Of a DNA stretch of 64,000 nucleotides, positions 1 to 64,000 are shown piece by piece (position 1 is the first letter of the stretch; each line of letters starts with the position of its first letter). Made by a program: the position numbers and the translations under genes. The notes beneath the pieces were generated by a model, which was not told where the DNA came from, did not search any database, and saw nothing but the letters and a program-made list of their open reading frames with translations. This DNA comes from a virus: the IMG/VR virus record IMGVR_UViG_3300044681_000098, positions 1 to 64,000 of that record. One strand, given 5' to 3'.

Positions 1-119
1 TGAAAGATGTCATGGGCACAATTGATAAGTTTTGGTCAGTCCTCAAAGAAGATGAAAAAGATTATTTGCAATCTGCTCGTTGGGCACTTGACAATAAAGC
101 AGAATGGAAGTATGATTAA
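1..119 (+). CDS. C-terminal fragment of an unidentified protein
   Basis: An open frame enters from the left edge, read from base 3, and stops with TAA at 117-119. The visible 38 residues are charged and helical-looking, with a short DKFW segment and the C-terminus EWKYD. The family is not recognisable from so little sequence. The stop lies 6 nt before a tRNA gene, so the gene probably belongs to the same plus-strand unit. Confidence 0.6.
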   Translation, partial: KDVMGTIDKFWSVLKEDEKDYLQSARWALDNKAEWKYD

Positions 120-125
120 GGTTAT

Positions 126-201
126 GCTGGTTTAGCTCAGTTGGTAGAGCAACTGCCTTGTAAGCAGTAGGTCGTCAGTTCGAATCCGACAACCAGCACC
201 A
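126..201 (+). tRNA. tRNA-Thr (anticodon TGT)
   Basis: A cloverleaf can be drawn. The acceptor GCTGGTT (126-132) pairs with AACCAGC (191-197), the D-arm contains GCTCAGTTGGTAGAGC, the anticodon loop is CTTGTAA with anticodon TGT, and the T-arm contains GTTCGAATC. The discriminator is A198 and CCA is encoded (199-201). It reads ACA threonine codons. It is one of four ordinary tRNA genes in the window. Confidence 0.95.
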
Positions 202-238
202 AATATATCGGAGTATCAGAGTTTGAAATTTGAATTTT

Positions 239-246
239 TATAAATA
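239..246 (+). promoter_or_regulatory. T4-type late promoter motif TATAAATA
   Basis: A perfect TATAAATA octamer, the T4 gp55/gp33 late promoter core, lies 18 nt before the start codon of the HNH gene. A strong AGGAGG ribosome site follows at about 254-259. Whether it is used is inferred only from the motif and its position. Confidence 0.45.
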
Positions 247-264
247 ATTGTATAGGAGGATCTT

Positions 265-738
265 ATGCAAACCAATAAAAATTCACTATCAAACTTGAAC
301 ATAGCCAATACGTTAAAACGTGGTTGTGTTCACTGCGGTAAAGAGTTAACCCTCGCTAATATCAAGAAACATGAGAAAGCATGTGGTAAACCGAAAGAGA
401 TGAAAGAATGCCCTGTCTGTGGCACTATGCATAGTAAGGGTGGAGTGACGTGTTCGTATAGTTGTTCAAATACTTACTTTAGAAGTGGTAAGAATAACCC
501 AAACTGGGGTGATAATAACTATCGACAAATATGTTTTAATACACATGGTATGAAATGTATCGTGTGTGGTGAAGAAAAGATTTTAGCTGTGCACCATTTG
601 AATGAAGATCATAGCGACAACCGACCAGAGAATTTGGTTCCGATGTGTCCTACTCATCATCAATATGTTCATAGCAAGTATAGGGATGAAGTTCAACCCT
701 ATATTGACAAGTTTCTCGGTGTAGGACAGTCTGGTTAA
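265..738 (+). CDS. HNH homing-type endonuclease with zinc-knuckle N-terminus
   Basis: This 157-residue protein has two CxxC-type zinc modules (C21/C24 and C50/C52, then C63/C67). They are followed by an HNH domain starting at C98-C101 (CIVCGEE), with the HH pair at 110-111, an RPENLVPMC segment and HH at 131-132. Such proteins nick or cut DNA and are usually selfish free-standing genes in T4-like phages. ATG at 265 has an AGGAGG site 6 nt upstream. The last eight codons and the stop lie inside the tRNA-Pro gene, consistent with insertion next to a tRNA. Confidence 0.85.
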   Translation: MQTNKNSLSNLNIANTLKRGCVHCGKELTLANIKKHEKACGKPKEMKECPVCGTMHSKGGVTCSYSCSNTYFRSGKNNPNWGDNNYRQICFNTHGMKCIVCGEEKILAVHHLNEDHSDNRPENLVPMCPTHHQYVHSKYRDEVQPYIDKFLGVGQSG

Positions 739-792
739 TCCGTCTGCTTTGGGAGCAGAAGATCGCAAGTTCGAATCTTGCCACCGAGACCA
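715..792 (+). tRNA. tRNA-Pro (anticodon TGG)
   Basis: The acceptor CTCGGTG (715-721) pairs with CACCGAG (782-788). The anticodon stem TCTGC/GCAGA encloses the loop TTTGGGA, giving anticodon TGG with G at position 37 as is usual for proline tRNAs. The T-arm contains AGTTCGAATCT, the discriminator is A789 and CCA is encoded (790-792). The first 24 nt are also the 3' end of the upstream HNH gene. Confidence 0.93.
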
Positions 793-807
793 AAAAAAGA
801 AGTGACC

Positions 808-1470
808 ATGAAACGAATGGCAATCTATGTAAGGCATCCAGAGTGTTCCACTGATTGTGTCAACGCAATGATACATGCTTTGTCATCTGATTACCAGATA
901 AGAGTTTTCACAGAGAATGAGATAGATGATGGATTGTTTGAAGGTTTAGATGTTATTGCTATTCCTGGTGGCTTCGGTGAAGCTGATTCGTATTTTGACT
1001 TCTTCAATAGAACAACTGCGAATCGAATAGCAAAGTTTATTGAAGATGGTGGGCACTACCTTGGTATTTGTATGGGTGCTTACTGGGCTGGGTATAGATA
1101 CTTTGATATACTTGATGGCATTGACGCTGTTCAGTATATCAAGCAACCGAATGCTACGATCAGAAGATCATATTCGACTGTTGCTGAAGTTGATTGGAAT
1201 GGTACGAAAGAACATATGTACTTCTATGATGGATGTGCATTCGTTGGTGAAGTTGATAGGTGTAAGGTGATATCCAGATATGCCAATGGTGATCCAATGG
1301 CAATCATTCAAGGGAGAATCGGAGTCATCGGTTGTCATCCTGAAGCACCAAAGGATTGGTATGAAGGTAAATGGAAATACATAAACAAATACTGGAGTGA
1401 TGGCAAGCATGCCAACCTCTTGTTAGAGTTTGTCAATGAGTTATGTAATGAAACTGTAATCAATTGTTAG
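808..1470 (+). CDS. BPL_N / class I glutamine-amidotransferase-like protein
   Basis: This 220-residue protein has the class I GATase-like fold seen in the N-terminal domain of some biotin-protein ligases (BPL_N). The fold is suggested by IPGGFGEAD near residue 53 and the nucleophile-elbow motif GICMGAYWAG, with the Cys near residue 88. A conserved CHPEAP sits near residue 175, where GATases carry their catalytic His/Glu. No ligase domain follows, so biotin ligation is not expected; the substrate is unknown. ATG 808 is chosen because the frame's upstream TTG lies inside tRNA-Pro. It is flanked by two tRNA genes. Confidence 0.75.
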   Translation: MKRMAIYVRHPECSTDCVNAMIHALSSDYQIRVFTENEIDDGLFEGLDVIAIPGGFGEADSYFDFFNRTTANRIAKFIEDGGHYLGICMGAYWAGYRYFDILDGIDAVQYIKQPNATIRRSYSTVAEVDWNGTKEHMYFYDGCAFVGEVDRCKVISRYANGDPMAIIQGRIGVIGCHPEAPKDWYEGKWKYINKYWSDGKHANLLLEFVNELCNETVINC

Positions 1471-1477
1471 AGAAGAT

Positions 1478-1560
1478 GCCCTGATGGCGGAATTGGTAGA
1501 CGCACTGGATTTAGGTTCCAGCGCTTCGGCGTGAGAGTTCGAGTCTCTCTTAGGGCACCA
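1478..1560 (+). tRNA. tRNA-Leu (anticodon TAG)
   Basis: This is a class II tRNA. The acceptor GCCCTGA (1478-1484) pairs with TTAGGGC (1550-1556), with one G-T pair. The anticodon stem CTGGA/TCCAG encloses TTTAGGT, giving anticodon TAG. A long variable arm, CGCTTCGGCGT, precedes the T-arm. The discriminator is A1557 and CCA is encoded. It begins 8 nt after the BPL_N-like gene. Confidence 0.95.
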
Positions 1561-1599
1561 CTTATGTTTTGTTGAATTTTTTGTTGAAAGGAAAGTGAA

Positions 1600-2166
1600 A
1601 TGAGAATTAACTTGCGCAAAGCAAGTGCCATTCAAAGCGAGATCCAAAAGATCCTCGCAACCACTCGTCTTGATGCTGATGTTAGCGTCACCGAGTACGA
1701 AGCTAATGTAGAGGAATTTCTCTACAAAGCAACTGTTGAATTCGCCGAGAAGGCACAACGTGTGATTCAACTCAACAACTGCCTATACAACATGCGCCAT
1801 GCTGTTGCTAGTGCGAATGCACAGGCTGTCAATCACTTCCTCACTGAGATCGAGCGCACTAATCGTTTGATCGCTGTTGCTGAAACTATCAGCAAAGCAC
1901 ACGTGATGAAGCCCATCACCGAGATCCGTGCACGTTTGGAAAAACTTGCAAAGACGGATGAGTCTAGCGCACGACTGTATGGTCGTGACCACGTGACAAC
2001 TTCTGCGGTAACGCAAGAGTTGGTTGATGGTGCGAAGGGAGACTTAAAGGCTCTTAAGCGCACTCGTCAGGAACTGCAGGATAAACTTCTTGCAGAGAAC
2101 ATCAACACTACTATCGAGTTGAATGACGAAATGGTAGTGTTGTTGAAAGAGGAAGGTCTCCTCTAA
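1600..2166 (+). CDS. Hypothetical helical (coiled-coil) protein
   Basis: This 188-residue protein is almost entirely predicted helix, rich in Ala, Glu, Lys and Leu, with heptad-like stretches from about residue 60 to 175. No catalytic motif, cysteine cluster or membrane segment is seen. ATG 1600 follows a GAAAGGAAAG ribosome site. It may be cotranscribed with tRNA-Leu, 39 nt upstream. The family was not recognised; a scaffold or nucleic-acid-associated role is only a guess. Confidence 0.75.
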   Translation: MRINLRKASAIQSEIQKILATTRLDADVSVTEYEANVEEFLYKATVEFAEKAQRVIQLNNCLYNMRHAVASANAQAVNHFLTEIERTNRLIAVAETISKAHVMKPITEIRARLEKLAKTDESSARLYGRDHVTTSAVTQELVDGAKGDLKALKRTRQELQDKLLAENINTTIELNDEMVVLLKEEGLL

Positions 2167-2469
2167 TTTTCGAGAGGTGGATTGCGATAATAGGCGTAGA
2201 GATGTTGCCACCGTATCTTGTTTACAAGATGCTCCAAAACTACTTAACGACCTGAAATCGTATATTCTCGACTTGCTGCTGATACCATAAAACAACTGCT
2301 TGTTGCTATCAGTAATAGGAGAACATTGCTTTTTGATGATTGCGTTTTGCTGAGACCAGGACATTAAATCCGTCTGCTTGTTTTTTGCCCATGCAATGTT
2401 TCAAAACCTGTTTGACCTTTTCACCTCTCACCCTTAAACTATATTGAACTATACTCATCGGAGAATTTT
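2167..2469 (+). other. Intergenic region (303 nt) before ahpC, with a tRNA-Pro-like fragment
   Basis: No convincing gene is seen on either strand. An open minus-strand frame crosses the left part but also runs 120 nt into the neighbouring gene, so it is doubtful. The segment at about 2357-2380 repeats part of the tRNA-Pro gene (AGGACA followed by AATCCGTCTGCTT), suggesting decayed or recombined tRNA DNA. A possible sigma70-type promoter for ahpC lies at the right end. Confidence 0.5.
2412..2440 (+). promoter_or_regulatory. Possible sigma70 promoter of ahpC-ahpD
   Basis: TTGACC (2412-2417), a 17-nt spacer and TAAACT (2435-2440) lie 30 nt before the ahpC start codon. The -35 box matches 5 of 6 and the -10 box 4 of 6 consensus bases, so this is a plausible but not strong promoter. 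Confidence 0.4.
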
Positions 2470-3021
2470 ATGAAGACAGTAGGTGATACACTTAAACCCT
2501 TTGCCGTAACAGGCATCAATCCAGGTAAAGATGACTTCTTTACCATCACAGAACAGTCCTTTGAAGGTAAATGGAAGGTTATCGTTTACTACCCAAAGGA
2601 CTTCACATTCGTATGCCCAACTGAGATTGTTGCATATGACAAACTATTCCAAGACTTTGCAGATCGTGACGCAGTATTGCTAACAGGTAGCACAGACAAT
2701 GAGTTCTGTAAACTTGCATGGCAACGTAGCCATGAAGATCTGAGCAAGATCAAACATATCCAGTTCGCTGACACACAGCGTGAGAATCCAGACACATACG
2801 AGAATCTGAGTTTGATTGAGCAACTCGGTGTGTTCTATCATCCAGCTGGCGCAGCACTTCGTGCGACATTCATTGTTGATCCAGAGAATGTTATTCAGCA
2901 CGTCACAGTCAACAACTTGAATGTTGGTCGTTCGCCTGAAGAAACTCTGCGTATCCTTGATGCGTTGCAGACTGGTGAACTCTGCGCATGTAACCGTACT
3001 GTTGGAGGAGAAACCCTATAA
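2470..3021 (+). CDS. ahpC: AhpC-type 2-Cys peroxiredoxin
   Basis: Peroxiredoxins reduce hydrogen peroxide, organic peroxides and peroxynitrite through an active-site cysteine. This 183-residue protein has the peroxidatic motif FVCPTE with C49 and a C-terminal pair C172/C174 in LCACNRTVGG. That three-cysteine layout resembles actinobacterial AhpC (C61/C174/C176 in M. tuberculosis), the type recycled by AhpD rather than AhpF. It is about 12 residues shorter at the N-terminus than that homologue. The stop overlaps the ahpD start (TAATG), so the two are translationally coupled. It probably protects the infected cell's cytoplasm or phage DNA from oxidative stress; the benefit is inferred. Confidence 0.93.
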   Translation: MKTVGDTLKPFAVTGINPGKDDFFTITEQSFEGKWKVIVYYPKDFTFVCPTEIVAYDKLFQDFADRDAVLLTGSTDNEFCKLAWQRSHEDLSKIKHIQFADTQRENPDTYENLSLIEQLGVFYHPAGAALRATFIVDPENVIQHVTVNNLNVGRSPEETLRILDALQTGELCACNRTVGGETL

Positions 3022-3527
3022 TGGCATTCAACGAAACCATCAAAGGTGCGTTGCCAGAATACGCAAAGGACACCAAGCTAAACTTGGACGCTGTCCTTTT
3101 GCGTAGTACATTGGACGCTGATGTGGCAATGGGTTGTGCTGTTGCTGCATTGGCTGCTACTGGTAACGGTAAGGTATTGAGCATCCTTCTAGCAGATGGA
3201 CCAGTGCATGCAGAGTCGGCAATGACTGCAGCAAGCATCATGGCACAGAACAATGTATGGTATCCGTATGTTGAGATGGCTGATGATGAAGCACTTAAAG
3301 GTCTACCTGCACAGCTACGCATGAACGCTATTATGAACCATGGTGGCACTACAAAGGCAAACTTTGAGGCATTTAGTTTAGCTGCAAGTATTGTTGGTAA
3401 GTGTCACTTCTGTGTCAAAGCCCACTATGATACTCTCAAGAAAGAAGGTTATACTGTAGAACAACTTCGTGACATTGGACGTATTGCTTCTGTCATGAAC
3501 AGTGTAGCCAAAGTTTTGAACTCATAA
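3021..3527 (+). CDS. ahpD: AhpD-family alkylhydroperoxidase
   Basis: AhpD re-reduces AhpC and has weak peroxidase activity of its own. This 168-residue protein has the full active-site signature E-x11-C-x2-C-x3-H: E116, C128, C131 (KCHFCVKAH) and H135. This is nearly the same spacing and numbering as M. tuberculosis AhpD (E118, C130, C133, H137). The length is also typical (about 175). The ATG overlaps the ahpC stop and has GGAGGAG just upstream inside ahpC. Together they form a complete peroxide-reducing couple. Reduction of AhpD itself would need host lipoamide or thioredoxin-like donors, since none is encoded nearby. Confidence 0.93.
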   Translation: MAFNETIKGALPEYAKDTKLNLDAVLLRSTLDADVAMGCAVAALAATGNGKVLSILLADGPVHAESAMTAASIMAQNNVWYPYVEMADDEALKGLPAQLRMNAIMNHGGTTKANFEAFSLAASIVGKCHFCVKAHYDTLKKEGYTVEQLRDIGRIASVMNSVAKVLNS

Positions 3528-3535
3528 ATAGGTTC

Positions 3536-3781
3536 ATGGGAGACATAGTAAGAGACATCATCAATCGAGCAAAGTATAGTTCGTTCTATGCAGTGAAAAC
3601 TCATGTTCGAGAAGGATGGATGCCCATTGGTAAAATCCCATACGACCTTCAGATAACAGGAGAGGACATGATAGTTCGTGTCCTCGCCATAAACGAAACT
3701 GAAGCAGTCAAACGTGTTAGTACTTGGTTAAGCGAGCAGTTAGAAGTTGGTAATGACTGGAGATTAGGATATGATCAATGA
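3536..3781 (+). CDS. Hypothetical protein, 81 aa
   Basis: This is a small soluble mixed alpha/beta protein with no recognised family. A CATAAATA late-promoter-like motif (3523-3530) precedes it by 5 nt, too close to serve as its own promoter with a normal leader. It overlaps the next small gene by 11 nt. Confidence 0.65.
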   Translation: MGDIVRDIINRAKYSSFYAVKTHVREGWMPIGKIPYDLQITGEDMIVRVLAINETEAVKRVSTWLSEQLEVGNDWRLGYDQ

Positions 3782-3950
3782 CGTACCCACCATCGCACTT
3801 AAAGAACATAAGTTTGTAAGATTCCCACATCAAAACATAACATTCAAATTTACTCGAGAGAAAGGAGAAGATTGGAAAGTTAGCGTGACCGATGAACAAC
3901 TAAACGAAATTGTTCAAAGGATTGCAGTTACGATCGATGACGGAAAATAA
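3771..3950 (+). CDS. Hypothetical protein, 59 aa
   Basis: An ATG at 3771 overlaps the previous gene's end and the frame runs to TAA at 3948-3950. The product begins MINDVPTIAL and is rich in Lys, Thr and Glu, with a central aromatic strand-like stretch. It fills the gap between two better-supported genes, and the downstream ribosome site (AAGGAG) overlaps its stop codon, as in tightly packed phage operons. The function is unknown. Confidence 0.6.
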   Translation: MINDVPTIALKEHKFVRFPHQNITFKFTREKGEDWKVSVTDEQLNEIVQRIAVTIDDGK

Positions 3951-3960
3951 GGAGATGTCT

Positions 3961-4221
3961 ATGTCGAGCGAAGAAACCAAAGAAGCAAGAAGTCGCCGAA
4001 ACCTTAAGACAATCAGTGCATGTTTGAAGCAAGCAAAGATTGCCAAAGCACATGGTCTGCAAGTTGACACCGTGCACTACTACGCAAAGCATCATGCAAT
4101 GGATTGCGGAAACCCAAAGTGTGTCATGTGTGGAAACCCAAGGAAAACGTGGAAAGAAAAGACAATCCAAGAGAAGCGATCCGACTCTGGACTAAGGCAT
4201 ATTGAGTTCGATTCAGCCTAA
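3961..4221 (+). CDS. Small basic zinc-knuckle-like protein
   Basis: This 86-residue basic protein has a short cysteine cluster CGNPKCVMC (residues about 53-61) followed by GNPRK and a KEKTIQEKR tail. Such a tail occurs in small conserved phage proteins of unknown role. ATG 3961 is preferred over the in-frame ATG 3955 because AAGGAG (about 3948-3953) is 7 nt from 3961 but almost touches 3955. Two terminator hairpins follow. A nucleic-acid-binding role is inferred from charge and cysteines only. Confidence 0.7.
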   Translation: MSSEETKEARSRRNLKTISACLKQAKIAKAHGLQVDTVHYYAKHHAMDCGNPKCVMCGNPRKTWKEKTIQEKRSDSGLRHIEFDSA

Positions 4222-4230
4222 AAACCCCTA

Positions 4231-4255
4231 AAACCCTGCCAAAAGTAGGGTTTTT
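4231..4255 (+). terminator. Rho-independent terminator 1
   Basis: AAACCCT (4231-4237) and AGGGTTT (4247-4253) form a 7-bp stem followed by T residues. It ends the upstream operon just after the small zinc-knuckle-like gene. Confidence 0.7.
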
Positions 4256-4271
4256 CAGCCAAAAACCTTAG

Positions 4272-4299
4272 AAAAACCCTCATTTTTTGAGGGTTTTTT
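4272..4299 (+). terminator. Rho-independent terminator 2 (tandem)
   Basis: AAAAACCCTCA (4272-4282) pairs with TGAGGGTTTTT (4288-4298), giving an 11-bp stem with a T-rich tail. It is the second of a tandem pair and sits immediately before a strong promoter, so it insulates the following operon. Confidence 0.85.
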
Positions 4300-4310
4300 G
4301 CATTTAGTGC

Positions 4311-4339
4311 TTGACTTTTATTCGGAATTGTTGTATAAT
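4311..4339 (+). promoter_or_regulatory. Strong sigma70-type (early) promoter
   Basis: TTGACT (4311-4316), a 17-nt spacer and TATAAT (4334-4339) form a near-consensus promoter. The spacer begins TTTATTC, as in the promoter at 26892. The leader downstream (AAAGTCGAAAAGGA) is also shared with that promoter. Confidence 0.88.
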
Positions 4340-4369
4340 ATATCCATGAAAGTCGAAAAGGAAAAGAAA

Positions 4370-4759
4370 ATGTCTGATCTGAAAATTACCCTCCCTGCTG
4401 GTCGTTACTTCGTTGGTGATGTCGGTGGTGTTAGTCGTCCATACGTTGCCATCCCTGCTCGGTCTTCGGTGTTCTACTCTGATTGTGGCGCTGTTGAAAT
4501 TGAGATTGCTGGTGGTGGTTCGTGCATGCCTGATGTCGATGCCTTTTCGATCTTCGGTGTCTGCGATGCTGATGATGTCTTTGGCAGTGCTGATTGCGCT
4601 GACGAAAATGGTGTGATTGAATTGACATACCCCACTGAAGTCGTTTACAATTTTGACTATCTTGAGATTGTGAATGTGCTGAAGTTTTCGGTGTGCCGTG
4701 ATGCTGGTCTGAAGTTTACTTCGACTGAAGAAGAATTTGATGGTGCTTCGTTCGCCTGA
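4370..4759 (+). CDS. Hypothetical early protein, 129 aa
   Basis: An acidic beta-rich protein beginning MSDLKITLPAGRYFVGD. An AGRYFVGD-like opening is found in conserved phage and bacterial proteins of unknown function. ATG 4370 is chosen over the in-frame ATG 4346. The latter would fall on the predicted transcription start, while 4370 has AAAAGGAA 7-8 nt upstream in a leader repeated before another gene that can only use it as 5' UTR. It is the first gene of an operon with GP88. Confidence 0.75.
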   Translation: MSDLKITLPAGRYFVGDVGGVSRPYVAIPARSSVFYSDCGAVEIEIAGGGSCMPDVDAFSIFGVCDADDVFGSADCADENGVIELTYPTEVVYNFDYLEIVNVLKFSVCRDAGLKFTSTEEEFDGASFA

Positions 4760-4765
4760 GGAAAT

Positions 4766-4942
4766 ATGATGTACGAGAAATACGAATCCGACTTGGCTGT
4801 TGTGAAAAAAGAATTGGAATCTCAAGGTATCAAGAACTATACCGTATACCCTGCCAATAACTGTGTTGGTGTCACCTATGGTCGTGTTAGTTCGTATTAC
4901 ATTGTGAAAAACGGTGTCGTTGTTGACATCCAAATTGACTGA
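4766..4942 (+). CDS. Hypothetical protein, 58 aa
   Basis: This short frame starts at ATG 4766 (or 4769) after a TGAGGAAA ribosome site overlapping the previous stop. The product (MMYEKYESDL...) looks like a small alpha-beta domain with a final hydrophobic strand VVVDIQID. The context and ribosome site support it as real. No family was recognised. Confidence 0.65.
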   Translation: MMYEKYESDLAVVKKELESQGIKNYTVYPANNCVGVTYGRVSSYYIVKNGVVVDIQID

Positions 4943-4951
4943 GGATATATC

Positions 4952-5650
4952 ATGAAACTGTTGACTGTGGGAAACCCCAAATTGCTCAAAGGTGCCAAGA
5001 AAGGTTATCTGTCTTCTGTGCTGCACTTTGCACCTGCGGATCTGTCAGGTAAAGAAGTTTGCCCTAAGCGCACTGCTGGTTGCACAGCTGCATGCCTGAA
5101 CACTGCTGGTCGTGGTGGTATCTTCAAGAAAGGTGAATCGACCAATGTGATTCAGCAAGCACGTATCCGTAAGACCAAGATGTTCTTTGAGAATCGTGCT
5201 GGCTTCTTGAGCGAGTTGTATGCTGAGATTCGTAAGACGATCACTTATGCCGAGAAGAAAGGTTTGATCCCTGTGTTCCGACTGAATGGCACCAGCGATC
5301 TGGCTTGGGAGAAGTATGAAGTGCAAGAAGGTAAGAACATTTTCCAGATGTTCCCTAACGTGCAATTCTATGACTATACTAAGGTGAACAATCGTAAGGT
5401 TAGCCATATTCCTAACTACCACCTGACTTTCTCTAAAGCAGATGGCAACGATATGGACGTGCGTATTGCCCTGTCCAATGGTATGAATGTGGCTGCGGTC
5501 TTCCGCAAAGAGTTGCCTGAGACTTATCTGGGTCGTAAGGTTATCAATGGAGACGAAACTGATCTTCGTTTTCTGGATGAAAAGAATGTGATCGTGGGTC
5601 TGAAGGCTAAAGGTAAAGCCAAGAAAGACACTTCTGGTTTTGTTATTTAA
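4952..5650 (+). CDS. GP88-family protein
   Basis: This 232-residue protein matches the gene-product-88 family known from mycobacteriophages and other phages. Diagnostic features are an N-terminal GNPKLLKG, a cysteine cluster VCPKRTAGCTAACLNTAGRG (residues about 36-55) and the later LNGTSDLAWE and FYDYTK segments. The cysteines could bind a metal or an Fe-S cluster, which is unproven. The molecular function of the family is unknown. It follows two small genes in the operon from the 4311 promoter, with ATG 4952 after GAGGATAT. Confidence 0.82.
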   Translation: MKLLTVGNPKLLKGAKKGYLSSVLHFAPADLSGKEVCPKRTAGCTAACLNTAGRGGIFKKGESTNVIQQARIRKTKMFFENRAGFLSELYAEIRKTITYAEKKGLIPVFRLNGTSDLAWEKYEVQEGKNIFQMFPNVQFYDYTKVNNRKVSHIPNYHLTFSKADGNDMDVRIALSNGMNVAAVFRKELPETYLGRKVINGDETDLRFLDEKNVIVGLKAKGKAKKDTSGFVI

Positions 5651-5660
5651 GGAGATTGAC

Positions 5661-6137
5661 ATGGGTTTGGATATGTACTTGGACGCTAAGCGATACTTGT
5701 CTCGTCACTTCGATCACTTCGGTGAAGGTGATACCGAGATCATCGAGACCTGCAATCGTATGCTTGGCATCGATGGTAGTGATGATGAAGACTATTCGGT
5801 GAAGGAAGTTACGGTGCGTGTAGCCTACTGGCGTAAAGCCAATGCCATTCATAGGTGGTTCATTGATAACTGCTCGGACGATGGCGTTGACGACTGCCGA
5901 CCGATGTATGTTAGCACAGACCAGCTGAAGCAGCTGCGAAACGTATGCAGTGAGGTGCTAGCAGATCGTAGTAAAGCAGACCAGTTGCTTCCGACTATGA
6001 CTGGTTTCTTCTTTGGAAACAATGACTATGGCGACTATTACTTTGAGGATGTTCAGCATACGTTGGATCGCCTAGATAAGATTTTGAGCGATAAGAGTTT
6101 GGAACGATGTGATTTTTACTATCAAGCGAGTTGGTAA
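5661..6137 (+). CDS. Conserved MGLDMYL-type phage protein
   Basis: This 158-residue acidic protein opens with MGLDMYLDAKRYLS, a conserved N-terminus in many phage and bacterial hypothetical proteins. It has a central WRKANAIHRWF segment (residues about 54-64) and FFGNNDYGDYYFED near residue 115. ATG 5661 has AAGGAG 6 nt upstream. Its stop overlaps the next ATG (TAATG). The function is unknown. Confidence 0.8.
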   Translation: MGLDMYLDAKRYLSRHFDHFGEGDTEIIETCNRMLGIDGSDDEDYSVKEVTVRVAYWRKANAIHRWFIDNCSDDGVDDCRPMYVSTDQLKQLRNVCSEVLADRSKADQLLPTMTGFFFGNNDYGDYYFEDVQHTLDRLDKILSDKSLERCDFYYQASW

Positions 6138-6553
6138 TGCGTTGGATTGAGAATGTTAGTATGAGCGATATTCATCTTGGTCACCATAGTGATCTGGGTG
6201 AAAACACGATGCTGATCCGTATACAGGATCCAGCGACTGAGTTCAAGAGCACCAAGTATACTTTCAAAGAGGAACATCGCTTTGAGTTTCTGGATGCCGA
6301 GGACGAAGATGGTTTCCCAGATGAGACCAAGATCAGCGATCAGCAAGCAGCCGAACTCGTTGCTTTGTTGAATCGTGCATTGGCTACTAACATGAATGTC
6401 ATGGTTCACTGCCATGCAGGTATCTGCCGTAGTGGTGCTGTGACTGAAGTTGGAACGATGATAGGGTTTACTGCTACGGAAAGATTCCGTCAACCAAACC
6501 TGCGAGTCAAATACAAAATGATGAAAGAATTGGGGCTAACCTATGGGAACTAA
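6137..6553 (+). CDS. Dual-specificity / tyrosine phosphatase-like protein
   Basis: This 138-residue protein carries the Cys-based phosphatase P-loop HCHAGICRSG, i.e. C-x5-R with C92 and R98 followed by Ser. That is the signature of dual-specificity and tyrosine phosphatases. Acidic residues around 31-62 could include the general acid. It is short for the family and may be a minimal domain. Likely substrates are phosphoproteins, RNA 5' ends or phosphoinositide-like molecules; the sequence does not tell which. The ATG overlaps the previous stop by 1 nt. Confidence 0.8.
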   Translation: MRWIENVSMSDIHLGHHSDLGENTMLIRIQDPATEFKSTKYTFKEEHRFEFLDAEDEDGFPDETKISDQQAAELVALLNRALATNMNVMVHCHAGICRSGAVTEVGTMIGFTATERFRQPNLRVKYKMMKELGLTYGN

Positions 6554-6923
6554 CTACTACGTTGCAACCAAGCATTGCGAGTCATGCAATCGTTATGATG
6601 AGGAATATCATATTGGAAAGTCCAGCTGGGGCTGGGCTTTCTCATTCCAAGGTTATAAGCCAGAGCGACTGATCTCATGGCAAGCATGGAAGACTTTCCT
6701 TAAAGATAAGATCATCATGGATGAGTATGGCGACCGACACGACTACGATGATTTTGTAGAGATGATAGAGGGAGTCAAATCACCTAACTTCACCTATCCA
6801 GATGGTCATAAAAACCTTCAGCATAACACTCAGGGCAAGATAGACTCACGCCCATGGTTCAATCCTGAATACGACTGGGACGATCCAGAAGGTTATGCAT
6901 TCTGCTCAAGGGAATTCTCATGA
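6543..6923 (+). CDS. Conserved MGTNYY-type phage protein
   Basis: This 126-residue protein begins MGTNYYVATKHCESCNRYD, an N-terminus common to small phage proteins. The CESC pair and the following EEYHIGKSSWGW suggest a metal-binding or compact beta fold. It is rich in aromatic and acidic residues. It overlaps the phosphatase gene by 11 nt and the next gene by 4 nt. No function is known. Confidence 0.78.
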   Translation: MGTNYYVATKHCESCNRYDEEYHIGKSSWGWAFSFQGYKPERLISWQAWKTFLKDKIIMDEYGDRHDYDDFVEMIEGVKSPNFTYPDGHKNLQHNTQGKIDSRPWFNPEYDWDDPEGYAFCSREFS

Positions 6924-7186
6924 CATCAGCCAACAACAGAAAGAATAGCCAAATGAACATGGATGAACAAAACCTAATAGAACTAAGCAATGCCGTAGAC
7001 CTAACCCTAATGCATATAAGCGAGACATTCGAGGTAGGAACACTAAACCTATCTGCTATTATATTGGCTAGGCTAATGGTACTAAGCCATGAGACTGATA
7101 CGAATGATGACTTCATAAGGCTATTAGCTAGTGTAGTAGGGGATAAGACCATGCAGGTTAGACCTGAAATGCCATCTATGCACTGA
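6920..7186 (+). CDS. Hypothetical helical protein, 88 aa
   Basis: The ATG overlaps the upstream stop (ATGA, 6920). The product has a polar N-terminus and then helices with a LARLMVLS-like segment and DDFIRLLASV. This resembles a type of small phage protein of unknown role. It is part of a tightly coupled run of small genes. Confidence 0.7.
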   Translation: MTSANNRKNSQMNMDEQNLIELSNAVDLTLMHISETFEVGTLNLSAIILARLMVLSHETDTNDDFIRLLASVVGDKTMQVRPEMPSMH

Positions 7187-7195
7187 GGAGCTAAC

Positions 7196-7285
7196 ATGAG
7201 TGAACTAGCAATTTTAGCATCTGTTATGATATCCTTTGCCTTTGGTTTCTTACTAGGCTACATTACTGGGAGTGTGAGATTATGA
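7196..7285 (+). CDS. Single-span micro-membrane protein, 29 aa
   Basis: GAGGAG lies 5-10 nt before ATG 7196, and the stop (TGA 7283-7285) overlaps the next ATG. The product is one hydrophobic segment (residues about 4-23) with two short polar ends. The good ribosome site and the coupling on both sides argue that this very short gene is real. Confidence 0.6.
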   Translation: MSELAILASVMISFAFGFLLGYITGSVRL

Positions 7286-7500
7286 ACGAACGAATTAAAG
7301 AACTTGCTAAACAGGCTGGATTCTTAAACAAAGATGAAGAATCTATCGAATATTTCGCCGAGTTGATTGTCAAGGAATGCGTTCAGACCTTGCTGGATAA
7401 CACACCAGAGCAGTCAGCCGAGGAAGATTGGGATAAGGGATATGATCGAGCAATGAGGGATTGTGTGCACCATATCAAAGAACATTTCGGAGTTGAATGA
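7282..7500 (+). CDS. Conserved small phage protein, 72 aa
   Basis: The product begins MNERIKELAKQAGF, a common start for a family of small, acidic, helical phage proteins. It has paired cysteines at about 33 and 61 and ends HIKEHFGVE. ATG 7282 overlaps the stop of the micro-membrane gene. The function is unknown. Confidence 0.75.
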   Translation: MNERIKELAKQAGFLNKDEESIEYFAELIVKECVQTLLDNTPEQSAEEDWDKGYDRAMRDCVHHIKEHFGVE

Positions 7501-7541
7501 GGTTGAGGTGGTTATATAGGAGCGGATTATATGGGGAGAAA

Positions 7542-7652
7542 ATGAAGAGAGAAAATAGAGGTGTTAGCGTTGATGTTGCTCCGTTGGTTTATACAGGTAT
7601 AAATAGTAATCGCACACCAAAATATACCGACCCAGGAGCAGCAGCACCATGA
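7542..7652 (+). CDS. Micro-protein, 36 aa
   Basis: ATG 7542 follows GGGGAGAAA and the frame ends in TGA 7650-7652, overlapping the next ATG. The product is mostly polar and ends YTDPGAAAP. A TATAAATA motif lies inside it (7598-7605), 44 nt before the next gene. The ribosome site and the ATGA junction support it, though such a short frame remains uncertain. Confidence 0.5.
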   Translation: MKRENRGVSVDVAPLVYTGINSNRTPKYTDPGAAAP

Positions 7653-7942
7653 CATACCGTACTAAGACATGCCCACAGTGTTATACTGAGCACAAGCAGC
7701 GTGGTCCATACTGCTCGAAGTCATGCAGCAATAAAGGTAGGACGATATCGAAGGCGACCATAGAGAAGCATCGTGAGAATACGACACGCATGATGAATAG
7801 TAATACTGATACAGCCGAGAAGATCAAGTGGGCGCTCAATGCTTCTAGGGATGAGGTGGAAGAGGGATTACCGATGCCGACTTTCGATGATCTTGGATAT
7901 GGGCAGTTTAGAGCCGATGGTGATCTTTGGGAGGAAAAATAA
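7649..7942 (+). CDS. Zinc-finger-like small protein, 97 aa
   Basis: The N-terminal module has CPQC (residues 8-11) and CSKSC (22-26), giving four cysteines arranged as a treble-clef or zinc-ribbon-like knuckle. The rest is helical and acidic. Similar short CPxC...CSxxC proteins are common in phages and may bind nucleic acid. A TATAAATA late-type motif lies 44 nt upstream. Confidence 0.72.
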   Translation: MTYRTKTCPQCYTEHKQRGPYCSKSCSNKGRTISKATIEKHRENTTRMMNSNTDTAEKIKWALNASRDEVEEGLPMPTFDDLGYGQFRADGDLWEEK

Positions 7943-7954
7943 AGTTTGCAATCA

Positions 7955-7983
7955 TTGACTTAGGGCTTGACTTCAGGCATAAT
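7955..7983 (+). promoter_or_regulatory. Possible sigma70 promoter
   Basis: TTGACT (7955-7960), 17 nt and CATAAT (7978-7983) are close to consensus. The site lies in a 234-nt gap before the AAA ATPase gene, together with a second promoter at 8124. Confidence 0.55.
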
Positions 7984-8069
7984 TTACGGTGCTAGGGATG
8001 ATAATGATGCATAGTGTATGGATAGGTGTATAGGCTAATAACCCTACTAGGCTGAGGGGATTAGAGCAC

Positions 8070-8091
8070 GTAAGTTGTTGATTTTACAGGG
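8070..8091 (+). repeat. 22-nt direct repeat, copy 1
   Basis: A 22-base sequence beginning GTAAGTTGTTGATTTTAC is identical at 26829-26850. Its ends GTAA/TTAC are complementary. Both copies lie 33-42 nt upstream of a TTGACTTTTATT-type promoter, so it may be an upstream control element. Confidence 0.75.
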
Positions 8092-8123
8092 AATTATTTC
8101 TGTGTATTTTATGCAGAAATATG

Positions 8124-8152
8124 TTGACTTTTATTGGTGGATATGCAATAAT
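8124..8152 (+). promoter_or_regulatory. Sigma70-type promoter of the AAA ATPase gene
   Basis: TTGACT (8124-8129), a 17-nt spacer beginning TTTATT and AATAAT (8147-8152) lie 25 nt before ATG 8177. The -35 box and first spacer bases match the promoters at 4311 and 26892. Confidence 0.75.
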
Positions 8153-8176
8153 TATACCATTGATAAAGAGGAATGA

Positions 8177-9115
8177 ATGATGAATAACGTGAAGATGACC
8201 CTGAAGACCCTGCGTGGTGGTAAGACCGAGATCTCCCTTGGTGGTTCTAGCCTGACTACAGGTAAGACTGGTCGTGATCTGGAAAAAGCATGTGAGTTTC
8301 TGTACAAGAAGGTCACTGGTCAAAAAGCATCCTACAAGGACATTATGGGCGTTAACGTGGCAGCTGTGCCTGCAAAAGAAGACAAGTTTGGTATCAACAA
8401 GCGATTCGAGTTTGTTGAGAAACTGGTGACCATGGTTGCCTCTGGCGTCCAGCCATCGGCTATCGTCACTGGTGAAGGTGGCTTGGGTAAGACCTATACC
8501 GTGACCAAGACTCTTGAGTCTGCTGGTTACAAAGACATTTCTGATCTGGCTGACTTCCAAGTCGGTTCTGTGATTAACATGCGTAAGTGCTTCACTTTCG
8601 TTAAGGGTTATTCGACACCTAAGGGTTTGTATCGTACCCTGTTCGAGAACAACAAGTCGATCATCGTGTTCGATGACTGTGACTCGGTTCTGAAGGATCC
8701 AGTTGCTCTGAACATTCTGAAGTCGGCTCTGGACAGCTACGGCAAGCGCATCATCAGCTGGAATGCCGATATGCGTGACGATGATCTGCCACGTAGTTTC
8801 AACTTCGAAGGTCGAGTGATTTTCATCTCTAACCTTGACGAAGGTAAGATCGATCAGGCGATTCGTTCACGTAGCATGATGATCGACCTGAGCATGACCA
8901 CTGACCAGAAGATTGAGCGTATGGAGACCATCGCCCAGTCAGCCGAGTTTCTGCCTGAGTACGACAAGAGCATCATCGCTGACGCCATTGCCCTGATCCG
9001 TGAGATCAAGAATGATGTCAAAGAGATTAGCCTTCGTACTCTGATCTCGGTTTCCAAGGTTCGTGCTTCTAACGACGACTGGAAAGATCTGGCTACCTAC
9101 ATGTTGACTGCTTAA
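8177..9115 (+). CDS. AAA-family ATPase
   Basis: This 312-residue protein has a single AAA core. Walker A is GEGGLGKT (99-106), Walker B is SIIVFDDCD (161-169), the sensor-1 Asn is in VIFISN (N219) and arginine-finger candidates are in AIRSRS (R230, R232). The N-terminal 80 residues resemble a small substrate-recognition region. It lacks protease, helicase or zinc domains, so it is probably a stand-alone remodelling or nucleic-acid ATPase. It has its own promoter and is followed 16 nt later by a small acidic gene that could be a partner. ATG 8177 or 8180 is possible. Confidence 0.85.
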   Translation: MMNNVKMTLKTLRGGKTEISLGGSSLTTGKTGRDLEKACEFLYKKVTGQKASYKDIMGVNVAAVPAKEDKFGINKRFEFVEKLVTMVASGVQPSAIVTGEGGLGKTYTVTKTLESAGYKDISDLADFQVGSVINMRKCFTFVKGYSTPKGLYRTLFENNKSIIVFDDCDSVLKDPVALNILKSALDSYGKRIISWNADMRDDDLPRSFNFEGRVIFISNLDEGKIDQAIRSRSMMIDLSMTTDQKIERMETIAQSAEFLPEYDKSIIADAIALIREIKNDVKEISLRTLISVSKVRASNDDWKDLATYMLTA

Positions 9116-9131
9116 TTAGGGGGTGTTTACT

Positions 9132-9401
9132 ATGAGTAGAATGTCTGACCTGCATATTGACGTAATTGATGCGATTGAATCAATGAGTGTGCCTTGTACC
9201 ATGGCTGAGTTGGATCAGATTGCAATTACCTACAATTTGCCCATCACCACTGTGATCGAACTCCATGACGAACTGTTCGCCTCTATGGAGAACGAACAAT
9301 ACCGTGATGATATGGATGGCGACAATGCTTCAGCACTAGCATCAGCTGGCTACGGTACGGATGAAGACTATGGTTACTACGGTGATAACGACTACTATTA
9401 A
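9132..9401 (+). CDS. Small acidic protein, 89 aa
   Basis: The first 60 residues are helical. The last 30 are very acidic and aromatic (D, E, Y, G), ending DYGYYGDNDYY. Such tails can mimic DNA or dock to partners. It sits directly behind the AAA ATPase, suggesting joint expression. ATG 9132 is chosen because it has the GGGGG-containing ribosome region at the usual distance. Confidence 0.7.
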   Translation: MSRMSDLHIDVIDAIESMSVPCTMAELDQIAITYNLPITTVIELHDELFASMENEQYRDDMDGDNASALASAGYGTDEDYGYYGDNDYY

Positions 9402-9405
9402 GATA

Positions 9406-9591
9406 ATGAAGTGGCTATGGACACAGTGGGTTAAGCTGGTTCTAATAGTAGTAGCATTTAGTATGCTAGGTTGCACCACCATTAGAACCAATGTCCATAT
9501 AGAGAAGTGTATTGGCTGCGGTATAGATACAGGGAGTAAACACGAAAGATTAGTAAGAGATCCGCATAATCCCTACAGGCATAGCCGTTAG
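9406..9591 (+). CDS. Small putative lipoprotein
   Basis: This 61-residue protein starts MKWLWTQW, has a hydrophobic core (residues 9-21) and a lipobox-like MLGC with Cys 23, followed by a polar tail with a CIGCG motif. It probably enters the periplasm and is lipidated. Being small, it could be an outer-membrane spanin-type (Rz1-like) protein or a surface lipoprotein. No proline richness or paired inner-membrane spanin is seen, so the role is open. Confidence 0.6.
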   Translation: MKWLWTQWVKLVLIVVAFSMLGCTTIRTNVHIEKCIGCGIDTGSKHERLVRDPHNPYRHSR

Positions 9592-9756
9592 GGGTCGGCG
9601 TTATTAGTGTGATTGGTATAGGGGGTCATTAACAGTGAATAGGGACTCCTAGCGTTTTTATTAAACGGCGAAGCCACACTGAGACTCTCGTTTTTGGAAT
9701 CTACACGATTCTCACGAATCTCCACTAATCTCAACTAACCAAGAGGGGTATCCACT

Positions 9757-9912
9757 ATGAGTGCACTGCAAATCTTTATGGGAATAGTAATAGGATTCCT
9801 TGTCGTAAATTTAATGGCTACACTATTTCTTAAATGGTGGAACTTTGACTATGATGTATTGGATTCTCTAAGGGACTCCTTATACAAAGTATATTACAGG
9901 GATAGACAATAA
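9757..9912 (+). CDS. Small membrane protein, 51 aa
   Basis: ATG 9757 follows AGAGGGGTA and the frame ends at TAA 9910-9912. Residues about 4-26 form one transmembrane helix, followed by KWWNFDYD and a charged helical tail. The 165 nt upstream (9592-9756) hold no gene that I can support. The function is unknown. Confidence 0.65.
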   Translation: MSALQIFMGIVIGFLVVNLMATLFLKWWNFDYDVLDSLRDSLYKVYYRDRQ

Positions 9913-9925
9913 AGGAAGGGAACGT

Positions 9926-10270
9926 ATGGTTGCAAAGAATGATATCACTGGAGACTCTATTCAGACTAAGGGTGTTTCGAATACCTACCGTGATAACTAT
10001 GATTTAATTTTTGGAAAGAAGGGTAATATGAAGACGAATAATGGGGGTATTACTTCCACGGATAACCGTAGTGGTATGACGATTGATTGGGATGTTGCAG
10101 ATGGTATTACCAAGGCTAATCTTCTTGATCATTTTCATTATCTCACGAAAGAGGTAAATGACCACGAGAAAGATGGTTCTTGGATGCATCCTGAGGATTA
10201 CCAAAACAGTAAGGTAAACCTGCTGCCAGCCTTTAGAGTGATTCTGAAGTATTATGGGGAGGATGTATGA
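9926..10270 (+). CDS. Conserved phage protein, 114 aa
   Basis: The product opens with AKNDITGDSIQTKG followed by YRDNYDLIFG, a pattern typical of a conserved phage protein family of unknown function. The centre has a polar loop (TNNGGITST) and the C-terminal half is helical. AAGGAAGGG precedes ATG 9926. Its stop overlaps the next ATG. Confidence 0.75.
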   Translation: MVAKNDITGDSIQTKGVSNTYRDNYDLIFGKKGNMKTNNGGITSTDNRSGMTIDWDVADGITKANLLDHFHYLTKEVNDHEKDGSWMHPEDYQNSKVNLLPAFRVILKYYGEDV

Positions 10271-10368
10271 AGTTATTAAGATTCTTTTTGGCTGAGATTT
10301 ATAGGGGGTATAAGTATGTGGAGAAAGAGAGAGATTATGAAGGTCGAGAAAAAATCCAGCGAAAGTAA
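10267..10368 (+). CDS. Micro-protein, 33 aa
   Basis: The ATG overlaps the previous stop (ATGA at 10267) and the frame stops at TAA 10366. The product MKLLRFFLAEIYRGYKYV... is amphipathic and basic. The second half overlaps the next gene in another frame. The coupling suggests translation, but the long overlap makes it uncertain. Confidence 0.4.
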   Translation: MKLLRFFLAEIYRGYKYVEKERDYEGREKIQRK

Positions 10369-10603
10369 AAACAGCGTTGAACTACTGGAATTGGTAGTAG
10401 ATCTAGCGATGGAAGCGGATAAGTCAGATCCTATTGACTGGGGTATGTTAGCTATTGATGAGGAAAATGCCTATCGGCTAATTGCTAGTCGGATTATTGA
10501 AGATCTGAAGGGTGAGTCCGTTGTTGCCATGTCTGTAATTACTCACCTAATCGTCGAGAACATGGTTCTCAATCTGAAACTTAATGGAATGAAAAATGCT
10601 TGA
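10316..10603 (+). CDS. Hypothetical helical protein, 95 aa
   Basis: ATG 10316 has AGGGGG 6-7 nt upstream; an alternative ATG lies at 10337. The product is acidic and helical, with DPIDWGMLAIDEENAYRLIA in the middle and a hydrophobic C-terminal helix. It overlaps the next membrane-protein gene by 8 nt. No known family. Confidence 0.7.
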   Translation: MWRKREIMKVEKKSSESKNSVELLELVVDLAMEADKSDPIDWGMLAIDEENAYRLIASRIIEDLKGESVVAMSVITHLIVENMVLNLKLNGMKNA

Positions 10604-10892
10604 CCATGACTTACTACGACCTACCTTTCAATGGATAAAAGATGATTACACTTCTAATCGCTATCGTTTTATTGTGGAACTGTTGGCTTGGTTTGTTAGT
10701 ATTGGATGTTCGATTACAATGGCTTTCACAGTACCCAACCCTCCGCTACTTGTACTATACCCTATTTGGATCAGTGGTTGTGCTATGTATGCTTGGGCTG
10801 CTTATACTAGGAAATCATTTGGCATGCTTGCTAATTACATCCTGCTAACTGCTATTGATACACTGGGATTGTTTAGAATGCTATGGTTCTAA
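10596..10892 (+). CDS. Multi-span membrane protein, 98 aa
   Basis: Three hydrophobic helices are visible at about residues 25-46, 49-68 and 74-95, joined by short loops. The N-terminal 22 residues are charged and probably cytoplasmic. The size and topology could suit a transporter-like or holin-like protein, but no family motif was recognised. It overlaps the following micro-membrane gene. Confidence 0.7.
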   Translation: MLDHDLLRPTFQWIKDDYTSNRYRFIVELLAWFVSIGCSITMAFTVPNPPLLVLYPIWISGCAMYAWAAYTRKSFGMLANYILLTAIDTLGLFRMLWF

Positions 10893-11014
10893 TACTACTG
10901 GAAATACTTGGATACTGGATTGCTATGGCAGGGTTCATGGCAATGCTTATGATATCGGCTCTCGCCTTTGCCAAGGTGTGTGAACTGATATTGGACATCG
11001 TCCTAAATAAATAG
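10883..11014 (+). CDS. Small membrane protein, 43 aa
   Basis: ATG 10883 overlaps the end of the three-span gene and the frame runs to TAG 11012. Nearly the whole product is hydrophobic, including a Met-rich run AMAGFMAMLMISALAFA, with a single Cys near the end. It is probably one membrane helix. Confidence 0.55.
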   Translation: MVLILLEILGYWIAMAGFMAMLMISALAFAKVCELILDIVLNK

Positions 11015-11045
11015 TATTTCCCCCTTTCTCACTTTGGAGTTAACA

Positions 11046-11273
11046 ATGCTAATTGCAAGAATTACAGAACACGGTAACCAAGAAATGCTTGGCGACTGGG
11101 TTCTATCAGACACAAAAGCTGCCGATGGGCAGCGCACTCTCGTTGTTGGAACACTTGATGGTGTTACAAAAACTTTCTGGACTAAGAACGAAACTCTTAT
11201 GACTGTTGCAGATCCTGAGCCAGTCGCCGAACCAGAGCCAGAACCAGAAGTTGTAAACGAAGAGACACCTTGA
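11046..11273 (+). CDS. Small protein with Pro-Glu repeat tail, 75 aa
   Basis: The N-terminal 55 residues look like a small beta domain (LIARITEHGNQEMLGDW...). The tail is a PEPVAEPEPEPEVV repeat, an extended acidic linker type. ATG 11046 has GGAG 9 nt upstream. The tRNA-Gly promoter overlaps its last codons. The function is unknown. Confidence 0.72.
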   Translation: MLIARITEHGNQEMLGDWVLSDTKAADGQRTLVVGTLDGVTKTFWTKNETLMTVADPEPVAEPEPEPEVVNEETP

Positions 11274-11298
11274 CATTTAATGCTACCTAATGTATAAT
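11270..11298 (+). promoter_or_regulatory. Consensus sigma70 promoter of tRNA-Gly
   Basis: TTGACA (11270-11275), a 17-nt spacer and TATAAT (11293-11298) match consensus fully. The predicted start falls only a few bases before the mature tRNA-Gly 5' end at 11308, so the tRNA and probably the downstream phosphoesterase are transcribed from here. Confidence 0.9.
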
Positions 11299-11307
11299 TA
11301 GGTATAT

Positions 11308-11383
11308 GCGGATGTAGCTCAGTTGGTAGAGCACCTGCCTTCCAAGCAGGATGTCGTGGGTTCGAGACCCATCGTCCGCTCCA
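11308..11383 (+). tRNA. tRNA-Gly (anticodon TCC)
   Basis: The acceptor GCGGATG (11308-11314) pairs with CGTCCGC (11373-11379). The D-arm contains GCTCAGTTGGTAGAGC, the anticodon stem CCTGC/GCAGG encloses CTTCCAA with anticodon TCC, and the T-arm contains GGTTCGAGACC. The discriminator is T11380 and CCA is encoded. It has its own consensus promoter. Confidence 0.95.
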
Positions 11384-11403
11384 TATCATAAGTTGGAGTT
11401 ATT

Positions 11404-12270
11404 ATGAAAGTTGCGATCACCAGCGATATCCATCTCGAATTCGGAGATTGGAATCCGTCAAACCCTGAGAACGCAGATGTTCTCATCCTTGGAGGCGACA
11501 TTCTAGTTGCATGCGAACTGGAACGTCTACAAGAAGATTCTTACGGTATCCTCGACCACTACAAAGGTGAGCGATACAGAGACTTCCTAATCAAATGTAA
11601 AGAAAACTATAAGCACGTGGTTTACATCATGGGTAACCATGAACATTACCATGGCGACTTTGCTGTCACGTCTAAGGTTCTTCGCAAAGAATGCGATGAT
11701 CATGGCGTTCACTTTCTTGACAATGATATGATCAAGATCGAAGATTACATCTTTATTGGTGGCACTCTTTGGACTGATATGAACAAGCGTGATCCTTTGA
11801 CTCTTTATCAGATTCGAAAGATGATGAACGACTTCCGCACAGTTAACAATAGTGATGAGGTTGTAAACTTCCGTGATACCGATGGTAAGTTTCATACTAG
11901 GGTTGCTAAATTCTCGCCTGAGAATGCAGTTGAGCAACACGAAAAGATGCTTGCCTATATCGACAATCTCGTTAAGGTAGAGCCAGAAGCTAAGTTTGTT
12001 GTCGTTGGACATCATGCGCCTAGTAAGAAATCTACCCATCCTCGTTATGCCAATGAGCAACTAATGAATGGTGGTTACTCGTCTGACCTAGATCAGTTTA
12101 TTATTGATCGCCCACAGATCAAATTGTGGACTCATGGTCATACTCATGAACTGTTTGACTACATGGTTGGTGAAACAAGAATTGTTTGCAACCCTCGTGG
12201 TTACGTAAACTATGAGAGGGGATCTGATGAAGCAGAACCATACCTTGCAAAAGTTATTGAACTACCTTAA
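11404..12270 (+). CDS. Calcineurin-like metallophosphoesterase
   Basis: This 288-residue protein has the complete di-metal signature: SDIHLEF (D8, H10), GGD (D32), GNHEH (N78, H79), a GHH near residue 200-210 and GHTHE near residue 246. Such enzymes hydrolyse phosphomono- or diesters, from nucleotides to nucleic acids. It is cytosolic, with no signal peptide. The substrate cannot be told from sequence. The gene follows tRNA-Gly by 20 nt with GGAG before ATG 11404 and overlaps the next gene by 44 nt. Confidence 0.9.
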   Translation: MKVAITSDIHLEFGDWNPSNPENADVLILGGDILVACELERLQEDSYGILDHYKGERYRDFLIKCKENYKHVVYIMGNHEHYHGDFAVTSKVLRKECDDHGVHFLDNDMIKIEDYIFIGGTLWTDMNKRDPLTLYQIRKMMNDFRTVNNSDEVVNFRDTDGKFHTRVAKFSPENAVEQHEKMLAYIDNLVKVEPEAKFVVVGHHAPSKKSTHPRYANEQLMNGGYSSDLDQFIIDRPQIKLWTHGHTHELFDYMVGETRIVCNPRGYVNYERGSDEAEPYLAKVIELP

Positions 12271-12430
12271 ATACTCAGGAGTTTGGATTGGGTTTGTTCT
12301 CAATCCTTACCACTGGGAAGTTGATATGGATTTGGGTGGTCCAACGGATACGGATCCTTCAATGTATTTTATATACTTGACTTTTGGACCAGTTTGGTGT
12401 AGAATTGTTATAGATGACGGAAGATGGTAA
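12227..12430 (+). CDS. Small conserved aquatic-phage-type protein, 67 aa
   Basis: The product contains SGVWIGFVLNPYHWEVD, resembling a family of short phage proteins with a WIG-VLNP-HW signature, and ends in a beta-like FGPVWCRIVID. ATG 12227 lies inside the phosphoesterase gene after GAGGGGA. Its stop overlaps the next ATG. The function is unknown. Confidence 0.65.
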   Translation: MKQNHTLQKLLNYLKYSGVWIGFVLNPYHWEVDMDLGGPTDTDPSMYFIYLTFGPVWCRIVIDDGRW

Positions 12431-12624
12431 TGTCTAATTACAAACCTATTAAAACATTTGAGAATCAAAACAAGACTCGAGAAGCAATCGTAGTCTTAAT
12501 TGATGGTACGAAGTATGGTGTGAGCACCAAGAATGATTTTGGTGTTCACTTCTTTAGTCAGTTTGATGAGAACGCAGATGCAGCAATGCACTTTGCAGAA
12601 CAGTGGGTGAACAAATATGAGTAA
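12430..12624 (+). CDS. Hypothetical protein, 64 aa
   Basis: The ATG overlaps the upstream stop (TAATG) and the product is a compact alpha-beta protein (MSNYKPIKTFENQ...). Its 3' end overlaps the AbrB-like gene by 8 nt. No recognisable family. Confidence 0.65.
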   Translation: MSNYKPIKTFENQNKTREAIVVLIDGTKYGVSTKNDFGVHFFSQFDENADAAMHFAEQWVNKYE

Positions 12625-13054
12625 GTATACATTAGATGTTAAGTTTCGCGAAGACGGTGAGGCATACATTGAATTGCCTGATGAGATCATTAAAGAGACT
12701 GGCTGGAAAGTTGGTGACGATCTTGAGTGGCAGGACAATGGTGATGGTAGTTTCACTCTAACTCAATCTGATAAAGAATGGGTTCTTGTTGAATGTATTA
12801 GCACCTTCCGTGAGCGTTATATGGTGCAGGTTCCTAAAGGTAAAGCTGAGTGGGCACTTGACACTGTAGTATGTGAGGAAGCCAAAGAGTTTTCTCAGGA
12901 GCATTTAGGTGAGACTATTGTTTCTCATCGAGTTGTTAGTTATGAAGAGGCTCTCAGAATCTGTGATGTGGATAACGACTATACACGAAGCTGGTCTGAG
13001 GAACAAAAGGTAAGAGCATTCTTTACTAAAGAAGGAGAGAAACGTGACAACTAA
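12617..13054 (+). CDS. AbrB/MazE-like swapped-hairpin domain protein
   Basis: Residues about 16-50 (IELPDEIIKETGWKVGDDLE then GSFTL) match the short beta-hairpin pattern of SpoVT-AbrB domains, which bind DNA as dimers or act as antitoxins. A second region of about 90 residues is acidic and helical-beta with no known motif. No toxin gene is adjacent. A regulatory role is inferred from the domain only. Confidence 0.65.
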   Translation: MSKYTLDVKFREDGEAYIELPDEIIKETGWKVGDDLEWQDNGDGSFTLTQSDKEWVLVECISTFRERYMVQVPKGKAEWALDTVVCEEAKEFSQEHLGETIVSHRVVSYEEALRICDVDNDYTRSWSEEQKVRAFFTKEGEKRDN

Positions 13055-13406
13055 ATTCACATTCAAACAAGAGTATCCAGGGTTTTCTGGAATGAACTAT
13101 TCATCACCACCAGCTACAGTAAGTGTAGAAGTTAGTGGTGATTTATCGGTACAACAACTGCTAGAGAAGTTTGAGGACTTCTTGCGTGGTGCTGGTTATG
13201 TATTCAATGGGCATATAGTCATTGAGGAAGAAGAAGACACCCCTAGTGTTTCCTTTGGTGGTAGTATGGATGACAATGTTACATTCTTTACTGACGACAG
13301 TATCAACCTTACTGGTGCTGCTGCTGGTGAAACTTATGTGGTGACAGATTCTGAACATTCATCTTTCTATTACGATACGGAAAGAAACAAACCTGTAAAG
13401 GTATAA
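13044..13406 (+). CDS. Hypothetical protein, 120 aa (GTG start)
   Basis: GTG 13044 is chosen because AAGGAGAGAAAC precedes it and no nearby ATG fits. The product is beta-rich, with an acidic centre (EEEEDTPSVSFGG). The first 60 residues resemble a small domain that pairs a strand-rich half with a helix (QQLLEKFEDFLRGAG). It overlaps the previous gene by 11 nt. Confidence 0.68.
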   Translation: MTTKFTFKQEYPGFSGMNYSSPPATVSVEVSGDLSVQQLLEKFEDFLRGAGYVFNGHIVIEEEEDTPSVSFGGSMDDNVTFFTDDSINLTGAAAGETYVVTDSEHSSFYYDTERNKPVKV

Positions 13407-13408
13407 CC

Positions 13409-13783
13409 ATGACTAAAGTTTTCACAGACGTTAGTGTATTTTTAGCTGCAGTTGGGCAAGATGTTCCTTCTGCACCTCTGAAGACTGTTTCAGATCAAGC
13501 AGAACTTTATAAGAAACTTATCAAAGAGGAAGTTGAAGAGTTTTGGGAAGCTGAAGCAGCATCCGATGATGTTGAACAGATTGATGCTTGCTTTGACATG
13601 ATGTGGGTTATTGTTGGCTATATGAAGTCTCGTGGTTGGGATTGCGAAGCAATTTGGGATGAGGGTGCTAAGAGTAACTTATCAAAGATTGATCCAGTAA
13701 CATGCAAAGTCCGTAAGCGTGACGATGGTAAGATTCTAAAACCAGAGGGATGGAAGCCACCAGACTTTACGAGATTCGTATGA
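13409..13783 (+). CDS. PRA-PH / MazG-like NTP pyrophosphohydrolase
   Basis: This 124-residue protein has the all-alpha NTP-pyrophosphatase signature E40-E41-xx-E44 followed by D59-xxx-D63 (IDACFDMMWV), which bind Mg2+. The C-terminus WKPPDFTRFV and KVRKRDDGKILKPEGW are typical of phage proteins of the phosphoribosyl-ATP pyrophosphohydrolase type. It may hydrolyse (d)NTPs or lower alarmone-like nucleotides during infection, which is inferred from the family. Confidence 0.8.
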   Translation: MTKVFTDVSVFLAAVGQDVPSAPLKTVSDQAELYKKLIKEEVEEFWEAEAASDDVEQIDACFDMMWVIVGYMKSRGWDCEAIWDEGAKSNLSKIDPVTCKVRKRDDGKILKPEGWKPPDFTRFV

Positions 13784-13905
13784 TACTTGAAATTTTCTTT
13801 GCTGGTTTTATAACTGCTTTTGGTTGGTGGTCTGCAAACCATTATGTTATTGAACCTTACTTTCCACCAAAGATTGAACGTAAACAAGATGAGGACAAAC
13901 AATGA
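13780..13905 (+). CDS. Small membrane protein, 41 aa
   Basis: The ATG overlaps the upstream stop (ATGA at 13780) and the TGA overlaps the next ATG. The N-terminal segment ILEIFFAGFITAFGWWSA is a membrane helix, followed by EPYFPPKIERK. This resembles a short protein often found in T4-like cyanophages. The role is unknown. Confidence 0.72.
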   Translation: MILEIFFAGFITAFGWWSANHYVIEPYFPPKIERKQDEDKQ

Positions 13906-14315
13906 TTGAGTGCCTAATCCTTGGCGATTCTATTGCCGTAGGTGTATCACAGATTAAAAAAGAATGCGTATCTTTTGTTAAGTCTGGCATCAACAGTAAA
14001 ACCTTCTATGAGAAGAACAAATCTCTTTTGGGGAAGCAGACTAATACTGGTATCACTATCATTAGCATTGGTCCAAATGATACCAAGTCTATTGACACGA
14101 TTAAGTATGCGAATCTAATTCGAGAAAACATTAAGGGTAGAGTCTTTTGGATCCTACCCTCTCAAACAAAGAAGCCAGATAAGTTTCAAATTATTAAAGA
14201 GGTAGCTGCTGTTTGGGGCGACACTGTTATTGAAAGACCAGCGGATAAAATTTCCCCTGATGGTGTTCACCCAACATACGCAGGATACAAACAAATCGCA
14301 GAGATGGTGAAATGA
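13902..14315 (+). CDS. SGNH/GDSL-family hydrolase
   Basis: This 137-residue protein has the SGNH blocks: GDSIAVG with Ser 10, IGPND with N59, and DGVHPT with D120 and H123. Such enzymes are esterases or acetylesterases and act on lipids or acetylated sugars. At 137 residues it is a minimal version. No signal peptide is present, so it acts in the cytoplasm unless released at lysis. Confidence 0.82.
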   Translation: MIECLILGDSIAVGVSQIKKECVSFVKSGINSKTFYEKNKSLLGKQTNTGITIISIGPNDTKSIDTIKYANLIRENIKGRVFWILPSQTKKPDKFQIIKEVAAVWGDTVIERPADKISPDGVHPTYAGYKQIAEMVK

Positions 14316-14809
14316 TTAAATTATACTTAGATATGGATGGTGTGCTCTGCAACTTTGAAGAAAAGTTTGCACCACTTAAACCTGCAGGTAAGAAATACGA
14401 CAAAGAGATCTTTGCCAAGGCAGTAATGGAAGGCAAGATCTTCGAGACTCTTGACTGGATGCCAAACGGTAAACGACTAATTGATGTTGTGCGCATGTTG
14501 CCTGTTACAGTTGAGATTCTAACTTCTGTTGGAACACACAGACCATTGCAAGCTGCTGAAGCTGCACGTCAAAAACAAAAGTGGTTGCATCAGCACAACA
14601 TTCTTTACAAAGCAAACTTTGTGAATATGTTCTCAGAGAAAAAGAACTACGCACACAAGAATACAATCTTGATTGATGATCGTCCAGATTGCGCTTTGCC
14701 CTTTACTTCTGCTGGAGGACATGGTATACTATACTCTGACAGCAAGCATTCTGAAGCTGTTCAAGAGTTACAAAATCTAGTTCTTCAACTAAAGGCTATT
14801 CAAACTTGA
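14312..14809 (+). CDS. HAD-like 5'(3')-nucleotidase
   Basis: This 165-residue protein shows the HAD blocks LDMDGVLCNF (D7 nucleophile, D9 acid-base), TS at 71-72 and IDDRPD with D122/D123. The small size and C2-less core fit the cytosolic deoxyribonucleotidase group that removes phosphate from (d)NMPs. It could tune nucleotide pools with the neighbouring pyrophosphohydrolase. The start overlaps the SGNH gene by 4 nt. Confidence 0.82.
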   Translation: MIKLYLDMDGVLCNFEEKFAPLKPAGKKYDKEIFAKAVMEGKIFETLDWMPNGKRLIDVVRMLPVTVEILTSVGTHRPLQAAEAARQKQKWLHQHNILYKANFVNMFSEKKNYAHKNTILIDDRPDCALPFTSAGGHGILYSDSKHSEAVQELQNLVLQLKAIQT

Positions 14810-14964
14810 GACAATACTGGCGCATTTGGGCTAAGGCATTAGGTGAAAAGGCAGGTGCTACTAAACAGGAAGCTGATAAGGTAGCACTTGTCCGTACTGC
14901 TATTGTTCTTTGCTACATAATTACTAACATCTTTATTATTGCTGGCGTTATACATCATTGGTGA
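14806..14964 (+). CDS. Small cyanophage-type membrane protein (TTG start), 52 aa
   Basis: TTG 14806 overlaps the upstream TGA by 4 nt. The product begins RQYWRIWAKALGEKAG and ends with a membrane helix (VLCYIITNIFIIAGVI). This N-terminal pattern recurs in small proteins of T4-like cyanophages, which supports the unusual start. The function is unknown. Confidence 0.7.
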   Translation: MRQYWRIWAKALGEKAGATKQEADKVALVRTAIVLCYIITNIFIIAGVIHHW

Positions 14965-14968
14965 AATC

Positions 14969-15511
14969 ATGAACATCTTCTATCTTGACAACAATCCTAA
15001 AACCTGCGCACAAATGCATGTCGATAAGCATTGCGTAAAAATGATTCTTGAATATGCCCAACTTCTCTCTACTGCTCACCGTGTTCTTGATGGTACTCCT
15101 TCTGTGGTTCTCAGTGACAAAGGACGACGCAAAACAGTTCATACTTTGCCTGATCATCGTAACGATCTACTGTATAGTGCTACTCACATCAATCATCCTT
15201 CTGCTATTTGGGTAAGACAGTCTGAGCAGAACTATATGTGGTTGTGCGAGTTGCTAGAAGAACTTTGTGTTGAGTATACCTATCGTTATGGTAAGGTTCA
15301 CAAGATCGAAGCCACTGGTTTGATGCAAACTCTAAAGAATAATTTCCCAACCAATATTCCTATTGGACCATTCACTGAGCCAACCCCAGCAATGCCTGAT
15401 GACTTCAAAGTTGCTGGTAACTCTATTCAATCTTATCACAACTACTACCTTGGTGCCAAGACTAGAATGTTTTCTTGGAAGAATCGAGAGACCCCATCAT
15501 GGATTCTTTAA
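14969..15511 (+). CDS. Conserved T4-like phage protein, MNIFYLDNN family
   Basis: This 180-residue protein begins MNIFYLDNNPKTCAQMHVDK and continues with KMILEYAQLLSTAHRVLDG. This is a well-conserved family in T4-like phages of aquatic bacteria, sometimes linked to pyrimidine-dimer glycosylase-like proteins. The conserved His and Cys residues near the N-terminus could be functional. ATG 14969 is preferred over an upstream frame extension because it starts at the family's usual N-terminus. The activity is not proven. Confidence 0.75.
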   Translation: MNIFYLDNNPKTCAQMHVDKHCVKMILEYAQLLSTAHRVLDGTPSVVLSDKGRRKTVHTLPDHRNDLLYSATHINHPSAIWVRQSEQNYMWLCELLEELCVEYTYRYGKVHKIEATGLMQTLKNNFPTNIPIGPFTEPTPAMPDDFKVAGNSIQSYHNYYLGAKTRMFSWKNRETPSWIL

Positions 15512-16080
15512 CTCTTTTTCCGACTAAGATAAGCATTTACTATAATGAGGCTCTAGCTAGAAAGATAGAACCACTCATTGACGAATACACCGCAAGAGGT
15601 GAAGCAATGATGGGTATCGATAATCACATCACTACCTATAACAATCCTGAAGAGGGTGCTAGGTTAAACACCGATGGTAGATTAGCGGAAGCATTCCAAT
15701 GGTGTATGTCTACTGCTTTGGATGATTTTCATAACAGAGGGTGGGATGTTAAGAATATAAAATTCCAACCCCACTTCTTTGCCAATGAGATAAGACATGG
15801 TGGGTTCTTCCATAGACATGCTCATCCAAACGCTACTATCTCTGGTTGCTTCTATGTCAATGTTCCTGATGGCGCATCTGATATTATCTTTCATGATCCT
15901 CGCCCATATAAACAATGTGTCATGTTACCCTGTAGAGAAGGGTTCTCAGATCTTCTGGCTGATGAATACCCAATGAAGGTTAAGACAGGAATGTTGTTAA
16001 TTTGGAGTTCATGGTTGGAGCATGAGGTGGTTCAAAACAAATCAAAGCTGCCAAGAAAAACTTTAGTGTTCAACATGTGA
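15499..16080 (+). CDS. 2OG-Fe(II) oxygenase (TIGR02466-like)
   Basis: This 193-residue protein matches a family of putative 2-oxoglutarate/Fe(II) oxygenases found in many marine phages. The family shows an N-terminal LFPTKI, a HRHAHPNATISGCFYV segment with iron-binding His and the late SSWLEHEVVQN with the distal His. Members probably hydroxylate proteins or nucleic acids. ATG 15499 overlaps the upstream stop by 13 nt. Confidence 0.82.
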   Translation: MDSLTLFPTKISIYYNEALARKIEPLIDEYTARGEAMMGIDNHITTYNNPEEGARLNTDGRLAEAFQWCMSTALDDFHNRGWDVKNIKFQPHFFANEIRHGGFFHRHAHPNATISGCFYVNVPDGASDIIFHDPRPYKQCVMLPCREGFSDLLADEYPMKVKTGMLLIWSSWLEHEVVQNKSKLPRKTLVFNM

Positions 16081-16083
16081 TGT

Positions 16084-16092
16084 CGCTAAATA
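16084..16092 (+). promoter_or_regulatory. Late-promoter-like motif GCTAAATAG
   Basis: A CTAAATA sequence lies 32-40 nt before the FmdB-like gene in a short intergenic gap. Similar A/T motifs precede several genes here and resemble the ATAAATA core of T4-like late promoters. Evidence is positional only. Confidence 0.35.
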
Positions 16093-16123
16093 GATTTATG
16101 TATTAAAGTGGAGTCAACAACTA

Positions 16124-16381
16124 ATGCCTACGTATAGAATGTTATGTAAGGATTGCGCTACGCAATTCGAAGTGTTCTGCAAGATCGCCGAAATGGACGA
16201 TCCACACAAATGCCCCCAATGCCAATCTACAAGCTGGACTAGGGAAATCACAGCACCAATGATCTGTGATCCTGTCAGAGTTGGTGCACGTAAAATGGAT
16301 ACTGGATTTAAGGAGGTACTGCAAAAGATACACGAAAAGACCCCAGGAAGCATTCTCAATAAACAATCTGGACAACTATAA
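16124..16381 (+). CDS. FmdB-type zinc ribbon protein
   Basis: This 85-residue protein has four cysteines, C8/C11 and C30/C33 (LCKDC and KCPQC), in the usual FmdB regulatory zinc-ribbon arrangement and starts MPTYRMLC. Phages of this group often carry it next to phoH, as here. Its role is unknown; zinc binding is likely. Confidence 0.85.
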   Translation: MPTYRMLCKDCATQFEVFCKIAEMDDPHKCPQCQSTSWTREITAPMICDPVRVGARKMDTGFKEVLQKIHEKTPGSILNKQSGQL

Positions 16382-16393
16382 CAAGGAGAGCGA

Positions 16394-17167
16394 ATGGCTC
16401 GTACGGCTAAGAAACCATTAGTAGAACATGAAGACAGTGAGCCAACCCAAAAAGTCAGACCGATTAATAACTCACTAAGAGTTAGAATTGACGACCTAAA
16501 GACTTTTGAACCATTAACAGCGAATCAGAAAAAATTTTATGATGCCTATAAAAGACAGGATTACTTCATCGCCTTGCATGGAGTTGCAGGAACAGGAAAA
16601 ACATTTATTGCCTTGTATAAAGCGTTGGAGGAAGTTCTCGACAAGTCAAACCCATTCAACAAAATTATCATTGTCCGTAGTGCAGTCCCTTCTAGAGAAG
16701 TCGGTCATTTACCTGGAGACCTAAATGAAAAAACAGAAATCTACAGACAGCCATACCAGCAAATCTGTTCCATTCTGTTTGGTAGACCAGACGCATACCA
16801 GAGACTCGAAGAACAGCACCACATTGAATTCATCTCTACCTCCTTTATTAGAGGGATGTCTTTTGATGATGCAATTATTATCGTAGATGAAATGCAAAAC
16901 TTAACATTTGAAGAAATTGATACTGTCATGACTCGTGTCGGTTATCGTTCTAAGATTGTTTGGTGCGGTGACTATCGTCAGACCGACCTAAATAAGAAGA
17001 AGAACGACATGAGCGGAATTTTAAGATTCTTCGACATTGCTATGCATATGAAAGCGTTTACCAGAATTGAGTTTACGCCTGAAGATATCGTTCGTTCTTC
17101 TTTAGTTAAGGATTATATCCTAGCAAAATTAAAATATGAAGACTCAGGTCTTCACACAAATCAATAG
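16394..17167 (+). CDS. phoH: PhoH-like ATPase
   Basis: This 257-residue protein has Walker A GVAGTGKT (63-70), Walker B IIIVDEMQN and the PhoH signature RSAVPSREVGHLPGD. PhoH proteins are P-loop ATPases or helicase-like enzymes common in marine phages and often linked to phosphate stress. The N-terminal 40 residues are a polar extension. An AAGGAG site precedes ATG 16394, 12 nt after the zinc ribbon gene. Confidence 0.95.
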   Translation: MARTAKKPLVEHEDSEPTQKVRPINNSLRVRIDDLKTFEPLTANQKKFYDAYKRQDYFIALHGVAGTGKTFIALYKALEEVLDKSNPFNKIIIVRSAVPSREVGHLPGDLNEKTEIYRQPYQQICSILFGRPDAYQRLEEQHHIEFISTSFIRGMSFDDAIIIVDEMQNLTFEEIDTVMTRVGYRSKIVWCGDYRQTDLNKKKNDMSGILRFFDIAMHMKAFTRIEFTPEDIVRSSLVKDYILAKLKYEDSGLHTNQ

Positions 17168-17175
17168 GAGGGATT

Positions 17176-17298
17176 ATGATTGAAGTACTATTTTGGCTTC
17201 TCGTAGGAGCGTTCATTGGCTGGCATTTCCCACAACCAGCATGGGCTAAAGTTTTAGAAGATAAAGTAAAGGGATTCTTTACTAGCAAGGGAGAGTGA
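17176..17298 (+). CDS. Small membrane protein, 40 aa
   Basis: AGGAGG lies before ATG 17176. The product has one hydrophobic helix (VLFWLLVGAFIGW) followed by HFPQPAWAKV and a charged tail. This short form is familiar from T4-like cyanophages. It sits between phoH and the endolysin gene and could assist lysis, but that is only positional. Confidence 0.7.
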   Translation: MIEVLFWLLVGAFIGWHFPQPAWAKVLEDKVKGFFTSKGE

Positions 17299-17299
17299 T

Positions 17300-17917
17300 A
17301 TGATTACTCTAGAATTACTACAACACATCGCACCAAAGACCAGCGTTGATCGTCTTCAAGAGTTTGTTGAGCCACTTGCACAGGCATGTGAGACTTTTGA
17401 GATCAATACACCTTCTCGCCTTGCTTGCTTCTTAGCGCAGGTAGCACATGAGTCAGGTGGTTTCAGTGCGGTTAAAGAAAACCTTAACTATTCTGCTAAG
17501 TCGTTAGATGCAGTATTCCCAAAGTATTTTAAGAATGCTGGTCGCAATGCTGCTGAGTATGAGAGACAACCAGAAAAGATTGCTAACATCGTTTATGCTA
17601 ACCGCATGGGTAATGGTGATACAGCTTCTGGTGATGGTTTCAAATACCGTGGTCGTGGATTGATTCAACTTACTGGTAAGAATAACTATACAGCATTTGC
17701 TAATGATGTTGGTCTTACTATTGATGAAGCAGTTGACTACCTTGAGACATATGAAGGTGCAGCAATGTCAGCAGGTTGGTTCTGGGCTAATAACAATTTG
17801 AACCAGTGGGCTGATGCAGAAGATATGGTCACTTTGACCAAGCGTATTAACGGTGGCACAATTGGTCTTGAAGACCGTATTCACCACTTCCATATTGTGA
17901 AGGAAGCGTTAGCTTAA
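17300..17917 (+). CDS. GH19-family endolysin
   Basis: This 205-residue protein is a chitinase-like (GH19) lysozyme that cleaves peptidoglycan. The catalytic region is AHESGGF with E51, followed by E60 in KENLNYSA. KYRGRGLIQLTG and a later MSAGWFW segment complete the fold. It lacks a signal peptide or binding domain, so it needs a holin or membrane partner to reach the wall. It probably serves for lysis. Confidence 0.9.
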   Translation: MITLELLQHIAPKTSVDRLQEFVEPLAQACETFEINTPSRLACFLAQVAHESGGFSAVKENLNYSAKSLDAVFPKYFKNAGRNAAEYERQPEKIANIVYANRMGNGDTASGDGFKYRGRGLIQLTGKNNYTAFANDVGLTIDEAVDYLETYEGAAMSAGWFWANNNLNQWADAEDMVTLTKRINGGTIGLEDRIHHFHIVKEALA

Positions 17918-17928
17918 AATTGAATTGA

Positions 17929-18585
17929 ATGTTTAATCATATACATCATGATATACCCAAATTGGTTAGGACAACTGCCCCAGATGGTTCGAGAGTATAT
18001 CAAACCCCATCTGGTGCAGCCTATCCATCCGTCACTAGCGTCACAGGATTGCTTAACAAAGCGTCCATCATTGAATGGAGAAAGAGAGTCGGAGAAGCAG
18101 AAGCAAACCGAATCTCAAACCAAGCAGCATCAAGAGGAACTAGAATACACACTTTATGCGAGAACTTTCTGCTCAATAAAGAAGTGTTACCAGATCTCTT
18201 TGATCACGAACTCTGGAAAACGATCAAGCCAGAGTTGGATCGTATAAATAATATACATTGTTTAGAAACTCAACTCTATTCTGACCATTTACAAGTAGCA
18301 GGTACTGTTGACTGTATCGCAGAGTATAATGGGAAGGTATCTGTAATAGATTTTAAGACATCCAAGCGAGTTAAGTCTAGAGATGATATCGGCAATTACT
18401 TTATGCAATGCGCAGCTTATGCTGTCGCCTTTGAAGAAAGAACTGGCATCCCTGTACCACGTATTGTGATTATTATGGGGGTGGACGACGAACCAGAGCC
18501 ATTGATCTTCCACGAGAAGCGTGATACATGGATAGATCAATTTATCTCTTTACGCAAGGAGTATCGCAAATGGAAAAGTGTATAA
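17929..18585 (+). CDS. PD-(D/E)XK nuclease (RecB/Cas4-like)
   Basis: This 218-residue protein has the nuclease core: SRGTRIHTLCE (H74), GTVDCIAEY (D128) and VIDFKTSKR (D141, K143), with an alpha-helical QxxxY-like stretch YFMQCAAYAVAF near residue 156. Such proteins are exonucleases in phage recombination or DNA processing. No iron-sulphur cysteine set is evident. The start at 17929 has a weak ribosome site. Confidence 0.85.
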   Translation: MFNHIHHDIPKLVRTTAPDGSRVYQTPSGAAYPSVTSVTGLLNKASIIEWRKRVGEAEANRISNQAASRGTRIHTLCENFLLNKEVLPDLFDHELWKTIKPELDRINNIHCLETQLYSDHLQVAGTVDCIAEYNGKVSVIDFKTSKRVKSRDDIGNYFMQCAAYAVAFEERTGIPVPRIVIIMGVDDEPEPLIFHEKRDTWIDQFISLRKEYRKWKSV

Positions 18586-18920
18586 TCGCATTGTCCATGG
18601 CTTTCGCCACTGCAGCATATGCACAAGAACCAATGAAGGTTAATATTACTGGAGTTTGTTCTGACTTTGCAAGCATAACTGCCACTGCTGCAAAATACCA
18701 AGAGTTGCCATTTATTCGAGGAAGGGTTAACACCCCAGAAAGAAGTTCATATTTCGTTCTATACTTAAATGCTGAAACTAGAACATGGACGTATAGCGAA
18801 CAAATTTCTGATTCTTTATACTGTGTGATTGCCTCTGGTGAGGGTATAGAACCAGTACCTGATGTAATCGTACAGGAGTATAAAGATGCATACGGAAGAA
18901 ACAATAAACAAAACTTTTGA
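18570..18920 (+). CDS. Secreted small protein, 116 aa
   Basis: ATG 18570 follows AAGGAG within the nuclease gene. A signal peptide with a hydrophobic core and an AYA-QE cleavage site near residue 17 directs the product to the periplasm. The mature part has two cysteines (near 28 and 87) that could form a disulphide. The function is unknown. Confidence 0.7.
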   Translation: MEKCIIALSMAFATAAYAQEPMKVNITGVCSDFASITATAAKYQELPFIRGRVNTPERSSYFVLYLNAETRTWTYSEQISDSLYCVIASGEGIEPVPDVIVQEYKDAYGRNNKQNF

Positions 18921-19011
18921 TTATTGGGTTTACTTATGGCTTCAATTTTATTATATGCCGTTCTTTGTGATGGGAGCAGTCAGTGAGCGTGGAAAAAACA
19001 TATGTCCTTGA
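18886..19011 (+). CDS. Small aromatic protein, 41 aa
   Basis: CAGGAG precedes ATG 18886, which overlaps the previous gene's end. The central part DYWVYLWLQFYYMPFFVMG is a very aromatic hydrophobic helix, likely membrane-associated. The stop overlaps the next GTG-start frame. It is short but has a good ribosome site. Confidence 0.55.
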   Translation: MHTEETINKTFDYWVYLWLQFYYMPFFVMGAVSERGKNICP

Positions 19012-19159
19012 GTTGGTGCGATATAGAGACGCAGGGTTGCCAACGTATACTTGGTTCTACGTAATAGACAGTAGAGTAGTTAGTCCATACTTTGGCTCAG
19101 AACTAGAAGCTGAACAGTGGCTATTCAAAACTCTGAAACAAGATAACACTGGGAGTTAG
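18983..19159 (+). CDS. Hypothetical protein, 58 aa (GTG start)
   Basis: GTG 18983, 7 nt after GGGAG, begins a frame to TAG 19157. The product (VEKTYVLELVRYRDAG...) is a compact beta-alpha protein without membrane segments. It overlaps the aromatic micro-protein and ends 4 nt before the phosphatase gene. Confidence 0.55.
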   Translation: MSVEKTYVLELVRYRDAGLPTYTWFYVIDSRVVSPYFGSELEAEQWLFKTLKQDNTGS

Positions 19160-19163
19160 ATAG

Positions 19164-19964
19164 TTGACCCAAACGACTTACAAAACTATATTCGTCAGTG
19201 ATGTGCATTTAGGTACACGTGATTCTCAAGCAGACAAGTTAAATAACTTTTTGAAACATAACACCTGCGAGACTTTATATCTCGTGGGTGATATTATTGA
19301 TGCTTGGAAGATTCAACAAAACAAGTGGCGATGGAAACAGAGCCACACAAATGTAGTTCGTAGAATTCTTGGTCACGCTAAACGTGGAACACGAGTTGTA
19401 TATGTTGCTGGAAATCATGATGAATTTTTAAGACCGATGATTCCCTATGGATTCTCATTTGGTCTTATAGAAATACATAATCAGACAGAACACATTGGTG
19501 TAGATGGAAAGAAATATCTTATAACACATGGTGATCTGTTTGATGGAATAACAAGACTTGCTCCATGGTTAGCGTTTCTTGGTGACAAACTTTATGATTT
19601 AGTTTTAGATTGGAATTCCAAGTTTAATTGGGTTCGACGTAAACTTGGTTTTGGATATTGGTCATTATCAAAGTTCTTGAAACACAAAGTTAAGAAAGCG
19701 TCTGACTTTATGTTTCAGTTTGAAAAGAACATTACTGCATATTGTAAGAAACGTGGATTTGATGGTGTGATTTGTGGACATATACATCACGCAGAAATAA
19801 AAGAAATTGATGGTGTCGTTTATATGAACGACGGAGATTGGGTTGAATCATGCTCTGCTTTAGTTGAACATCATGATGGTCGTTGGGAAATAGTAACTTG
19901 GACACAGGAGAGCGATAATGTGGATACTATTGATAATAGCAGTTCATATAAACGATCCAAATGA
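19164..19964 (+). CDS. LpxH-like UDP-2,3-diacylglucosamine phosphatase family
   Basis: This 266-residue protein is a calcineurin-fold phosphoesterase with SDVHLG (D13, H15), VGDIIDAW near 42, AGNHDE near 82, a THGD block and GHIHHAE. This matches the LpxH-like group (COG2908), whose members act on lipid A precursors or related lipids. A distinctive segment KWRWKQSHTNVVRR is also typical of LpxH relatives. It has a TTG start at 19164 after GGGAG and sits near a GT2 gene, pointing to surface glycolipid remodelling, which is inferred. Confidence 0.8.
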   Translation: MTQTTYKTIFVSDVHLGTRDSQADKLNNFLKHNTCETLYLVGDIIDAWKIQQNKWRWKQSHTNVVRRILGHAKRGTRVVYVAGNHDEFLRPMIPYGFSFGLIEIHNQTEHIGVDGKKYLITHGDLFDGITRLAPWLAFLGDKLYDLVLDWNSKFNWVRRKLGFGYWSLSKFLKHKVKKASDFMFQFEKNITAYCKKRGFDGVICGHIHHAEIKEIDGVVYMNDGDWVESCSALVEHHDGRWEIVTWTQESDNVDTIDNSSSYKRSK

Positions 19965-20091
19965 CATACCAGCAAAGATGACGTTACACTTACCCAATGA
20001 AAAAGAATGCATGCAGGCTGCAAAATCTCTTGAGTACGATTTGAAGTTTAAGCAGTTTAAGTTGGAGGCGACATGCTCTCAGAAAAGATAA
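19918..20091 (+). CDS. Small protein with hydrophobic N-terminus, 57 aa
   Basis: CAGGAG precedes ATG 19918 inside the phosphatase gene and the frame stops at TAA 20089-20091. The first 9 residues are hydrophobic (MWILLIIAV), possibly a signal or membrane anchor. The rest is polar with two cysteines. It overlaps the glycosyltransferase start by 19 nt. The function is unknown. Confidence 0.5.
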   Translation: MWILLIIAVHINDPNDIPAKMTLHLPNEKECMQAAKSLEYDLKFKQFKLEATCSQKR

Positions 20092-20783
20092 CCATAGTAG
20101 TTCCCTGCAAGAATGAAGAAAACTATATCCATCATTTGCTGTATAGTCTACGCAAGCAGGACATTGGTCAGACACGCATCATCATAGCAGATGCCAGCAC
20201 AGACAATACTAGAGCAGTGATCGAAGCCAACAAAGGCACACTAAACGTAGAAGTGATAGAAGGTGGACCTGTCAGTATTGCTAAGAATAATGGTGCTAGA
20301 TTAGCAACTACACCTTACATTCTATTCATTGACAGCGATGTGCGTTTCTTCAAAGACACAGTGATACATGATTGTGTTCGCATACTGGAAGAAAAGCAAT
20401 TAGACCTAATAGGATTGTACATCAAGTGTTATGACAATGACTTTGTAGCCAAGATAGGTTTTACTCTGTTCAATGCTATCAACGCTGTTATGCAATACTT
20501 CATTCCTTTCGCTGTAGGTGCATTCTTTCTAACACGCAGAGATAAGTTTGAAGAACTAGGTGGCTTCCCTGCTCGCTACGAAACATCGGAAGACTTTTTC
20601 CTAAGCAAGATGTATGATGTCAAGAACTTTACGCTTGTACATCACTATTTTGGGCAGGACAGCAGAAGATTCAAGAAGATGGGCTACTTTGGTATGGCTT
20701 GGTATCTTATTAAAAACTTTTGGAATCGTAACAACCAAAAATATTGGGATAGCATAGACTATTCCAAATATTGGGATAAATAA
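20073..20783 (+). CDS. Family 2 glycosyltransferase
   Basis: This 236-residue protein begins with the GT2 block TIVVPCKNEEN (residues 7-17) and carries ADASTDNT and the metal-binding FIDSDV near residue 90. A later ETSEDFFLSK contains the acidic catalytic-type ED. GT2 enzymes add sugars from nucleotide donors to lipids, proteins or glycans. Two hydrophobic stretches near residues 130-150 could associate with membrane. Next to an LpxH-like enzyme, it may modify host surface glycolipid. The gene ends at TAA 20781, just before the tmRNA. Confidence 0.85.
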   Translation: MLSEKITIVVPCKNEENYIHHLLYSLRKQDIGQTRIIIADASTDNTRAVIEANKGTLNVEVIEGGPVSIAKNNGARLATTPYILFIDSDVRFFKDTVIHDCVRILEEKQLDLIGLYIKCYDNDFVAKIGFTLFNAINAVMQYFIPFAVGAFFLTRRDKFEELGGFPARYETSEDFFLSKMYDVKNFTLVHHYFGQDSRRFKKMGYFGMAWYLIKNFWNRNNQKYWDSIDYSKYWDK

Positions 20784-20790
20784 AAGAATT

Positions 20791-21107
20791 GTTGTAATCC
20801 CTTCAAAGCGAAGGACTTCTGGACGAGGGTTCGATTCCCTCCATCTCCACCAAAAGCATTCTATCCCCACCTGACGAGGAAGGATCGAAAGAACTAAAAA
20901 GAATGCTTCTGATGGGGATGATCTGGTTTCGACAGGGGTAGATAGCAGAGACGGCAACACGGTAGGCGATGACCGAAACAAGATTCCATAAGGAATAACT
21001 TGGATGACAAAGCAAATCAAAGTAAACGCAAACGAAGAAGTTTACGCTCTTGCTGCCTAAAGCAAGATGAGGTTTCGGCAGGTGTCCTTATAATCAAATC
21101 ACCTGCC
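20791..21107 (+). ncRNA. ssrA: Circularly permuted (two-piece) tmRNA
   Basis: tmRNA rescues stalled ribosomes by acting as alanyl-tRNA and a short mRNA. Here the 3' acceptor half comes first: a hairpin CCTTC/GAAGG, CTTCTGGACGAGGGTTCGATT and CATCTCC-A-CCA (20842-20852). A 61-nt intervening hairpin follows, then the 5' half GGGGATGATCTGGTTTCGACA (20914 on). GGGGATG pairs with CATCTCC (one G-T). The tag frame at 21028-21060 encodes ANEEVYALAA and stop, framed by GTAAAC/GTTTAC. The 5' boundary of the acceptor piece is uncertain (20784-20800). The 3' hairpin GGCAGGTG/CACCTGCC (21077-21107) may be structural or a terminator. Confidence 0.9.
20853..20913 (+). other. tmRNA intervening segment (processed hairpin)
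   Basis: Between the encoded CCA of the acceptor half and the first G of the tag half lie 61 nt. They contain a perfect 9-bp inverted repeat AAGCATTCT (20854-20862) and AGAATGCTT (20900-20908), with an inner ATCC/GGAT and CCT/AGG pairing. This would hold the two termini together in the precursor until processing. Confidence 0.75.
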
Positions 21108-21129
21108 ACTTATTCTTTTAGGGGGATTT

Positions 21130-21387
21130 ATGCAAAAAGTATTAGTAGGTATTCTCGCAGCACTATTATCATTATCAGTGTTTGCTGCTGAGCCAGTAAA
21201 GAAAAAAGAGCCAGCAAAGAAACAAGCTACAACGCAAAAGGCACCAGCTAAAAAAGCTGATGCCCCTAAACATGCTGACGCAGAAACTCAAAAATCAGTA
21301 ATGGCTAAAGCAAAAGAAAAGATGGCTGAAAAGAAAAAGAAACAAGAGGAAGCTGCTGCTAAGAAGAAGCAGCAACCTAAGAAATAA
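21130..21387 (+). CDS. Lys/Ala-rich exported protein, 85 aa
   Basis: ATG 21130 follows AGGGGG. A signal peptide (hydrophobic residues 4-17, likely cleavage after AFA at about residue 19) precedes a very basic Lys-, Ala- and Pro-rich region with KKxEPAKK repeats. It resembles histone H1-like tails and could coat DNA or membrane, but the signal suggests periplasmic export. The stop abuts the stop of a minus-strand gene with no spacer. Confidence 0.68.
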   Translation: MQKVLVGILAALLSLSVFAAEPVKKKEPAKKQATTQKAPAKKADAPKHADAETQKSVMAKAKEKMAEKKKKQEEAAAKKKQQPKK

Positions 21388-21933
21388 TTACTTACCAGCT
21401 AGTGGGTTGTCTAATGCTCTTTGAATCTTAGAGTTCATTCTTTCTTCTAGATCTTTGATCTTACGATCTGATTCAGAAGCAAGTTGATCTCTTTTATTCT
21501 CGAATCTTCCAGCTGCAATGTCAATCATTTGACGAACCTTCTCTTCGCTTTCTTTAGTTCTTTGTTCGGTTCTGTCAACTTGCTTTTCGATTCTCATAAT
21601 ATCTTCACGCAACCCATTCTTAATATCTCGGCTGTAATCAACCGTCTCTTGAACTGACGTCTTGGTTGCAGCCATTTCTTTTGTTATGAGTTCAAGTCTC
21701 TTATCAAACTCAGTTAAGTCTGGTGCGACATAAGTTTGAATCTTCTCTTTCATATCCATATAGTCTTTATAGACTTCAAATGCTCCATAGAGACCACCTA
21801 GCACAGTTGATATAATACCACCAACAATCATTAGTTTAGCAGGTGTGAAGTTTATACCACCTACGCTAATAACTGTGTTTGGGTCTACTGCTGCTTCTAG
21901 TTGATCTACTTTTTCGTCTAAGTTTTTTGACAT
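21388..21933 (-). CDS. Membrane-anchored coiled-coil protein, 181 aa
   Basis: Residues 33-54 form one transmembrane helix (KLMIVGGIISTVLGGLYGAF). Residues about 78-175 are a long charged coiled coil. The short N-terminus is acidic. This architecture suits an inner-membrane anchored stalk. It is the last gene of a four-gene minus-strand cassette. The start follows the previous gene's stop by 1 nt, so they are coupled. Confidence 0.7.
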   Translation of the reverse strand: MSKNLDEKVDQLEAAVDPNTVISVGGINFTPAKLMIVGGIISTVLGGLYGAFEVYKDYMDMKEKIQTYVAPDLTEFDKRLELITKEMAATKTSVQETVDYSRDIKNGLREDIMRIEKQVDRTEQRTKESEEKVRQMIDIAAGRFENKRDQLASESDRKIKDLEERMNSKIQRALDNPLAGK

Positions 21934-21934
21934 G

Positions 21935-22345
21935 TTAGTCCTCTATCTTCTTTGGAGTTGGTCTTTGATACGGTGAAGTTGGTGGTGGAGGTGGTGGCGT
22001 TGGCGCATCATTCTTTTTAGATTGTGAGTACGCATTTGCACCAAAGAATGCTGCTACCAAACCAGCGATAGCTACAAAGTAGGTTGGAGCAATATCACCA
22101 ATGATTGTTGCTGCTCTATCAAGTCCGAAGAATGATGTAATCATGATTGTAGTTGGATACAGTAACATACCCCACAAAGCAAACCAAGCCATCTTACGCA
22201 TGGCATCTCGTTGAGCATCTTGGTCTTCTAGTTCCCTACGCTTAAATTCAAGATACATATCCAATTCATCTTGGGAAACGTGTCCATCGCCGTTGGTATC
22301 TGCTGCTTCCAATCCTTCTACTGTTACTTTATGTTTATTGTTCAT
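21935..22345 (-). CDS. EF-hand membrane protein, 136 aa
   Basis: Residues 16-27 (DTNGDGHVSQDE) are a canonical calcium-binding EF loop with D16, N18, D20 and E27 in place. Two membrane helices (about 52-72 and 85-105) follow, then a proline-rich tail (PPPPPP near 117). It may be a calcium-sensing membrane protein. Four bases overlap the upstream 535-aa gene. Confidence 0.75.
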   Translation of the reverse strand: MNNKHKVTVEGLEAADTNGDGHVSQDELDMYLEFKRRELEDQDAQRDAMRKMAWFALWGMLLYPTTIMITSFFGLDRAATIIGDIAPTYFVAIAGLVAAFFGANAYSQSKKNDAPTPPPPPPTSPYQRPTPKKIED

Positions 22346-23949
22346 TTCTTCTCCCTATTATATTGTTGCTCCACCATTCTATCCCAAAGAACTTCAGAAG
22401 CTAATCCCATTCTTAGTGCGCTCTTGTTTTCTTTAATTCTAACTTTGGCGTATATCTCAGTGGCTTTATAAAAATCGGCATCGGTTAAAGTCTTGCTTGT
22501 ATAGTTTGAAAACCCTTCAACTGCTCCGAGTGATGATAGTTTATCATTTTCTGCTTTCTCCTCTGGTGTCAATTCTCTAGCAGCAACTGATTGTGCGCTT
22601 GATGTTGCACCAGAAGAAATAGATCTTTGGGTAGCAGATGCTACAGCTTGCGACTCTGCTGATGATGTTGAGTTTGTCGAACTACTTGTATCCATTGCAG
22701 CAGCTGCTGCTTGTTGAACAAGTTCAGTGTTTCTTCTTGCTGTCGCTGCAGGTGATGTCATGTTTGCTGGTGAGTTCATATTTGAAGCTGCAGACGATGA
22801 TGAAGTAGTAGACGGAAGTGCGCTACCTCCAGTTGCTGCTGTTCCACCTGCTGCTACGCTGTTTGATACTACACTCATAATTTGACTAACGCTAAGAGAG
22901 GTTCCAGGTTGTGTCTGGTTTGATGATGACGCTGCTGTTTGTTGTTGACTACTTTCAGTAGATGATGCAGTCGTCTGCTGTTGAGTGGTATCTGTTGTTG
23001 CTGCTTGCTGAGTAGTTGTTTCTGTTGTCGCAGAAATTGTTGTTACTTCTGGTGTTGGAACCGCAAAGGTTTCAGCTACCACTGTAGTTGTAGTAGAAAC
23101 ATTAGATGTGTTTCCTGTAGTCGCTGCGGATTGAGTCGTAGTACTCGAAGTTGCACTGGTTGTGGGTGTGGTTGTTCCTCCAGTTGCAACACTCCCCCCA
23201 GTAGTTGTGCTCGTTGTTGTGTTACCAATATATGTGGAACACGATGGGTCGGTTACAGGGATTTTGGTGCATGGGTCTTCCTTGACAGGAGCCAGTGACC
23301 AATTCAAAGAGAAAGAATTTAGTCTAAATTCTGGACCATAGTATCCAGCCCAGTATCCAGCATCTTGCCCTCTAACTGAGAACTGGACTTCAGATAAGTC
23401 TGCCCCAAGATATGATTTACTGAATACTTGCGTTCCGCTATAATCATACCACTGCCCTGCTAGAAATTGAGAGTAATCATACGTGTATGATTCAACTACC
23501 GTACCAACTTTGTCTTTGATCAGAACAGTTACTACTAATGGGTCTTGTGCTCTTCCTTGCCCACTTTCTGTATTAGCGTTCTTCAAAGACCAACTGTAGT
23601 TATACCCATCAACTTGAATACCAGTTTGTTTCAATGCTTGATTGATTGCCCAAGTTTGGATAGCGATTTGGTTTGTGTATCCGAAACGCATAACTCCACT
23701 ACCATTTTCAATTTGTAGTTGACTTCCTCCACTGTAGCCATTCCACCATCCTTGGTCGACACAATATACGCCTGTGTTTACACTCCATGCTGAGCATGAA
23801 TTGTTTACTAAGTTTCCAGTAGTACCAGATGTTGGTACTGCTGTGTCTTGTGCTGTTGCTGACTTAGAATAAAATGAGCAACAAAACGCCAAGACCAATA
23901 CCAGACCAGAAACCTGGATCAATCTTTTTGAGCATTCCATCTTTTGCAT
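22342..23949 (-). CDS. Secreted low-complexity surface protein, 535 aa
   Basis: A signal peptide (residues about 8-33, cleavage after ATA) precedes a 190-residue aromatic and Cys-containing domain (e.g. CVDQGWWNGYSGG). A long Thr/Ser/Ala/Gln-rich region follows from about 240 to 460, and the last 70 residues are helical and charged. It looks like an adhesin-like or cell-surface protein. The start at 23949 has AAAGG upstream; an alternative ATG is 23940. The signal sequence overlaps the previous gene by 86 nt. Confidence 0.72.
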   Translation of the reverse strand: MQKMECSKRLIQVSGLVLVLAFCCSFYSKSATAQDTAVPTSGTTGNLVNNSCSAWSVNTGVYCVDQGWWNGYSGGSQLQIENGSGVMRFGYTNQIAIQTWAINQALKQTGIQVDGYNYSWSLKNANTESGQGRAQDPLVVTVLIKDKVGTVVESYTYDYSQFLAGQWYDYSGTQVFSKSYLGADLSEVQFSVRGQDAGYWAGYYGPEFRLNSFSLNWSLAPVKEDPCTKIPVTDPSCSTYIGNTTTSTTTGGSVATGGTTTPTTSATSSTTTQSAATTGNTSNVSTTTTVVAETFAVPTPEVTTISATTETTTQQAATTDTTQQQTTASSTESSQQQTAASSSNQTQPGTSLSVSQIMSVVSNSVAAGGTAATGGSALPSTTSSSSAASNMNSPANMTSPAATARRNTELVQQAAAAAMDTSSSTNSTSSAESQAVASATQRSISSGATSSAQSVAARELTPEEKAENDKLSSLGAVEGFSNYTSKTLTDADFYKATEIYAKVRIKENKSALRMGLASEVLWDRMVEQQYNREKK

Positions 23950-24778
23950 GTTTTACCTTTGTTGGATCTTCGCCATTTTTAATTGCATCCTGAACATTCT
24001 TAAGATAATCTTGATTGTCTTTCCATTCAACGAAGTCAGGTCTTAATGCTGGCGCAGCTGCCCAACCTGCTGCTGCTTTTGGACCAATCTCGCCTAAGAA
24101 TGGGCAAGGTGTTCCAGCCATTTCCATCGCTTTGAAAATTCTTTCATCTTGACACATAACTGATACTGCTGCAACTTTCATTCCCATATCATAAAGTGTT
24201 TTGCTTAGTTTCAATCTTTCGCAATTCATATCTCTTACAGTACTACCACCTGCGATACCTAGGATCTGAGTTTGCACTGCACCAGAGATTCCAGTAGTAC
24301 ATAGATCGTTATTGTTTGACATGATCGCTGGAGCAATAGCACTCGCTGGAGGAGATTTAATGTTTTGCGTAGTCTCTCCAGAGTTTATCTGTCTAACTGT
24401 GCTATCGTTCTGGTTTATATTTGTGTTGGTAGCTGTGGAACTGTTCACGTTATTGTTATTATTTGTGTTCGTGTTCGTCGAGTTCACAGTTTGGTTAATA
24501 GTACTGTTGGATGTTTGATTTACGTTACTGTTTGAGGTAGAATTGATAGTCTGATTGATCGTGTCATTGTTGGTATTGATGTTTGTGTTGGTGCTCGTAG
24601 ACGTTGAGTTTACGGTCTGGTTAATGGTATCATTGTTGTTGTTAGTATTCGTACTAGTCGAAGTGCTAACATTGTTGTTATTATTGGTATTTGTAGTTAC
24701 TATCTCGGTCACCTGTGCGTGAGCGAAATTTGCTGCCACCAATAATAAGGCAGTTACTGCTAGTTTTGCATTCATCAT
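23864..24778 (-). CDS. Asn/Thr-rich exported protein with C-terminal membrane helix, 304 aa
   Basis: A signal peptide ends near AHAQ (residues 1-22). Residues 28-130 are Asn/Thr/Ser repeats with three or more copies of an NxTINQT(V/I)NST motif. The C-terminal half (about 155-304) is a Cys-containing folded region with MCQDERIFKAME and ends in a hydrophobic helix LGVLLLILF. The repeat section could form beta-structures or carry glycans. It is first in the minus-strand cassette. Confidence 0.72.
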   Translation of the reverse strand: MMNAKLAVTALLLVAANFAHAQVTEIVTTNTNNNNNVSTSTSTNTNNNNDTINQTVNSTSTSTNTNINTNNDTINQTINSTSNSNVNQTSNSTINQTVNSTNTNTNNNNNVNSSTATNTNINQNDSTVRQINSGETTQNIKSPPASAIAPAIMSNNNDLCTTGISGAVQTQILGIAGGSTVRDMNCERLKLSKTLYDMGMKVAAVSVMCQDERIFKAMEMAGTPCPFLGEIGPKAAAGWAAAPALRPDFVEWKDNQDYLKNVQDAIKNGEDPTKVKHAKDGMLKKIDPGFWSGIGLGVLLLILF

Positions 24779-24800
24779 GAATCCTTGTGTTATAATTTTG

Positions 24801-24829
24801 TTGGATTATGATGCGGAAGATGGTATAAT
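24801..24829 (+). promoter_or_regulatory. Possible sigma70 promoter
   Basis: TTGGAT (24801-24806), 17 nt and TATAAT (24824-24829) occur on the plus strand in the 237-nt gap before the 25016 gene. It is far (about 180 nt) from that gene, so this is weaker support than for the promoter at 24915. Confidence 0.35.
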
Positions 24830-24914
24830 ATATCGACTTCTCAACCTCAAACTTTAGATAATGTATGCTGCCATCCGCATACTAAATTATTTAGGCAAAC
24901 CGAACCTTCCAAAC

Positions 24915-24943
24915 TTGACATTTCAAGAATGACTAAATATAAT
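24915..24943 (+). promoter_or_regulatory. Consensus sigma70 promoter
   Basis: TTGACA (24915-24920), a 17-nt spacer and TATAAT (24938-24943) match consensus fully. It lies 72 nt before ATG 25016. CTAAATA, similar to the late motif, overlaps the -10 region. Confidence 0.85.
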
Positions 24944-25015
24944 TACACTAGGGTTGAAAGATCCCTTAAAAACTTTCATTTCACACAACACTCATAACAC
25001 ACAAAGGAGCTTTAT

Positions 25016-25288
25016 ATGAGTAATATGACACCGTTCGAGATTCGCCTTGAACTACTAAAAATGGCGAAAGATATGCTAACTGAAGATTACTATGGTAAAC
25101 GTGAGATAGTTAGCCAAGACTGGCAGATGAAAGTCGAGTCAGCCAGACTTAATGGCGGAGCAATTCCTGACCATCCAGGCTACCCAGCGTATCCTACCGA
25201 AGCTGAGATCATCACAAAAGCTGCATCTCTCAACGGCTTCGTTTCTAACACCACTCAGGTCGCAGAAAAATCAACTAAGAAAGTTTAA
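25016..25288 (+). CDS. Conserved T4-like cyanophage protein, 90 aa
   Basis: The product starts MSNMTPFEIRLELLKMAKDML and is helical. A FEIRLELLKMAKDML pattern is conserved in small T4-like phage proteins of aquatic hosts. The C-terminus is polar with a KSTKKV tail. It has a consensus promoter, AAAGGAG before ATG and a strong terminator after it, so it is a single-gene unit that may be highly expressed. Confidence 0.75.
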   Translation: MSNMTPFEIRLELLKMAKDMLTEDYYGKREIVSQDWQMKVESARLNGGAIPDHPGYPAYPTEAEIITKAASLNGFVSNTTQVAEKSTKKV

Positions 25289-25296
25289 TTCTTGGT

Positions 25297-25323
25297 GGGT
25301 GTGGGTTTCCCACACCCTTTTTT
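25297..25323 (+). terminator. Strong rho-independent terminator
   Basis: GGGTGTGGG (25297-25305), loop TTT and CCCACACCC (25309-25317) are followed by six T residues. It closes the 25016 unit. Confidence 0.92.
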
Positions 25324-25338
25324 CAAAGGAGGTAACAA

Positions 25339-25908
25339 TTGTATATCCAACCAAAGAAACTAGGTTTGATTTTCACAATAGCTGTTATGCTCGCTGTCAC
25401 TTTCGCTTTCATGACAGCAAAAGCAAATAACTACGAAGTTAGTAATAAACCCATTGTTGTGGGGTTTGATAATTTAACAACAGAAGCACAAAGACAAGTC
25501 AAGTGCTTAGCAGATAACATATTTTTTGAATCTGCGTATGAGCCAATTCAAGGGCAAATTGGCGTAGCGATGGTAACTCTAAATAGAGTTGGACATCCTG
25601 AATTTGAGAGCAGCATTTGCGGAGTTGTTAAAGAACGACAAAGAAATGTCTGTCAGTTTTCTTGGTATTGCGAAGATAGGCAAAGAGAGAGATCTATAAC
25701 TATCCTTAGCAGTGACAACCAAGTGTATCGTAAGATCTTGGAACTTGCGGTTTATGTTTATGTGAATCATGAACATATCGTAGATCCAACGAATGGTGCT
25801 TTGTTTTACCATGCGGATTATGTTCGCCCTAATTGGCGTGGAGTGGTAAAGACTACACAAATAGGTAGGCACATTTTTTATATCCACCCAAAACTACAAG
25901 GGGTTTAA
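25339..25908 (+). CDS. SleB-type cell wall hydrolase
   Basis: This 189-residue protein has a TTG start with a full AAAGGAGGT site. An N-terminal membrane helix or signal (residues 9-28) is followed by the SleB/Hydrolase_2 core: CLADNIFFESAYEPIQGQ with catalytic Glu 64, VTLNRVGHPEFESSICGV and a CQFSWYC block. It cleaves peptidoglycan, probably after export. It is a second wall hydrolase besides the GH19 endolysin. Confidence 0.85.
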   Translation: MYIQPKKLGLIFTIAVMLAVTFAFMTAKANNYEVSNKPIVVGFDNLTTEAQRQVKCLADNIFFESAYEPIQGQIGVAMVTLNRVGHPEFESSICGVVKERQRNVCQFSWYCEDRQRERSITILSSDNQVYRKILELAVYVYVNHEHIVDPTNGALFYHADYVRPNWRGVVKTTQIGRHIFYIHPKLQGV

Positions 25909-25911
25909 CTA

Positions 25912-26481
25912 ATGCTTTCTAAATTAAATTTGGATTTGTTGTTTGGTAAAGATGACTCGGATCAGAATCATTCTTTTTATTTACTTATGGAGGAAGTCTC
26001 GCATTCTTCGATTAAACCACTTATTGAATGGGTGATGGAAGCGAACTTTTCAGAGAAACGTCCAGATTTACTTAATCTAATGATCTGTTCTCCAGGTGGA
26101 GAACTCTCTTCTGCGTTTGCACTGATTGATGTGATGCGTGGTTCAGCAGTTCCAATCCGTACTATCGGTTTGGGGCAGATTGCTTCAGCAGGATTGTTAA
26201 TCTTTATTGCTGGTAGCGAAGGACAAAGAATCTTGACACCGAACACATCAATTCTATCTCATCAGTATACATGGGGTTCGTTTGGTAAAGAACATGAGTT
26301 GATGGCAGTCGCAAAAGAGTATGACTTAACCACCAAAAGGTTAATCGCTCACTATAAAAAGTGCACTGGTCTTAAAGAAGATCAGATTAGAAAGTTTTTA
26401 TTACCACCACAAGACGTTTGGCTTGACTCAGCTGAAGCCAAGAAACTTAACCTATGTGACACCGTAAAGGATCTGAAATAA
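25912..26481 (+). CDS. ClpP-like serine protease
   Basis: This 189-residue protein has the ClpP active site: GQIASAG with Ser 92, SHQYT with His 117 and QDVWLDSAEA with Asp 168. Viral ClpP homologues may be cytosolic peptidases or capsid maturation proteases. This one stands in an early or lysis region rather than next to a capsid gene, so its target is unclear. No Clp ATPase partner is in the window; host ClpX/A could serve. Start ATG 25912 is 3 nt after the SleB gene. Confidence 0.85.
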   Translation: MLSKLNLDLLFGKDDSDQNHSFYLLMEEVSHSSIKPLIEWVMEANFSEKRPDLLNLMICSPGGELSSAFALIDVMRGSAVPIRTIGLGQIASAGLLIFIAGSEGQRILTPNTSILSHQYTWGSFGKEHELMAVAKEYDLTTKRLIAHYKKCTGLKEDQIRKFLLPPQDVWLDSAEAKKLNLCDTVKDLK

Positions 26482-26750
26482 TGGAAAACAAGGGGAAACT
26501 AATGAGAGACATATCAGTAATCATAGCAGTTGTTCTTCTCGCTGCTATCTTTTCAATCTCGTATGTTGAGTATAATAGAAGTATTTTGATGTCCACAAAC
26601 ATTCAGAATGCGATAGACAAAGGAATTGACCCACTTGCGGTTCGTTGTTCCTACTCAGCTAAAGAAGATGTGGTCTGCGCTTTGTATGCAGGCACTCAGA
26701 GGACGTCAGTAGACGCACCGAAGGTCGAACTTAAGACTACTAAGAGGTAA
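26481..26750 (+). CDS. Small single-span membrane protein, 89 aa
   Basis: The ATG overlaps the ClpP stop by 1 nt. Residues about 10-28 form a hydrophobic helix, followed by a soluble domain with two cysteines (near 55 and 66) and a basic tail. It could be an exported or membrane-anchored accessory of the ClpP/SleB operon. Confidence 0.65.
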   Translation: MENKGKLMRDISVIIAVVLLAAIFSISYVEYNRSILMSTNIQNAIDKGIDPLAVRCSYSAKEDVVCALYAGTQRTSVDAPKVELKTTKR

Positions 26751-26801
26751 AACCACCTTCCGAGGCTGAAATTAAGGCTAAATTAAGGCTGCCCTGCCCC
26801 T

Positions 26802-26828
26802 AAAACCCCACTTTTTGTGGGGTTTTTT
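26802..26828 (+). terminator. Rho-independent terminator
   Basis: AAAACCCCAC (26802-26811) pairs with GTGGGGTTTT (26817-26826), and T residues follow. Two copies of AAATTAAGGCT lie just upstream. It ends the SleB-ClpP operon. Confidence 0.9.
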
Positions 26829-26850
26829 GTAAGTTGTTGATTTTACAGGG
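26829..26850 (+). repeat. 22-nt direct repeat, copy 2
   Basis: The sequence is identical to 8070-8091 and starts GTAAGTTGTTGATTTTAC. It lies between the terminator and the 26892 promoter, 42 nt upstream of its -35 box. Confidence 0.75.
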
Positions 26851-26891
26851 GAAAAATCTTCAAAAAAAGTGAAAAAAAGTGAAAAAAGTGC

Positions 26892-26920
26892 TTGACTTTT
26901 ATTCCGAGATGGGCTAAAAT
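26892..26920 (+). promoter_or_regulatory. Sigma70-type early promoter
   Basis: TTGACT (26892-26897), a 17-nt spacer starting TTTATTC and TAAAAT (26915-26920). The same -35 and spacer start occur at 4311, and the following leader AAAGTCGAAAAGGA is shared too. Confidence 0.85.
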
Positions 26921-26950
26921 AGCTGTATCAAAGTCGAAAAGGAGCCAAAA

Positions 26951-27331
26951 ATGTCGGATTTTAGGTCTTGGGAGGAACTTTCCCTGCTAGAACAGATGCA
27001 GTGCCAGTTTTGGGATATGTATAAGGATGCCCACGGCATTCGCCCACGTGGTATCGACACTTCCAGCTGGACCGAGGAAGACTTCCGCACGGAATTTGAG
27101 TATCTTGGCAAAGTCATCGACGCTAACTTCGAGGAAGAGAAGCGTCAACAGGCAGAAGCCATCGTTCGGTTCGAAGATCGTGTGGCGAACTTGATGCATG
27201 CCAACACAAATCGTGAGCGTGTCATCGCTTGGTTGATGGATGCTGAGGGTGCTGATGGCGATCCTGAGTATATGTGCTACCTGTGTGGTCTTCCGTATGG
27301 GTATTTCAACAAAGAATTGCAAAATGCTTGA
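26951..27331 (+). CDS. Conserved phage protein, 126 aa
   Basis: An acidic helical protein with MYKDAHGIRPRGID (residues 22-35), a conserved motif of small phage proteins, and a C-terminal CYLCGLPYG pair. AAAAGGAG precedes ATG 26951 in the repeated leader. The function is unknown. Confidence 0.75.
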   Translation: MSDFRSWEELSLLEQMQCQFWDMYKDAHGIRPRGIDTSSWTEEDFRTEFEYLGKVIDANFEEEKRQQAEAIVRFEDRVANLMHANTNRERVIAWLMDAEGADGDPEYMCYLCGLPYGYFNKELQNA

Positions 27332-27356
27332 CTTTTAATCAGACTTATGGTATAAT
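27328..27356 (+). promoter_or_regulatory. Sigma70-type promoter overlapping a gene end
   Basis: TTGACT (27328-27333), 17 nt and TATAAT (27351-27356). The -35 box overlaps the stop of the previous gene. The predicted start falls at about 27363, the ATG of the next gene. Confidence 0.8.
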
Positions 27357-27362
27357 TGAATC

Positions 27363-27713
27363 ATGATGATACTTCACACATCGTTCAAAAAGACTAAACC
27401 TAAGAAAAAGCCAGGATGGCAACAAGCACAGGCTGAGCACGATGCTTGGCTGAAGAAGCATGGCGTTCATCCTGACCAAAAGAAGGCTAAGAAAGTCGCC
27501 AATGAGGTTTACGTACCACCGAAGACCACCTATCGCAGAGAGACCGAGAAGTATCCTAGCCTTCCCTTCTCTGGTGCGCCATGCACAAAACCTGCTGAGA
27601 AAGTTTATACTGGCACACTCATCAAAGGTATCGGAACTATGCACAAGTCAAATGCTGTTCCAATCTTCTCTGATGAGCAAGCTATTGACATCGCAACCAT
27701 GAGGAGAAACTAA
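27363..27713 (+). CDS. Basic conserved phage protein, 116 aa
   Basis: A Lys-rich N-terminus (KKTKPKKKPGWQQAQAEHDAW) and a conserved-looking YTGTLIKGIGTMHKSNAVPIF stretch near the C-terminus mark a common phage protein of unknown role. ATG 27363 coincides with the predicted transcript start and no ribosome site precedes it, so translation may be leaderless or rely on the previous gene's transcript. Confidence 0.75.
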   Translation: MMILHTSFKKTKPKKKPGWQQAQAEHDAWLKKHGVHPDQKKAKKVANEVYVPPKTTYRRETEKYPSLPFSGAPCTKPAEKVYTGTLIKGIGTMHKSNAVPIFSDEQAIDIATMRRN

Positions 27714-27714
27714 A

Positions 27715-27870
27715 GTGAAAATTGAAATTCGTGAGGCTAAAAATGGCTTCGTATTATTTGTGACAAATGAGGTTGATGGTGAGTTTATTGAAGAGGAACA
27801 TGTCTTCACTAGATTCAGCCAAGTCGTGAAATACCTTCGTGAGAACTTTGCATCCAACAAAGGAGAATGA
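27715..27870 (+). CDS. Hypothetical protein, 51 aa (GTG start)
   Basis: GTG 27715 has GAGGAGAAAC 5-14 nt upstream and the stop overlaps the next ATGs. The product KIEIREAKNGFVLFVTNE... is a small beta-alpha protein resembling conserved phage proteins. No function is known. Confidence 0.62.
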   Translation: MKIEIREAKNGFVLFVTNEVDGEFIEEEHVFTRFSQVVKYLRENFASNKGE

Positions 27871-27872
27871 TG

Positions 27873-28148
27873 ATGCGTCAAGCAATTGAATCCCAGACCC
27901 TGAACTTTGCAGTTATGCGTGACCTAGTCGGTCTCGAGAAGTTACTCAAGGATCTGACAATGCAGCGTAAGAAACTTGATGCTTGGTTCGACAAGTATCT
28001 CGACAAGTTTGATCGCCAAATGGATCCAGCTGACCCTAAGACTGCAGTATGGGTATTATACAACAAGAAATTTTCCGAGTATGAGGAACTGAAGGGTTGT
28101 ATCACTACAGTGACTTACTACCGAGACAAGGTTAAGAAGAATGTTTGA
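27873..28148 (+). CDS. Helical protein, about 91 aa
   Basis: Three consecutive ATGs (27867, 27870, 27873) follow AAGGAG. 27873 has the best spacing. The product is helical and charged (LLKDLTMQRKKLDAWFDKYLDKF) with no known motif. It overlaps the gp33-like gene by 8 nt. Confidence 0.68.
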   Translation: MRQAIESQTLNFAVMRDLVGLEKLLKDLTMQRKKLDAWFDKYLDKFDRQMDPADPKTAVWVLYNKKFSEYEELKGCITTVTYYRDKVKKNV

Positions 28149-28359
28149 AGATTCGAACTCTTTCTCGACTTACATCGAGAAGAAGGTGCGTGAGGGTAAA
28201 GGTCTTACGCACCTTGATGCCGTCCTAACATATTGCAAGGAGAACTTCATCGATCCTGAAGAAATGAAGAAACTCATAAATAAATCTCTAAGGGAAAAGA
28301 TTGAACTCGACTTTCAAAATGAAGGATACCTTCCAAAGAATGCGACACTAGACTTATGA
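28141..28359 (+). CDS. 33: Possible gp33-like late transcription coactivator
   Basis: A 72-residue helical protein with THLDAVLTYCKENFIDPEEM, LINKSLREKIELD and LPK segments, which resemble T4 gp33. gp33 links RNA polymerase to the sliding clamp for late transcription. It lies directly before gp59 and gp32, an order that fits T4-like genomes. T4 gp33 is 112 residues, so this would be a shorter form. The assignment is by pattern and context. Confidence 0.55.
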   Translation: MFEDSNSFSTYIEKKVREGKGLTHLDAVLTYCKENFIDPEEMKKLINKSLREKIELDFQNEGYLPKNATLDL

Positions 28360-28360
28360 T

Positions 28361-28966
28361 ATGGATGGGTTCAAAGCGTATAAGTATTACATGGCAACTA
28401 AGTTGCATTTTACCACTGACAAGTTTGATGTTTTTACCAATAGGAATGTAAAGGGAACTCGTGATGCGTATAACAATCGAAACGATCGTTACTTATTTGA
28501 GAAACTTGCAAGAAAGTTTTCTTCAGACCATGATCTCATTCAGTATTATGTGGCAAACATGGCTTACGGAAACATCGGCGTTATTTATAGTGATCTTGAT
28601 GCAGAAGATAATCTACTCACTTGGGTAAAACGTAAACAGTCTATCACTAAAGTCTTTTCAGACGACTTATCAAAGATAGTATTTCATCTAGAGACGAATA
28701 AAAAGTCCCAGTCAGAACTATTCACTTTTGATCATGACAATTTCCCAGAATTACTCAAGATGTTTCTTGGAGACCATGTTACTTTGGAAACGATGGTCAT
28801 CTTGGATCACTACACACAATACCTACCTGAATGGAAGAAGTTTACAAACTTGCTTTGGGAGGAAGAATGTCGTAGAATAGTTAAATCAAAGGGATTCGTT
28901 AAGTTTGACGAATCAAGAACAACCTCAGTTTACCAACATTTTTTACAGGAACTTCAAGAGTTATAA
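28361..28966 (+). CDS. 59: gp59-like helicase loader
   Basis: This 201-residue protein resembles T4 gp59, which loads gp41 helicase on gp32-coated forks. Shared features are an N-terminal YKYYMATKLHF, NRNDRYLFEKLARKF and a region LETMVILDHYTQYL. The adjacent gp32 gene supports it. The ATG begins 1 nt after the gp33-like gene ends. Confidence 0.82.
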   Translation: MDGFKAYKYYMATKLHFTTDKFDVFTNRNVKGTRDAYNNRNDRYLFEKLARKFSSDHDLIQYYVANMAYGNIGVIYSDLDAEDNLLTWVKRKQSITKVFSDDLSKIVFHLETNKKSQSELFTFDHDNFPELLKMFLGDHVTLETMVILDHYTQYLPEWKKFTNLLWEEECRRIVKSKGFVKFDESRTTSVYQHFLQELQEL

Positions 28967-28967
28967 A

Positions 28968-29159
28968 ATGGGACGAACATATAGGCGAGAGAAGAACGAA
29001 TACGAAGATAACTTCTACTCGAAAAAAAGTAAGAACTCTGCCAAGAAGCAGAAAAAAGAATTTATTGCTCGTGGTATGAGAGCACTAAATAATGATACCG
29101 AGGATTCTTTTATTGAATCTGAGGTATACAAAAACCATACTAAACGTAATATACATTAA
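28968..29159 (+). CDS. Small basic protein, 63 aa
   Basis: A Lys/Arg/Ser-rich product starting MGRTYRREKNEYEDN, without a recognised domain. It lies between gp59 and gp32, so it may be a replication accessory or DNA-binding protein. The start is 1 nt after the gp59 stop. Confidence 0.65.
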   Translation: MGRTYRREKNEYEDNFYSKKSKNSAKKQKKEFIARGMRALNNDTEDSFIESEVYKNHTKRNIH

Positions 29160-29182
29160 ACATACGACAAAGGAAAACATAC

Positions 29183-30115
29183 ATGGATATCACAGCCCTT
29201 CGCAAAATGCGCAATAACGACTTCTCTAAAATCACTGGTGAGTTTGAGAAGATCGCTAACCCTTCTACAGAAACTAAGTCTTACAAAGACGATCGTGTCT
29301 GGAAACTTGAGCCAGATAAAGCAGGTAACGCTACTGCAGTTATTCGCTTTCTTCCTCGCTCAGAGGGTGACGAACTCCCATGGGTTCGTATCTTTAACCA
29401 CTCATTCCAAGGTCCAACTGGTAAGTGGTATATTGAAAACTCTCTAACAACCCTCAACGAAAAAGATCCTGTCGGTGAACTGAATTCACGTTTGTGGAAT
29501 TCTGGTTCGGAAGCCAACAAGGAAATTGCTCGTAAGCAAAAGCGTAAACTTACCTACATTGCTAACGTGCTTATCGTTTCTGATCCTAAGCATCCAGAAA
29601 ACGAAGGTAAGGTTATGTTGTTTAAGTTTGGTAAGAAAATCTTTGATAAGATTATGGACAAGGCTCGTCCTACTTTCGAAGATGAGAAACCAGTCAACGT
29701 ATTTGACTTGTGGGAAGGTGCAGACTTCAAACTGCGTATGCGTAAAGTAGATGGTTATGCCAACTACGACCAATCTCAGTTTATGGAACCATCTGCTCTT
29801 TTTGATGGTGATGAGGAAAAACTACTTGAGGTAGTTAGCAAGCAATACAAACTCTCAGAGTTTCTTGATGCTAAGAACTTCAAGTCTTTCGATGAACTTG
29901 CTAAGAAGCTAGCAGATGTGTTGGATGAAACTGCACCAACTCGTAAGGCTGCTGCGGAGATGGAAGATCAAGATGATTACACTCCACCTGCAAAGTTCAA
30001 AGCAGTTGAGTCAAAGCCAATTGCTTCGAAACCTGAACCTGCAATGGCATCAGCATCGTCAGAAGATGATGAGGATATGATGTCATACTTCCAAAAGATT
30101 GCCAACGAAAAGTAA
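29183..30115 (+). CDS. 32: gp32 single-stranded DNA-binding protein
   Basis: This 310-residue protein coats single-stranded DNA during replication and recombination. The core matches T4 gp32: IRFLPRSEGDELPW, WYIENSLTTL, GKVMLFKFGKKIFDKI and VNVFDLWEGADFKLRM. The C-terminal 50 residues are acidic and Ser/Ala rich, the partner-binding tail. The Cys ligands of the T4 zinc site are missing: only NHSFQGPTG remains in that region and there are no cysteines. It has AAAGGAAA before ATG and a terminator after it. Confidence 0.93.
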   Translation: MDITALRKMRNNDFSKITGEFEKIANPSTETKSYKDDRVWKLEPDKAGNATAVIRFLPRSEGDELPWVRIFNHSFQGPTGKWYIENSLTTLNEKDPVGELNSRLWNSGSEANKEIARKQKRKLTYIANVLIVSDPKHPENEGKVMLFKFGKKIFDKIMDKARPTFEDEKPVNVFDLWEGADFKLRMRKVDGYANYDQSQFMEPSALFDGDEEKLLEVVSKQYKLSEFLDAKNFKSFDELAKKLADVLDETAPTRKAAAEMEDQDDYTPPAKFKAVESKPIASKPEPAMASASSEDDEDMMSYFQKIANEK

Positions 30116-30135
30116 TCTTAGGATATACCAAAAAG

Positions 30136-30159
30136 AAAGGGAGCGAAAGCTCCCTTTTT
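30136..30159. terminator. Bidirectional terminator between gp32 and tape measure
   Basis: AAAGGGAGC (30136-30144), loop GAAA and GCTCCCTTT (30149-30157) form a stable hairpin. It has T runs on the plus strand and A residues on the other side. It separates convergent units and can act on both strands. Confidence 0.9.
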
Positions 30160-30163
30160 CATT

Positions 30164-32269
30164 TTAACCAACTGCCCTAGTTCGTAAGTAGTTGTTCATA
30201 GTTCCATCAGGATTTCTTGGACTTGCTGCAGGCGCATATGTGTTAGTCACTTTGGTGTTGTTAGTGGTTGGCGCATTCACTACTGTTTGTTGTGATACTT
30301 GCGCTTGCCCACCTCTAGCAACATCCTTTGAAGCAGAGTCAACAGCAGCTGCCTTTTGAGGATACCCTTGTGCTTCAACTCCCCTAGATTTCTCTGAACG
30401 CAACCTCATCATTGCTGCTTTTCTGTCTTCACGATTTGGAACTTTTCTACCAAACTTCTGCGCTTCTTCCATTGCGTATTTCGTTAGGACTCCTTTATCC
30501 TTCTCAACATCCACTGCTGACTTTGATAATATTGGACTCTCAGAAGGGGGAACTTTTTCAACTTGAGGTGATCCTGCAGGGGATGCTCTTGACGCCAATC
30601 GTTTAGTTTCTGCATCACTCTGGTTTGCTGGATCATATACTACAGATCTATTTGGGGCAGCAGCTGGTGCATTTGACCCTGCAGGGGGAACTGGTGCACC
30701 AGAAGTGTCACCACCTGAAGTTTGGACCTCAGCCTTTTGATCTGGTCTGAATGGATACCATGGTCCAATACCAATCTGTTTACCGAATGCTTCAAATCCA
30801 ATTGCTGGAATTTCAAAATCTTTGAACCAACCAAGAACTGAGTCTGAAAGATTCTTAACGAAGTCTGTTAGTGGCTTAAAGAATTCAGCGATTGGGTTTA
30901 AGATGTATTCATCAACCAAATTAAACACCGTGTCGAATGCGCTCTTTATCGGCTCCATAACATAGTCTTTGAATATGTCGCCCATAAAACTAAAGAAGTC
31001 AGCGATAGGTTCAATAATGTAGTCATTAACGAATCCGCTAACCCAATCAACTAATGCTTGAACCTGTTCTTTGCCAATCAAGCCAAAGGTTAAGAATTCC
31101 AAAATACCACCTAAGCCAGCAATCAATGCCTTGCCTATATCTCCGCTTTCGGAGAACTCTTTGAAACCAGCGAACAGACCACTAGCAAGTGAACCGATGA
31201 TCGCAGCAATTGGTAATACTTTAGTGATGAACTTTAGAATGGTTGCTGGGTTCAATAAGAATCTAGCTGCGCTAATTAGTCCACGACCAATAACTGAACC
31301 AAGACTCATCAAACCACTAACAACGAACTTACCAATACCCATAATTCCACGACCGATTGACATTACCATCCTGCCAACCCAACCGAGTGCTCTCTTGGTT
31401 AGGAAGTCAGATATCTTATCTAACAACCCACCCTTTTCTTCCTTCTCTTCTTCTTTCTTTCCACCAGCTGGTCTGGTGTTTTCTTCAATCTTTGCCAATA
31501 GTGCAGTTTGCTCATCCATCTTTCTAGCATTCTCTACTTCTTCTTCGCTAGTAGTGATTGAGTCTGCTAATTCTTCTGATCGTTTAGCTTCAAATACCTT
31601 CTTGCCTGCATCACCTTTGGAATCTTTACCACCAGTTATAATGTTTCTGAATCTAGGATCAACTTTAGCTAAACCTGCTTCTAGTTCTGCTTTCTTTTTC
31701 ATCTCAGGGCTGCGCTTGATCTGATCGTCAGTCAGCCCCATTGCTCTCATTCTTTCAATTTCTTTTTCATTCTTTTGGATCTTGATAATCTCTTTGTTAG
31801 ACTTCTCAAATCTCTCTTTGAATACTTCTTTAGCCTTGTCCTTACCCAACAGGTTAACTGATGGGTCAGTTTTCATCATCGTCTTAACATAATCTTGTTT
31901 AGCTTCTCTCTTCTCGAGAGTCTTGTCTATAATTCCACCTTTGCCACGTTCAACTATGCCAGTCTTATCAAGAAACCCTCTAAGAGTGAAGAAGTCTTTG
32001 AATGCATCAATCTTTTCTCCAATGGCACCTCTGCCACCAACAAATCCCTGCATAGCCTTTGCTTTATCTGAGATACCACCAAGCTGATTGCTCTTCTTGA
32101 TTGTTTCTGCCAGCTTTACGATGTTCATGTTCAACATCTGCTGGGTCGTCAGCGTCTTTTGGGATAACTCGTTTGACTTTTTAACCTGTTCGTCAACCTT
32201 TTTGGATGTGTCATCACCCTCTGTCTTTTGACGATAATCAGCAAGTCTTATGATAGCAGCTTTAGCCAT
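30164..32269 (-). CDS. 29: Tail tape-measure protein (gp29-like)
   Basis: This 701-residue protein sets the tail length. It has a charged coiled-coil first half (residues about 90-290), a hydrophobic middle (about 310-400, e.g. GRGIMGIGKFVVSGLMSLGS) and a Ser/Ala/Gln-rich C-terminus, typical for tape measures. It follows the tail chaperone genes in transcription order, as in most tailed phages. The start codon lies inside the gp51-like frame. Confidence 0.85.
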   Translation of the reverse strand: MAKAAIIRLADYRQKTEGDDTSKKVDEQVKKSNELSQKTLTTQQMLNMNIVKLAETIKKSNQLGGISDKAKAMQGFVGGRGAIGEKIDAFKDFFTLRGFLDKTGIVERGKGGIIDKTLEKREAKQDYVKTMMKTDPSVNLLGKDKAKEVFKERFEKSNKEIIKIQKNEKEIERMRAMGLTDDQIKRSPEMKKKAELEAGLAKVDPRFRNIITGGKDSKGDAGKKVFEAKRSEELADSITTSEEEVENARKMDEQTALLAKIEENTRPAGGKKEEEKEEKGGLLDKISDFLTKRALGWVGRMVMSIGRGIMGIGKFVVSGLMSLGSVIGRGLISAARFLLNPATILKFITKVLPIAAIIGSLASGLFAGFKEFSESGDIGKALIAGLGGILEFLTFGLIGKEQVQALVDWVSGFVNDYIIEPIADFFSFMGDIFKDYVMEPIKSAFDTVFNLVDEYILNPIAEFFKPLTDFVKNLSDSVLGWFKDFEIPAIGFEAFGKQIGIGPWYPFRPDQKAEVQTSGGDTSGAPVPPAGSNAPAAAPNRSVVYDPANQSDAETKRLASRASPAGSPQVEKVPPSESPILSKSAVDVEKDKGVLTKYAMEEAQKFGRKVPNREDRKAAMMRLRSEKSRGVEAQGYPQKAAAVDSASKDVARGGQAQVSQQTVVNAPTTNNTKVTNTYAPAASPRNPDGTMNNYLRTRAVG

Positions 32270-32408
32270 TTCTTTGTGCCTGTTGTCTAAGTTTTTCTTC
32301 TTCTAAAAATTGTAATAATAAAGACACATATACTTCACGCTCAAATGGAACCATATCTTCTAGTTCTGATAAACTATATTTATGATATTGCATTAAGGCG
32401 AAGTTCAT
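32262..32408 (-). CDS. 51: gp51-like tail chaperone extension (frame 2)
   Basis: An ATG at 32408 begins a 48-residue frame (MNFALMQYHKYSLSELEDMVPFEREVYV...) ending inside the tape-measure start. The frame is also open upstream for 14 codons back to an 8-T run, and that stretch (LINLCHESLHNYYK) looks coding. It may therefore be expressed mainly as an extension of the gp26-like protein through -1 frameshifting. The sequence matches the ELE-M-P-ERE-Y pattern of cyanophage hub-assembly proteins. Confidence 0.7.
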   Translation of the reverse strand: MNFALMQYHKYSLSELEDMVPFEREVYVSLLLQFLEEEKLRQQAQRNG

Positions 32409-32446
32409 TTTGTAGTAGTTGTGGAGCGATTCGTGGCAAAGGTTTA

Positions 32447-32458
32447 TTAAAAAAAACT
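32447..32458 (-). promoter_or_regulatory. Slippery T-run for -1 frameshift
   Basis: On the minus strand the gp26-like frame ends AGT TTT TTT TAA, with eight T residues at 32456-32449. This contains a T TTT TTT heptamer, a classic -1 slippery site, directly before a stop. Slipping back one base joins the 237-residue protein to a 62-residue extension. Confidence 0.75.
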
Positions 32459-33160
32459 GTCTAGCCCTTGGACTCTTACTTTATTTTCCTTGGCGCAGAC
32501 TGGGCATTTGAAGTCCATAGTCTTTTCTAGTCTAGGCATGGTCTCAAAGAATCCCTGAACCTTTCTAAACTGATCTTGTGTCAAGTTTTCTAAGAACTCC
32601 ATCAATTCCTCTTTTGTGTATTCATCAGTATGATGGACTTCTTCACCAGCGTAGATTTTATCAATGCTCTTTGCTACGATGCTGAACACTGCCTCAGCGT
32701 CTTCTTCTGAGATAGATTGAAGATCTGATAGCAGTTCAATCGAAGGGTAGCGCATAATCACACCAACATCTTCAAATAGCCTGATGTTGTTTGTATGCCC
32801 TTCTGGCTTTTCTACCTGCAGCTTTGTTAAATCAATAGATACCTGCACCTTTGCCTTCTCATCCTCACAGGTATCACACTTGAGGATAAGATCCACGTTT
32901 TCTCCAACCGACTTCGCTCTTAATTGAGTAAATAGAAACTCAATATCGAACAAAGCCAGTTTATTTACATCGTAGTCACCCACGACGCAAGATTGAATGA
33001 CACCTTTTAGTGTATCAACCATAACTTGTTGGTCGTCGCTTTGCTGCGCTACCAGTAATGCTTTTTCTTCTTTGACCAAGAATGGTCTAAACTTAACAAC
33101 TGTGTCGGTCGACGGAATCTTGGTTGTATACGTAACAGTCTTTTGAATTGGTAAACCCAT
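32447..33160 (-). CDS. 26: gp26/gp51-family tail assembly protein
   Basis: This 237-residue protein matches the T4 baseplate/gp26 family of T4-like cyanophages: VKFRPFLVKEEKALLVAQQS, ALFDIEFLFTQLRAKSVGE, and paired cysteine sites CDTCED (near 104) and CPVCAKEN (near 225). It probably acts as hub assembly chaperone with the downstream frame. It has the same position and frameshift style as lambda G/GT, immediately before the tape measure. Confidence 0.78.
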   Translation of the reverse strand: MGLPIQKTVTYTTKIPSTDTVVKFRPFLVKEEKALLVAQQSDDQQVMVDTLKGVIQSCVVGDYDVNKLALFDIEFLFTQLRAKSVGENVDLILKCDTCEDEKAKVQVSIDLTKLQVEKPEGHTNNIRLFEDVGVIMRYPSIELLSDLQSISEEDAEAVFSIVAKSIDKIYAGEEVHHTDEYTKEELMEFLENLTQDQFRKVQGFFETMPRLEKTMDFKCPVCAKENKVRVQGLDSFF

Positions 33161-33164
33161 AGTA

Positions 33165-33581
33165 TTATTCTCCTCTTTGCAAATTCTTAATAACTTTATT
33201 CAAGTCAGATGTAGTCCCAACAAATAGATTGTTGTTGACTGTTTTTGGTGAAGACCCTTCGTCCTTCGTTGCCTCCAATTTTTGTTTCTGTTGGTGTAGA
33301 TCTAAAAGTTGTTGATTGATGTCAGCTAACTGTTTCATCAAATTACCAACAACCTCAAATGCTCTAGGGTGCTCACTTTGTTGCGCAACTGCTAGTGCTG
33401 ATTGAAGAGCAGCTTGACCATCTAGTATCAGTTGCCTTAAATTATTCCTACCGACATCAAAGTCGTCTTGAATAATCGAACCACTACCTTCGATGATCTC
33501 TCCATCGATAGTAACTATCTCAGTTTTTGTTTTTTGTGGAATCTCTTCAACTCCGAATGTTTTAGACAGTGAATCACTCAT
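33165..33581 (-). CDS. 16: Small terminase subunit (gp16-like)
   Basis: A 138-residue helical protein. The stretch ALAVAQQSEHPRAFEVVGNL followed by QLADINQQLLDLHQQKQKL matches gp16 small terminases of T4-like phages, which recognise DNA and stimulate the large terminase. No large terminase is in the window. It starts after a good ribosome site and ends 4 nt before the gp26-like gene. Confidence 0.75.
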   Translation of the reverse strand: MSDSLSKTFGVEEIPQKTKTEIVTIDGEIIEGSGSIIQDDFDVGRNNLRQLILDGQAALQSALAVAQQSEHPRAFEVVGNLMKQLADINQQLLDLHQQKQKLEATKDEGSSPKTVNNNLFVGTTSDLNKVIKNLQRGE

Positions 33582-33597
33582 AATATTTCATTCCTTA

Positions 33598-34431
33598 TTA
33601 ACCGAATAATCCTTTAGTCAAACCAGCCAACCCTGATCCACCACCACCGAGGAATGTCCCAACAGGATCGCTCTGGAATGAGTTGAATGTGTTTTGGAAT
33701 TGACTAAATGAACTTAAAAATTCTGATGGTGCACCAAACAAACTTGACTCCGTGAAGTAGTTTTGTAGGACGTTGCCGAAGTCGAATGCATTACCAAGAT
33801 CTAGAGCACCGAATGCATCATCTATACCTAGTTCTTCTGCTAACTGACCAGCAGCACCCTTCCCTCCTACGTTGGAGCGTTGAGCATTAGCATCAACACC
33901 AGCAAGTGGTTCTCTTCTCCAATATTTGTATTGAAGCGTGACTGTTAGTTTAGCGATATCTTTTGAGTTGTTGTCTAGGTTAATTGGAGCAACAACTTTA
34001 GGGTATGCTTGAAAGAGTTTGATAGCAAACGCAGCATCTTCCTCTTTATTGTAAACGTAGACAGTTACGTCTTGGGTGTAATCGTTATAATAGTTTTGGT
34101 ATCTTGCGGTGTCATTGAAAATAGATGATTGCCAAGTGTCGAAGTATTCTTTAACCTGATAATTCTTATCAACATACAACACAAGGTTCATTGGTTCGTA
34201 TGCTACCTCATACGGAGTTTCTCTAACCTCTCCGTATGTTCTAGCAGGGGTTGTTAGAATGTTCTTTCCAGGGATTGATGCGCTTTCGCAGAACAAACCA
34301 ACACGTCTTGCAATACTACCAGCAATTGGGTTGACTGATCCGATGGAAACGAAAAATCTATTCGTTACTGCCATCCCACCTTTTATTTCAGAGATGAAAT
34401 CTGATAATCCTACTTTGACTGCTTCTGTCAT
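33598..34431 (-). CDS. 54: gp54-like baseplate-tail tube initiator
   Basis: This 277-residue protein has the tail-tube/initiator fold shown by FFVSIGSVNP, GLFCESASIPGKNILTTPAR and YEPMNLVLYVDKNYQVKEYF. The length and position beside gp4 and the chaperones suggest the tail tube initiator gp54. A gp19-like tube protein is possible but those are usually about 160-200 residues. The C-terminal 70 residues are Phe/Gly/Ser rich. Confidence 0.68.
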   Translation of the reverse strand: MTEAVKVGLSDFISEIKGGMAVTNRFFVSIGSVNPIAGSIARRVGLFCESASIPGKNILTTPARTYGEVRETPYEVAYEPMNLVLYVDKNYQVKEYFDTWQSSIFNDTARYQNYYNDYTQDVTVYVYNKEEDAAFAIKLFQAYPKVVAPINLDNNSKDIAKLTVTLQYKYWRREPLAGVDANAQRSNVGGKGAAGQLAEELGIDDAFGALDLGNAFDFGNVLQNYFTESSLFGAPSEFLSSFSQFQNTFNSFQSDPVGTFLGGGGSGLAGLTKGLFG

Positions 34432-35024
34432 CTGGATGCTTTCCTAGAGTCTGCCCAGACCTTGGAAGTGCTTGCTTTCTGGAATTGCTCAACAGGAAGC
34501 ATCATTGCCGTAGTCCAGTCGTTTACGTCAATCCTTCTGAATGAGGATTGCACATTTGAACTTAGATATTCTTTAACGCAAGGTTTCGCTAACTTCAGTC
34601 TAGAAGTGGCTTCAATAATAGCCCATGATAATCTCAATCTTGTAGTTTGATCCATTTTTTGATTGGTCATGTAACTCATAAGTCTGTCTAGCAACAACAC
34701 TCTTAGCGGATATGGTAAGTAGTGAAGATTTAATCCTAGAAAGCCATTTGGAGTTTTTCTAAACGGAAACACCAGTGGGAAGGCATCCCAATATGGTAGT
34801 TCGTCTTTCCACTTTGCGTCATAAATGAACATATAGAGGTGTCCAGGGGTTATCCTCTGCTTCACCTCTTGTGGGTTTCTGGTCAACAGTTGTTTTGGTG
34901 TTACTCGTTCTTTTCTTAGTAGCAGAATCTGTTGGGTGAACCAAGACCTCGACTTAGACCAAGCTGATCTGTCGTACTTATACTTGTCGAAGATTTCTCT
35001 AACTGTTTTGGTTTTTTCTTTCAT
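34428..35024 (-). CDS. Conserved T4-like virion assembly protein
   Basis: A 198-residue protein with ITPGHLYMFIYDAKWKDELP, YWDAFPLVFPFRKTPNGF and GLNLHYLPYPLRVLLLDRLM, well conserved in T4-like cyanophages between gp4 and tail genes. Its role in virion assembly is not established. It overlaps gp54 by 4 nt. Confidence 0.7.
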   Translation of the reverse strand: MKEKTKTVREIFDKYKYDRSAWSKSRSWFTQQILLLRKERVTPKQLLTRNPQEVKQRITPGHLYMFIYDAKWKDELPYWDAFPLVFPFRKTPNGFLGLNLHYLPYPLRVLLLDRLMSYMTNQKMDQTTRLRLSWAIIEATSRLKLAKPCVKEYLSSNVQSSFRRIDVNDWTTAMMLPVEQFQKASTSKVWADSRKASR

Positions 35025-35032
35025 GAGTATAT

Positions 35033-35473
35033 TTAGCCTTTCAAACCTAACTCATTTTCAGTCACTATCATAAATTTGTAGTTACGGTCAAGTGCCCATT
35101 TTCTTGCAGCCTCCCACTTGGCTTGGTTGACTAAGAAGGTGTAACTTTCCTTTAGGTATCTTTTTGTCTGCTTTCCTGGGTAATCAGGTGGTATTGTCTG
35201 CTTAGATGGTTTAATCTCAACTAAATATGTTTGGATTAGTCCATTTTTGTCTTTCACAGTGATTTTGAAGTCCACGAAGTATCGGTGTATGGTGTTTCTA
35301 ACTGGGCATCTGTATGGAATTACGGTTTCTTCAGAAGACCACTTTACTACGCTTGGATTGTGGTCACACCATATAGCAAACTGGGTCTCCCAACTTGAAC
35401 GCATTATGATGTTCGTTGGGTCGCCTTTGTACTTGTGTGGGTTTATAGGAACATATCGTCTTTTGTGGAACAT
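35033..35473 (-). CDS. 4: gp4 head completion protein
   Basis: A 146-residue protein resembling T4 gp4 (gp50): N-terminal KRRYVPINPHKYKGDPTNII followed by MRSSWETQFAIWCDHNPSVV, and HRYFVDFKITVKD with EIKPSKQT. The D...EIK pattern is nuclease-like (PD-(D/E)XK). gp4 completes heads before tail attachment. It is the first gene of the minus-strand structural block, with a late-type motif just upstream. Confidence 0.85.
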   Translation of the reverse strand: MFHKRRYVPINPHKYKGDPTNIIMRSSWETQFAIWCDHNPSVVKWSSEETVIPYRCPVRNTIHRYFVDFKITVKDKNGLIQTYLVEIKPSKQTIPPDYPGKQTKRYLKESYTFLVNQAKWEAARKWALDRNYKFMIVTENELGLKG

Positions 35474-35478
35474 AAATA
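35471..35478 (+). promoter_or_regulatory. Late promoter motif for gp48 unit
   Basis: CATAAATA (35471-35478) on the plus strand lies 53 nt before gp48. It overlaps the start codon of gp4 on the other strand. Confidence 0.5.
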
Positions 35479-35506
35479 ATTCTGTTGAATATGGACAGTC
35501 TTCAAC

Positions 35507-35514
35507 TATTTATA
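35507..35514 (-). promoter_or_regulatory. Late promoter motif for the gp4 minus-strand unit
   Basis: TATTTATA on the plus strand reads TATAAATA on the minus strand, a perfect T4 late core 34 nt before gp4. It forms a divergent pair with the plus motif at 35471 in a 57-nt gap. Confidence 0.6.
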
Positions 35515-35530
35515 GAGAGAAACATAACAA

Positions 35531-36580
35531 ATGGCAACCGCATTCAAATCGTCAACGCCGACTCCAGGTAATACTGTTGGCGTTGCAAGCGAAGCATCTG
35601 GGTATAAGTTAAACGACTTAACGTACCCAGAAGACTTATTTGGAACACTAGATTATGGTGGCAACTATGTTGTATTCTTTATCAATGTCTCCGAGGATTC
35701 AACTTTGTTGTCTAGTGGTGCATCGACTGCCTATAAAGGTGATGTGCCTCCTCGCCTTCGTGGTCAGGGTATTGCAGCAGCCGCAGATAAAAACGTCGTG
35801 ACTGGTATAGCTACAGTTCTTGGTGCTACTGCTGGAACAGCATTAGGTAGTGGACCACTTGGTGCTGTTATTGCTGGTGGTGGAACTGCAGCAGTACCTA
35901 CACCAGCTGGTGGTAAGTTAACAAGACCACAGAAAAGATTAGATACTGCTATTGCTTTATATATGCCTAACCAGTTGAATATTAGATATGGTGTTCAGTA
36001 TGAAGAAGAAACTATGATGGTGTTGGCTGCAGCAGGTAAGGTTTCTGAGATTGTGAACAACGCAATCGGCGATGGTAACTTTGATGCAAAATCGGCAGGA
36101 AGTGCTGCTAGAAACTTCATAGCAAACCAAGCAATAAGTAAAGATGTTCCAGGTGCAGCTGCTGCAGCCTTTGGCGCAGGTGTTGCTGCAAACCCAAAGA
36201 AAGAACAAGTTTTCAAGGGTGTTGATTTTAGATCATTTCAGTTTAACTACCAGTTCTTCCCAAGAAGCGAAACAGAAGCAAGGAAGGTTCTAGACATAAT
36301 TCAAACATTCAAACTTCACATGCACCCAGAACTGAAGGGTGATGATGGCTTCTTATACATCTACCCATCAGAGTTTGATATTATGTATTTTAACGGTGGC
36401 AGTCAAAACGGAGCAGTCCATAAGCACACATCTTGTGTATTGAAAGAGATGAACGTGAACTATTCTCCACAAGGGCAGTTCAATGCTTTCAAAAACGGCA
36501 TGCCAGTTCAAATTAACATAGATATGACTTTCTTAGAACTTGGATTGCTTACCAAGAAAGAAATTCAAGAGGGGTTATAA
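35531..36580 (+). CDS. 48: gp48-like baseplate tail tube cap
   Basis: This 349-residue protein matches cyanophage gp48: LYMPNQLNIRYGVQYEEETM, DFRSFQFNYQFFPRSETEA and HKHTSCVLKEMNVNYSPQGQ. It caps the baseplate and starts tail tube growth. An Ala/Gly-rich segment (about 90-130) interrupts the N-terminal part. Its stop overlaps the gp53 start. Confidence 0.85.
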   Translation: MATAFKSSTPTPGNTVGVASEASGYKLNDLTYPEDLFGTLDYGGNYVVFFINVSEDSTLLSSGASTAYKGDVPPRLRGQGIAAAADKNVVTGIATVLGATAGTALGSGPLGAVIAGGGTAAVPTPAGGKLTRPQKRLDTAIALYMPNQLNIRYGVQYEEETMMVLAAAGKVSEIVNNAIGDGNFDAKSAGSAARNFIANQAISKDVPGAAAAAFGAGVAANPKKEQVFKGVDFRSFQFNYQFFPRSETEARKVLDIIQTFKLHMHPELKGDDGFLYIYPSEFDIMYFNGGSQNGAVHKHTSCVLKEMNVNYSPQGQFNAFKNGMPVQINIDMTFLELGLLTKKEIQEGL

Positions 36581-37077
36581 TGGCATACTTTTCAAAATTC
36601 CCATCAATCTATTACGACTTCAATTACGGTAAGAATGATACCAGACTACAAGTATTACGAGACATCACAATAAATGTTAGGCTACAGAAAGATGTTCTTA
36701 CCAATGTTGTTGCTTATGATTGGTACGACATAAAAGATGGAGAGACACCTGAGATTCTAGCACACAAGTGGTATGGTCATGCGGAATATCATTGGATCAT
36801 TATGATCGCAAATGAGAAGTATGATTACATCGCAGACTTCCCAATGGATGTTGTGTCATTAGAAAAATACATTGACGACAAATACGGAGTAACTAAAGAT
36901 GATGTTCACCATTATCTAGACTCTAATGGTTACATTGTCGATCCATTCTCGAATGGAACACCTGTTAGTAACTACCAATATGAATTTGATCTGAACGATA
37001 AAAAACGTAGAGTTAAAATGATTAGACCTGAGTATATTAATACTATCGTCACGACTCTTGATAAACTGGTTTCCTAA
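36580..37077 (+). CDS. 53: gp53-like baseplate wedge
   Basis: A 165-residue protein typical of gp53: YFSKFPSIYYDFNYGK at the N-terminus and a LysM-like DGETPEILAHKWYGHAEYHW with WIIMIANE. gp53 joins wedges in the baseplate. The start overlaps the gp48 stop. Confidence 0.88.
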   Translation: MAYFSKFPSIYYDFNYGKNDTRLQVLRDITINVRLQKDVLTNVVAYDWYDIKDGETPEILAHKWYGHAEYHWIIMIANEKYDYIADFPMDVVSLEKYIDDKYGVTKDDVHHYLDSNGYIVDPFSNGTPVSNYQYEFDLNDKKRRVKMIRPEYINTIVTTLDKLVS

Positions 37078-37088
37078 GGTAATATTTA

Positions 37089-38405
37089 ATGGCTGAGATT
37101 AATACAACTGATGTTTCTCCAAATAAGTTAAGATTTGGTGGCGACGTCAACATCAGTGATGCTACTATCCTTAGCAAGAATGCATCATTGAATGTGGCGA
37201 ACATGATCAAACGTATTGAGTTGTTTGAGGATGTATATTCACCATTCATTACTGGTTCTATTGTCATCCAAGATTCTTTGGATATGCTTAACTACTTCCC
37301 ATTTGTTGGTGAAGAGTATATCCGTCTGAAAATATTTACCCCAACATTTGACTCAGACCCAAAGAGGACTATTGATGATACCTTTTACATATATAAAATG
37401 ACAGACCACACAATCAGTGGTGACAATCAAATTGTTTATGCTTTACACTTTATAAACATTGATGTTATTAAAGATGTTAACACTAAACTTAGTATCCCAC
37501 TTGAGGGTAGCTGTAGCGATATTGTTAAAAATTTGCTAACAAGCGAATATGGTCTAAAGAGTTCAAAGCAAATTGCTACTTGGGAACAGACAAACAATAA
37601 TATTAAATTTATTGCTTGCAACTGGAACCCTGTTAAGGCGATCAATTTTGTTTGTAAAAACTCACAGAGTGGTCCAAGATCGGACTTCGTGTTCTTTGAG
37701 AATAGGTATGGTTATAATTTTTCTACGATAGGTAACCTAATCTCTTCTCAATCACAACCATTTCAAGAGTTCACTGTTGCGAAACAAGTTAGGGATCAGA
37801 ACGCAGGTGCTTCTGTGAAAAATCCAGAACTTGATTATAAGAAAACTATTGATTACAAACTACCAGTCGGTTTTGATTACATCGACAGAATCACTAGTGG
37901 TTCCATTGCTTCAAAACTAATAACTTATGATTATGTTACCAAGAAGTATACTAATCTCTCTTGGTCAACCCCAGAAAATTATGATAAGTTTCCACACTTG
38001 AATGAATTCAAACCATTTAGTTCTTCGCTAGCATTTAATACTAGTGGCACTCAAATGCTTGATGCCAAACACTATGGAATCTTTAACGGATATGGTGATA
38101 TATCCAATACTAAAAATATGCAAGCACGAGTTGCTATGATGAAGTTGTATGAATACTTTAAGGTTGAGTTAACAGTTAGGGGAAGAACAGATTATACGGT
38201 TGGTATGAGAGTTAACTTAAAAGTTCCTGCACGTGAACCAGTAAGGTCTGATACCCCACCGCAGGACTCTATTGATAAAATGTTCTCTGGTGATTATTTG
38301 GTCACTGCTTTGAATCACATTATTACTCCAGAATCACATGAGTGTGTTATGGAAGTCGTTAAGGATTCGTTAATATTTAATTTGGATGGGATGAGACAAC
38401 AATGA
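37089..38405 (+). CDS. 27: gp27-like baseplate hub protein
   Basis: A 438-residue protein with KRIELFEDVYSPFITGSIVI followed by QDSLDMLNYFPFVGEEYI, then a long two-domain body (FVFFENRYGYNFSTIG). The position before gp5 and the size agree with the gp27 hub ring. Homology to T4 gp27 is weak at sequence level. It overlaps gp5 by 4 nt. Confidence 0.65.
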   Translation: MAEINTTDVSPNKLRFGGDVNISDATILSKNASLNVANMIKRIELFEDVYSPFITGSIVIQDSLDMLNYFPFVGEEYIRLKIFTPTFDSDPKRTIDDTFYIYKMTDHTISGDNQIVYALHFINIDVIKDVNTKLSIPLEGSCSDIVKNLLTSEYGLKSSKQIATWEQTNNNIKFIACNWNPVKAINFVCKNSQSGPRSDFVFFENRYGYNFSTIGNLISSQSQPFQEFTVAKQVRDQNAGASVKNPELDYKKTIDYKLPVGFDYIDRITSGSIASKLITYDYVTKKYTNLSWSTPENYDKFPHLNEFKPFSSSLAFNTSGTQMLDAKHYGIFNGYGDISNTKNMQARVAMMKLYEYFKVELTVRGRTDYTVGMRVNLKVPAREPVRSDTPPQDSIDKMFSGDYLVTALNHIITPESHECVMEVVKDSLIFNLDGMRQQ

Positions 38406-41092
38406 GACTTTATGTTGGTGTAGTTGAAAATAGATTAGATCCGCTCAAACTTGGTAGATGCCAAGTTAGGGTTGTTGGTATTCACGACCCAAGAAAGGCA
38501 GTATTGCCTACTGACCAATTGCCATGGGCTATGCCGATGCAGCCTTTGGTTTCTGCTGGTATAAGCGGAATTGGTCACGCACCTGTCGGTCCAGTTGAAG
38601 GAACAACAGTCATTTGTGCGTTTCAGGATGAAGATACACAGTTTCCTATTATCCTTGGTTCGCTTGGTGGTATTCCTCAGAAGGAAGGTAAAATTGAAGA
38701 GGATCTTGGTACTCTCAGCACAGGAACACCGAACACAACTACCACTTACGACAGTTCAGGTAATATCATCCAAAGTGGAACACCTTCTGATGCCCCTGTT
38801 AAAGAAGAACCACCAGCTAAAGATCAGGTAGTTGATCCAAACCAAACACCTGGTCTTGGAAAGCCAGGAAATCAATACACAACTATCTCAAGTGCTGCTA
38901 TTGAACTAATTAAAAAGGGTGAAGGTCTTGCTAAGAAGATTGGTAACAATCAGGTTCAAGCATATCCAGATCCAGGTACAGGTGGTAAACCTTGGACTAT
39001 TGGCTACGGTACTACGAGAATTAACGGTCAAGAGGTTCAGCCTGGACAAGTTATTACTATCGCTGAAGCAGAAAGAATTTTCACTGAACAAGTAAAGTCT
39101 GTCTACTTACCAGCAGTCACAAGCAGAGTACGTGGTGTTGTGACCCAAAGTATGATCGATGCTATGGTTTCATTGACATATAATATTGGTGCTGGTAACT
39201 TCGCAAAGTCAAGTGTTCTACGAGAAGTGAATGCAGGAAACTATGAAGCTGCAGCTAACGCATTTTCTTCTTGGAATAAAGCAGCAGGAAAGGTTTTAGC
39301 TGGATTGACAAAAAGACGAGATGAAGAAGCACGTCTATTCTTAAAAGATGGCATTCCAGGGAAGGGTAAAGCAGTACAGACGCAGGATGATAGACCACCA
39401 GTAGACTCACCGACACAAAGTGGTGCTCCGTCAACTGGTACAGGTTCTGGTGCAAATACAACCAGCAACCCTTCTAGTGAATTTGGATTTAGAGACCCCA
39501 ACAACAAATACCCACTATACACTAATGAGCCAGATACCAATAGATTGGCTAGACATGAGACTATTGAAAACACAGTAGTATATTCTAAGGAAGCAGCAAG
39601 GGTTAAGGGTGTCGAAACTGCTAGGGGTAAAACATGGGATCAATCTCCTGTTCCTTACAACGCAGAGTATCCTTGGAATAAGACTTTTGAATCCGAGAGT
39701 GGGCATATCATGGAGTTTGATGATACGCCTGAAGCAGAGCGTGTTCATCTATATCACAAGAAGGGAACTTTCTTTGAGATCGACCACAACGGAACTAGAG
39801 TAACTAGAGTTGTTGGTGACGACTATTTGATTCTCGAACGAAACGGAAAGATTGCAGTTTTTGGTAACGTAGATGTTACCGTTGAGGGTGCGCTAAACGT
39901 ATTAGTTCAAAACTCTGCTAATGTTGATATTAGCGGAAGCATGAATATCAATGTTTACAATGATGCAAACATTAACGTAGCAGGTGACGCAAAGTTACGT
40001 GCAGCAGGCAACCTCGACATAAAGGCAGATAACATTCACATAGAATCTGAAGGTGACTTCTTTGTTAAATCAGGTGGGTTGGTCAATATTGAATCTAGTG
40101 ATGGTATGAACTTAAAGTCTGGTGCCTATTTAGGTGCGCTTTCTTCAGGAAACATGTATCACAAAACCAGTGGGGCATACTATGCCACTTCAGGTGCTGG
40201 CATGGATTTGAAAGCAGGTGGTTTGTTTAGAGCAGATTACTCTAAGGGTAACTTCGGTATGGGTGCTTCCTCAGCACCTAGTGCTAATGGATCTGAGTCA
40301 GCGTCAGATCTTGGTTCTATTGGTAAGCGTGAAACAACTGAACCAGAAATTTCTGAACTCAAAGTTAACAGCAGACAAGAAAGAGCTGCTAAACGATATG
40401 AGACTGAAGACGATGAGGGTGGCGACAGAGAAGAGTTTATTAAAGAGCAAACTAGAAGTGGTGCCATCGATCCTACCGAACAAGGTAAACCAAACCCAGC
40501 AGCTACTCCTGCTGAAGAATCTACACCTAAAGCAAACCAAATTCAACCTAAGGGTGCTAAGTGTGATATGATTTATGGTATGACTACATTCCCACGTGAT
40601 ATGAAACTGTCTAAGTATTTCACTGTCAATGACATGACTAAAGGATTCACACGACCTATCGCTGATTGTAACGGAAAGTCTGCGCAGGAGATTGCGTGTA
40701 ACCTTAAAGGTGTTTGCGAAAACGTCATGGATGTCATCAAAGCGAAATATCCAGGTCTTACCATTACAAGCGCATTTAGAAGACCAGGAGATATTAGCGT
40801 CGGCGCATTAGAGAAGTCGCAGCACACAGCTGGTCAGGCTGTTGATTTTGCTATTGCTGGATTTAGTAGAAAACAACACTTTGAGGCAGTTCAGTGGATT
40901 CAACAAGCAGTTCCATACGACCAACTTATCTTAGAGTATGATGCTAAGTCTACTGTTTGGATTCACGTTAGTTACACGTATGGTCAACTACGTAGAATGC
41001 ACTTCACAATGTATCACCATGTTAGAACTGGTAAGATGGGGCAGTTTATTTACATCCCAGAAGGTTCTACTGATATTCCTCCGAGGGTCTAA
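38402..41092 (+). CDS. 5: gp5-like hub spike with lysozyme and M15 peptidase domains
   Basis: This 896-residue protein pierces the cell envelope. Residues 1-100 are an OB-fold-like hub domain. Residues about 160-310 are a GH24 lysozyme (E174 in KKGEGL, D190 in YPDPG, T199 in PWTIGYG). Residues about 440-620 form a VDISGSMNINVYNDANINVAG-type beta-helix. Residues about 718-896 form an M15-like peptidase (H808 and D815 in SQHTAGQAVDF, H855 in WIHVSY). T4 gp5 has only the lysozyme, so the second enzyme is extra. Confidence 0.88.
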   Translation: MRLYVGVVENRLDPLKLGRCQVRVVGIHDPRKAVLPTDQLPWAMPMQPLVSAGISGIGHAPVGPVEGTTVICAFQDEDTQFPIILGSLGGIPQKEGKIEEDLGTLSTGTPNTTTTYDSSGNIIQSGTPSDAPVKEEPPAKDQVVDPNQTPGLGKPGNQYTTISSAAIELIKKGEGLAKKIGNNQVQAYPDPGTGGKPWTIGYGTTRINGQEVQPGQVITIAEAERIFTEQVKSVYLPAVTSRVRGVVTQSMIDAMVSLTYNIGAGNFAKSSVLREVNAGNYEAAANAFSSWNKAAGKVLAGLTKRRDEEARLFLKDGIPGKGKAVQTQDDRPPVDSPTQSGAPSTGTGSGANTTSNPSSEFGFRDPNNKYPLYTNEPDTNRLARHETIENTVVYSKEAARVKGVETARGKTWDQSPVPYNAEYPWNKTFESESGHIMEFDDTPEAERVHLYHKKGTFFEIDHNGTRVTRVVGDDYLILERNGKIAVFGNVDVTVEGALNVLVQNSANVDISGSMNINVYNDANINVAGDAKLRAAGNLDIKADNIHIESEGDFFVKSGGLVNIESSDGMNLKSGAYLGALSSGNMYHKTSGAYYATSGAGMDLKAGGLFRADYSKGNFGMGASSAPSANGSESASDLGSIGKRETTEPEISELKVNSRQERAAKRYETEDDEGGDREEFIKEQTRSGAIDPTEQGKPNPAATPAEESTPKANQIQPKGAKCDMIYGMTTFPRDMKLSKYFTVNDMTKGFTRPIADCNGKSAQEIACNLKGVCENVMDVIKAKYPGLTITSAFRRPGDISVGALEKSQHTAGQAVDFAIAGFSRKQHFEAVQWIQQAVPYDQLILEYDAKSTVWIHVSYTYGQLRRMHFTMYHHVRTGKMGQFIYIPEGSTDIPPRV

Positions 41093-41094
41093 TT

Positions 41095-41787
41095 ATGGGT
41101 ATTGTGAAGGCTACAATAACATATGATGACAGTTACCCAACTGGTAATCCTGAATACTTTTATGGACCATTGGGGCAAGATCCATCTGCAGGCGCATCCC
41201 CTAGACTGTTGTCAGTTTATGAGATTCTTGATACTTGGAAAGTCACTATTCTGTATACGTATTGGGAAACTTTGTTGCAAGAGATTGAGAAACCAGATGT
41301 CCCAACAGACATCATTAGTGTTACTTCTAGTTTAGACGCACAAGGTGTGAAGTTTGAGATAGACAATACTGGAGTTAGGGGTGTTCTTACAATTAGTGGG
41401 ACTTACTCTGGTATCTTTGAGCAGAGACAATACGATCTTAGGATGGTTAATGATTCACTATTGATTGACGCTGATTTGGAAACTGTTGGTGATGATTATT
41501 ATGCTCCATTTAACTACATACCAGACCTAAGAATTTGGTTAGAACAGGACATAACAGTTAAGGTTAAGGTTGACGATCCACTCACTGGCGAGGAAACATT
41601 TGATTGGAATATTAAACAAACCGTCCTAAATAATTGGGAAGCTAACAGAAAACGACTAATTCAGATTAGGGATAACCTAAACCGAGAAGAAGAAAAAGAA
41701 GCTAACAGATATCAAGCCACTGCTCTATCGGATGAAACTATTCTCCCTGATGCTGATGGTGTGACTCCAGTAACTAAGTTGAGGTAA
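41095..41787 (+). CDS. Virion structural protein between gp5 and PAAR
   Basis: A 230-residue protein with a beta-rich N-terminus (TITYDDSYPTGNPEYFYGP) and a charged C-terminal helix. It lies between the hub spike and the PAAR tip gene, 2 nt from each. The position suggests a role in spike or hub assembly; no function is known. Confidence 0.7.
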   Translation: MGIVKATITYDDSYPTGNPEYFYGPLGQDPSAGASPRLLSVYEILDTWKVTILYTYWETLLQEIEKPDVPTDIISVTSSLDAQGVKFEIDNTGVRGVLTISGTYSGIFEQRQYDLRMVNDSLLIDADLETVGDDYYAPFNYIPDLRIWLEQDITVKVKVDDPLTGEETFDWNIKQTVLNNWEANRKRLIQIRDNLNREEEKEANRYQATALSDETILPDADGVTPVTKLR

Positions 41788-41789
41788 AA

Positions 41790-42083
41790 ATGCCAGCAAT
41801 TGCTTTACAAGGTGGTAGATCTACAGGGCACGGATGTTTCCCACCAAAGAGTGCTCTTGGACCATATACGACAAAAACCTATGTCAATGGCGTTCCTTGT
41901 CAGCGCATAGGAACTGCTTATGGACCAGTACACAATTGTGGTAAGTCTGTTCATGGGATGGGTGGTGTCGTATCAGGTTCTTCTAAGAATTTGATGGAAG
42001 GTTCTCCAGTCGTTAGAATCGGCGATAAGATCGCTTGTGGCGATATGGTCGCCAAAGGATCTTCCAACACGTTTTTCGCATAA
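41790..42083 (+). CDS. PAAR-repeat spike tip protein
   Basis: A 97-residue protein with the PAAR pattern: GGRSTGHGCFPPKS, NGVPCQRIGTAYGPVHNCG, GSKNLMEG and KIACGDMVA. Cys and His residues coordinate a metal and make a sharp cone on the gp5 spike, as T4 gp5.4 does. Confidence 0.9.
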   Translation: MPAIALQGGRSTGHGCFPPKSALGPYTTKTYVNGVPCQRIGTAYGPVHNCGKSVHGMGGVVSGSSKNLMEGSPVVRIGDKIACGDMVAKGSSNTFFA

Positions 42084-42098
42084 GGTAATAAATAAAAG

Positions 42099-42491
42099 AT
42101 GGCTACTGCAACTAAGATTTTCACCGATTTGGATTTGTCGTTCATACCACATCCATTGACAGGGGATATCGTAAAACGAACTAACGAGAATGCAGTAAAG
42201 GCATCACTAAGAAATTTATTGCAGACGAATAACTACGAGAGAAGGTTTCATCCTGAAATCGGAACTCCATTAAGACAATTACTATTTAAGAACGCAGACC
42301 CTTTAACTAGAGCGATGGTTGAGAGGGCTATTACAGATACCGTAAGAAATTACGAACCAAGAGTTACCCTCACGGCAGTTGATGTCAATTTCTCCCCAGA
42401 CAATAATTCGATTATGATTAGGGTCGAATTTAAGATCTTGAATACGTCAACAATCCAGAGACTCAATTTAACTTTAGAGAGAACACGATAA
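42099..42491 (+). CDS. 25: gp25-like baseplate wedge
   Basis: A 130-residue protein of the gp25 lysozyme-like fold: DLSFIPHPLTGDIVKRTNEN and the conserved EIGTPLRQLLF-type motif. gp25 is a core of the sheath-initiating wedge complex. The AATAAATAAA stretch before the ATG resembles the late motif. Confidence 0.9.
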   Translation: MATATKIFTDLDLSFIPHPLTGDIVKRTNENAVKASLRNLLQTNNYERRFHPEIGTPLRQLLFKNADPLTRAMVERAITDTVRNYEPRVTLTAVDVNFSPDNNSIMIRVEFKILNTSTIQRLNLTLERTR

Positions 42492-44345
42492 ATGGCTGTC
42501 GATAATAAAAGAATTAGAGTTGGCGAGCTAGATTTTGACGGAATCAAGCAGAACCTAAAAACATACCTACAAGGTCAATCTGAGTTTTCGGATTATGACT
42601 TCGAAGGTTCTGGTATGTCTGTCTTGCTGGATGTATTAGCGTATAACACTCACTATAATGCTTTGTATACCAACCTAGCTATTAATGAGATGTTTTTGGA
42701 TTCAGCAGCAAAACGATCAAGCATCACATCAATCGCTTCTATGCTTGGTTACACTCCTAGGTCAGCAATTGGTTCAAGAGCATTAGTTAATGTTACCGTA
42801 ACCAACGTGCCAAATAACCCACCTGTTCTTTATATCCCAACACTTCAGCCATTTCCAGCTAGTGGTTCTTTTAGCAATACATATGGTGCATATAATTTCT
42901 ACAACCTAAATGCTGCAGTTGCCCAAAGAACAGAAAGCAACACATACGTATTTCAGAATGTAGAAATCATCGAAGGTACTCCGCTAACATATAGATTCTT
43001 AGTTGAAGAGAATACTCAATACATTCTCCCAAATGATAATGTTGATACGTCAACCATTAGGGTTCGTGTTCAAGATTCTCCAGATGCTCCAACATACGTT
43101 TCTTATTCTCTGAATACCTCCGTCGTCAACACAACAAATAAAACAAAGATTTTCTTCTTAAAAGAAATTGAAGGTGGTAGATTCCAAATTTACTTTGGTG
43201 ATGGTGTTGTTTCAGAAAAACCAAGCGTTGGTAACATTGTAACTGTAGAATATATGACTGTGAATGGTGATGCAGTCAATAATGTTAGAATCTTCACTTA
43301 TGGTGGAACATCAATTGGTGGTGGTATTGCTTCGGTGACGACTGTTCAACCATCTTCTGGTGGATCTCCTGCAGAAACTAATGAGAGCGTTAGGTTCAAT
43401 GCAGTTAGAGCGTTTGCTGCTCAGAATAGAACAGTCACTGCTGAAGACTATAAGATTATCATCCCTCAGCTATATCCAAACATTGATACCATTTCTGTTT
43501 GGGGTGGTGAAGAAAACGACCCACCTATTTACGGTAAGGTGTTCATCTGTATTAAACCAAAGACTGGTAGTGTGCTTTCGGCTGCAGCAAAAAGCAATTT
43601 GATTGAAACAATATTGACGTCAAGAAACGTCGTTTCAATCACACCAACAATTATCGATCCAACGTATTTGGATATTGTCCTAGAGGTTAACTACTACTTC
43701 AATCAGCTTAAAACAAAATACTCTGAATCTACTTTAACCTCTTTGGTTAAGGATACGATATCATCATACAACTCAACTGAACTAAAATCTTTTGATTCGG
43801 TATTCAGACTATCAAGATTGCAAAGGTTGATTGACACAACTGAGGACGCAATTGTTTCGTCAGTTGTTAGAGTTAAACTCAACAGAAGTATTGTTCCAAA
43901 CTTTACTACAAACTCATCCTATACGATTAACTTCCACAACCCAATCTATAATGAGCCAGGAAGCACAGCTGGTAGTAACGTAACTTCTACTTCGTTCACT
44001 ATTAGTGGGCAGACCAATAACTACTTCTTTGATGACGACACTCAGGGTAACTTAAGATTATTCTATCTGGCTACTGATGGACAAAGAGTTTACGTAGACA
44101 ACGCTGCTGGTAGTATCGATTACGGTTTAGGTAAGATTGTTATTAACAGTATTAACATCTCTTCTGCTGTCAATGATATTTTGACATTCACAGTAGAACC
44201 ATCTTCTTATGATGTAATCTCTGTTAGAGACCAATTGGTTAGAATTGATGAGGCAAGAACTTTAGTGTATGGAATTCCAGATAGAGTTGCTTCAGGTGAA
44301 TATGTAAGTGGATCTAATTATATCTTCACGCCAAATAGGAATTAA
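42492..44345 (+). CDS. 6: gp6-like baseplate wedge
   Basis: This 617-residue protein forms the wedge ring with gp7 and gp25. Diagnostic stretches are VLLDVLAYNTHYNALYTNLA, INEMFLDSAAKRSSI and RTVTAEDYKIIIPQLYPNID. It is directly followed by gp7 with 2 nt between. The ATG overlaps the gp25 stop region. Confidence 0.88.
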   Translation: MAVDNKRIRVGELDFDGIKQNLKTYLQGQSEFSDYDFEGSGMSVLLDVLAYNTHYNALYTNLAINEMFLDSAAKRSSITSIASMLGYTPRSAIGSRALVNVTVTNVPNNPPVLYIPTLQPFPASGSFSNTYGAYNFYNLNAAVAQRTESNTYVFQNVEIIEGTPLTYRFLVEENTQYILPNDNVDTSTIRVRVQDSPDAPTYVSYSLNTSVVNTTNKTKIFFLKEIEGGRFQIYFGDGVVSEKPSVGNIVTVEYMTVNGDAVNNVRIFTYGGTSIGGGIASVTTVQPSSGGSPAETNESVRFNAVRAFAAQNRTVTAEDYKIIIPQLYPNIDTISVWGGEENDPPIYGKVFICIKPKTGSVLSAAAKSNLIETILTSRNVVSITPTIIDPTYLDIVLEVNYYFNQLKTKYSESTLTSLVKDTISSYNSTELKSFDSVFRLSRLQRLIDTTEDAIVSSVVRVKLNRSIVPNFTTNSSYTINFHNPIYNEPGSTAGSNVTSTSFTISGQTNNYFFDDDTQGNLRLFYLATDGQRVYVDNAAGSIDYGLGKIVINSINISSAVNDILTFTVEPSSYDVISVRDQLVRIDEARTLVYGIPDRVASGEYVSGSNYIFTPNRN

Positions 44346-44347
44346 TA

Positions 44348-47300
44348 ATGGCATCTCTAGTCAAGGCTAAAGTATCAGCTGTAGTATCCCAACAACTACC
44401 AGAGTTTGTTAGGGAAGACCACCCACAGTTCAGCGTATTCTTAAAAGCATACTATGAGTGGTTGGAACAGAACTACCCAATGAGAGAATTGGAGTCGATC
44501 ATGAGCATCGACTCGACATTAGATGAGTATGTTGAATACTTTGCTGATCAATTAATGCACCTGATGCCGAAGGCAATGGTAGCAGATAGAAGATTGGTTC
44601 TTAAACACGCTAAAGATTTGTACTTAGCTAAGGGAACTCCTGGCTCGTATGAACTGTTATTCAAGTTGATGTTTAATGAGACCCCACAGCAGATCTATTA
44701 TCCTAAGAGGGATATGCTTAGAATCTCTGATGGTAAGTGGTCTTCTAATAGAGTTATCAGAGCAGTTCAAATTTATGACAACAATGGAACACCTACTACA
44801 TTAGAAGGTGAGTCCTTTGAGCTAGTTGGTCAAACAATTTACCAAGATGCTTATAGTGGATTGGACAAACCTGCTAGTGCTAGGGTTGAGTCAATCATTA
44901 AGTACTATGTTGGCACAGCACTAATCAATGAGATCACAATCTCAGAAGAAGGTATTCTTGGATTCTTCGAGCCAAATCAGTTAATCTACGGAACATCAAA
45001 CGTAACAGGGCAAAGGGTTGAACTGTATGTTCTTCCTTTTATCTCTAAAGTCACAATCGACCACCCAGGAAAGTATTATTCTCCTGGTGATCTGCTATCA
45101 GTTATAAGTGGTGATGGCTCTGGATTTAGAGCGGAAGTTTCCTCAATCCAGAACGGATCTGTTTCTAGAGTTGAAGTAGTCACAGGTGGTGAGGGTCACT
45201 ACGTTGGACAGCCTGTTGTATTCGATAACACTGATGCAGGTTATGGTGGGTCATCCTCAGTTGAAACTGCAACAGCTTATGTTAGCGAAGTTGAGTATGG
45301 TTACTTCATGTTGGAAGATACAGATCGTTGGGCACCATCGACAAACTATTTCTCAACTGGTGCAAGAATTGTTTATGATGGATCTGAATATCAGGTAACA
45401 ACAACTGGTAGAACATCTGACACTACTCCACCATCCCATTTATATGGAACAGCATACAACGGAACAGTTGCATTAAAATATGTAGGCACTGCATCAGGTA
45501 GATTAGTTTCAGAAGATGAATACCCTATCTCCCTTGAAAGAGATCGTGTCTACAGAATTGATGAGTTCGGTAATTATATCGGAACTGATACATCATCTGA
45601 TTCAGAGATAATTGAGTATAGATCTACAGGAGCAGTAAAGGCTGTTAAATTAACTTATGGCGGAAAACACTATAACAAACTTCCTAAGGCATATACAGCA
45701 ACTGATTACATCAGTGCTATTTCAACTCCAGCTGGTGACGATGCGACTGTCAATGTCACTACTGTGTTACCTCATGGACTAACCCAAGGTGACACTATCG
45801 TATTGGTTGGAACTGTTAAGGGTGTCGCAGATGGAACATACGTTGTTAGCGCTGTCGTTGACTTATATAACTTCAAATACATAGCACCATCCGTAACAAA
45901 GTTGACTGGTAACTTACAGAAGTTTGGATATAAACAATACTTCTACCCTATTAGACAGAACGCCAATTTACAAAGCAGCAAGGTTAAACTCAAACCCCTA
46001 TCTGAAACTATTGGTGCTGTTACCGATATTGTGGTTGCTAACTTCGGTTACAATTACAATACTGCAGTATTACATCTACCAACAGTTATGCAAGTTGAGG
46101 ACACTGTTGGTATATTCTTGAATGGTGAAACTGTTGAGATTCAATCGCAGACATTTGCTCTGGAGATTACTGGTGATGAATTCCTTTTAGAGAATGGTCA
46201 ACCATTCGAACTTGAAAATCAATTAACATCATCAGGTATCGTTAAAGCGTTCGATCGTGATACAAATGTTTTGCAGTTATCGCCTTCTGATGTAACATTC
46301 AGAAACAGAGGAAGAATTGTAGGGCAAACAAGTGGTGCTTCTGCCAAAATTCTAGACGTTAACACTGGTCTTGTTACACCTATTATTGCAGGTAATGGTC
46401 TAACGGCAGGTAAGTTTACTAACTCAGATGGTAAAGTTTCTGATGCGTCTAAACGTATTCAAGACAGCTTCTACTATCAAGATTACTCGTATGTTATTCG
46501 TATTGGTCAATCTGTAAACAAATATCGTGACGCTGTTAAGAAACTTCTACACCCAGTTGGTCTTGCGCTGTTCGGTGAAGTTAGTTTGATTAATGCAGTT
46601 AGAGCATTAATGCGAATCATGAATGACAACAAAGCTGTATTGACAAGCATTGTTGATACGCAATCTAGAGCTTCTATGCTAGCTGTTGGTAATTGGCAAG
46701 AAGAAACATATAGAGTCCTCTATGAGAACTCTGATGTCCTTAATCATCTAAGTTTAGAAGGTGGTTATCTAGAAAGATTTGTGACTGAGGATGGAAAAGA
46801 TAGAATCATTTCTGAAGAAAACAACATCTTTATCACGGAACGTAGTGATGAGGATGGTAGAATTCTTCTATTAGAGAATGGTGATAAGTTCAACTCAGAA
46901 GAGCAAATCTCTATCTTTGAACCTGAGCACGTCTTAGGTGAAACTTATAATTTCTTCCGTTTAGAGAACGACAATACTCATACTAAGTCTAGAAACCCAG
47001 ATAAGAGAAAAGAGCAGTGGATTCTTAGATTAGAGGACTTCGTTCCTTCTTACTACGATTCAGATACGTTGAAACTTGAGACTGCTGCGCTCAATAATGA
47101 TGGTGTGCTTGCTGATGATGGTAATGATCTATTGCTAGAAGATGGTGGAAGAATCTTAAATCAGATTCAGCTATCAAAACCTGCACCAAGTATGCGTGTT
47201 CTGCAGTCCGAGATGTTGCCACCAGTTATTATTCCAGAGATGGATATCAATACCGTCCATCTGTTGGAAATGTCGCCAGAAGTGTTCAAAGAACTTGTCT

Positions 47301-48535
47301 TCAATATCAAGACAAAAGTTGCAATGGATCAATTGCGTCGTGGCGTCTACTTACTAGAAACAGGAGATCAGTTACTTCTAGAGAATGGTGATAGACTATC
47401 GATTGGTTCAACTCAATATCCTGAGAATACCACTGAACACTATATTGCAGTAACTATGAATCCAACTAACGTAGAGTTGGACAACTTGTTGCTAGAAACT
47501 GGATACTTACTACAATCTGAAGATGGCGAGACTCCTGGTTATTCCTACACTGTAGAGATCGACGATACTCCTGTTAACGCAAGAGTTATCACTATGAGAT
47601 CGCTTTCATACCAGATGAATAACCCAATCTTTATCGGAATGAGAACAAATAACGGATTCCGTTTCATCTTTAACGATAAATATGATTTACCAGAGGGAAC
47701 TGTTACTGATACGAGAAAGACTACAATTGCGGATCAAGAATACGATGAATGGGACGTGTTGCTAGACTATGGATTGTTGGATGCGATCGACAATGGTGGG
47801 TCAACCAAATACTTCAGTATTGTTTGGTCTGCACCAAGAAACAAGTTTATTCTAGATAGCCAGTCACAGCATATTTTTGCAGGAAACTTTGCTAGCGATA
47901 TGACAGTTATTGGTAACAAACAAAATAAGGTTGTTAGACAGATCAGACCATCATTCGCTTCTCTAGGATCCAGCTTCAAATTCTTAGAACAAAGAAAGTT
48001 TACTTTCCCACCATACACATACGGTTCGGCAGGATCGCTACAGGTTGTCCCTGGAACTTCATACGTGGGAACAGAATGGACTGCTACTACCCCTGTGTTG
48101 ACGAAACAAGTATTCAACTATGATGGTAATGCTTATGAAGTAACAGTTGCAGGAACCACAGGTTCTTCTGCCCCTACCCATACCAGCGGATCTGTTGTTG
48201 ATGGTGATGCGGAACTAACTTATATTGGTCCAGCAAAGGAAACAATTCAATATCTACCAGATGATTCTAATGGTGGATTTACTGGTGGTTGGTATCTACA
48301 ATACCCAGCGCCAAACAGAGAGTATTGGAACAATGAGACCATTACGCTCGAATCAGGCGACACACTACTAACCGAAGCTGGAGGAGCGCAGTTAGTGGAA
48401 GTCTCAGAAAACTCAGGTGATGTTCAAATCAAAGATTTTGAGAATGTCACTCTTTATGATGTAATAAATAGAAAGCATAAGAGAACAAACTATGCTGTTG
48501 GATCTTACATAGAAATTTACAAGGGTAATCCCTAA
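44348..48535 (+). CDS. 7: gp7-like baseplate wedge, enlarged
   Basis: This 1395-residue protein follows gp6 as gp7 does in T4-like phages. It starts with QLPEFVREDHPQFSVFLKAY and EWLEQNYPMRELESI. Long parts consist of GDGSGFRAEVSS-type modules and repeated LLLENGD-like units in the second half (e.g. near 46180, 46870, 47120, 47350, 47490, 48350). The core assembles wedges; the repeats may be surface decoration. The gp7 identity is by position. Confidence 0.7.
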   Translation: MASLVKAKVSAVVSQQLPEFVREDHPQFSVFLKAYYEWLEQNYPMRELESIMSIDSTLDEYVEYFADQLMHLMPKAMVADRRLVLKHAKDLYLAKGTPGSYELLFKLMFNETPQQIYYPKRDMLRISDGKWSSNRVIRAVQIYDNNGTPTTLEGESFELVGQTIYQDAYSGLDKPASARVESIIKYYVGTALINEITISEEGILGFFEPNQLIYGTSNVTGQRVELYVLPFISKVTIDHPGKYYSPGDLLSVISGDGSGFRAEVSSIQNGSVSRVEVVTGGEGHYVGQPVVFDNTDAGYGGSSSVETATAYVSEVEYGYFMLEDTDRWAPSTNYFSTGARIVYDGSEYQVTTTGRTSDTTPPSHLYGTAYNGTVALKYVGTASGRLVSEDEYPISLERDRVYRIDEFGNYIGTDTSSDSEIIEYRSTGAVKAVKLTYGGKHYNKLPKAYTATDYISAISTPAGDDATVNVTTVLPHGLTQGDTIVLVGTVKGVADGTYVVSAVVDLYNFKYIAPSVTKLTGNLQKFGYKQYFYPIRQNANLQSSKVKLKPLSETIGAVTDIVVANFGYNYNTAVLHLPTVMQVEDTVGIFLNGETVEIQSQTFALEITGDEFLLENGQPFELENQLTSSGIVKAFDRDTNVLQLSPSDVTFRNRGRIVGQTSGASAKILDVNTGLVTPIIAGNGLTAGKFTNSDGKVSDASKRIQDSFYYQDYSYVIRIGQSVNKYRDAVKKLLHPVGLALFGEVSLINAVRALMRIMNDNKAVLTSIVDTQSRASMLAVGNWQEETYRVLYENSDVLNHLSLEGGYLERFVTEDGKDRIISEENNIFITERSDEDGRILLLENGDKFNSEEQISIFEPEHVLGETYNFFRLENDNTHTKSRNPDKRKEQWILRLEDFVPSYYDSDTLKLETAALNNDGVLADDGNDLLLEDGGRILNQIQLSKPAPSMRVLQSEMLPPVIIPEMDINTVHLLEMSPEVFKELVFNIKTKVAMDQLRRGVYLLETGDQLLLENGDRLSIGSTQYPENTTEHYIAVTMNPTNVELDNLLLETGYLLQSEDGETPGYSYTVEIDDTPVNARVITMRSLSYQMNNPIFIGMRTNNGFRFIFNDKYDLPEGTVTDTRKTTIADQEYDEWDVLLDYGLLDAIDNGGSTKYFSIVWSAPRNKFILDSQSQHIFAGNFASDMTVIGNKQNKVVRQIRPSFASLGSSFKFLEQRKFTFPPYTYGSAGSLQVVPGTSYVGTEWTATTPVLTKQVFNYDGNAYEVTVAGTTGSSAPTHTSGSVVDGDAELTYIGPAKETIQYLPDDSNGGFTGGWYLQYPAPNREYWNNETITLESGDTLLTEAGGAQLVEVSENSGDVQIKDFENVTLYDVINRKHKRTNYAVGSYIEIYKGNP

Positions 48536-48552
48536 AAGATAGGAGAATTTAA

Positions 48553-49986
48553 GTGGCTGCTATTATCACTAACAAGTTTCGCATTCACAATGCGCAATCT
48601 TTCAAAGAAGGATTTAGTGAGGTTGCCGATACAAAGATGTATCTTGGTATTGGACGCCCACAATCTTGGGACAACGAAAACTCACCAGATACACCATACG
48701 ACACCGTAGGATCTGAGTATTACAATTGGGACGACATGCTTGCGTTAAAGCGCATTCAGTCTACCGATGTTTCTCTATCCGTCGTTCGTCGTAACTGGGT
48801 GTCAGGTAAGTATTACGACATCTATCGTCACGATTACGATGGAACAACTACTGGCGTTAACATTGATTCTGGTGCTACAACTACACCAGCATCTTTATAT
48901 GACGCTAACTTTTACGTCATCACTGACGAATATAACGTATACAAGTGCTTAAAGAACACAAGTAACGGTAACGTAGTTCAGTCTACTGTCAAACCAACAG
49001 GAACTGACTCAAACAATATTACAACTTCAGACGGCTACATCTGGAAATACATGTATACTGTTGCACCTGCTGACGTTCTTAAGTTTGTTTCTACTGACTT
49101 CATCCCAGTAAAAACACTAGGTTCAAACCCAGGATCTACAGATTCCTACTATGGTCAATACCTAGTTGAACAAGCAGCAGTTGATGGTGCTATCGATCGC
49201 ATCGTGATTGATGACTTTGGATCAAACTACAATAGAGCAGCTAGTGAAATTAGCGTAACTATTATTGGTGATGGTCTTGGCGCTGAAGCTGAAGTCACAA
49301 CTTCTGATGGTCAGGTTAAAGAAGTTATCGTTACCAATCGTGGAACAGGGTATACTTGGGCACGTGTTGAGATCGGTCTTCCTGATCTTGGTTCAGGTAA
49401 CGCAGCTGCTACAGCTATCATTTCACCAAAGGGTGGTCATGGTAAAGACGCTGTTGAAGAATTAGGTGGCTTCTATGTTATGATGAACGTGCGTCTTGAG
49501 TATGATGATGGCGCTGGCGACTTCCCAATTGACAACGATTATCGCCGTATCTGCTTGATCCGTGATCCAATCAACTTTGGTGCAAGTAGCGTTGCTTCCA
49601 ACGTAACTCTAATTGCAAATAGAACTATTAGCTACTCTGCTGTTAGTGGAACATTTGCTCTTGATGAAGAGTTCAAAGGAAACACAAGTGGCGCACGTGG
49701 ACGTATTGTCTCGTTGAACACTGGTTCATCACCTAAGACTCTACGTTATATCCAAACTAAAGACGATGGCGCTGGCTTAGGATCTCCTGATCCAACTATC
49801 GGTGCATTGTTCCAAAATGGAGAAACTATTGTTGGTTCAACAACAGGTGCTCAGGGAACTATTACTGGTATTGCTGATCCAGACGTTACATCTGATAGTG
49901 GTGATATTATCTACGTTGAGAATCGTCGTCCAATTAACCGTGCTGGCGATCAAATTGAAGATATCAAAATCATTGTTGAAATGTAA
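48553..49986 (+). CDS. 8: gp8-like baseplate wedge
   Basis: A 477-residue protein matching cyanophage gp8: ITNKFRIHNAQSFKEGFSEV and DTKMYLGIGRPQSW, then ITTSDGYIWKYMYTVAP. It has a GDGLGAEAEVTTSDGQVKEV module like the one in the preceding gp7-like gene. gp8 stabilises the wedge. Confidence 0.82.
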   Translation: MAAIITNKFRIHNAQSFKEGFSEVADTKMYLGIGRPQSWDNENSPDTPYDTVGSEYYNWDDMLALKRIQSTDVSLSVVRRNWVSGKYYDIYRHDYDGTTTGVNIDSGATTTPASLYDANFYVITDEYNVYKCLKNTSNGNVVQSTVKPTGTDSNNITTSDGYIWKYMYTVAPADVLKFVSTDFIPVKTLGSNPGSTDSYYGQYLVEQAAVDGAIDRIVIDDFGSNYNRAASEISVTIIGDGLGAEAEVTTSDGQVKEVIVTNRGTGYTWARVEIGLPDLGSGNAAATAIISPKGGHGKDAVEELGGFYVMMNVRLEYDDGAGDFPIDNDYRRICLIRDPINFGASSVASNVTLIANRTISYSAVSGTFALDEEFKGNTSGARGRIVSLNTGSSPKTLRYIQTKDDGAGLGSPDPTIGALFQNGETIVGSTTGAQGTITGIADPDVTSDSGDIIYVENRRPINRAGDQIEDIKIIVEM

Positions 49987-50029
49987 AATAAATAATTGTT
50001 ATACAACAATTTAATAAAGAGAACGAAGA

Positions 50030-53000
50030 ATGGCTATTAACTTTAACGTCGCACCGTATTATGATGATTATGCTGATGAAGATGGATACTTGAGAGTCCT
50101 GTTCCGACCTGGATATGCTATTCAGGCTCGAGAACTAACTCAGCTTCAAACTATCCTGCAGAAACAAGTAAGTCGCTTCGGTGATCACGTCTTCAAGAAC
50201 GGCTCTATGGTTGTTCCTGGAGGCGTGAACGTGGACAACTTGGTCCACTTTGCTAAACTTGACACTTTGTTCGATAACCAATCAGTTTCTTCATACATTG
50301 ATTCTTTTAGAAATAAAATTATCACTGGTGTTGAATCTGGTGTTAAGGCACTTGTTATCGACACAAGCAACTGTGAGTGTATGGTTCCAGAAGATGGCGA
50401 TACTCCAACTCTTTATTTCAAGATTGAACAGACAGGTGGCGATGGAGAAACCAAGAGATTTATTCCTGGTGAATCTATTGTTGCCTATGAAGATGACAAC
50501 TCAACTACAACAAACTATCGTTTAACCGAAGATCAAGTCGGAGACATCTACGTCAACGTCAGATCTTTCGGTGACGGTGGTGTCCCTGCTACATCATATA
50601 CTAAGAATCCAGTAAGCGACGTTCTGGGTTACTCATATGCTGTTGAAGTAGAACAGGGTGTTTACTACATTGACGGATTCTTTGTTCAGAACGAAGAACT
50701 TCACTTATATGTTGGTCGTTTCCAACAAAACCCAACATGTAGGGTTGGCTTCAAAGTTGAAGAACAAATCATCACACCTGAAGAAGAGCCAGCATTATCG
50801 GATAATGCTCAGGGCACAACTAACTATGCTGCTCCAGGTGCTCACCGTTACAAGATTAACCTTTCTCTAGTTAGACTACCACTAGATTCAACTGACGACA
50901 TTAAGTTCATCGAACTCGTTCGTATCGTTGATGGTCGTATTCAATCTAAACTCGAGAAATCATCATATGCTGAACTAGAGAAGACACTTGCTCGTAGAAC
51001 CTTCGATGAGTCAGGCAACTACGAAGTTAACAAGTTTAAGCTAACAACTAGAGAGCATTTGAACTATGATGGTGGAGGTGTTTACCCACCAGTCCCTACA
51101 GATTCAGCTTTAATTGATGGTCAAACATATGGAGACATCGACAAATTTGTTGTTGCTGTTTCTCCAGGTAAAGCATACGTCCAAGGTTTTGAAATTGAAT
51201 CAACTGCTACTCAGTTTATCCCTATCGACAAGGCTAGAGAAAATTCAGTAACAGGAGATGAAGGTGGTCACATCATTCGTGAAGATGACTATCCAATCCA
51301 AACACCTATTGGAAACTACGTTATTGTAGATAATGTGTTTAATTTCCCAGAAAGCACATTCCCTACTGTCAATCTATATTCAGTATCAAGAAAACCACCA
51401 AACGGAACTACGATAACTGATGGTGTTGCTCCAGATAGCACTACTAAGGTTGGTACTGCTAGAGTTAAATCATTCCAATTACATTCTGGAACATACAACG
51501 GAGATGCGTCTCAGTTCAAACTCGCATTGTTTGATGTTCAGATGAGCACCAATAATACTACTGGTCTCAAGTATGTCTTTTCAGATACTGTAAAATCAGT
51601 TGCTTTGGATTCGAATGATAGCAACATATTTACTGCTGATATTGTTACAACTGAACTTGGGATTATCGGTTCTGCTGATGTCTCAAATGCTTCTGATTCT
51701 GTAACAGGTATTGGTACTTTGTTCCAAGACCAAGTGTCAGTTGGTGATGTTCTTTACATTGACGGAAATAAAGTTGGTGTTGTTGCAAGCATTGAATCAA
51801 ACGTAGCCCTAACTTTAGAAAACGCTGCTGATGATACATATTCAGGTATTGTTGGCGTTGCAAGAGCAATCATTGAAGACCAGAGATATGAATCTTTAAT
51901 CTTCAAATCAGAATTCAAACCTCTCAAGACATTGAGAGGTGTAGACGCTAACGGTAACGACACAGTTGACTCTTCTGTATTAACAGTTAGACGTCAGATT
52001 ACAAACACGTCAGATAGCCAAGGTGGCTTGTGGTCTTACCAGTTGACTTCATCTTTTGAAGCATTCCAGTCAACCCAAGATTTATCTAACTATACTTTAT
52101 TCTATACCCACCCACTAACTGGATCTAGACGTTTCGTTGAGATTACTTCTAGCCAATTATCTCTGTCTACCAACAACAGAGAAATTACAATCACCAACCC
52201 TAACATTATTGCTTCTCAAGAATATACTCTCCTTGCTAGCGTTGAGCAAAGAAAAGCGACAGCTAAAGAAAGAATTAAGACTCTCAACACAGATGAGCAG
52301 TATACAATTACTAGCAAGAAGTCTGTTACAGAGAAAACCATTCTGCTACCTCATGCTGACGTACTGAGAATCAAAGACATTAGAGTAAATCCAGGAAACT
52401 TTGATTCTTATGTTGAGTTAAATTCTGTTAGCGTGTTGAACAAGTATTCATTTGACAATGGTCAAAGATCTACACATTACCAGAAAGCAAGTATTAGTCT
52501 GTTGCCTAACGTATCCCCTCCATCTGGGGCTATTAAAGTCATTTACGATTACTTCTCTTACAGTGGTAACGGTAACTATTTCTCTGTTGATTCATACACT
52601 GCTACCATCGACGATGACACCAATGACTTCACATATTCTGATATTCCATCGTTCTCTGTTAGAGGTAGTGATGGTGTAACTGAAACATTATATCTGCATG
52701 ATGTTATTGACTTTAGACCAGTTGTCGAGGGGTTGAACACATTCACCCCAGACATTCCAAAAGTTGGTTCTTCTTTTAGCACAAGCATTGCATACTACTT
52801 ACCACGTTTTGATAAGATTAGCTTGGATTCTATTGGTAGATTTGTAGTAACAAAAGGAATTCCTGATCTAGATCCCAAAGAACCAAAGGATCCTACTGAG
52901 GGAATGGTAATGGCTACCATTTATGTTCCTGCGTATACAAAGAACGTAAGCGACATCAGAGTGTTCCAGCGTGACAACAAACGCTACACAATGAAAGAGA

Positions 53001-56000
53001 TTGGTAACCTAGAGAAGCGTATTCAGAACTTAGAATACTATGTTTCTCTAACACTACTAGAGCAAGAAACTGCGTCATTGCAAATTAAGGACGCACAAAC
53101 AGGTCTAGACAGATTCAAGAACGGATTCATTGTTGACCAGTTCACAGGACATGGCGTAGGTGATGTTCAGAATATTGATTATAGAATCGCTGTTGATTCT
53201 GAGCGTAATGAACTACGCCCAATGCACTTTACTGATGCGTTAGATATCGTTGAAGATGTAAACTCATCAGATGAACGTCTTGCCACAAATTACAAAAAGT
53301 CTGGTGATATTATTACCCTACCATATACAGAAAACCTGTATATGTTTAACCCTAACGGCACTAGAACTATTGACGTTAACCCATACAAGATTGGTGCGTT
53401 CAAAGGTGAGATTGTTCTAAACCCAGAAGGCGATAACTGGAAAGACACAGATCGTCGTCCAGACTTACAAGTTACAGATGACAACAACTTTGATGCTATT
53501 AAATTCTTAGCTGATGAGTTGGGTGTCACAGGAACTGTTTGGAACGAATGGCAAACAACTTGGACTGGTTCTTCAACAACTACTAGAACTTGGCAAACTG
53601 GTGACCCAACTCGTCGTCGTCAGATTGTTACTGGTTACCAGCAAACCACTAGAGTTGATACTGGTGTACAATCTAGAACTGGTATTAGAACTTCGGTTCA
53701 GTCTTCAGTGAACACAGAAGATTATGGTGATAGAGTTGTTGACGTTTCTTTTGCTCCATATATGAGAGCAAGACCAGTCACCTTTGTCGCAAAGAACTTG
53801 AAAGCTAATACAAGATACTACTCTTTCTTCGACAAGCAAGCAGTTTCATCTTACGTAACACCAGCTGACGTATTTAAGGTTACTCGTGCTGCTGGAACTA
53901 CGTTCATGACATTTGACCCTGCTGAACTTTCTGACAGAGTTATTGTTGGCGATACGGAAAGAACCGTAGAAGGTGCTGCAGAACCAGCGTTCCAAATCGG
54001 TGAAGTGTTGAGACAGGGTGTTCATACTCCTTGCACAATTCAATCCATCGCAAATATTACTGCTGATGCTGGCGCAGGTAACTTCACTGTTACTGTTGAC
54101 ACTGTAGCGAACTTGGCTGTTGGTCACCAAGTTAGACTGTACAACATGGCTCCAGTTAGAGTCGTTCCTGCTGTTAGAACCAGAAGACCAAATGGTAGTT
54201 ACCAGACACAAGCTAGTATGACTGTTCCTCTTGGATCAACATCTAGACAGTTGAACAACAGAAGATTCGTAATCACAGCAATCAATGGAACTACTTTAAC
54301 ATTAGCTAATATCAATGGTGGTGTTATTGGTAAGTTTGACGCATACTCAAGAACTGGAGCATATGCTGGATCTGATGGCGCTAAACTTGTTAGGGTTCGT
54401 GCTTCTGCTGTTGTTGCGTTTGCTGGCGTAGTAGACGATGAGGATTCAAACGGTCCAGTTGTTCAAGACGTCCATGTAGTTAACATAAAAGGTGGATTCG
54501 CAATTGGAGAAACCTTAGTTGGTAAGATTGTATTTAATAATGCTGCTAGAAATACAGTAACGCTAACTGCCATTAATGGAAACTCTACAGTTGGCACATT
54601 ACCAGTTTACAAACAAATCGGCGATGCCGTAAGATCTGATACATGGGGTTCTTGTGTTGGTGTGTTCAACATCCCTAACGACGACACTCTGAGATTCAGA
54701 ACTGGTGAACGTGAGTTCAAACTGACAGACAACATCTCCAATAGTGATGCTGATTTTGACTCTAAGGGAACTGTGCTGTATTATTCACAAGGTGTTACAC
54801 TTTCTAAAGAAAGAACAATTGTCAATAGCAGACAGGCGAACTTCGTTCAAGACAGATTGTATGAATCAATTCCAGTAAGACGTGTTTCTACCTCTACTAG
54901 ACAGTTGTATTCTTACTATACAGGTCACGACCCAGTCGCTCAGACATTTACTGTCCAATCTGAAGGTGGTGTCTTTATTACTGGCGTCGATCTATATTTC
55001 TCTGAAGCTGGAAACAGACCAACTACTGTTGAATTTAGAAACACAAACAATGGTGTTCCTTCTTCTAAGATTATGCCATTCACAACTGTGACTAAGACTC
55101 CACAGCAGATCAATGTGTCTGATGATGGCTCTGTTGCAACAAGATTCACTTTCGCTTCGCCAGTGTATCTACTAGACAACGAAACTTATGCGTTGGTTGT
55201 TAAGACTGACGAACCTGGAGCGCAGGTTTGGGTTTCCGAAGTCGGTCAAACAGATATCTTGACAGGCAACATTGTTACTTCCCAGCCACTAACTGGTTCG
55301 TTGTATCTATCACAGAACAGTAAAGAATTTGAGATTAATCCACTTCTAGACATGAAGTTTAGAATGTATGCAGCTGAGTTTGATACTACTCAAATTGCAA
55401 CAGTTAACTTGAAGGCTGAACACGCTAGAAACATCAACTTGCCAGCTAACCCATTCCAGATTAGTCAAGGAACTGACATCGTTAGGGTTCGTGCACCAAG
55501 ACACGGTTTCCAAGCAGGTGATTATGCTTACATCTCAGGTGTAGAGGAATTCCTTGATCCAGATACGCAAGAGTTGAAGCGTTATGGTACTGCAAGTAGC
55601 GAATATGGTATTCCTGCTTCATTATTAACTGGTCCAGTTCAAGTTATTGCTGAGGGTTTGGACATCGATTACTTCTGTTTTGTTCTTGACACCACTGATG
55701 ACTTTATTGATCCAGATACTGGATTGAGCAGACCAATTCGACTGATAAGCAACGCTGCTGGAACAGAAAACGAATACAATTCGTTAACAAGCAGCTATAC
55801 CGTAACTGTTCAACAGATTCTTGATGAGTTCGTTAACGGTAACTACGGTGGCACTGGTGTTATTTGCTCTAGACAGTTGTTACTCGATACTCTATTCTTG
55901 AAGAGCGATAGCGTTGTTCCAACAGGAACACGTTTGGAGTGGTCTGTTCAGGCAACTAACGAAGATAACTCTACTACTGGTTACAAGAACATTTCTGAGA

Positions 56001-57757
56001 ATACAAACTTCTCGTTCGGCACCAGAAAAGTTATTCGCTCATATGAAAACGAAGCGATCATTTCCGCAGCATCTGGAGTTGTGAGACCATCGTTGTCAAT
56101 CAGAGCTAAATTGTATTCTGATAACAAGAATGTATCTCCAGTTCTTGATTTGGCTAAGTTGTCTTCTTATGTTGTTCGCAACCTTGTTGACAATCCTACT
56201 GAAGAACTTGTCAACATTAATGGCGTTGATGACACAACATTGCTGGCAGAAGGTTCTGTAACAGCAGCAGATATCGGAACACAAAACGGAACAGGAACTG
56301 TTGTCTCTTATTACCTAACCAACGTGTTCGGTACTGATGTGACATTGAGTGAGTTCACTTCATCAGGAAGCGATTGGTCGATCACAAACTCCGATCCAAG
56401 TGCATATAACTGGTTGGGTACTGGTACTTCTCAAACATCAACACCATGGAAATACTTGTCTGTTGGTGATGAGTTGTACTCAACTTCTGCTACTGAGGCT
56501 CTTGAGTCTGCAGAGAAATATGGTAGAGTTAAGTCTATTAATGCTTCGACTCTAGTGTTGGAAAATTCCAACAAGCAAGTCACTGCAGGAAACTTCCCTC
56601 AATTCAAGGTTCTATCTAAAGTTATCCGTGGCGTTGGAACTGACTTCTCTAGAGAGATTCCAGCAGGAAGTGCTGTCAACGGAGCGAATGGAACTTTTGT
56701 AGGTATCGTGAACAGCGTTCAGTCTGCGACAAAAGCTACTCTATTAAGTTTCGCAGAATATGCAAACATTGATGGTTCAGGTGTTGGTCTATCGTTCCAA
56801 ACTGAAACTAAGGAAGGTAAGTTGACATTTGGTAATACTGAAGATGGTGTTTATGGTTTAATTTCTACCAATATCGATACAGCAGACAACTTACTTGCAT
56901 TAGCTAAAGCAGGTAAATATCTGTTGCTTGAAGGATTTAACGCTGTATTGAATGGTAAGTATCTGGTGCATAATGTTGATGTTAGCAGCGATATCAGCGT
57001 ATATGTTGGTAATGCTGATGATGATAAAGTTGTTATCAAAGTAACCCCTGCGTTCAGTATTGCCTCTGGTAAAACTTGGACTCTAGATTTGGTAAATGAC
57101 TATATCTACTTCCAAGGAGAGGGTTTTGTTACTGATGCAGCTGGAACAGGCAAGACTGTTACATTCTCTGGTGCATCCTTAGCGACCCAAGCAGCTGCTG
57201 GCGATATTATCACTCTAAAATCTAGCGGAGTAGGTTCGTTTGAAGGCGATGATTCTCAGATTGGAGTTGTTGATGTTATCAATACTGCAAACACTCTAAC
57301 TCTTGTAGACAATGCCGAGGAAGCGATTGCAACTCCGACTGTTTACTATATCAGAAAGAATGCAGCAAATTACAGAATCGCTCAACTTGATAAATTCGTT
57401 GAAGACTGGGCACCAGTAGGCGCAACCAACTACGCCAACTATGTAACAAGACCGTTGGTTCTTTCGTCACCTGCTGACTCATTGAAGATCTTGTTTGACG
57501 CAAGCGTTCCAGTCGGAACAGTTATCAAGATTTACTATAAGACTTGGGATGGTGCAGACGATCCTGCTACTCTAAACTATGTTGATAGCGGATTCGCTAC
57601 AAGCACTTCTGACCCAGAAGATACGTTTAGCGAGCGTTCTTTAGATATCACTGATATTGCTCCATTTAAGAATGCTGTTGTTAAGATTGTTATGAAGGCA
57701 GATAACCCAGCTATCGTTCCTAAAGTTAAGAATCTAAGGATTGTTACTCACTCATGA
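50030..57757 (+). CDS. Giant baseplate/tail structural protein (DUF4815-like N-terminus), 2575 aa
   Basis: The N-terminus (NVAPYYDDYADEDGYLRVLF, RPGYAIQARELTQLQTILQK) matches DUF4815 structural proteins of T4-like aquatic phages. The middle (about residue 1165-1250) is Thr/Arg rich (TRTWQTGDPTRRRQIVTGYQ). The rest is beta-rich repeats and a C-terminal lectin-like stretch. It may take the gp10/gp9 place at the baseplate edge. The exact role is uncertain. Confidence 0.78.
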   Translation: MAINFNVAPYYDDYADEDGYLRVLFRPGYAIQARELTQLQTILQKQVSRFGDHVFKNGSMVVPGGVNVDNLVHFAKLDTLFDNQSVSSYIDSFRNKIITGVESGVKALVIDTSNCECMVPEDGDTPTLYFKIEQTGGDGETKRFIPGESIVAYEDDNSTTTNYRLTEDQVGDIYVNVRSFGDGGVPATSYTKNPVSDVLGYSYAVEVEQGVYYIDGFFVQNEELHLYVGRFQQNPTCRVGFKVEEQIITPEEEPALSDNAQGTTNYAAPGAHRYKINLSLVRLPLDSTDDIKFIELVRIVDGRIQSKLEKSSYAELEKTLARRTFDESGNYEVNKFKLTTREHLNYDGGGVYPPVPTDSALIDGQTYGDIDKFVVAVSPGKAYVQGFEIESTATQFIPIDKARENSVTGDEGGHIIREDDYPIQTPIGNYVIVDNVFNFPESTFPTVNLYSVSRKPPNGTTITDGVAPDSTTKVGTARVKSFQLHSGTYNGDASQFKLALFDVQMSTNNTTGLKYVFSDTVKSVALDSNDSNIFTADIVTTELGIIGSADVSNASDSVTGIGTLFQDQVSVGDVLYIDGNKVGVVASIESNVALTLENAADDTYSGIVGVARAIIEDQRYESLIFKSEFKPLKTLRGVDANGNDTVDSSVLTVRRQITNTSDSQGGLWSYQLTSSFEAFQSTQDLSNYTLFYTHPLTGSRRFVEITSSQLSLSTNNREITITNPNIIASQEYTLLASVEQRKATAKERIKTLNTDEQYTITSKKSVTEKTILLPHADVLRIKDIRVNPGNFDSYVELNSVSVLNKYSFDNGQRSTHYQKASISLLPNVSPPSGAIKVIYDYFSYSGNGNYFSVDSYTATIDDDTNDFTYSDIPSFSVRGSDGVTETLYLHDVIDFRPVVEGLNTFTPDIPKVGSSFSTSIAYYLPRFDKISLDSIGRFVVTKGIPDLDPKEPKDPTEGMVMATIYVPAYTKNVSDIRVFQRDNKRYTMKEIGNLEKRIQNLEYYVSLTLLEQETASLQIKDAQTGLDRFKNGFIVDQFTGHGVGDVQNIDYRIAVDSERNELRPMHFTDALDIVEDVNSSDERLATNYKKSGDIITLPYTENLYMFNPNGTRTIDVNPYKIGAFKGEIVLNPEGDNWKDTDRRPDLQVTDDNNFDAIKFLADELGVTGTVWNEWQTTWTGSSTTTRTWQTGDPTRRRQIVTGYQQTTRVDTGVQSRTGIRTSVQSSVNTEDYGDRVVDVSFAPYMRARPVTFVAKNLKANTRYYSFFDKQAVSSYVTPADVFKVTRAAGTTFMTFDPAELSDRVIVGDTERTVEGAAEPAFQIGEVLRQGVHTPCTIQSIANITADAGAGNFTVTVDTVANLAVGHQVRLYNMAPVRVVPAVRTRRPNGSYQTQASMTVPLGSTSRQLNNRRFVITAINGTTLTLANINGGVIGKFDAYSRTGAYAGSDGAKLVRVRASAVVAFAGVVDDEDSNGPVVQDVHVVNIKGGFAIGETLVGKIVFNNAARNTVTLTAINGNSTVGTLPVYKQIGDAVRSDTWGSCVGVFNIPNDDTLRFRTGEREFKLTDNISNSDADFDSKGTVLYYSQGVTLSKERTIVNSRQANFVQDRLYESIPVRRVSTSTRQLYSYYTGHDPVAQTFTVQSEGGVFITGVDLYFSEAGNRPTTVEFRNTNNGVPSSKIMPFTTVTKTPQQINVSDDGSVATRFTFASPVYLLDNETYALVVKTDEPGAQVWVSEVGQTDILTGNIVTSQPLTGSLYLSQNSKEFEINPLLDMKFRMYAAEFDTTQIATVNLKAEHARNINLPANPFQISQGTDIVRVRAPRHGFQAGDYAYISGVEEFLDPDTQELKRYGTASSEYGIPASLLTGPVQVIAEGLDIDYFCFVLDTTDDFIDPDTGLSRPIRLISNAAGTENEYNSLTSSYTVTVQQILDEFVNGNYGGTGVICSRQLLLDTLFLKSDSVVPTGTRLEWSVQATNEDNSTTGYKNISENTNFSFGTRKVIRSYENEAIISAASGVVRPSLSIRAKLYSDNKNVSPVLDLAKLSSYVVRNLVDNPTEELVNINGVDDTTLLAEGSVTAADIGTQNGTGTVVSYYLTNVFGTDVTLSEFTSSGSDWSITNSDPSAYNWLGTGTSQTSTPWKYLSVGDELYSTSATEALESAEKYGRVKSINASTLVLENSNKQVTAGNFPQFKVLSKVIRGVGTDFSREIPAGSAVNGANGTFVGIVNSVQSATKATLLSFAEYANIDGSGVGLSFQTETKEGKLTFGNTEDGVYGLISTNIDTADNLLALAKAGKYLLLEGFNAVLNGKYLVHNVDVSSDISVYVGNADDDKVVIKVTPAFSIASGKTWTLDLVNDYIYFQGEGFVTDAAGTGKTVTFSGASLATQAAAGDIITLKSSGVGSFEGDDSQIGVVDVINTANTLTLVDNAEEAIATPTVYYIRKNAANYRIAQLDKFVEDWAPVGATNYANYVTRPLVLSSPADSLKILFDASVPVGTVIKIYYKTWDGADDPATLNYVDSGFATSTSDPEDTFSERSLDITDIAPFKNAVVKIVMKADNPAIVPKVKNLRIVTHS

Positions 57758-58014
57758 TCGATTCTCCAAACTTTGTTAAGGTTCAGAACAGCCCAGGACT
57801 TGTTAAAGACAAAAGAACTGGTGCTGTTCTGAATGTAGATGTTGACAAGTATCGTCAGCACAAGCAGCTTCAAGCAATCACTAAAAAGAATCTTTCAGAG
57901 AAGAGTCAAATGAGTTCGCAAATTAACTCTTTGAATTCAGAGATAAATAATATAAAGAACGACATCAACGAGATTAAAGACTTGTTGCAGATTCTAATTA
58001 AAGATAGGAATTAA
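57754..58014 (+). CDS. Small coiled-coil structural protein, 86 aa
   Basis: The ATG overlaps the stop of the giant gene. The second half is a clear coiled coil (SQINSLNSEINNIKNDINEI). It is probably a linker or fibre-attachment protein of the baseplate edge, as such small genes follow the giant gene in related phages. Confidence 0.75.
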   Translation: MIDSPNFVKVQNSPGLVKDKRTGAVLNVDVDKYRQHKQLQAITKKNLSEKSQMSSQINSLNSEINNIKNDINEIKDLLQILIKDRN

Positions 58015-58015
58015 T

Positions 58016-58234
58016 ATGGCTCTCCCATATCAAGAAACACCAATTAACACGGTTCCAAAAACTGACGACTTTGATCAGTGGCGTGTGAAAACAAATCAAG
58101 CTATTGAACGAACAAACAACCAAGAAGTCAAGATTGGTGACCTAAATACATTGTTGGATCCACAAGATAACTTAGTTAACGCAGTTAACAGTGGTCGCCA
58201 ATTTTCAATAGCAATCACTCTTGCTCTAGGATAA
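58016..58234 (+). CDS. Small structural protein, 72 aa
   Basis: The product starts MALPYQETPINTVPKTDDFD and has a polar middle with a hydrophobic C-terminus (FSIAITLALG). A similar end (ALQIALSVALA) occurs in the 59776 gene, suggesting a shared attachment signal. The function is unknown. Confidence 0.7.
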   Translation: MALPYQETPINTVPKTDDFDQWRVKTNQAIERTNNQEVKIGDLNTLLDPQDNLVNAVNSGRQFSIAITLALG

Positions 58235-58240
58235 TAAAAC

Positions 58241-58561
58241 ATGGCAAACGTATTCAAAAATTCACTTAAAAAAGATGTGGGAACATCTGCTGTAGAAGTA
58301 TACACAGTTCCGACAGGTCAAAAATCAATCATCATTGAACTTGATGTATGTAACACTGCTATCGGAGCAACACAGTGTGATGTTTTTATCACTAAGAGTG
58401 CAGTTGATTACTACGTAGTTAAAAATGCACCAGTTCCAGTCGGTGGTTCTTTGCAAGTTATCGCAGGGCAAAAGATTGTATTGGAAGCAGGTGACTCAAT
58501 TTATGTTAAATCAGCTGCTGGAACATTAGACGTAATCGCTTCTATTCTTGAGGACGTATAA
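58241..58561 (+). CDS. Beta-rich structural protein, 106 aa
   Basis: A compact beta-sandwich-like protein (AVEVYTVPTGQKSIIIELDV, QKIVLEAGDSIYVKSAAG). Such genes occur in structural clusters of T4-like aquatic phages. It may decorate the baseplate or fibres. The stop overlaps the next ATG. Confidence 0.72.
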   Translation: MANVFKNSLKKDVGTSAVEVYTVPTGQKSIIIELDVCNTAIGATQCDVFITKSAVDYYVVKNAPVPVGGSLQVIAGQKIVLEAGDSIYVKSAAGTLDVIASILEDV

Positions 58562-59754
58562 TGGCATATCTTGGTAACTCTTTCCCAGACGTTTCTTCTG
58601 GTACTAGAACTAGAGAGGACTTCATCGGTGATGGAGTCCAAACCACATTTTTACTTCAGCAACCTGTTCCTGGTGCTTTTGAGGGTAACATTTCAGTCAT
58701 TGTTGATAACGTAAACCAACAACCTGAAGACGCATATAACATCGTAACAGTAAAAAAGTTAAACTTCAACAATCAGGTTCTTGAGTTCCAAAGAAACAAA
58801 GTAGTAACTCAATCAAGTAGTGGTGCAACAGGCATCATTATCGAATATCAGCAGAACACAGGATATCTTTATGTTTTACAGACATCTTCTGCAGACTTCG
58901 TTTCTACTGGTAGCACACAAATAGTTCAACAGAATGATAACTCAACAACGTCTACTGCTTTTGTGACAAGTATCGAGACACTGTATGGTAGAGGGTTATC
59001 CTTTACTGGTATTCCAGATGTTGGTCAGGTTATTTACGCTACGCATCTTGGTGGGTTGTCATACCAGAGTGCACCAGCTGCTGGCTCGGTAACTGCTGAG
59101 ACATTAGCAGACAACCTTAGAGATTTTAGTACAGTTAAGTATACAGCAATTGCTGCCGATGACACATTTGATTTGAATAGACAAGAACAATTTGTCAATT
59201 CATTATTGGTAACAGTTGATGGGCAGATTAAAAGTCCAGGAGATGATTATAGTATTTCGAACAGTGGAAATTCTATAACCTTCACTACCCCAATGAGCGG
59301 TGGGGAAGCTATTGTTATTAGACATTTGTCATTCTCAACAGTATCTAGAACTGCTGTCGAAGAATATGGGTCATGGACTCCTAACTTTACTATTGGTGGC
59401 GGAACAAGCAACTTAAACTTTCTATCGAAAATTGGAGTCTATAATAAAATAGGAAGGATGGTAAGCATTAACGTATCAATGCGTTTGATTCAAGCTGGTG
59501 ACTCAACAGGTGTGTTGACAATTTCTGGACTTCCATATATTTCTTATGGTGTTACTGATCATGTGTTCCCAATTTTCATCGATGAATGTGATTCCCTAGA
59601 TGGCGTCCCTATGGCTAAACTTCAACCACAAACATCAACAATTCAACTTGGGTATATCAACCAAGCTACTGGAAGATGGGTAGCATTTGACCACCAAGTA
59701 TTGACTAACTCCTCACAAATTATTCTATCATTCTCTTACATGAGTGCTAAATAA
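58561..59754 (+). CDS. Tail fibre-like virion protein, 397 aa
   Basis: The product contains two copies of a small domain: FIGDGVQTTFLLQQPV with NISVIVDNVNQQPEDAYNI, and DDTFDLNRQEQFVNSLLVTV with DGQIKSPGDDYSI. The C-terminal part (from about 260) is a separate beta domain with GSWTPNFTIGGGTSN. It may help build fibres or receptor-binding tips. No catalytic motif is seen. Confidence 0.72.
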   Translation: MAYLGNSFPDVSSGTRTREDFIGDGVQTTFLLQQPVPGAFEGNISVIVDNVNQQPEDAYNIVTVKKLNFNNQVLEFQRNKVVTQSSSGATGIIIEYQQNTGYLYVLQTSSADFVSTGSTQIVQQNDNSTTSTAFVTSIETLYGRGLSFTGIPDVGQVIYATHLGGLSYQSAPAAGSVTAETLADNLRDFSTVKYTAIAADDTFDLNRQEQFVNSLLVTVDGQIKSPGDDYSISNSGNSITFTTPMSGGEAIVIRHLSFSTVSRTAVEEYGSWTPNFTIGGGTSNLNFLSKIGVYNKIGRMVSINVSMRLIQAGDSTGVLTISGLPYISYGVTDHVFPIFIDECDSLDGVPMAKLQPQTSTIQLGYINQATGRWVAFDHQVLTNSSQIILSFSYMSAK

Positions 59755-59775
59755 TAGAAGGAAACAGGAGACAAA

Positions 59776-60003
59776 ATGGCGTTAAGTAAAATCAAGTCTG
59801 GTTCACTACAACCAGACATCAAACTCCAAGGCGACATCGTTGACTTGCCAGGTGGCTTAAGTGAAGAAAGAACTGGTGCTCCTGAACCTGGAAACCTAAG
59901 GTTTAACGATACGTTAAGAAAAATGGAAATATATAATGGTTCTACTTGGGACGTTTACAACACCCAAGCATTACAAATTGCTTTATCAGTTGCACTTGCA
60001 TAA
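59776..60003 (+). CDS. Small structural protein, 75 aa
   Basis: The product has a PGNLRFNDTLRKMEIYNGST-type fragment, a common motif of phage fibre domains, and a hydrophobic C-terminus ALQIALSVALA. AACAGGAGAC precedes ATG 59776. A CTAAATAATAG motif lies just before it. Confidence 0.72.
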   Translation: MALSKIKSGSLQPDIKLQGDIVDLPGGLSEERTGAPEPGNLRFNDTLRKMEIYNGSTWDVYNTQALQIALSVALA

Positions 60004-60029
60004 CAAAATATTGGAATCAGAGGAAATAA

Positions 60030-63000
60030 ATGGCTAAGAAACTCCTAGCAACAGGTTACAGAATTGATAGAAATAACAACTCAATCTTTCTTGAGGGTAA
60101 CGTCCTTCACCAAAGATTGTTGCTTATTACAGATGTAACATTAAATAGAATCCTTTATAACTTCGCTGACGAAGGTTCTGGTCTTATTTCCATCAACTAT
60201 GATGGAGATACACAAGAAACAGAACTGATTCTACGTCAGTCTCTTTCTAATCTGAATGTTTTAGACACAGACACTCTTCAAGTTTTGATTGAAGAGGAAT
60301 CGACTTCATTCAGACCAGAAGATCCTTTCCTAGATCCTGTTAGCAAGATTCGTGTTAGCCAACCAGAAAACCTTATTGACACTGACTTTGAATATGGTCT
60401 TCAGTCAACTAAGTGGGAAACACTAAAGTTAGTTAATAACATCCCATCGTTCTATTCAAAGAATGGTGTTTCTTCTGTAACTGTAACCTCTGTGCAGTCA
60501 ACTGTTCAGGATAACAAAGTAATCGTTACTGCGCCAAACCATGGGTTAGCAGTCGGTTCACCTTTTGAGATCACTGGACTATCGAACTCTCAGTTTGAGG
60601 GTGGCTATATTGTAACTACTATCATTAGTCCAGACCAATTCTCTTACCAATTACCATTTAAGTCATTAGTTACGCAAGAACTAGCAACTGTTTACACTAA
60701 CATTCTACCTGGAGCTTTCTATTTCGGCTCTCAGATCACAGTTGTTGATATCACAACTAATGGTTTACCAGAATCACACTTAACTGTTCAGACACGTTAC
60801 CCACACGGTTTCTCTATCAACACTCCATTCTACTTCTTGAATACTGTTGCGGTTTTCCGTCAAGACATTCCAGTTACCCAGTTCGTTATTGACGACACAG
60901 TGACTAACGATGTGTCAACTACAACAGAATCTGTTGGTGAATCTGTTAACGACTACAGAATCTCTTCAGTAACACCTTATAACTTTATCGGTAGAAATAC
61001 ACGTTATATCGATTCTACTAATGCAATTATTAGCACTTATGTTCCTATCTCTTCGGTAAGAGTCACAAGTGGTGGTGCTGGTTATCAGCAAGATCCAGTT
61101 GTTCTACCTAAAGGTGTTAATACTGGAACTATCAGCCAAACATCATATGAAATTGCTTGGAACGCAAGCACTGGTGTTGCTCTAGCTACTGATATCATCA
61201 CTACTGCTGCAAACAATTTCCAAACTGGCGACAGAATTGAGTATTTTGGTCCAGCAACAGCTAACACTGCAACTTCTTCAGGTGTTATTTCGGGAAATAG
61301 CTTAGTCGATAATCTGACTGGCACGGACAACTATACTGGTGTTACAGACACTAATGGTAGAGGTTTCGTTGCTACTATGATTACAACGTCAGCTACCTTT
61401 AATGGTGCTGCGCTTGGTGCAACAACAGCAACAATGTCTATCCCAGAGATTAATGTGGATAGCAACTTGTCTCTACCACAGATTGGTATGGCAATTCAAC
61501 TAAGAGTTGGCGCTGCATATATTCTTCCTAATGGCACTAAGATCTCTAACGTATCGTTGAGCGCAGGAACATACACTCTATCTCTAGAGTTCCCTGCTCC
61601 TCTTTCTGCTGCTATTAACGCCACATTGCCTGGAGCAGCATTTGCTACTGGCATCGATCCTATCGATAATACATTCTACGCTAAGTCTCACGGATTTGAG
61701 ACAGGCGACTACATCAATTATGTCTATACTGCCGCAACTGGTGGTACTGGTAACTTCCCAGCTTCATCTGTTGGTCCAACAGGATTGACATCTGGTACAC
61801 GTTACAACTTAATTAAACTTGATGATGATCGTTTCAGACTTGCTACTTCTAGAGAAAATGCCCACAGAGGAATTCCTGTTGACATCACAGACATTGGCTT
61901 CCCAACACAAACTGCTGGGCAGAACGTAGTACCTGGAATTAAGTTTTACGGACAAAACAAGAGCATTTACTACAGAAGAATCAGCGCAACAACAGGTACT
62001 TTGCACCCAACACAAGCTGATGCTCTTTCAAACACAAACATCCTGAACTTCACTGCTGCTGGTACAAACGTGGCACACAACTTCAGTGCAGCTAGAGCTG
62101 TATTGACTGCAGTAAGAACAGGAAACCAATTAACTGGCGTTACCGTTGATGATGGTGGTAATACCTATGAAAAGAATAGTGCTATTACTGTTCTTGCTAA
62201 ACAAACAGTTAGATCTATCCAATCAACAAACAATGGTGGTGGTTACGCTTCTGGAACAACTAACGTACTTAGATTCAAGACTCAGGAATGGGATTCTCCA
62301 ATCTATGTTGGTATGAGAGTCACAGGAACAGGTATTCCTGCTAACTACTCAGTTCAATCTATTAGCGATGACCCAGTTAACCCAGGATATCAGTCTATCT
62401 CGATCAACGGTAACATTAATGCAAACATTGCCGTTGGTAATGTATTGACATTTGAAGATCCAGCTGGAACAGCTGCTGTTGCAGTTCCTAATGTTAGAAC
62501 TCAATGTGTATACTATCCAAACCACAATTACGTAATTGGAGATGTTGTTTACTTCGCAGCACCACCAAATCCAGTTGGCGTAACAGGAACACAATTCTAT
62601 GGTGGGGTTGCTGAGTCTAGAGCATACTATGTATACCCAATCGATTCCGATTACTTCGCTCTAGTGACATCATTCCCATCTACTGGTTATACCGTAACGA
62701 CATCAAACTCTAGAGTTGCTATCACAACTACTGGAACAGTATACCTAGACAGAAAGTTCATGATGACTACGGCAGCTAGGGTAACTAGCGTTGGATCAAA
62801 CATTATTAACTGGTCTAGCCCAACTCCAATTAGTTTGGTGAACGGTGATGCTATTGTTATCTCTTCTGGATCAGGTGGAACTGATACTATTGCAAGTTTA
62901 CCAGCAAACTCAGTATCAGCTGCCGTAGGCGCAACCTATGATAATGGTTTACATAGAGTATTTTATATTGTCAACTCAAACCAAAATGGCTTGGCACAAT

Positions 63001-64000
63001 CTGGCGCAATTCAAATTTCTCAAACACCAAATGGTGCAATCCAGACACTAGGTGCTATGACTGGTGCTGTATTACTAATACCAGCTGTGGTTATCCCTGA
63101 AGCGGATTCTATCTATTCTCCAAACCATGGATTCCAGAACGATGACTTCGTAACTTATACATCTACTGGAACTGCTATCACTGGATTGAATGCGCAGATC
63201 GGATCCAACGGATATCTAATCAATAGAATTTCAGACAATAGATTCAAACTTAAGACTACTGCTGGTGCTATCGTCGACTTAAAGAACTTTGGTAGCGGAA
63301 CACATGCGTTCAGCAACACCAAGTATGCCGAATCCGCAAACGTAATTAACAAAGTCGGTCACGGTTTCAATACTGGTGATGAGGTTATCTATGACGCTGA
63401 CGGTAATCCAATTATCGACGGTCTTGTTAGTAACGGTGTTTATGTCATTAAGAAGGTTAGCGATGATGCATTCCGTGTTAGTGCAGCATCAAATTCTGCT
63501 GATATGAAGATCACCAGAGTTGCTAAACTTGCAGCAAACACTACGATCACTGTAGAATTCCAAATTAACCATGGTCTATCGGTTGGTGATTCAATTATTA
63601 TTCGTGACAACCCAATTCAATACATGAATAACTATTGGACAGTTGCATCAGTTCCTGCCACTCCAACAGTTAACGGTTCACCTTCTTCTATCACTATCAC
63701 TGTACCATACTTTATTGATTCTTCTCCAGCTGTTACACAAAACATTGTAGCTGGAACTACCTATGGTATTGGTTACAAATACGTGAACTTTAAGTATGTT
63801 ACTGCAAACAATGCTTTGATTACTCCAGCTGCTGTTGGAAATACATTCACAACATTCCAAGCGTTTGATTCGCAAATCACTAAGGAAACACCAGCTGTTC
63901 AAGGTGGTAGCATTGTTTCTGCTCTAAGAACTAGACAGAGTACGGTTATCCCTACTGGTTCTTACGTTGATACTGTGAGTGGCACATCAATTAGAAAAGC
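60030..64000 (+). CDS. Very large virion structural protein, truncated by the window end
   Basis: From ATG 60030 the frame stays open for over 1,320 codons to the window edge. The N-terminus is MAKKLLATGYRIDRNNNSIF. It contains repeated modules with the pattern H-G-F-x-T/V-G-D followed some 30-50 residues later by a D-x-F-R/A-L (e.g. HGFETGDYINY, HGFNTGDEVIY, HNYVIGDVVYF, HGLSVGDSIII). These repeats suggest a stacked beta-domain fibre or baseplate decoration. The rest of the gene and its function are not visible. Confidence 0.8.
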   Translation, partial: MAKKLLATGYRIDRNNNSIFLEGNVLHQRLLLITDVTLNRILYNFADEGSGLISINYDGDTQETELILRQSLSNLNVLDTDTLQVLIEEESTSFRPEDPFLDPVSKIRVSQPENLIDTDFEYGLQSTKWETLKLVNNIPSFYSKNGVSSVTVTSVQSTVQDNKVIVTAPNHGLAVGSPFEITGLSNSQFEGGYIVTTIISPDQFSYQLPFKSLVTQELATVYTNILPGAFYFGSQITVVDITTNGLPESHLTVQTRYPHGFSINTPFYFLNTVAVFRQDIPVTQFVIDDTVTNDVSTTTESVGESVNDYRISSVTPYNFIGRNTRYIDSTNAIISTYVPISSVRVTSGGAGYQQDPVVLPKGVNTGTISQTSYEIAWNASTGVALATDIITTAANNFQTGDRIEYFGPATANTATSSGVISGNSLVDNLTGTDNYTGVTDTNGRGFVATMITTSATFNGAALGATTATMSIPEINVDSNLSLPQIGMAIQLRVGAAYILPNGTKISNVSLSAGTYTLSLEFPAPLSAAINATLPGAAFATGIDPIDNTFYAKSHGFETGDYINYVYTAATGGTGNFPASSVGPTGLTSGTRYNLIKLDDDRFRLATSRENAHRGIPVDITDIGFPTQTAGQNVVPGIKFYGQNKSIYYRRISATTGTLHPTQADALSNTNILNFTAAGTNVAHNFSAARAVLTAVRTGNQLTGVTVDDGGNTYEKNSAITVLAKQTVRSIQSTNNGGGYASGTTNVLRFKTQEWDSPIYVGMRVTGTGIPANYSVQSISDDPVNPGYQSISINGNINANIAVGNVLTFEDPAGTAAVAVPNVRTQCVYYPNHNYVIGDVVYFAAPPNPVGVTGTQFYGGVAESRAYYVYPIDSDYFALVTSFPSTGYTVTTSNSRVAITTTGTVYLDRKFMMTTAARVTSVGSNIINWSSPTPISLVNGDAIVISSGSGGTDTIASLPANSVSAAVGATYDNGLHRVFYIVNSNQNGLAQSGAIQISQTPNGAIQTLGAMTGAVLLIPAVVIPEADSIYSPNHGFQNDDFVTYTSTGTAITGLNAQIGSNGYLINRISDNRFKLKTTAGAIVDLKNFGSGTHAFSNTKYAESANVINKVGHGFNTGDEVIYDADGNPIIDGLVSNGVYVIKKVSDDAFRVSAASNSADMKITRVAKLAANTTITVEFQINHGLSVGDSIIIRDNPIQYMNNYWTVASVPATPTVNGSPSSITITVPYFIDSSPAVTQNIVAGTTYGIGYKYVNFKYVTANNALITPAAVGNTFTTFQAFDSQITKETPAVQGGSIVSALRTRQSTVIPTGSYVDTVSGTSIRK

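Follow-up and report, generated by a model that had tools for sequence, protein, structure and literature searches.

A beta-type permuted tmRNA gene with a helix-closed intervening sequence on a T4-like phage fragment

Results

The carrier phage and its gene neighborhood

The window analyzed here comprises the first 64,000 nt of a 73.7-kb linear virus record (IMG/VR IMGVR_UViG_3300044681_000098). Its carrier is a fragment of a T4-like myovirus from water, with T4-like genes of the tail, baseplate, tail tube, single-strand-binding (SSB), and helicase-loader families, and the proposal of the initial annotation that its tmRNA gene is phage-borne is supported. The closest named relatives of a tail protein are found in Synechococcus phages, Melnitz, and Pelagibacter phages at ~25% identity, and a search of IMG/VR with a tail protein returned no relatives. 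Immediately upstream of the acceptor piece, which starts at 20790, a family 2 glycosyltransferase gene ends (20073-20783, + strand), so that the tmRNA may be co-transcribed with it. Just 3' of the tmRNA, the product of a gene at 21130-21387 (+) is a small protein rich in lysine and alanine that starts like a signal peptide and has no PHROG match. Two results count against the reading that we prefer below: no sigma-70 promoter above chance was found upstream of the tmRNA, and SmpB was not detected in the 73.7-kb record, whereby the tmRNA would depend on the host for this partner.

A complete permuted tmRNA gene of beta type

We identified a complete circularly permuted tmRNA gene of beta type in the window (Table 1). 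The Rfam beta_tmRNA model (RF01850) matches over its full length (positions 1-331; 139.8 bits, E 1.3e-42), as does tmRNA_permuted (RF04321; positions 1-213 at window 20790-21060; 139.1 bits). Conversely, alpha_tmRNA reaches only 42.4 bits, under its cut-off. The beta score exceeds both its own cut-off and the alpha score, and none of the standard (unpermuted) models wins at the locus. ARAGORN likewise predicts a permuted tmRNA (tmRNA*) with the tag ANEEVYALAA*, and the fold of a 328-nt region beats 100 of 100 shuffles (z -4.0). The initial annotation had proposed that the acceptor half precedes the tag half and that GGGGATG pairs with CATCTCC across them. The sequence bears out this pairing, and the ARAGORN and Rfam matches, the top one being to a permuted (beta) model, span both halves in the order acceptor half, intervening sequence (IVS), D-domain/tag half. 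In addition to this gene order, the sequence holds a G3.U70 wobble, a T arm, an encoded CCA, and a tag frame with an ALAA end and a stop. A G3 facing U70 is what alanyl-tRNA synthetase requires.

Table 1. Coordinates of the permuted tmRNA gene and its parts in the window
Feature	Position	Strand	Basis
Whole permuted tmRNA gene (Rfam beta_tmRNA span)	20748-21130	+	RF01850; ARAGORN 20760-21151
Acceptor piece (3' half of tRNA-like domain), first in gene, encoded CCA at end	20790-20852	+	RF04321 alignment; sequence
Island of 121 bp shared at 99.2% identity with phage contig L059, unrelated elsewhere; covers T arm, acceptor, IVS, and D-loop start	20817-20937	+	
T arm GAGGG-TTCGATT-CCCTC	20825-20841	+	Rfam alignment
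Acceptor stem 3' strand CATCTCC, pairs with 20914-20920, G3.U70	20842-20848	+	Sequence, Rfam, covariation
A73	20849	+	Sequence
Encoded CCA	20850-20852	+	Sequence
61-nt IVS, predicted to be excised from the precursor	20853-20913	+	94-98% identical in L041, L059, L083
IVS terminal helix, 5' arm AAGCATTCT	20854-20862	+	95.6% paired over 95 IVS families vs 68% for swapped partners
IVS core type T1: predicted hairpin ATCC/GGAT, CCT/AGG, and single strand	20863-20899	+	
IVS terminal helix, 3' arm AGAATGCTT	20900-20908	+	Fold prediction, pairing statistics
TGAT just 5' of mature 5' end; can pair with ACCA in precursor	20910-20913	+	126/149 phage IVSs of >=40 nt
Acceptor stem 5' strand GGGGATG, start of mRNA-like piece	20914-20920	+	Sequence, Rfam
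Tag reading frame ANEEVYALAA, TAA stop	21028-21060	+	Sequence, ARAGORN
3'-terminal stem GGCAGGTG/CACCTGCC, beta-type pseudoknot region	21077-21107	+	Fold prediction, Rfam alignment

A lack of conserved acceptor pairing in relatives was named beforehand as grounds for rejecting the gene, and this pairing is kept. Because our search patterns dictate some letters of the mature motif, conservation of those letters is no evidence. Within 183 unique phage genes, pair 5:68 occurs as A-U (89), G-C (56), and C-G (33), while the search pattern constrained pairs 1-4, 6, and 7 of this set in part, so that they carry no independent weight. Moreover, pairs 4:69, 5:68, and 6:67 covary in 27 genes that were fetched by spacer sequence, independently of any tmRNA pattern. 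Covariation in both gene sets indicates that the two halves pair across the spacer.

A covarying helix closes the spacer

The spacer, which the initial annotation passed over, is the unusual part of the gene. A covarying helix of ~10 bp closes the IVS in 95 phage IVS families and stacks on the acceptor stem. With one sequence taken from each family, positions 2-10 of the IVS are complementary in 95.6% of cases to their mirror positions, which lie five bases in from the end. Sliding the register lowers this value to 35-61% and swapping partners to 68%, and each pair is formed by several base combinations across families. TGAT forms the last four bases of most spacers of at least 40 nt (Table 1) and can pair with ACCA, so that acceptor stem, CCA, and spacer arms are predicted to form one precursor helix of ~21 bp. 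The Marzo and SM1 phage sequences likewise have a closed IVS ending in TGAT. The same closing helix occurs in a few alphaproteobacterial spacers and is thus not confined to phages.

Alphaproteobacterial IVSs measure 5-35 nt in 56 genomes and 36-66 nt in 44, and the simple claim that long IVSs occur only in phages is rejected, as the latter class makes up 44 of 142 genomes. The gene order of the window recurs in at least 265 IMG/VR contigs found with one strict pattern, of which 54 have spacers of 10-39 nt, 91 of 40-70 nt, and at least 120 of 71-101 nt. Spacers over ~66-70 nt are found in at least 120 of 265 phage genes versus 3 of 103 alpha genes (P ~1e-17, with kinship ignored and slightly different anchors on the two sides). 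Only IVS lengths over ~67 nt are phage-biased.

Spacer cores fall into many unrelated families

The cores within the closing helices belong to many unrelated families, 33 of which have two or more members in our sample. Most families are singletons in this sample (loci L153-L272) and the count of contigs at 71-101 nt is a lower bound, so that the total core diversity lies far beyond what has been sampled. Stable folding is not a shared property: the inner cores fold no better than shuffles (mean z -0.23 over 95 cores; -0.38 for the window), which leads us to reject them as stable RNA structures and also counts against our preferred reading. No Rfam ribozyme matched the IVS, and a hammerhead in the window core was rejected since its CUGANGA ... 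GAAA core is not kept in relatives (AAAA in L059, GAAT in L041). The window IVS was also rejected as a coding stretch, as it has no ATG, GTG, or TTG and L041 carries a 1-nt insertion.

Some spacers of other phages hold candidate cargo. At L239 (tmRNA 10644-11037), ARAGORN predicts a tRNA-Phe with anticodon AAA inside the IVS, its acceptor stem merging with the closing helix, and L202 has a tRNA-like IVS without an ARAGORN call. Three groups of loci (L198, L245, and L250; L211 and L226; L155, L164, and L264) have small IVS frames that would encode hydrophobic peptides (e.g. MKPYEIIVITLLTILIIVHVLF); purine-rich sequence precedes the start, and most frames stop at the TGA of TGAT. Alike peptides arise from differing DNA, which suggests coding in these IVS families. 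One such peptide had no match among public phages. As a general rule, IVS micro-ORFs are rejected, with 16 seen versus 12 expected from shuffled cores, not above chance.

Two core families that vary less than their genes

The window core belongs to a family (T1) with four known carriers. The window IVS is 98% identical to that of L059, 97% to L083, and 94% to L041, although families chosen by core likeness give identities that are biased upward and single metagenomic contigs may carry assembly errors. The mRNA-like halves of these three carriers are 63, 59, and 58% identical to that of the window gene, and random phage tmRNA pairs are 64% identical. With L059 the window shares the 121-bp island of Table 1, which ends in conserved tmRNA blocks; beyond it, the two loci have nothing else in common except one 39-bp match. 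Loci L083 and L041 are syntenic relatives of the window (SSB 55 and 60% identical, respectively); within this syntenic group, T1 identity is 94-97%, as against ~66-73% at the DNA level for the genes that align. Substitutions in T1 are at unpaired positions or preserve pairs. L079, the nearest relative of the window by SSB (67%) and with the same gene order, has an unrelated IVS. A body-tree clade of the four carriers was not rejected by the AU test (p 0.38) on a weakly supported tree, so that the case for exchange over constraint is tentative for the window itself. Although a single metagenome is the source of both L059 and L083, sequence differences among the T1 copies show that they do not represent one collapsed contig. 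A further candidate carrier, L372, was rejected as a chance match to a T1 17-mer in a stretch without a tmRNA.

A second family, T2, allowed cleaner tests of conservation, through a tmRNA-blind search and positions left free in it. Searched for by core alone in IMG/VR, T2 occurs in 40 stretches (38 complete, one cut just downstream, and the last starting inside the IVS), and in 39 of the 39 long enough to read it lies between TCCACCA and TGATGGG. The search left free 18 listed positions within or beside the core. Constancy is 85% or higher at 16 of them and 97% or higher at 15, the other three comprising two core positions with a pair of common states each and the outermost position, at which 34 of 40 stretches agree. 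Among the 27 distinct genes, the core is 97.5% alike, versus 81% for T arm and acceptor and 67% for the body. Many metagenomes contributed T2 carriers, and the tmRNA halves of these diverge widely. Neither a T1 nor a T2 IVS was found in the phage isolate collection, nor a T1 IVS in plasmids.

Permuted tmRNAs in other phages and in bacteria

Permuted tmRNA in a phage is a known kind of gene. A two-piece ssrA has been described in Methylophilales phage Melnitz, along with a survey listing 53 two-piece candidates in public phages, 50 of them marine or aquatic (PMC9004378), and the novelty of the present gene is accordingly lower than first supposed. We found permuted beta-type genes among isolates in Stenotrophomonas phages Marzo and YB07, Pseudomonas phage SM1, and Xanthomonas phage XacN1. 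Their hosts, the gammaproteobacteria Stenotrophomonas, Pseudomonas, and Xanthomonas, have a one-piece tmRNA of their own. Permuted tmRNAs are thus common in aquatic phages, and beta-type copies occur also in phages whose hosts are thought to have the one-piece form.

It had also been suggested that the gene was captured from a two-piece-tmRNA host of the phage itself, and here the comparisons point elsewhere. The closest mature half is that of another phage (L197, local score 129), with scores of at most 47 for the eight bacterial permuted-type loci compared. By Rfam search, the permuted beta type is present in only 2 of 41 sampled Burkholderiales genomes, and a search of 84,980 species genomes of bacteria and archaea found no gene for the tag ANEEVYALAA with a TAA stop. 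These comparisons do not support capture straight from a beta host; the gammaproteobacterial hosts of the isolates, the scarcity in Burkholderiales, and the proximity of the mature half to other phages are better explained by a phage-borne lineage than by capture from the present host. The Rfam searches replaced a control based on the encoded-CCA pattern, which matched in 1 of 200 Burkholderiales, apparently because the beta consensus reads CCACCc. This sole match (L281, bacterial genome G159) has a phage-like IVS (TAAGTGCA...TGTGCTTATGAT), and G159 may contain a prophage or a misbinned phage contig.

Discussion

A proposed route from precursor to two-piece tmRNA

The gene looks functional, and we consider it very likely that it is a beta-type gene whose product is cleaved into a two-piece tmRNA dependent on host SmpB, with an IVS core that is a module passing between, or held in, phage tmRNAs. 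When expressed, the gene would yield a single precursor in which the acceptor half is followed by the IVS and this by the D-domain/tag half. A helix of ~21 bp would join the acceptor strand, CCA, and IVS 5' arm on one side to the IVS 3' arm, UGAU, and the 5' strand of the acceptor stem on the other. Host nucleases may then cut this helix, the putative enzymes being an RNase III-like activity within the helix, RNase P at G1, and an exonuclease trimming to CCA. By analogy with 23S rRNA IVSs, the spacer would be lost after cleavage, and the two pieces would stay paired as the mature tmRNA, with alanine charging through G3.U70. During infection, the molecule would act with host SmpB to free stalled ribosomes, appending the tag ANEEVYALAA, the probable benefit being that ribosomes keep cycling while host mRNA is destroyed. 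The window core, in turn, would represent one of many families of a small spacer module that may be passed between phage tmRNA genes or held unchanged.

More generally, we propose, with confidence evenly divided, that permuted tmRNA genes of phages are home to small mobile or independently selected RNA modules, with helix-closed cores of ~25-75 nt in many families that spread and are more constant than the tmRNA around them. Such spacer families appear to be undescribed in the literature searched. A discarded spacer would be expected to drift faster than a working RNA; in these genes, however, the spacer is the part that changes least. This implies either that the spacer RNA acts in infection or that it is a very small selfish element, rendered harmless through tmRNA maturation as rRNA IVSs are.

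Exchange, selection, or an ordinary by-product

One account of the cores, plausible and only just short of an even prospect in our estimation, is that of a selfish or passive cassette exchanged by recombination or intron-like homing between the tmRNAs of co-infecting phages, any insert that keeps the helix being tolerated. The island shared with L059 and bounded by conserved tmRNA blocks favors this account, as does the existence of many unrelated cores, among which L239 has a tRNA. The 60 switches of IVS type on the body tree (minimum 32, shuffles 74) likewise count in its favor, although this tree is weakly supported. An HNH endonuclease gene adjoins the tRNA/tmRNA array of phage Marzo; however, a Pfam scan of ten genes near the window tmRNA found no homing endonuclease, the sole nuclease domain being PD-(D/E)XK. 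Moreover, the likeness among T2 genes stops at the IVS borders; with differing mature stems on either side, recombination would have very little homology to act on.

That same border favors selection, in which the released spacer RNA or the precursor has a job of its own (e.g. protein binding or as a regulatory RNA) and the gene is inherited down phage lines. In T2, a nearly constant core is flanked on either side by compensated changes in T arm and acceptor, and T1 is better kept than the genes of its syntenic relatives, with its changes confined to unpaired or pair-keeping sites. Conversely, the nearest genome relative of the window (L079) has an unrelated IVS despite its shared gene order, L059 has the 121-bp core region with no other gene found in common, and the cores are not unusually stable. 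We therefore regard this account as tentative and somewhat doubtful.

It is improbable that the IVS is an ordinary spacer, a by-product of the permuted gene whose likeness among carriers stems from recent descent or assembly artefacts. The frequent similarity in length of alphaproteobacterial IVSs, some with the same closing helix, and the common metagenome of L059 and L083 would fit such an origin, whereas the many metagenomes and widely different tmRNA halves of T2, the differences among T1 copies, and the excess of the longest spacers in phages (kinship ignored) argue against it. A decayed or inhibitory tmRNA copy, for which the tagless form of phage DS6A that inhibits host tmRNA offers a precedent (PMC11915505), is very improbable, since tag, G3.U70, CCA, and T arm show no decay and acceptor covariation is retained.

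Comparison with known systems

The window gene shares with the beta-type permuted tmRNA (RF01850/RF04321) its gene order, T arm, G3.U70 acceptor stem, D-domain motif GGTTTCGACAGGG, tag frame, and 3' stem-loop. It differs in encoding CCA, where the beta consensus has CCACCc, in its 61-nt IVS, in its location in a phage genome, and in a tag present in no sampled bacterium. Like the Melnitz ssrA (PMC9004378), it is a permuted tmRNA on a T4-like aquatic phage, although the Melnitz gene is alphaproteobacteria-like and linked to a glutamine riboswitch, while the window gene is of beta type (alpha model 42 bits). The tmRNAs of Marzo, YB07, SM1, and XacN1 are likewise permuted beta-type matches, with other IVS cores and tags. 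A tRNA-Ala inside the IVS of a permuted tmRNA was called unique in a 2025 tmRNA database paper (PMC11915505); that case resembles ours in carrying cargo within the IVS, whereas here the cargo comprises a tRNA-Phe in L239 along with many non-tRNA core families.

The nearest parallel for the spacer itself lies in the IVSs of bacterial 23S rRNA (e.g. Coxiella, Salmonella, and Leptospira), where excision by RNase III leaves a fragmented RNA and horizontal movement is suspected (PMC4990558). In both systems, complementary ends form a stem around a variable interior. The rRNA IVSs are excised without religation to give a two-piece RNA, and the same would hold for the phage tmRNA IVS, for which excision by RNase III is a prediction. 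Unlike their rRNA counterparts, the phage spacers reside in tmRNA and measure ~40-100 nt. We claim no sequence homology between the two, and their location in tmRNA rather than 23S rRNA makes the phage spacers an analog, not a member, of the 23S rRNA-type IVS.
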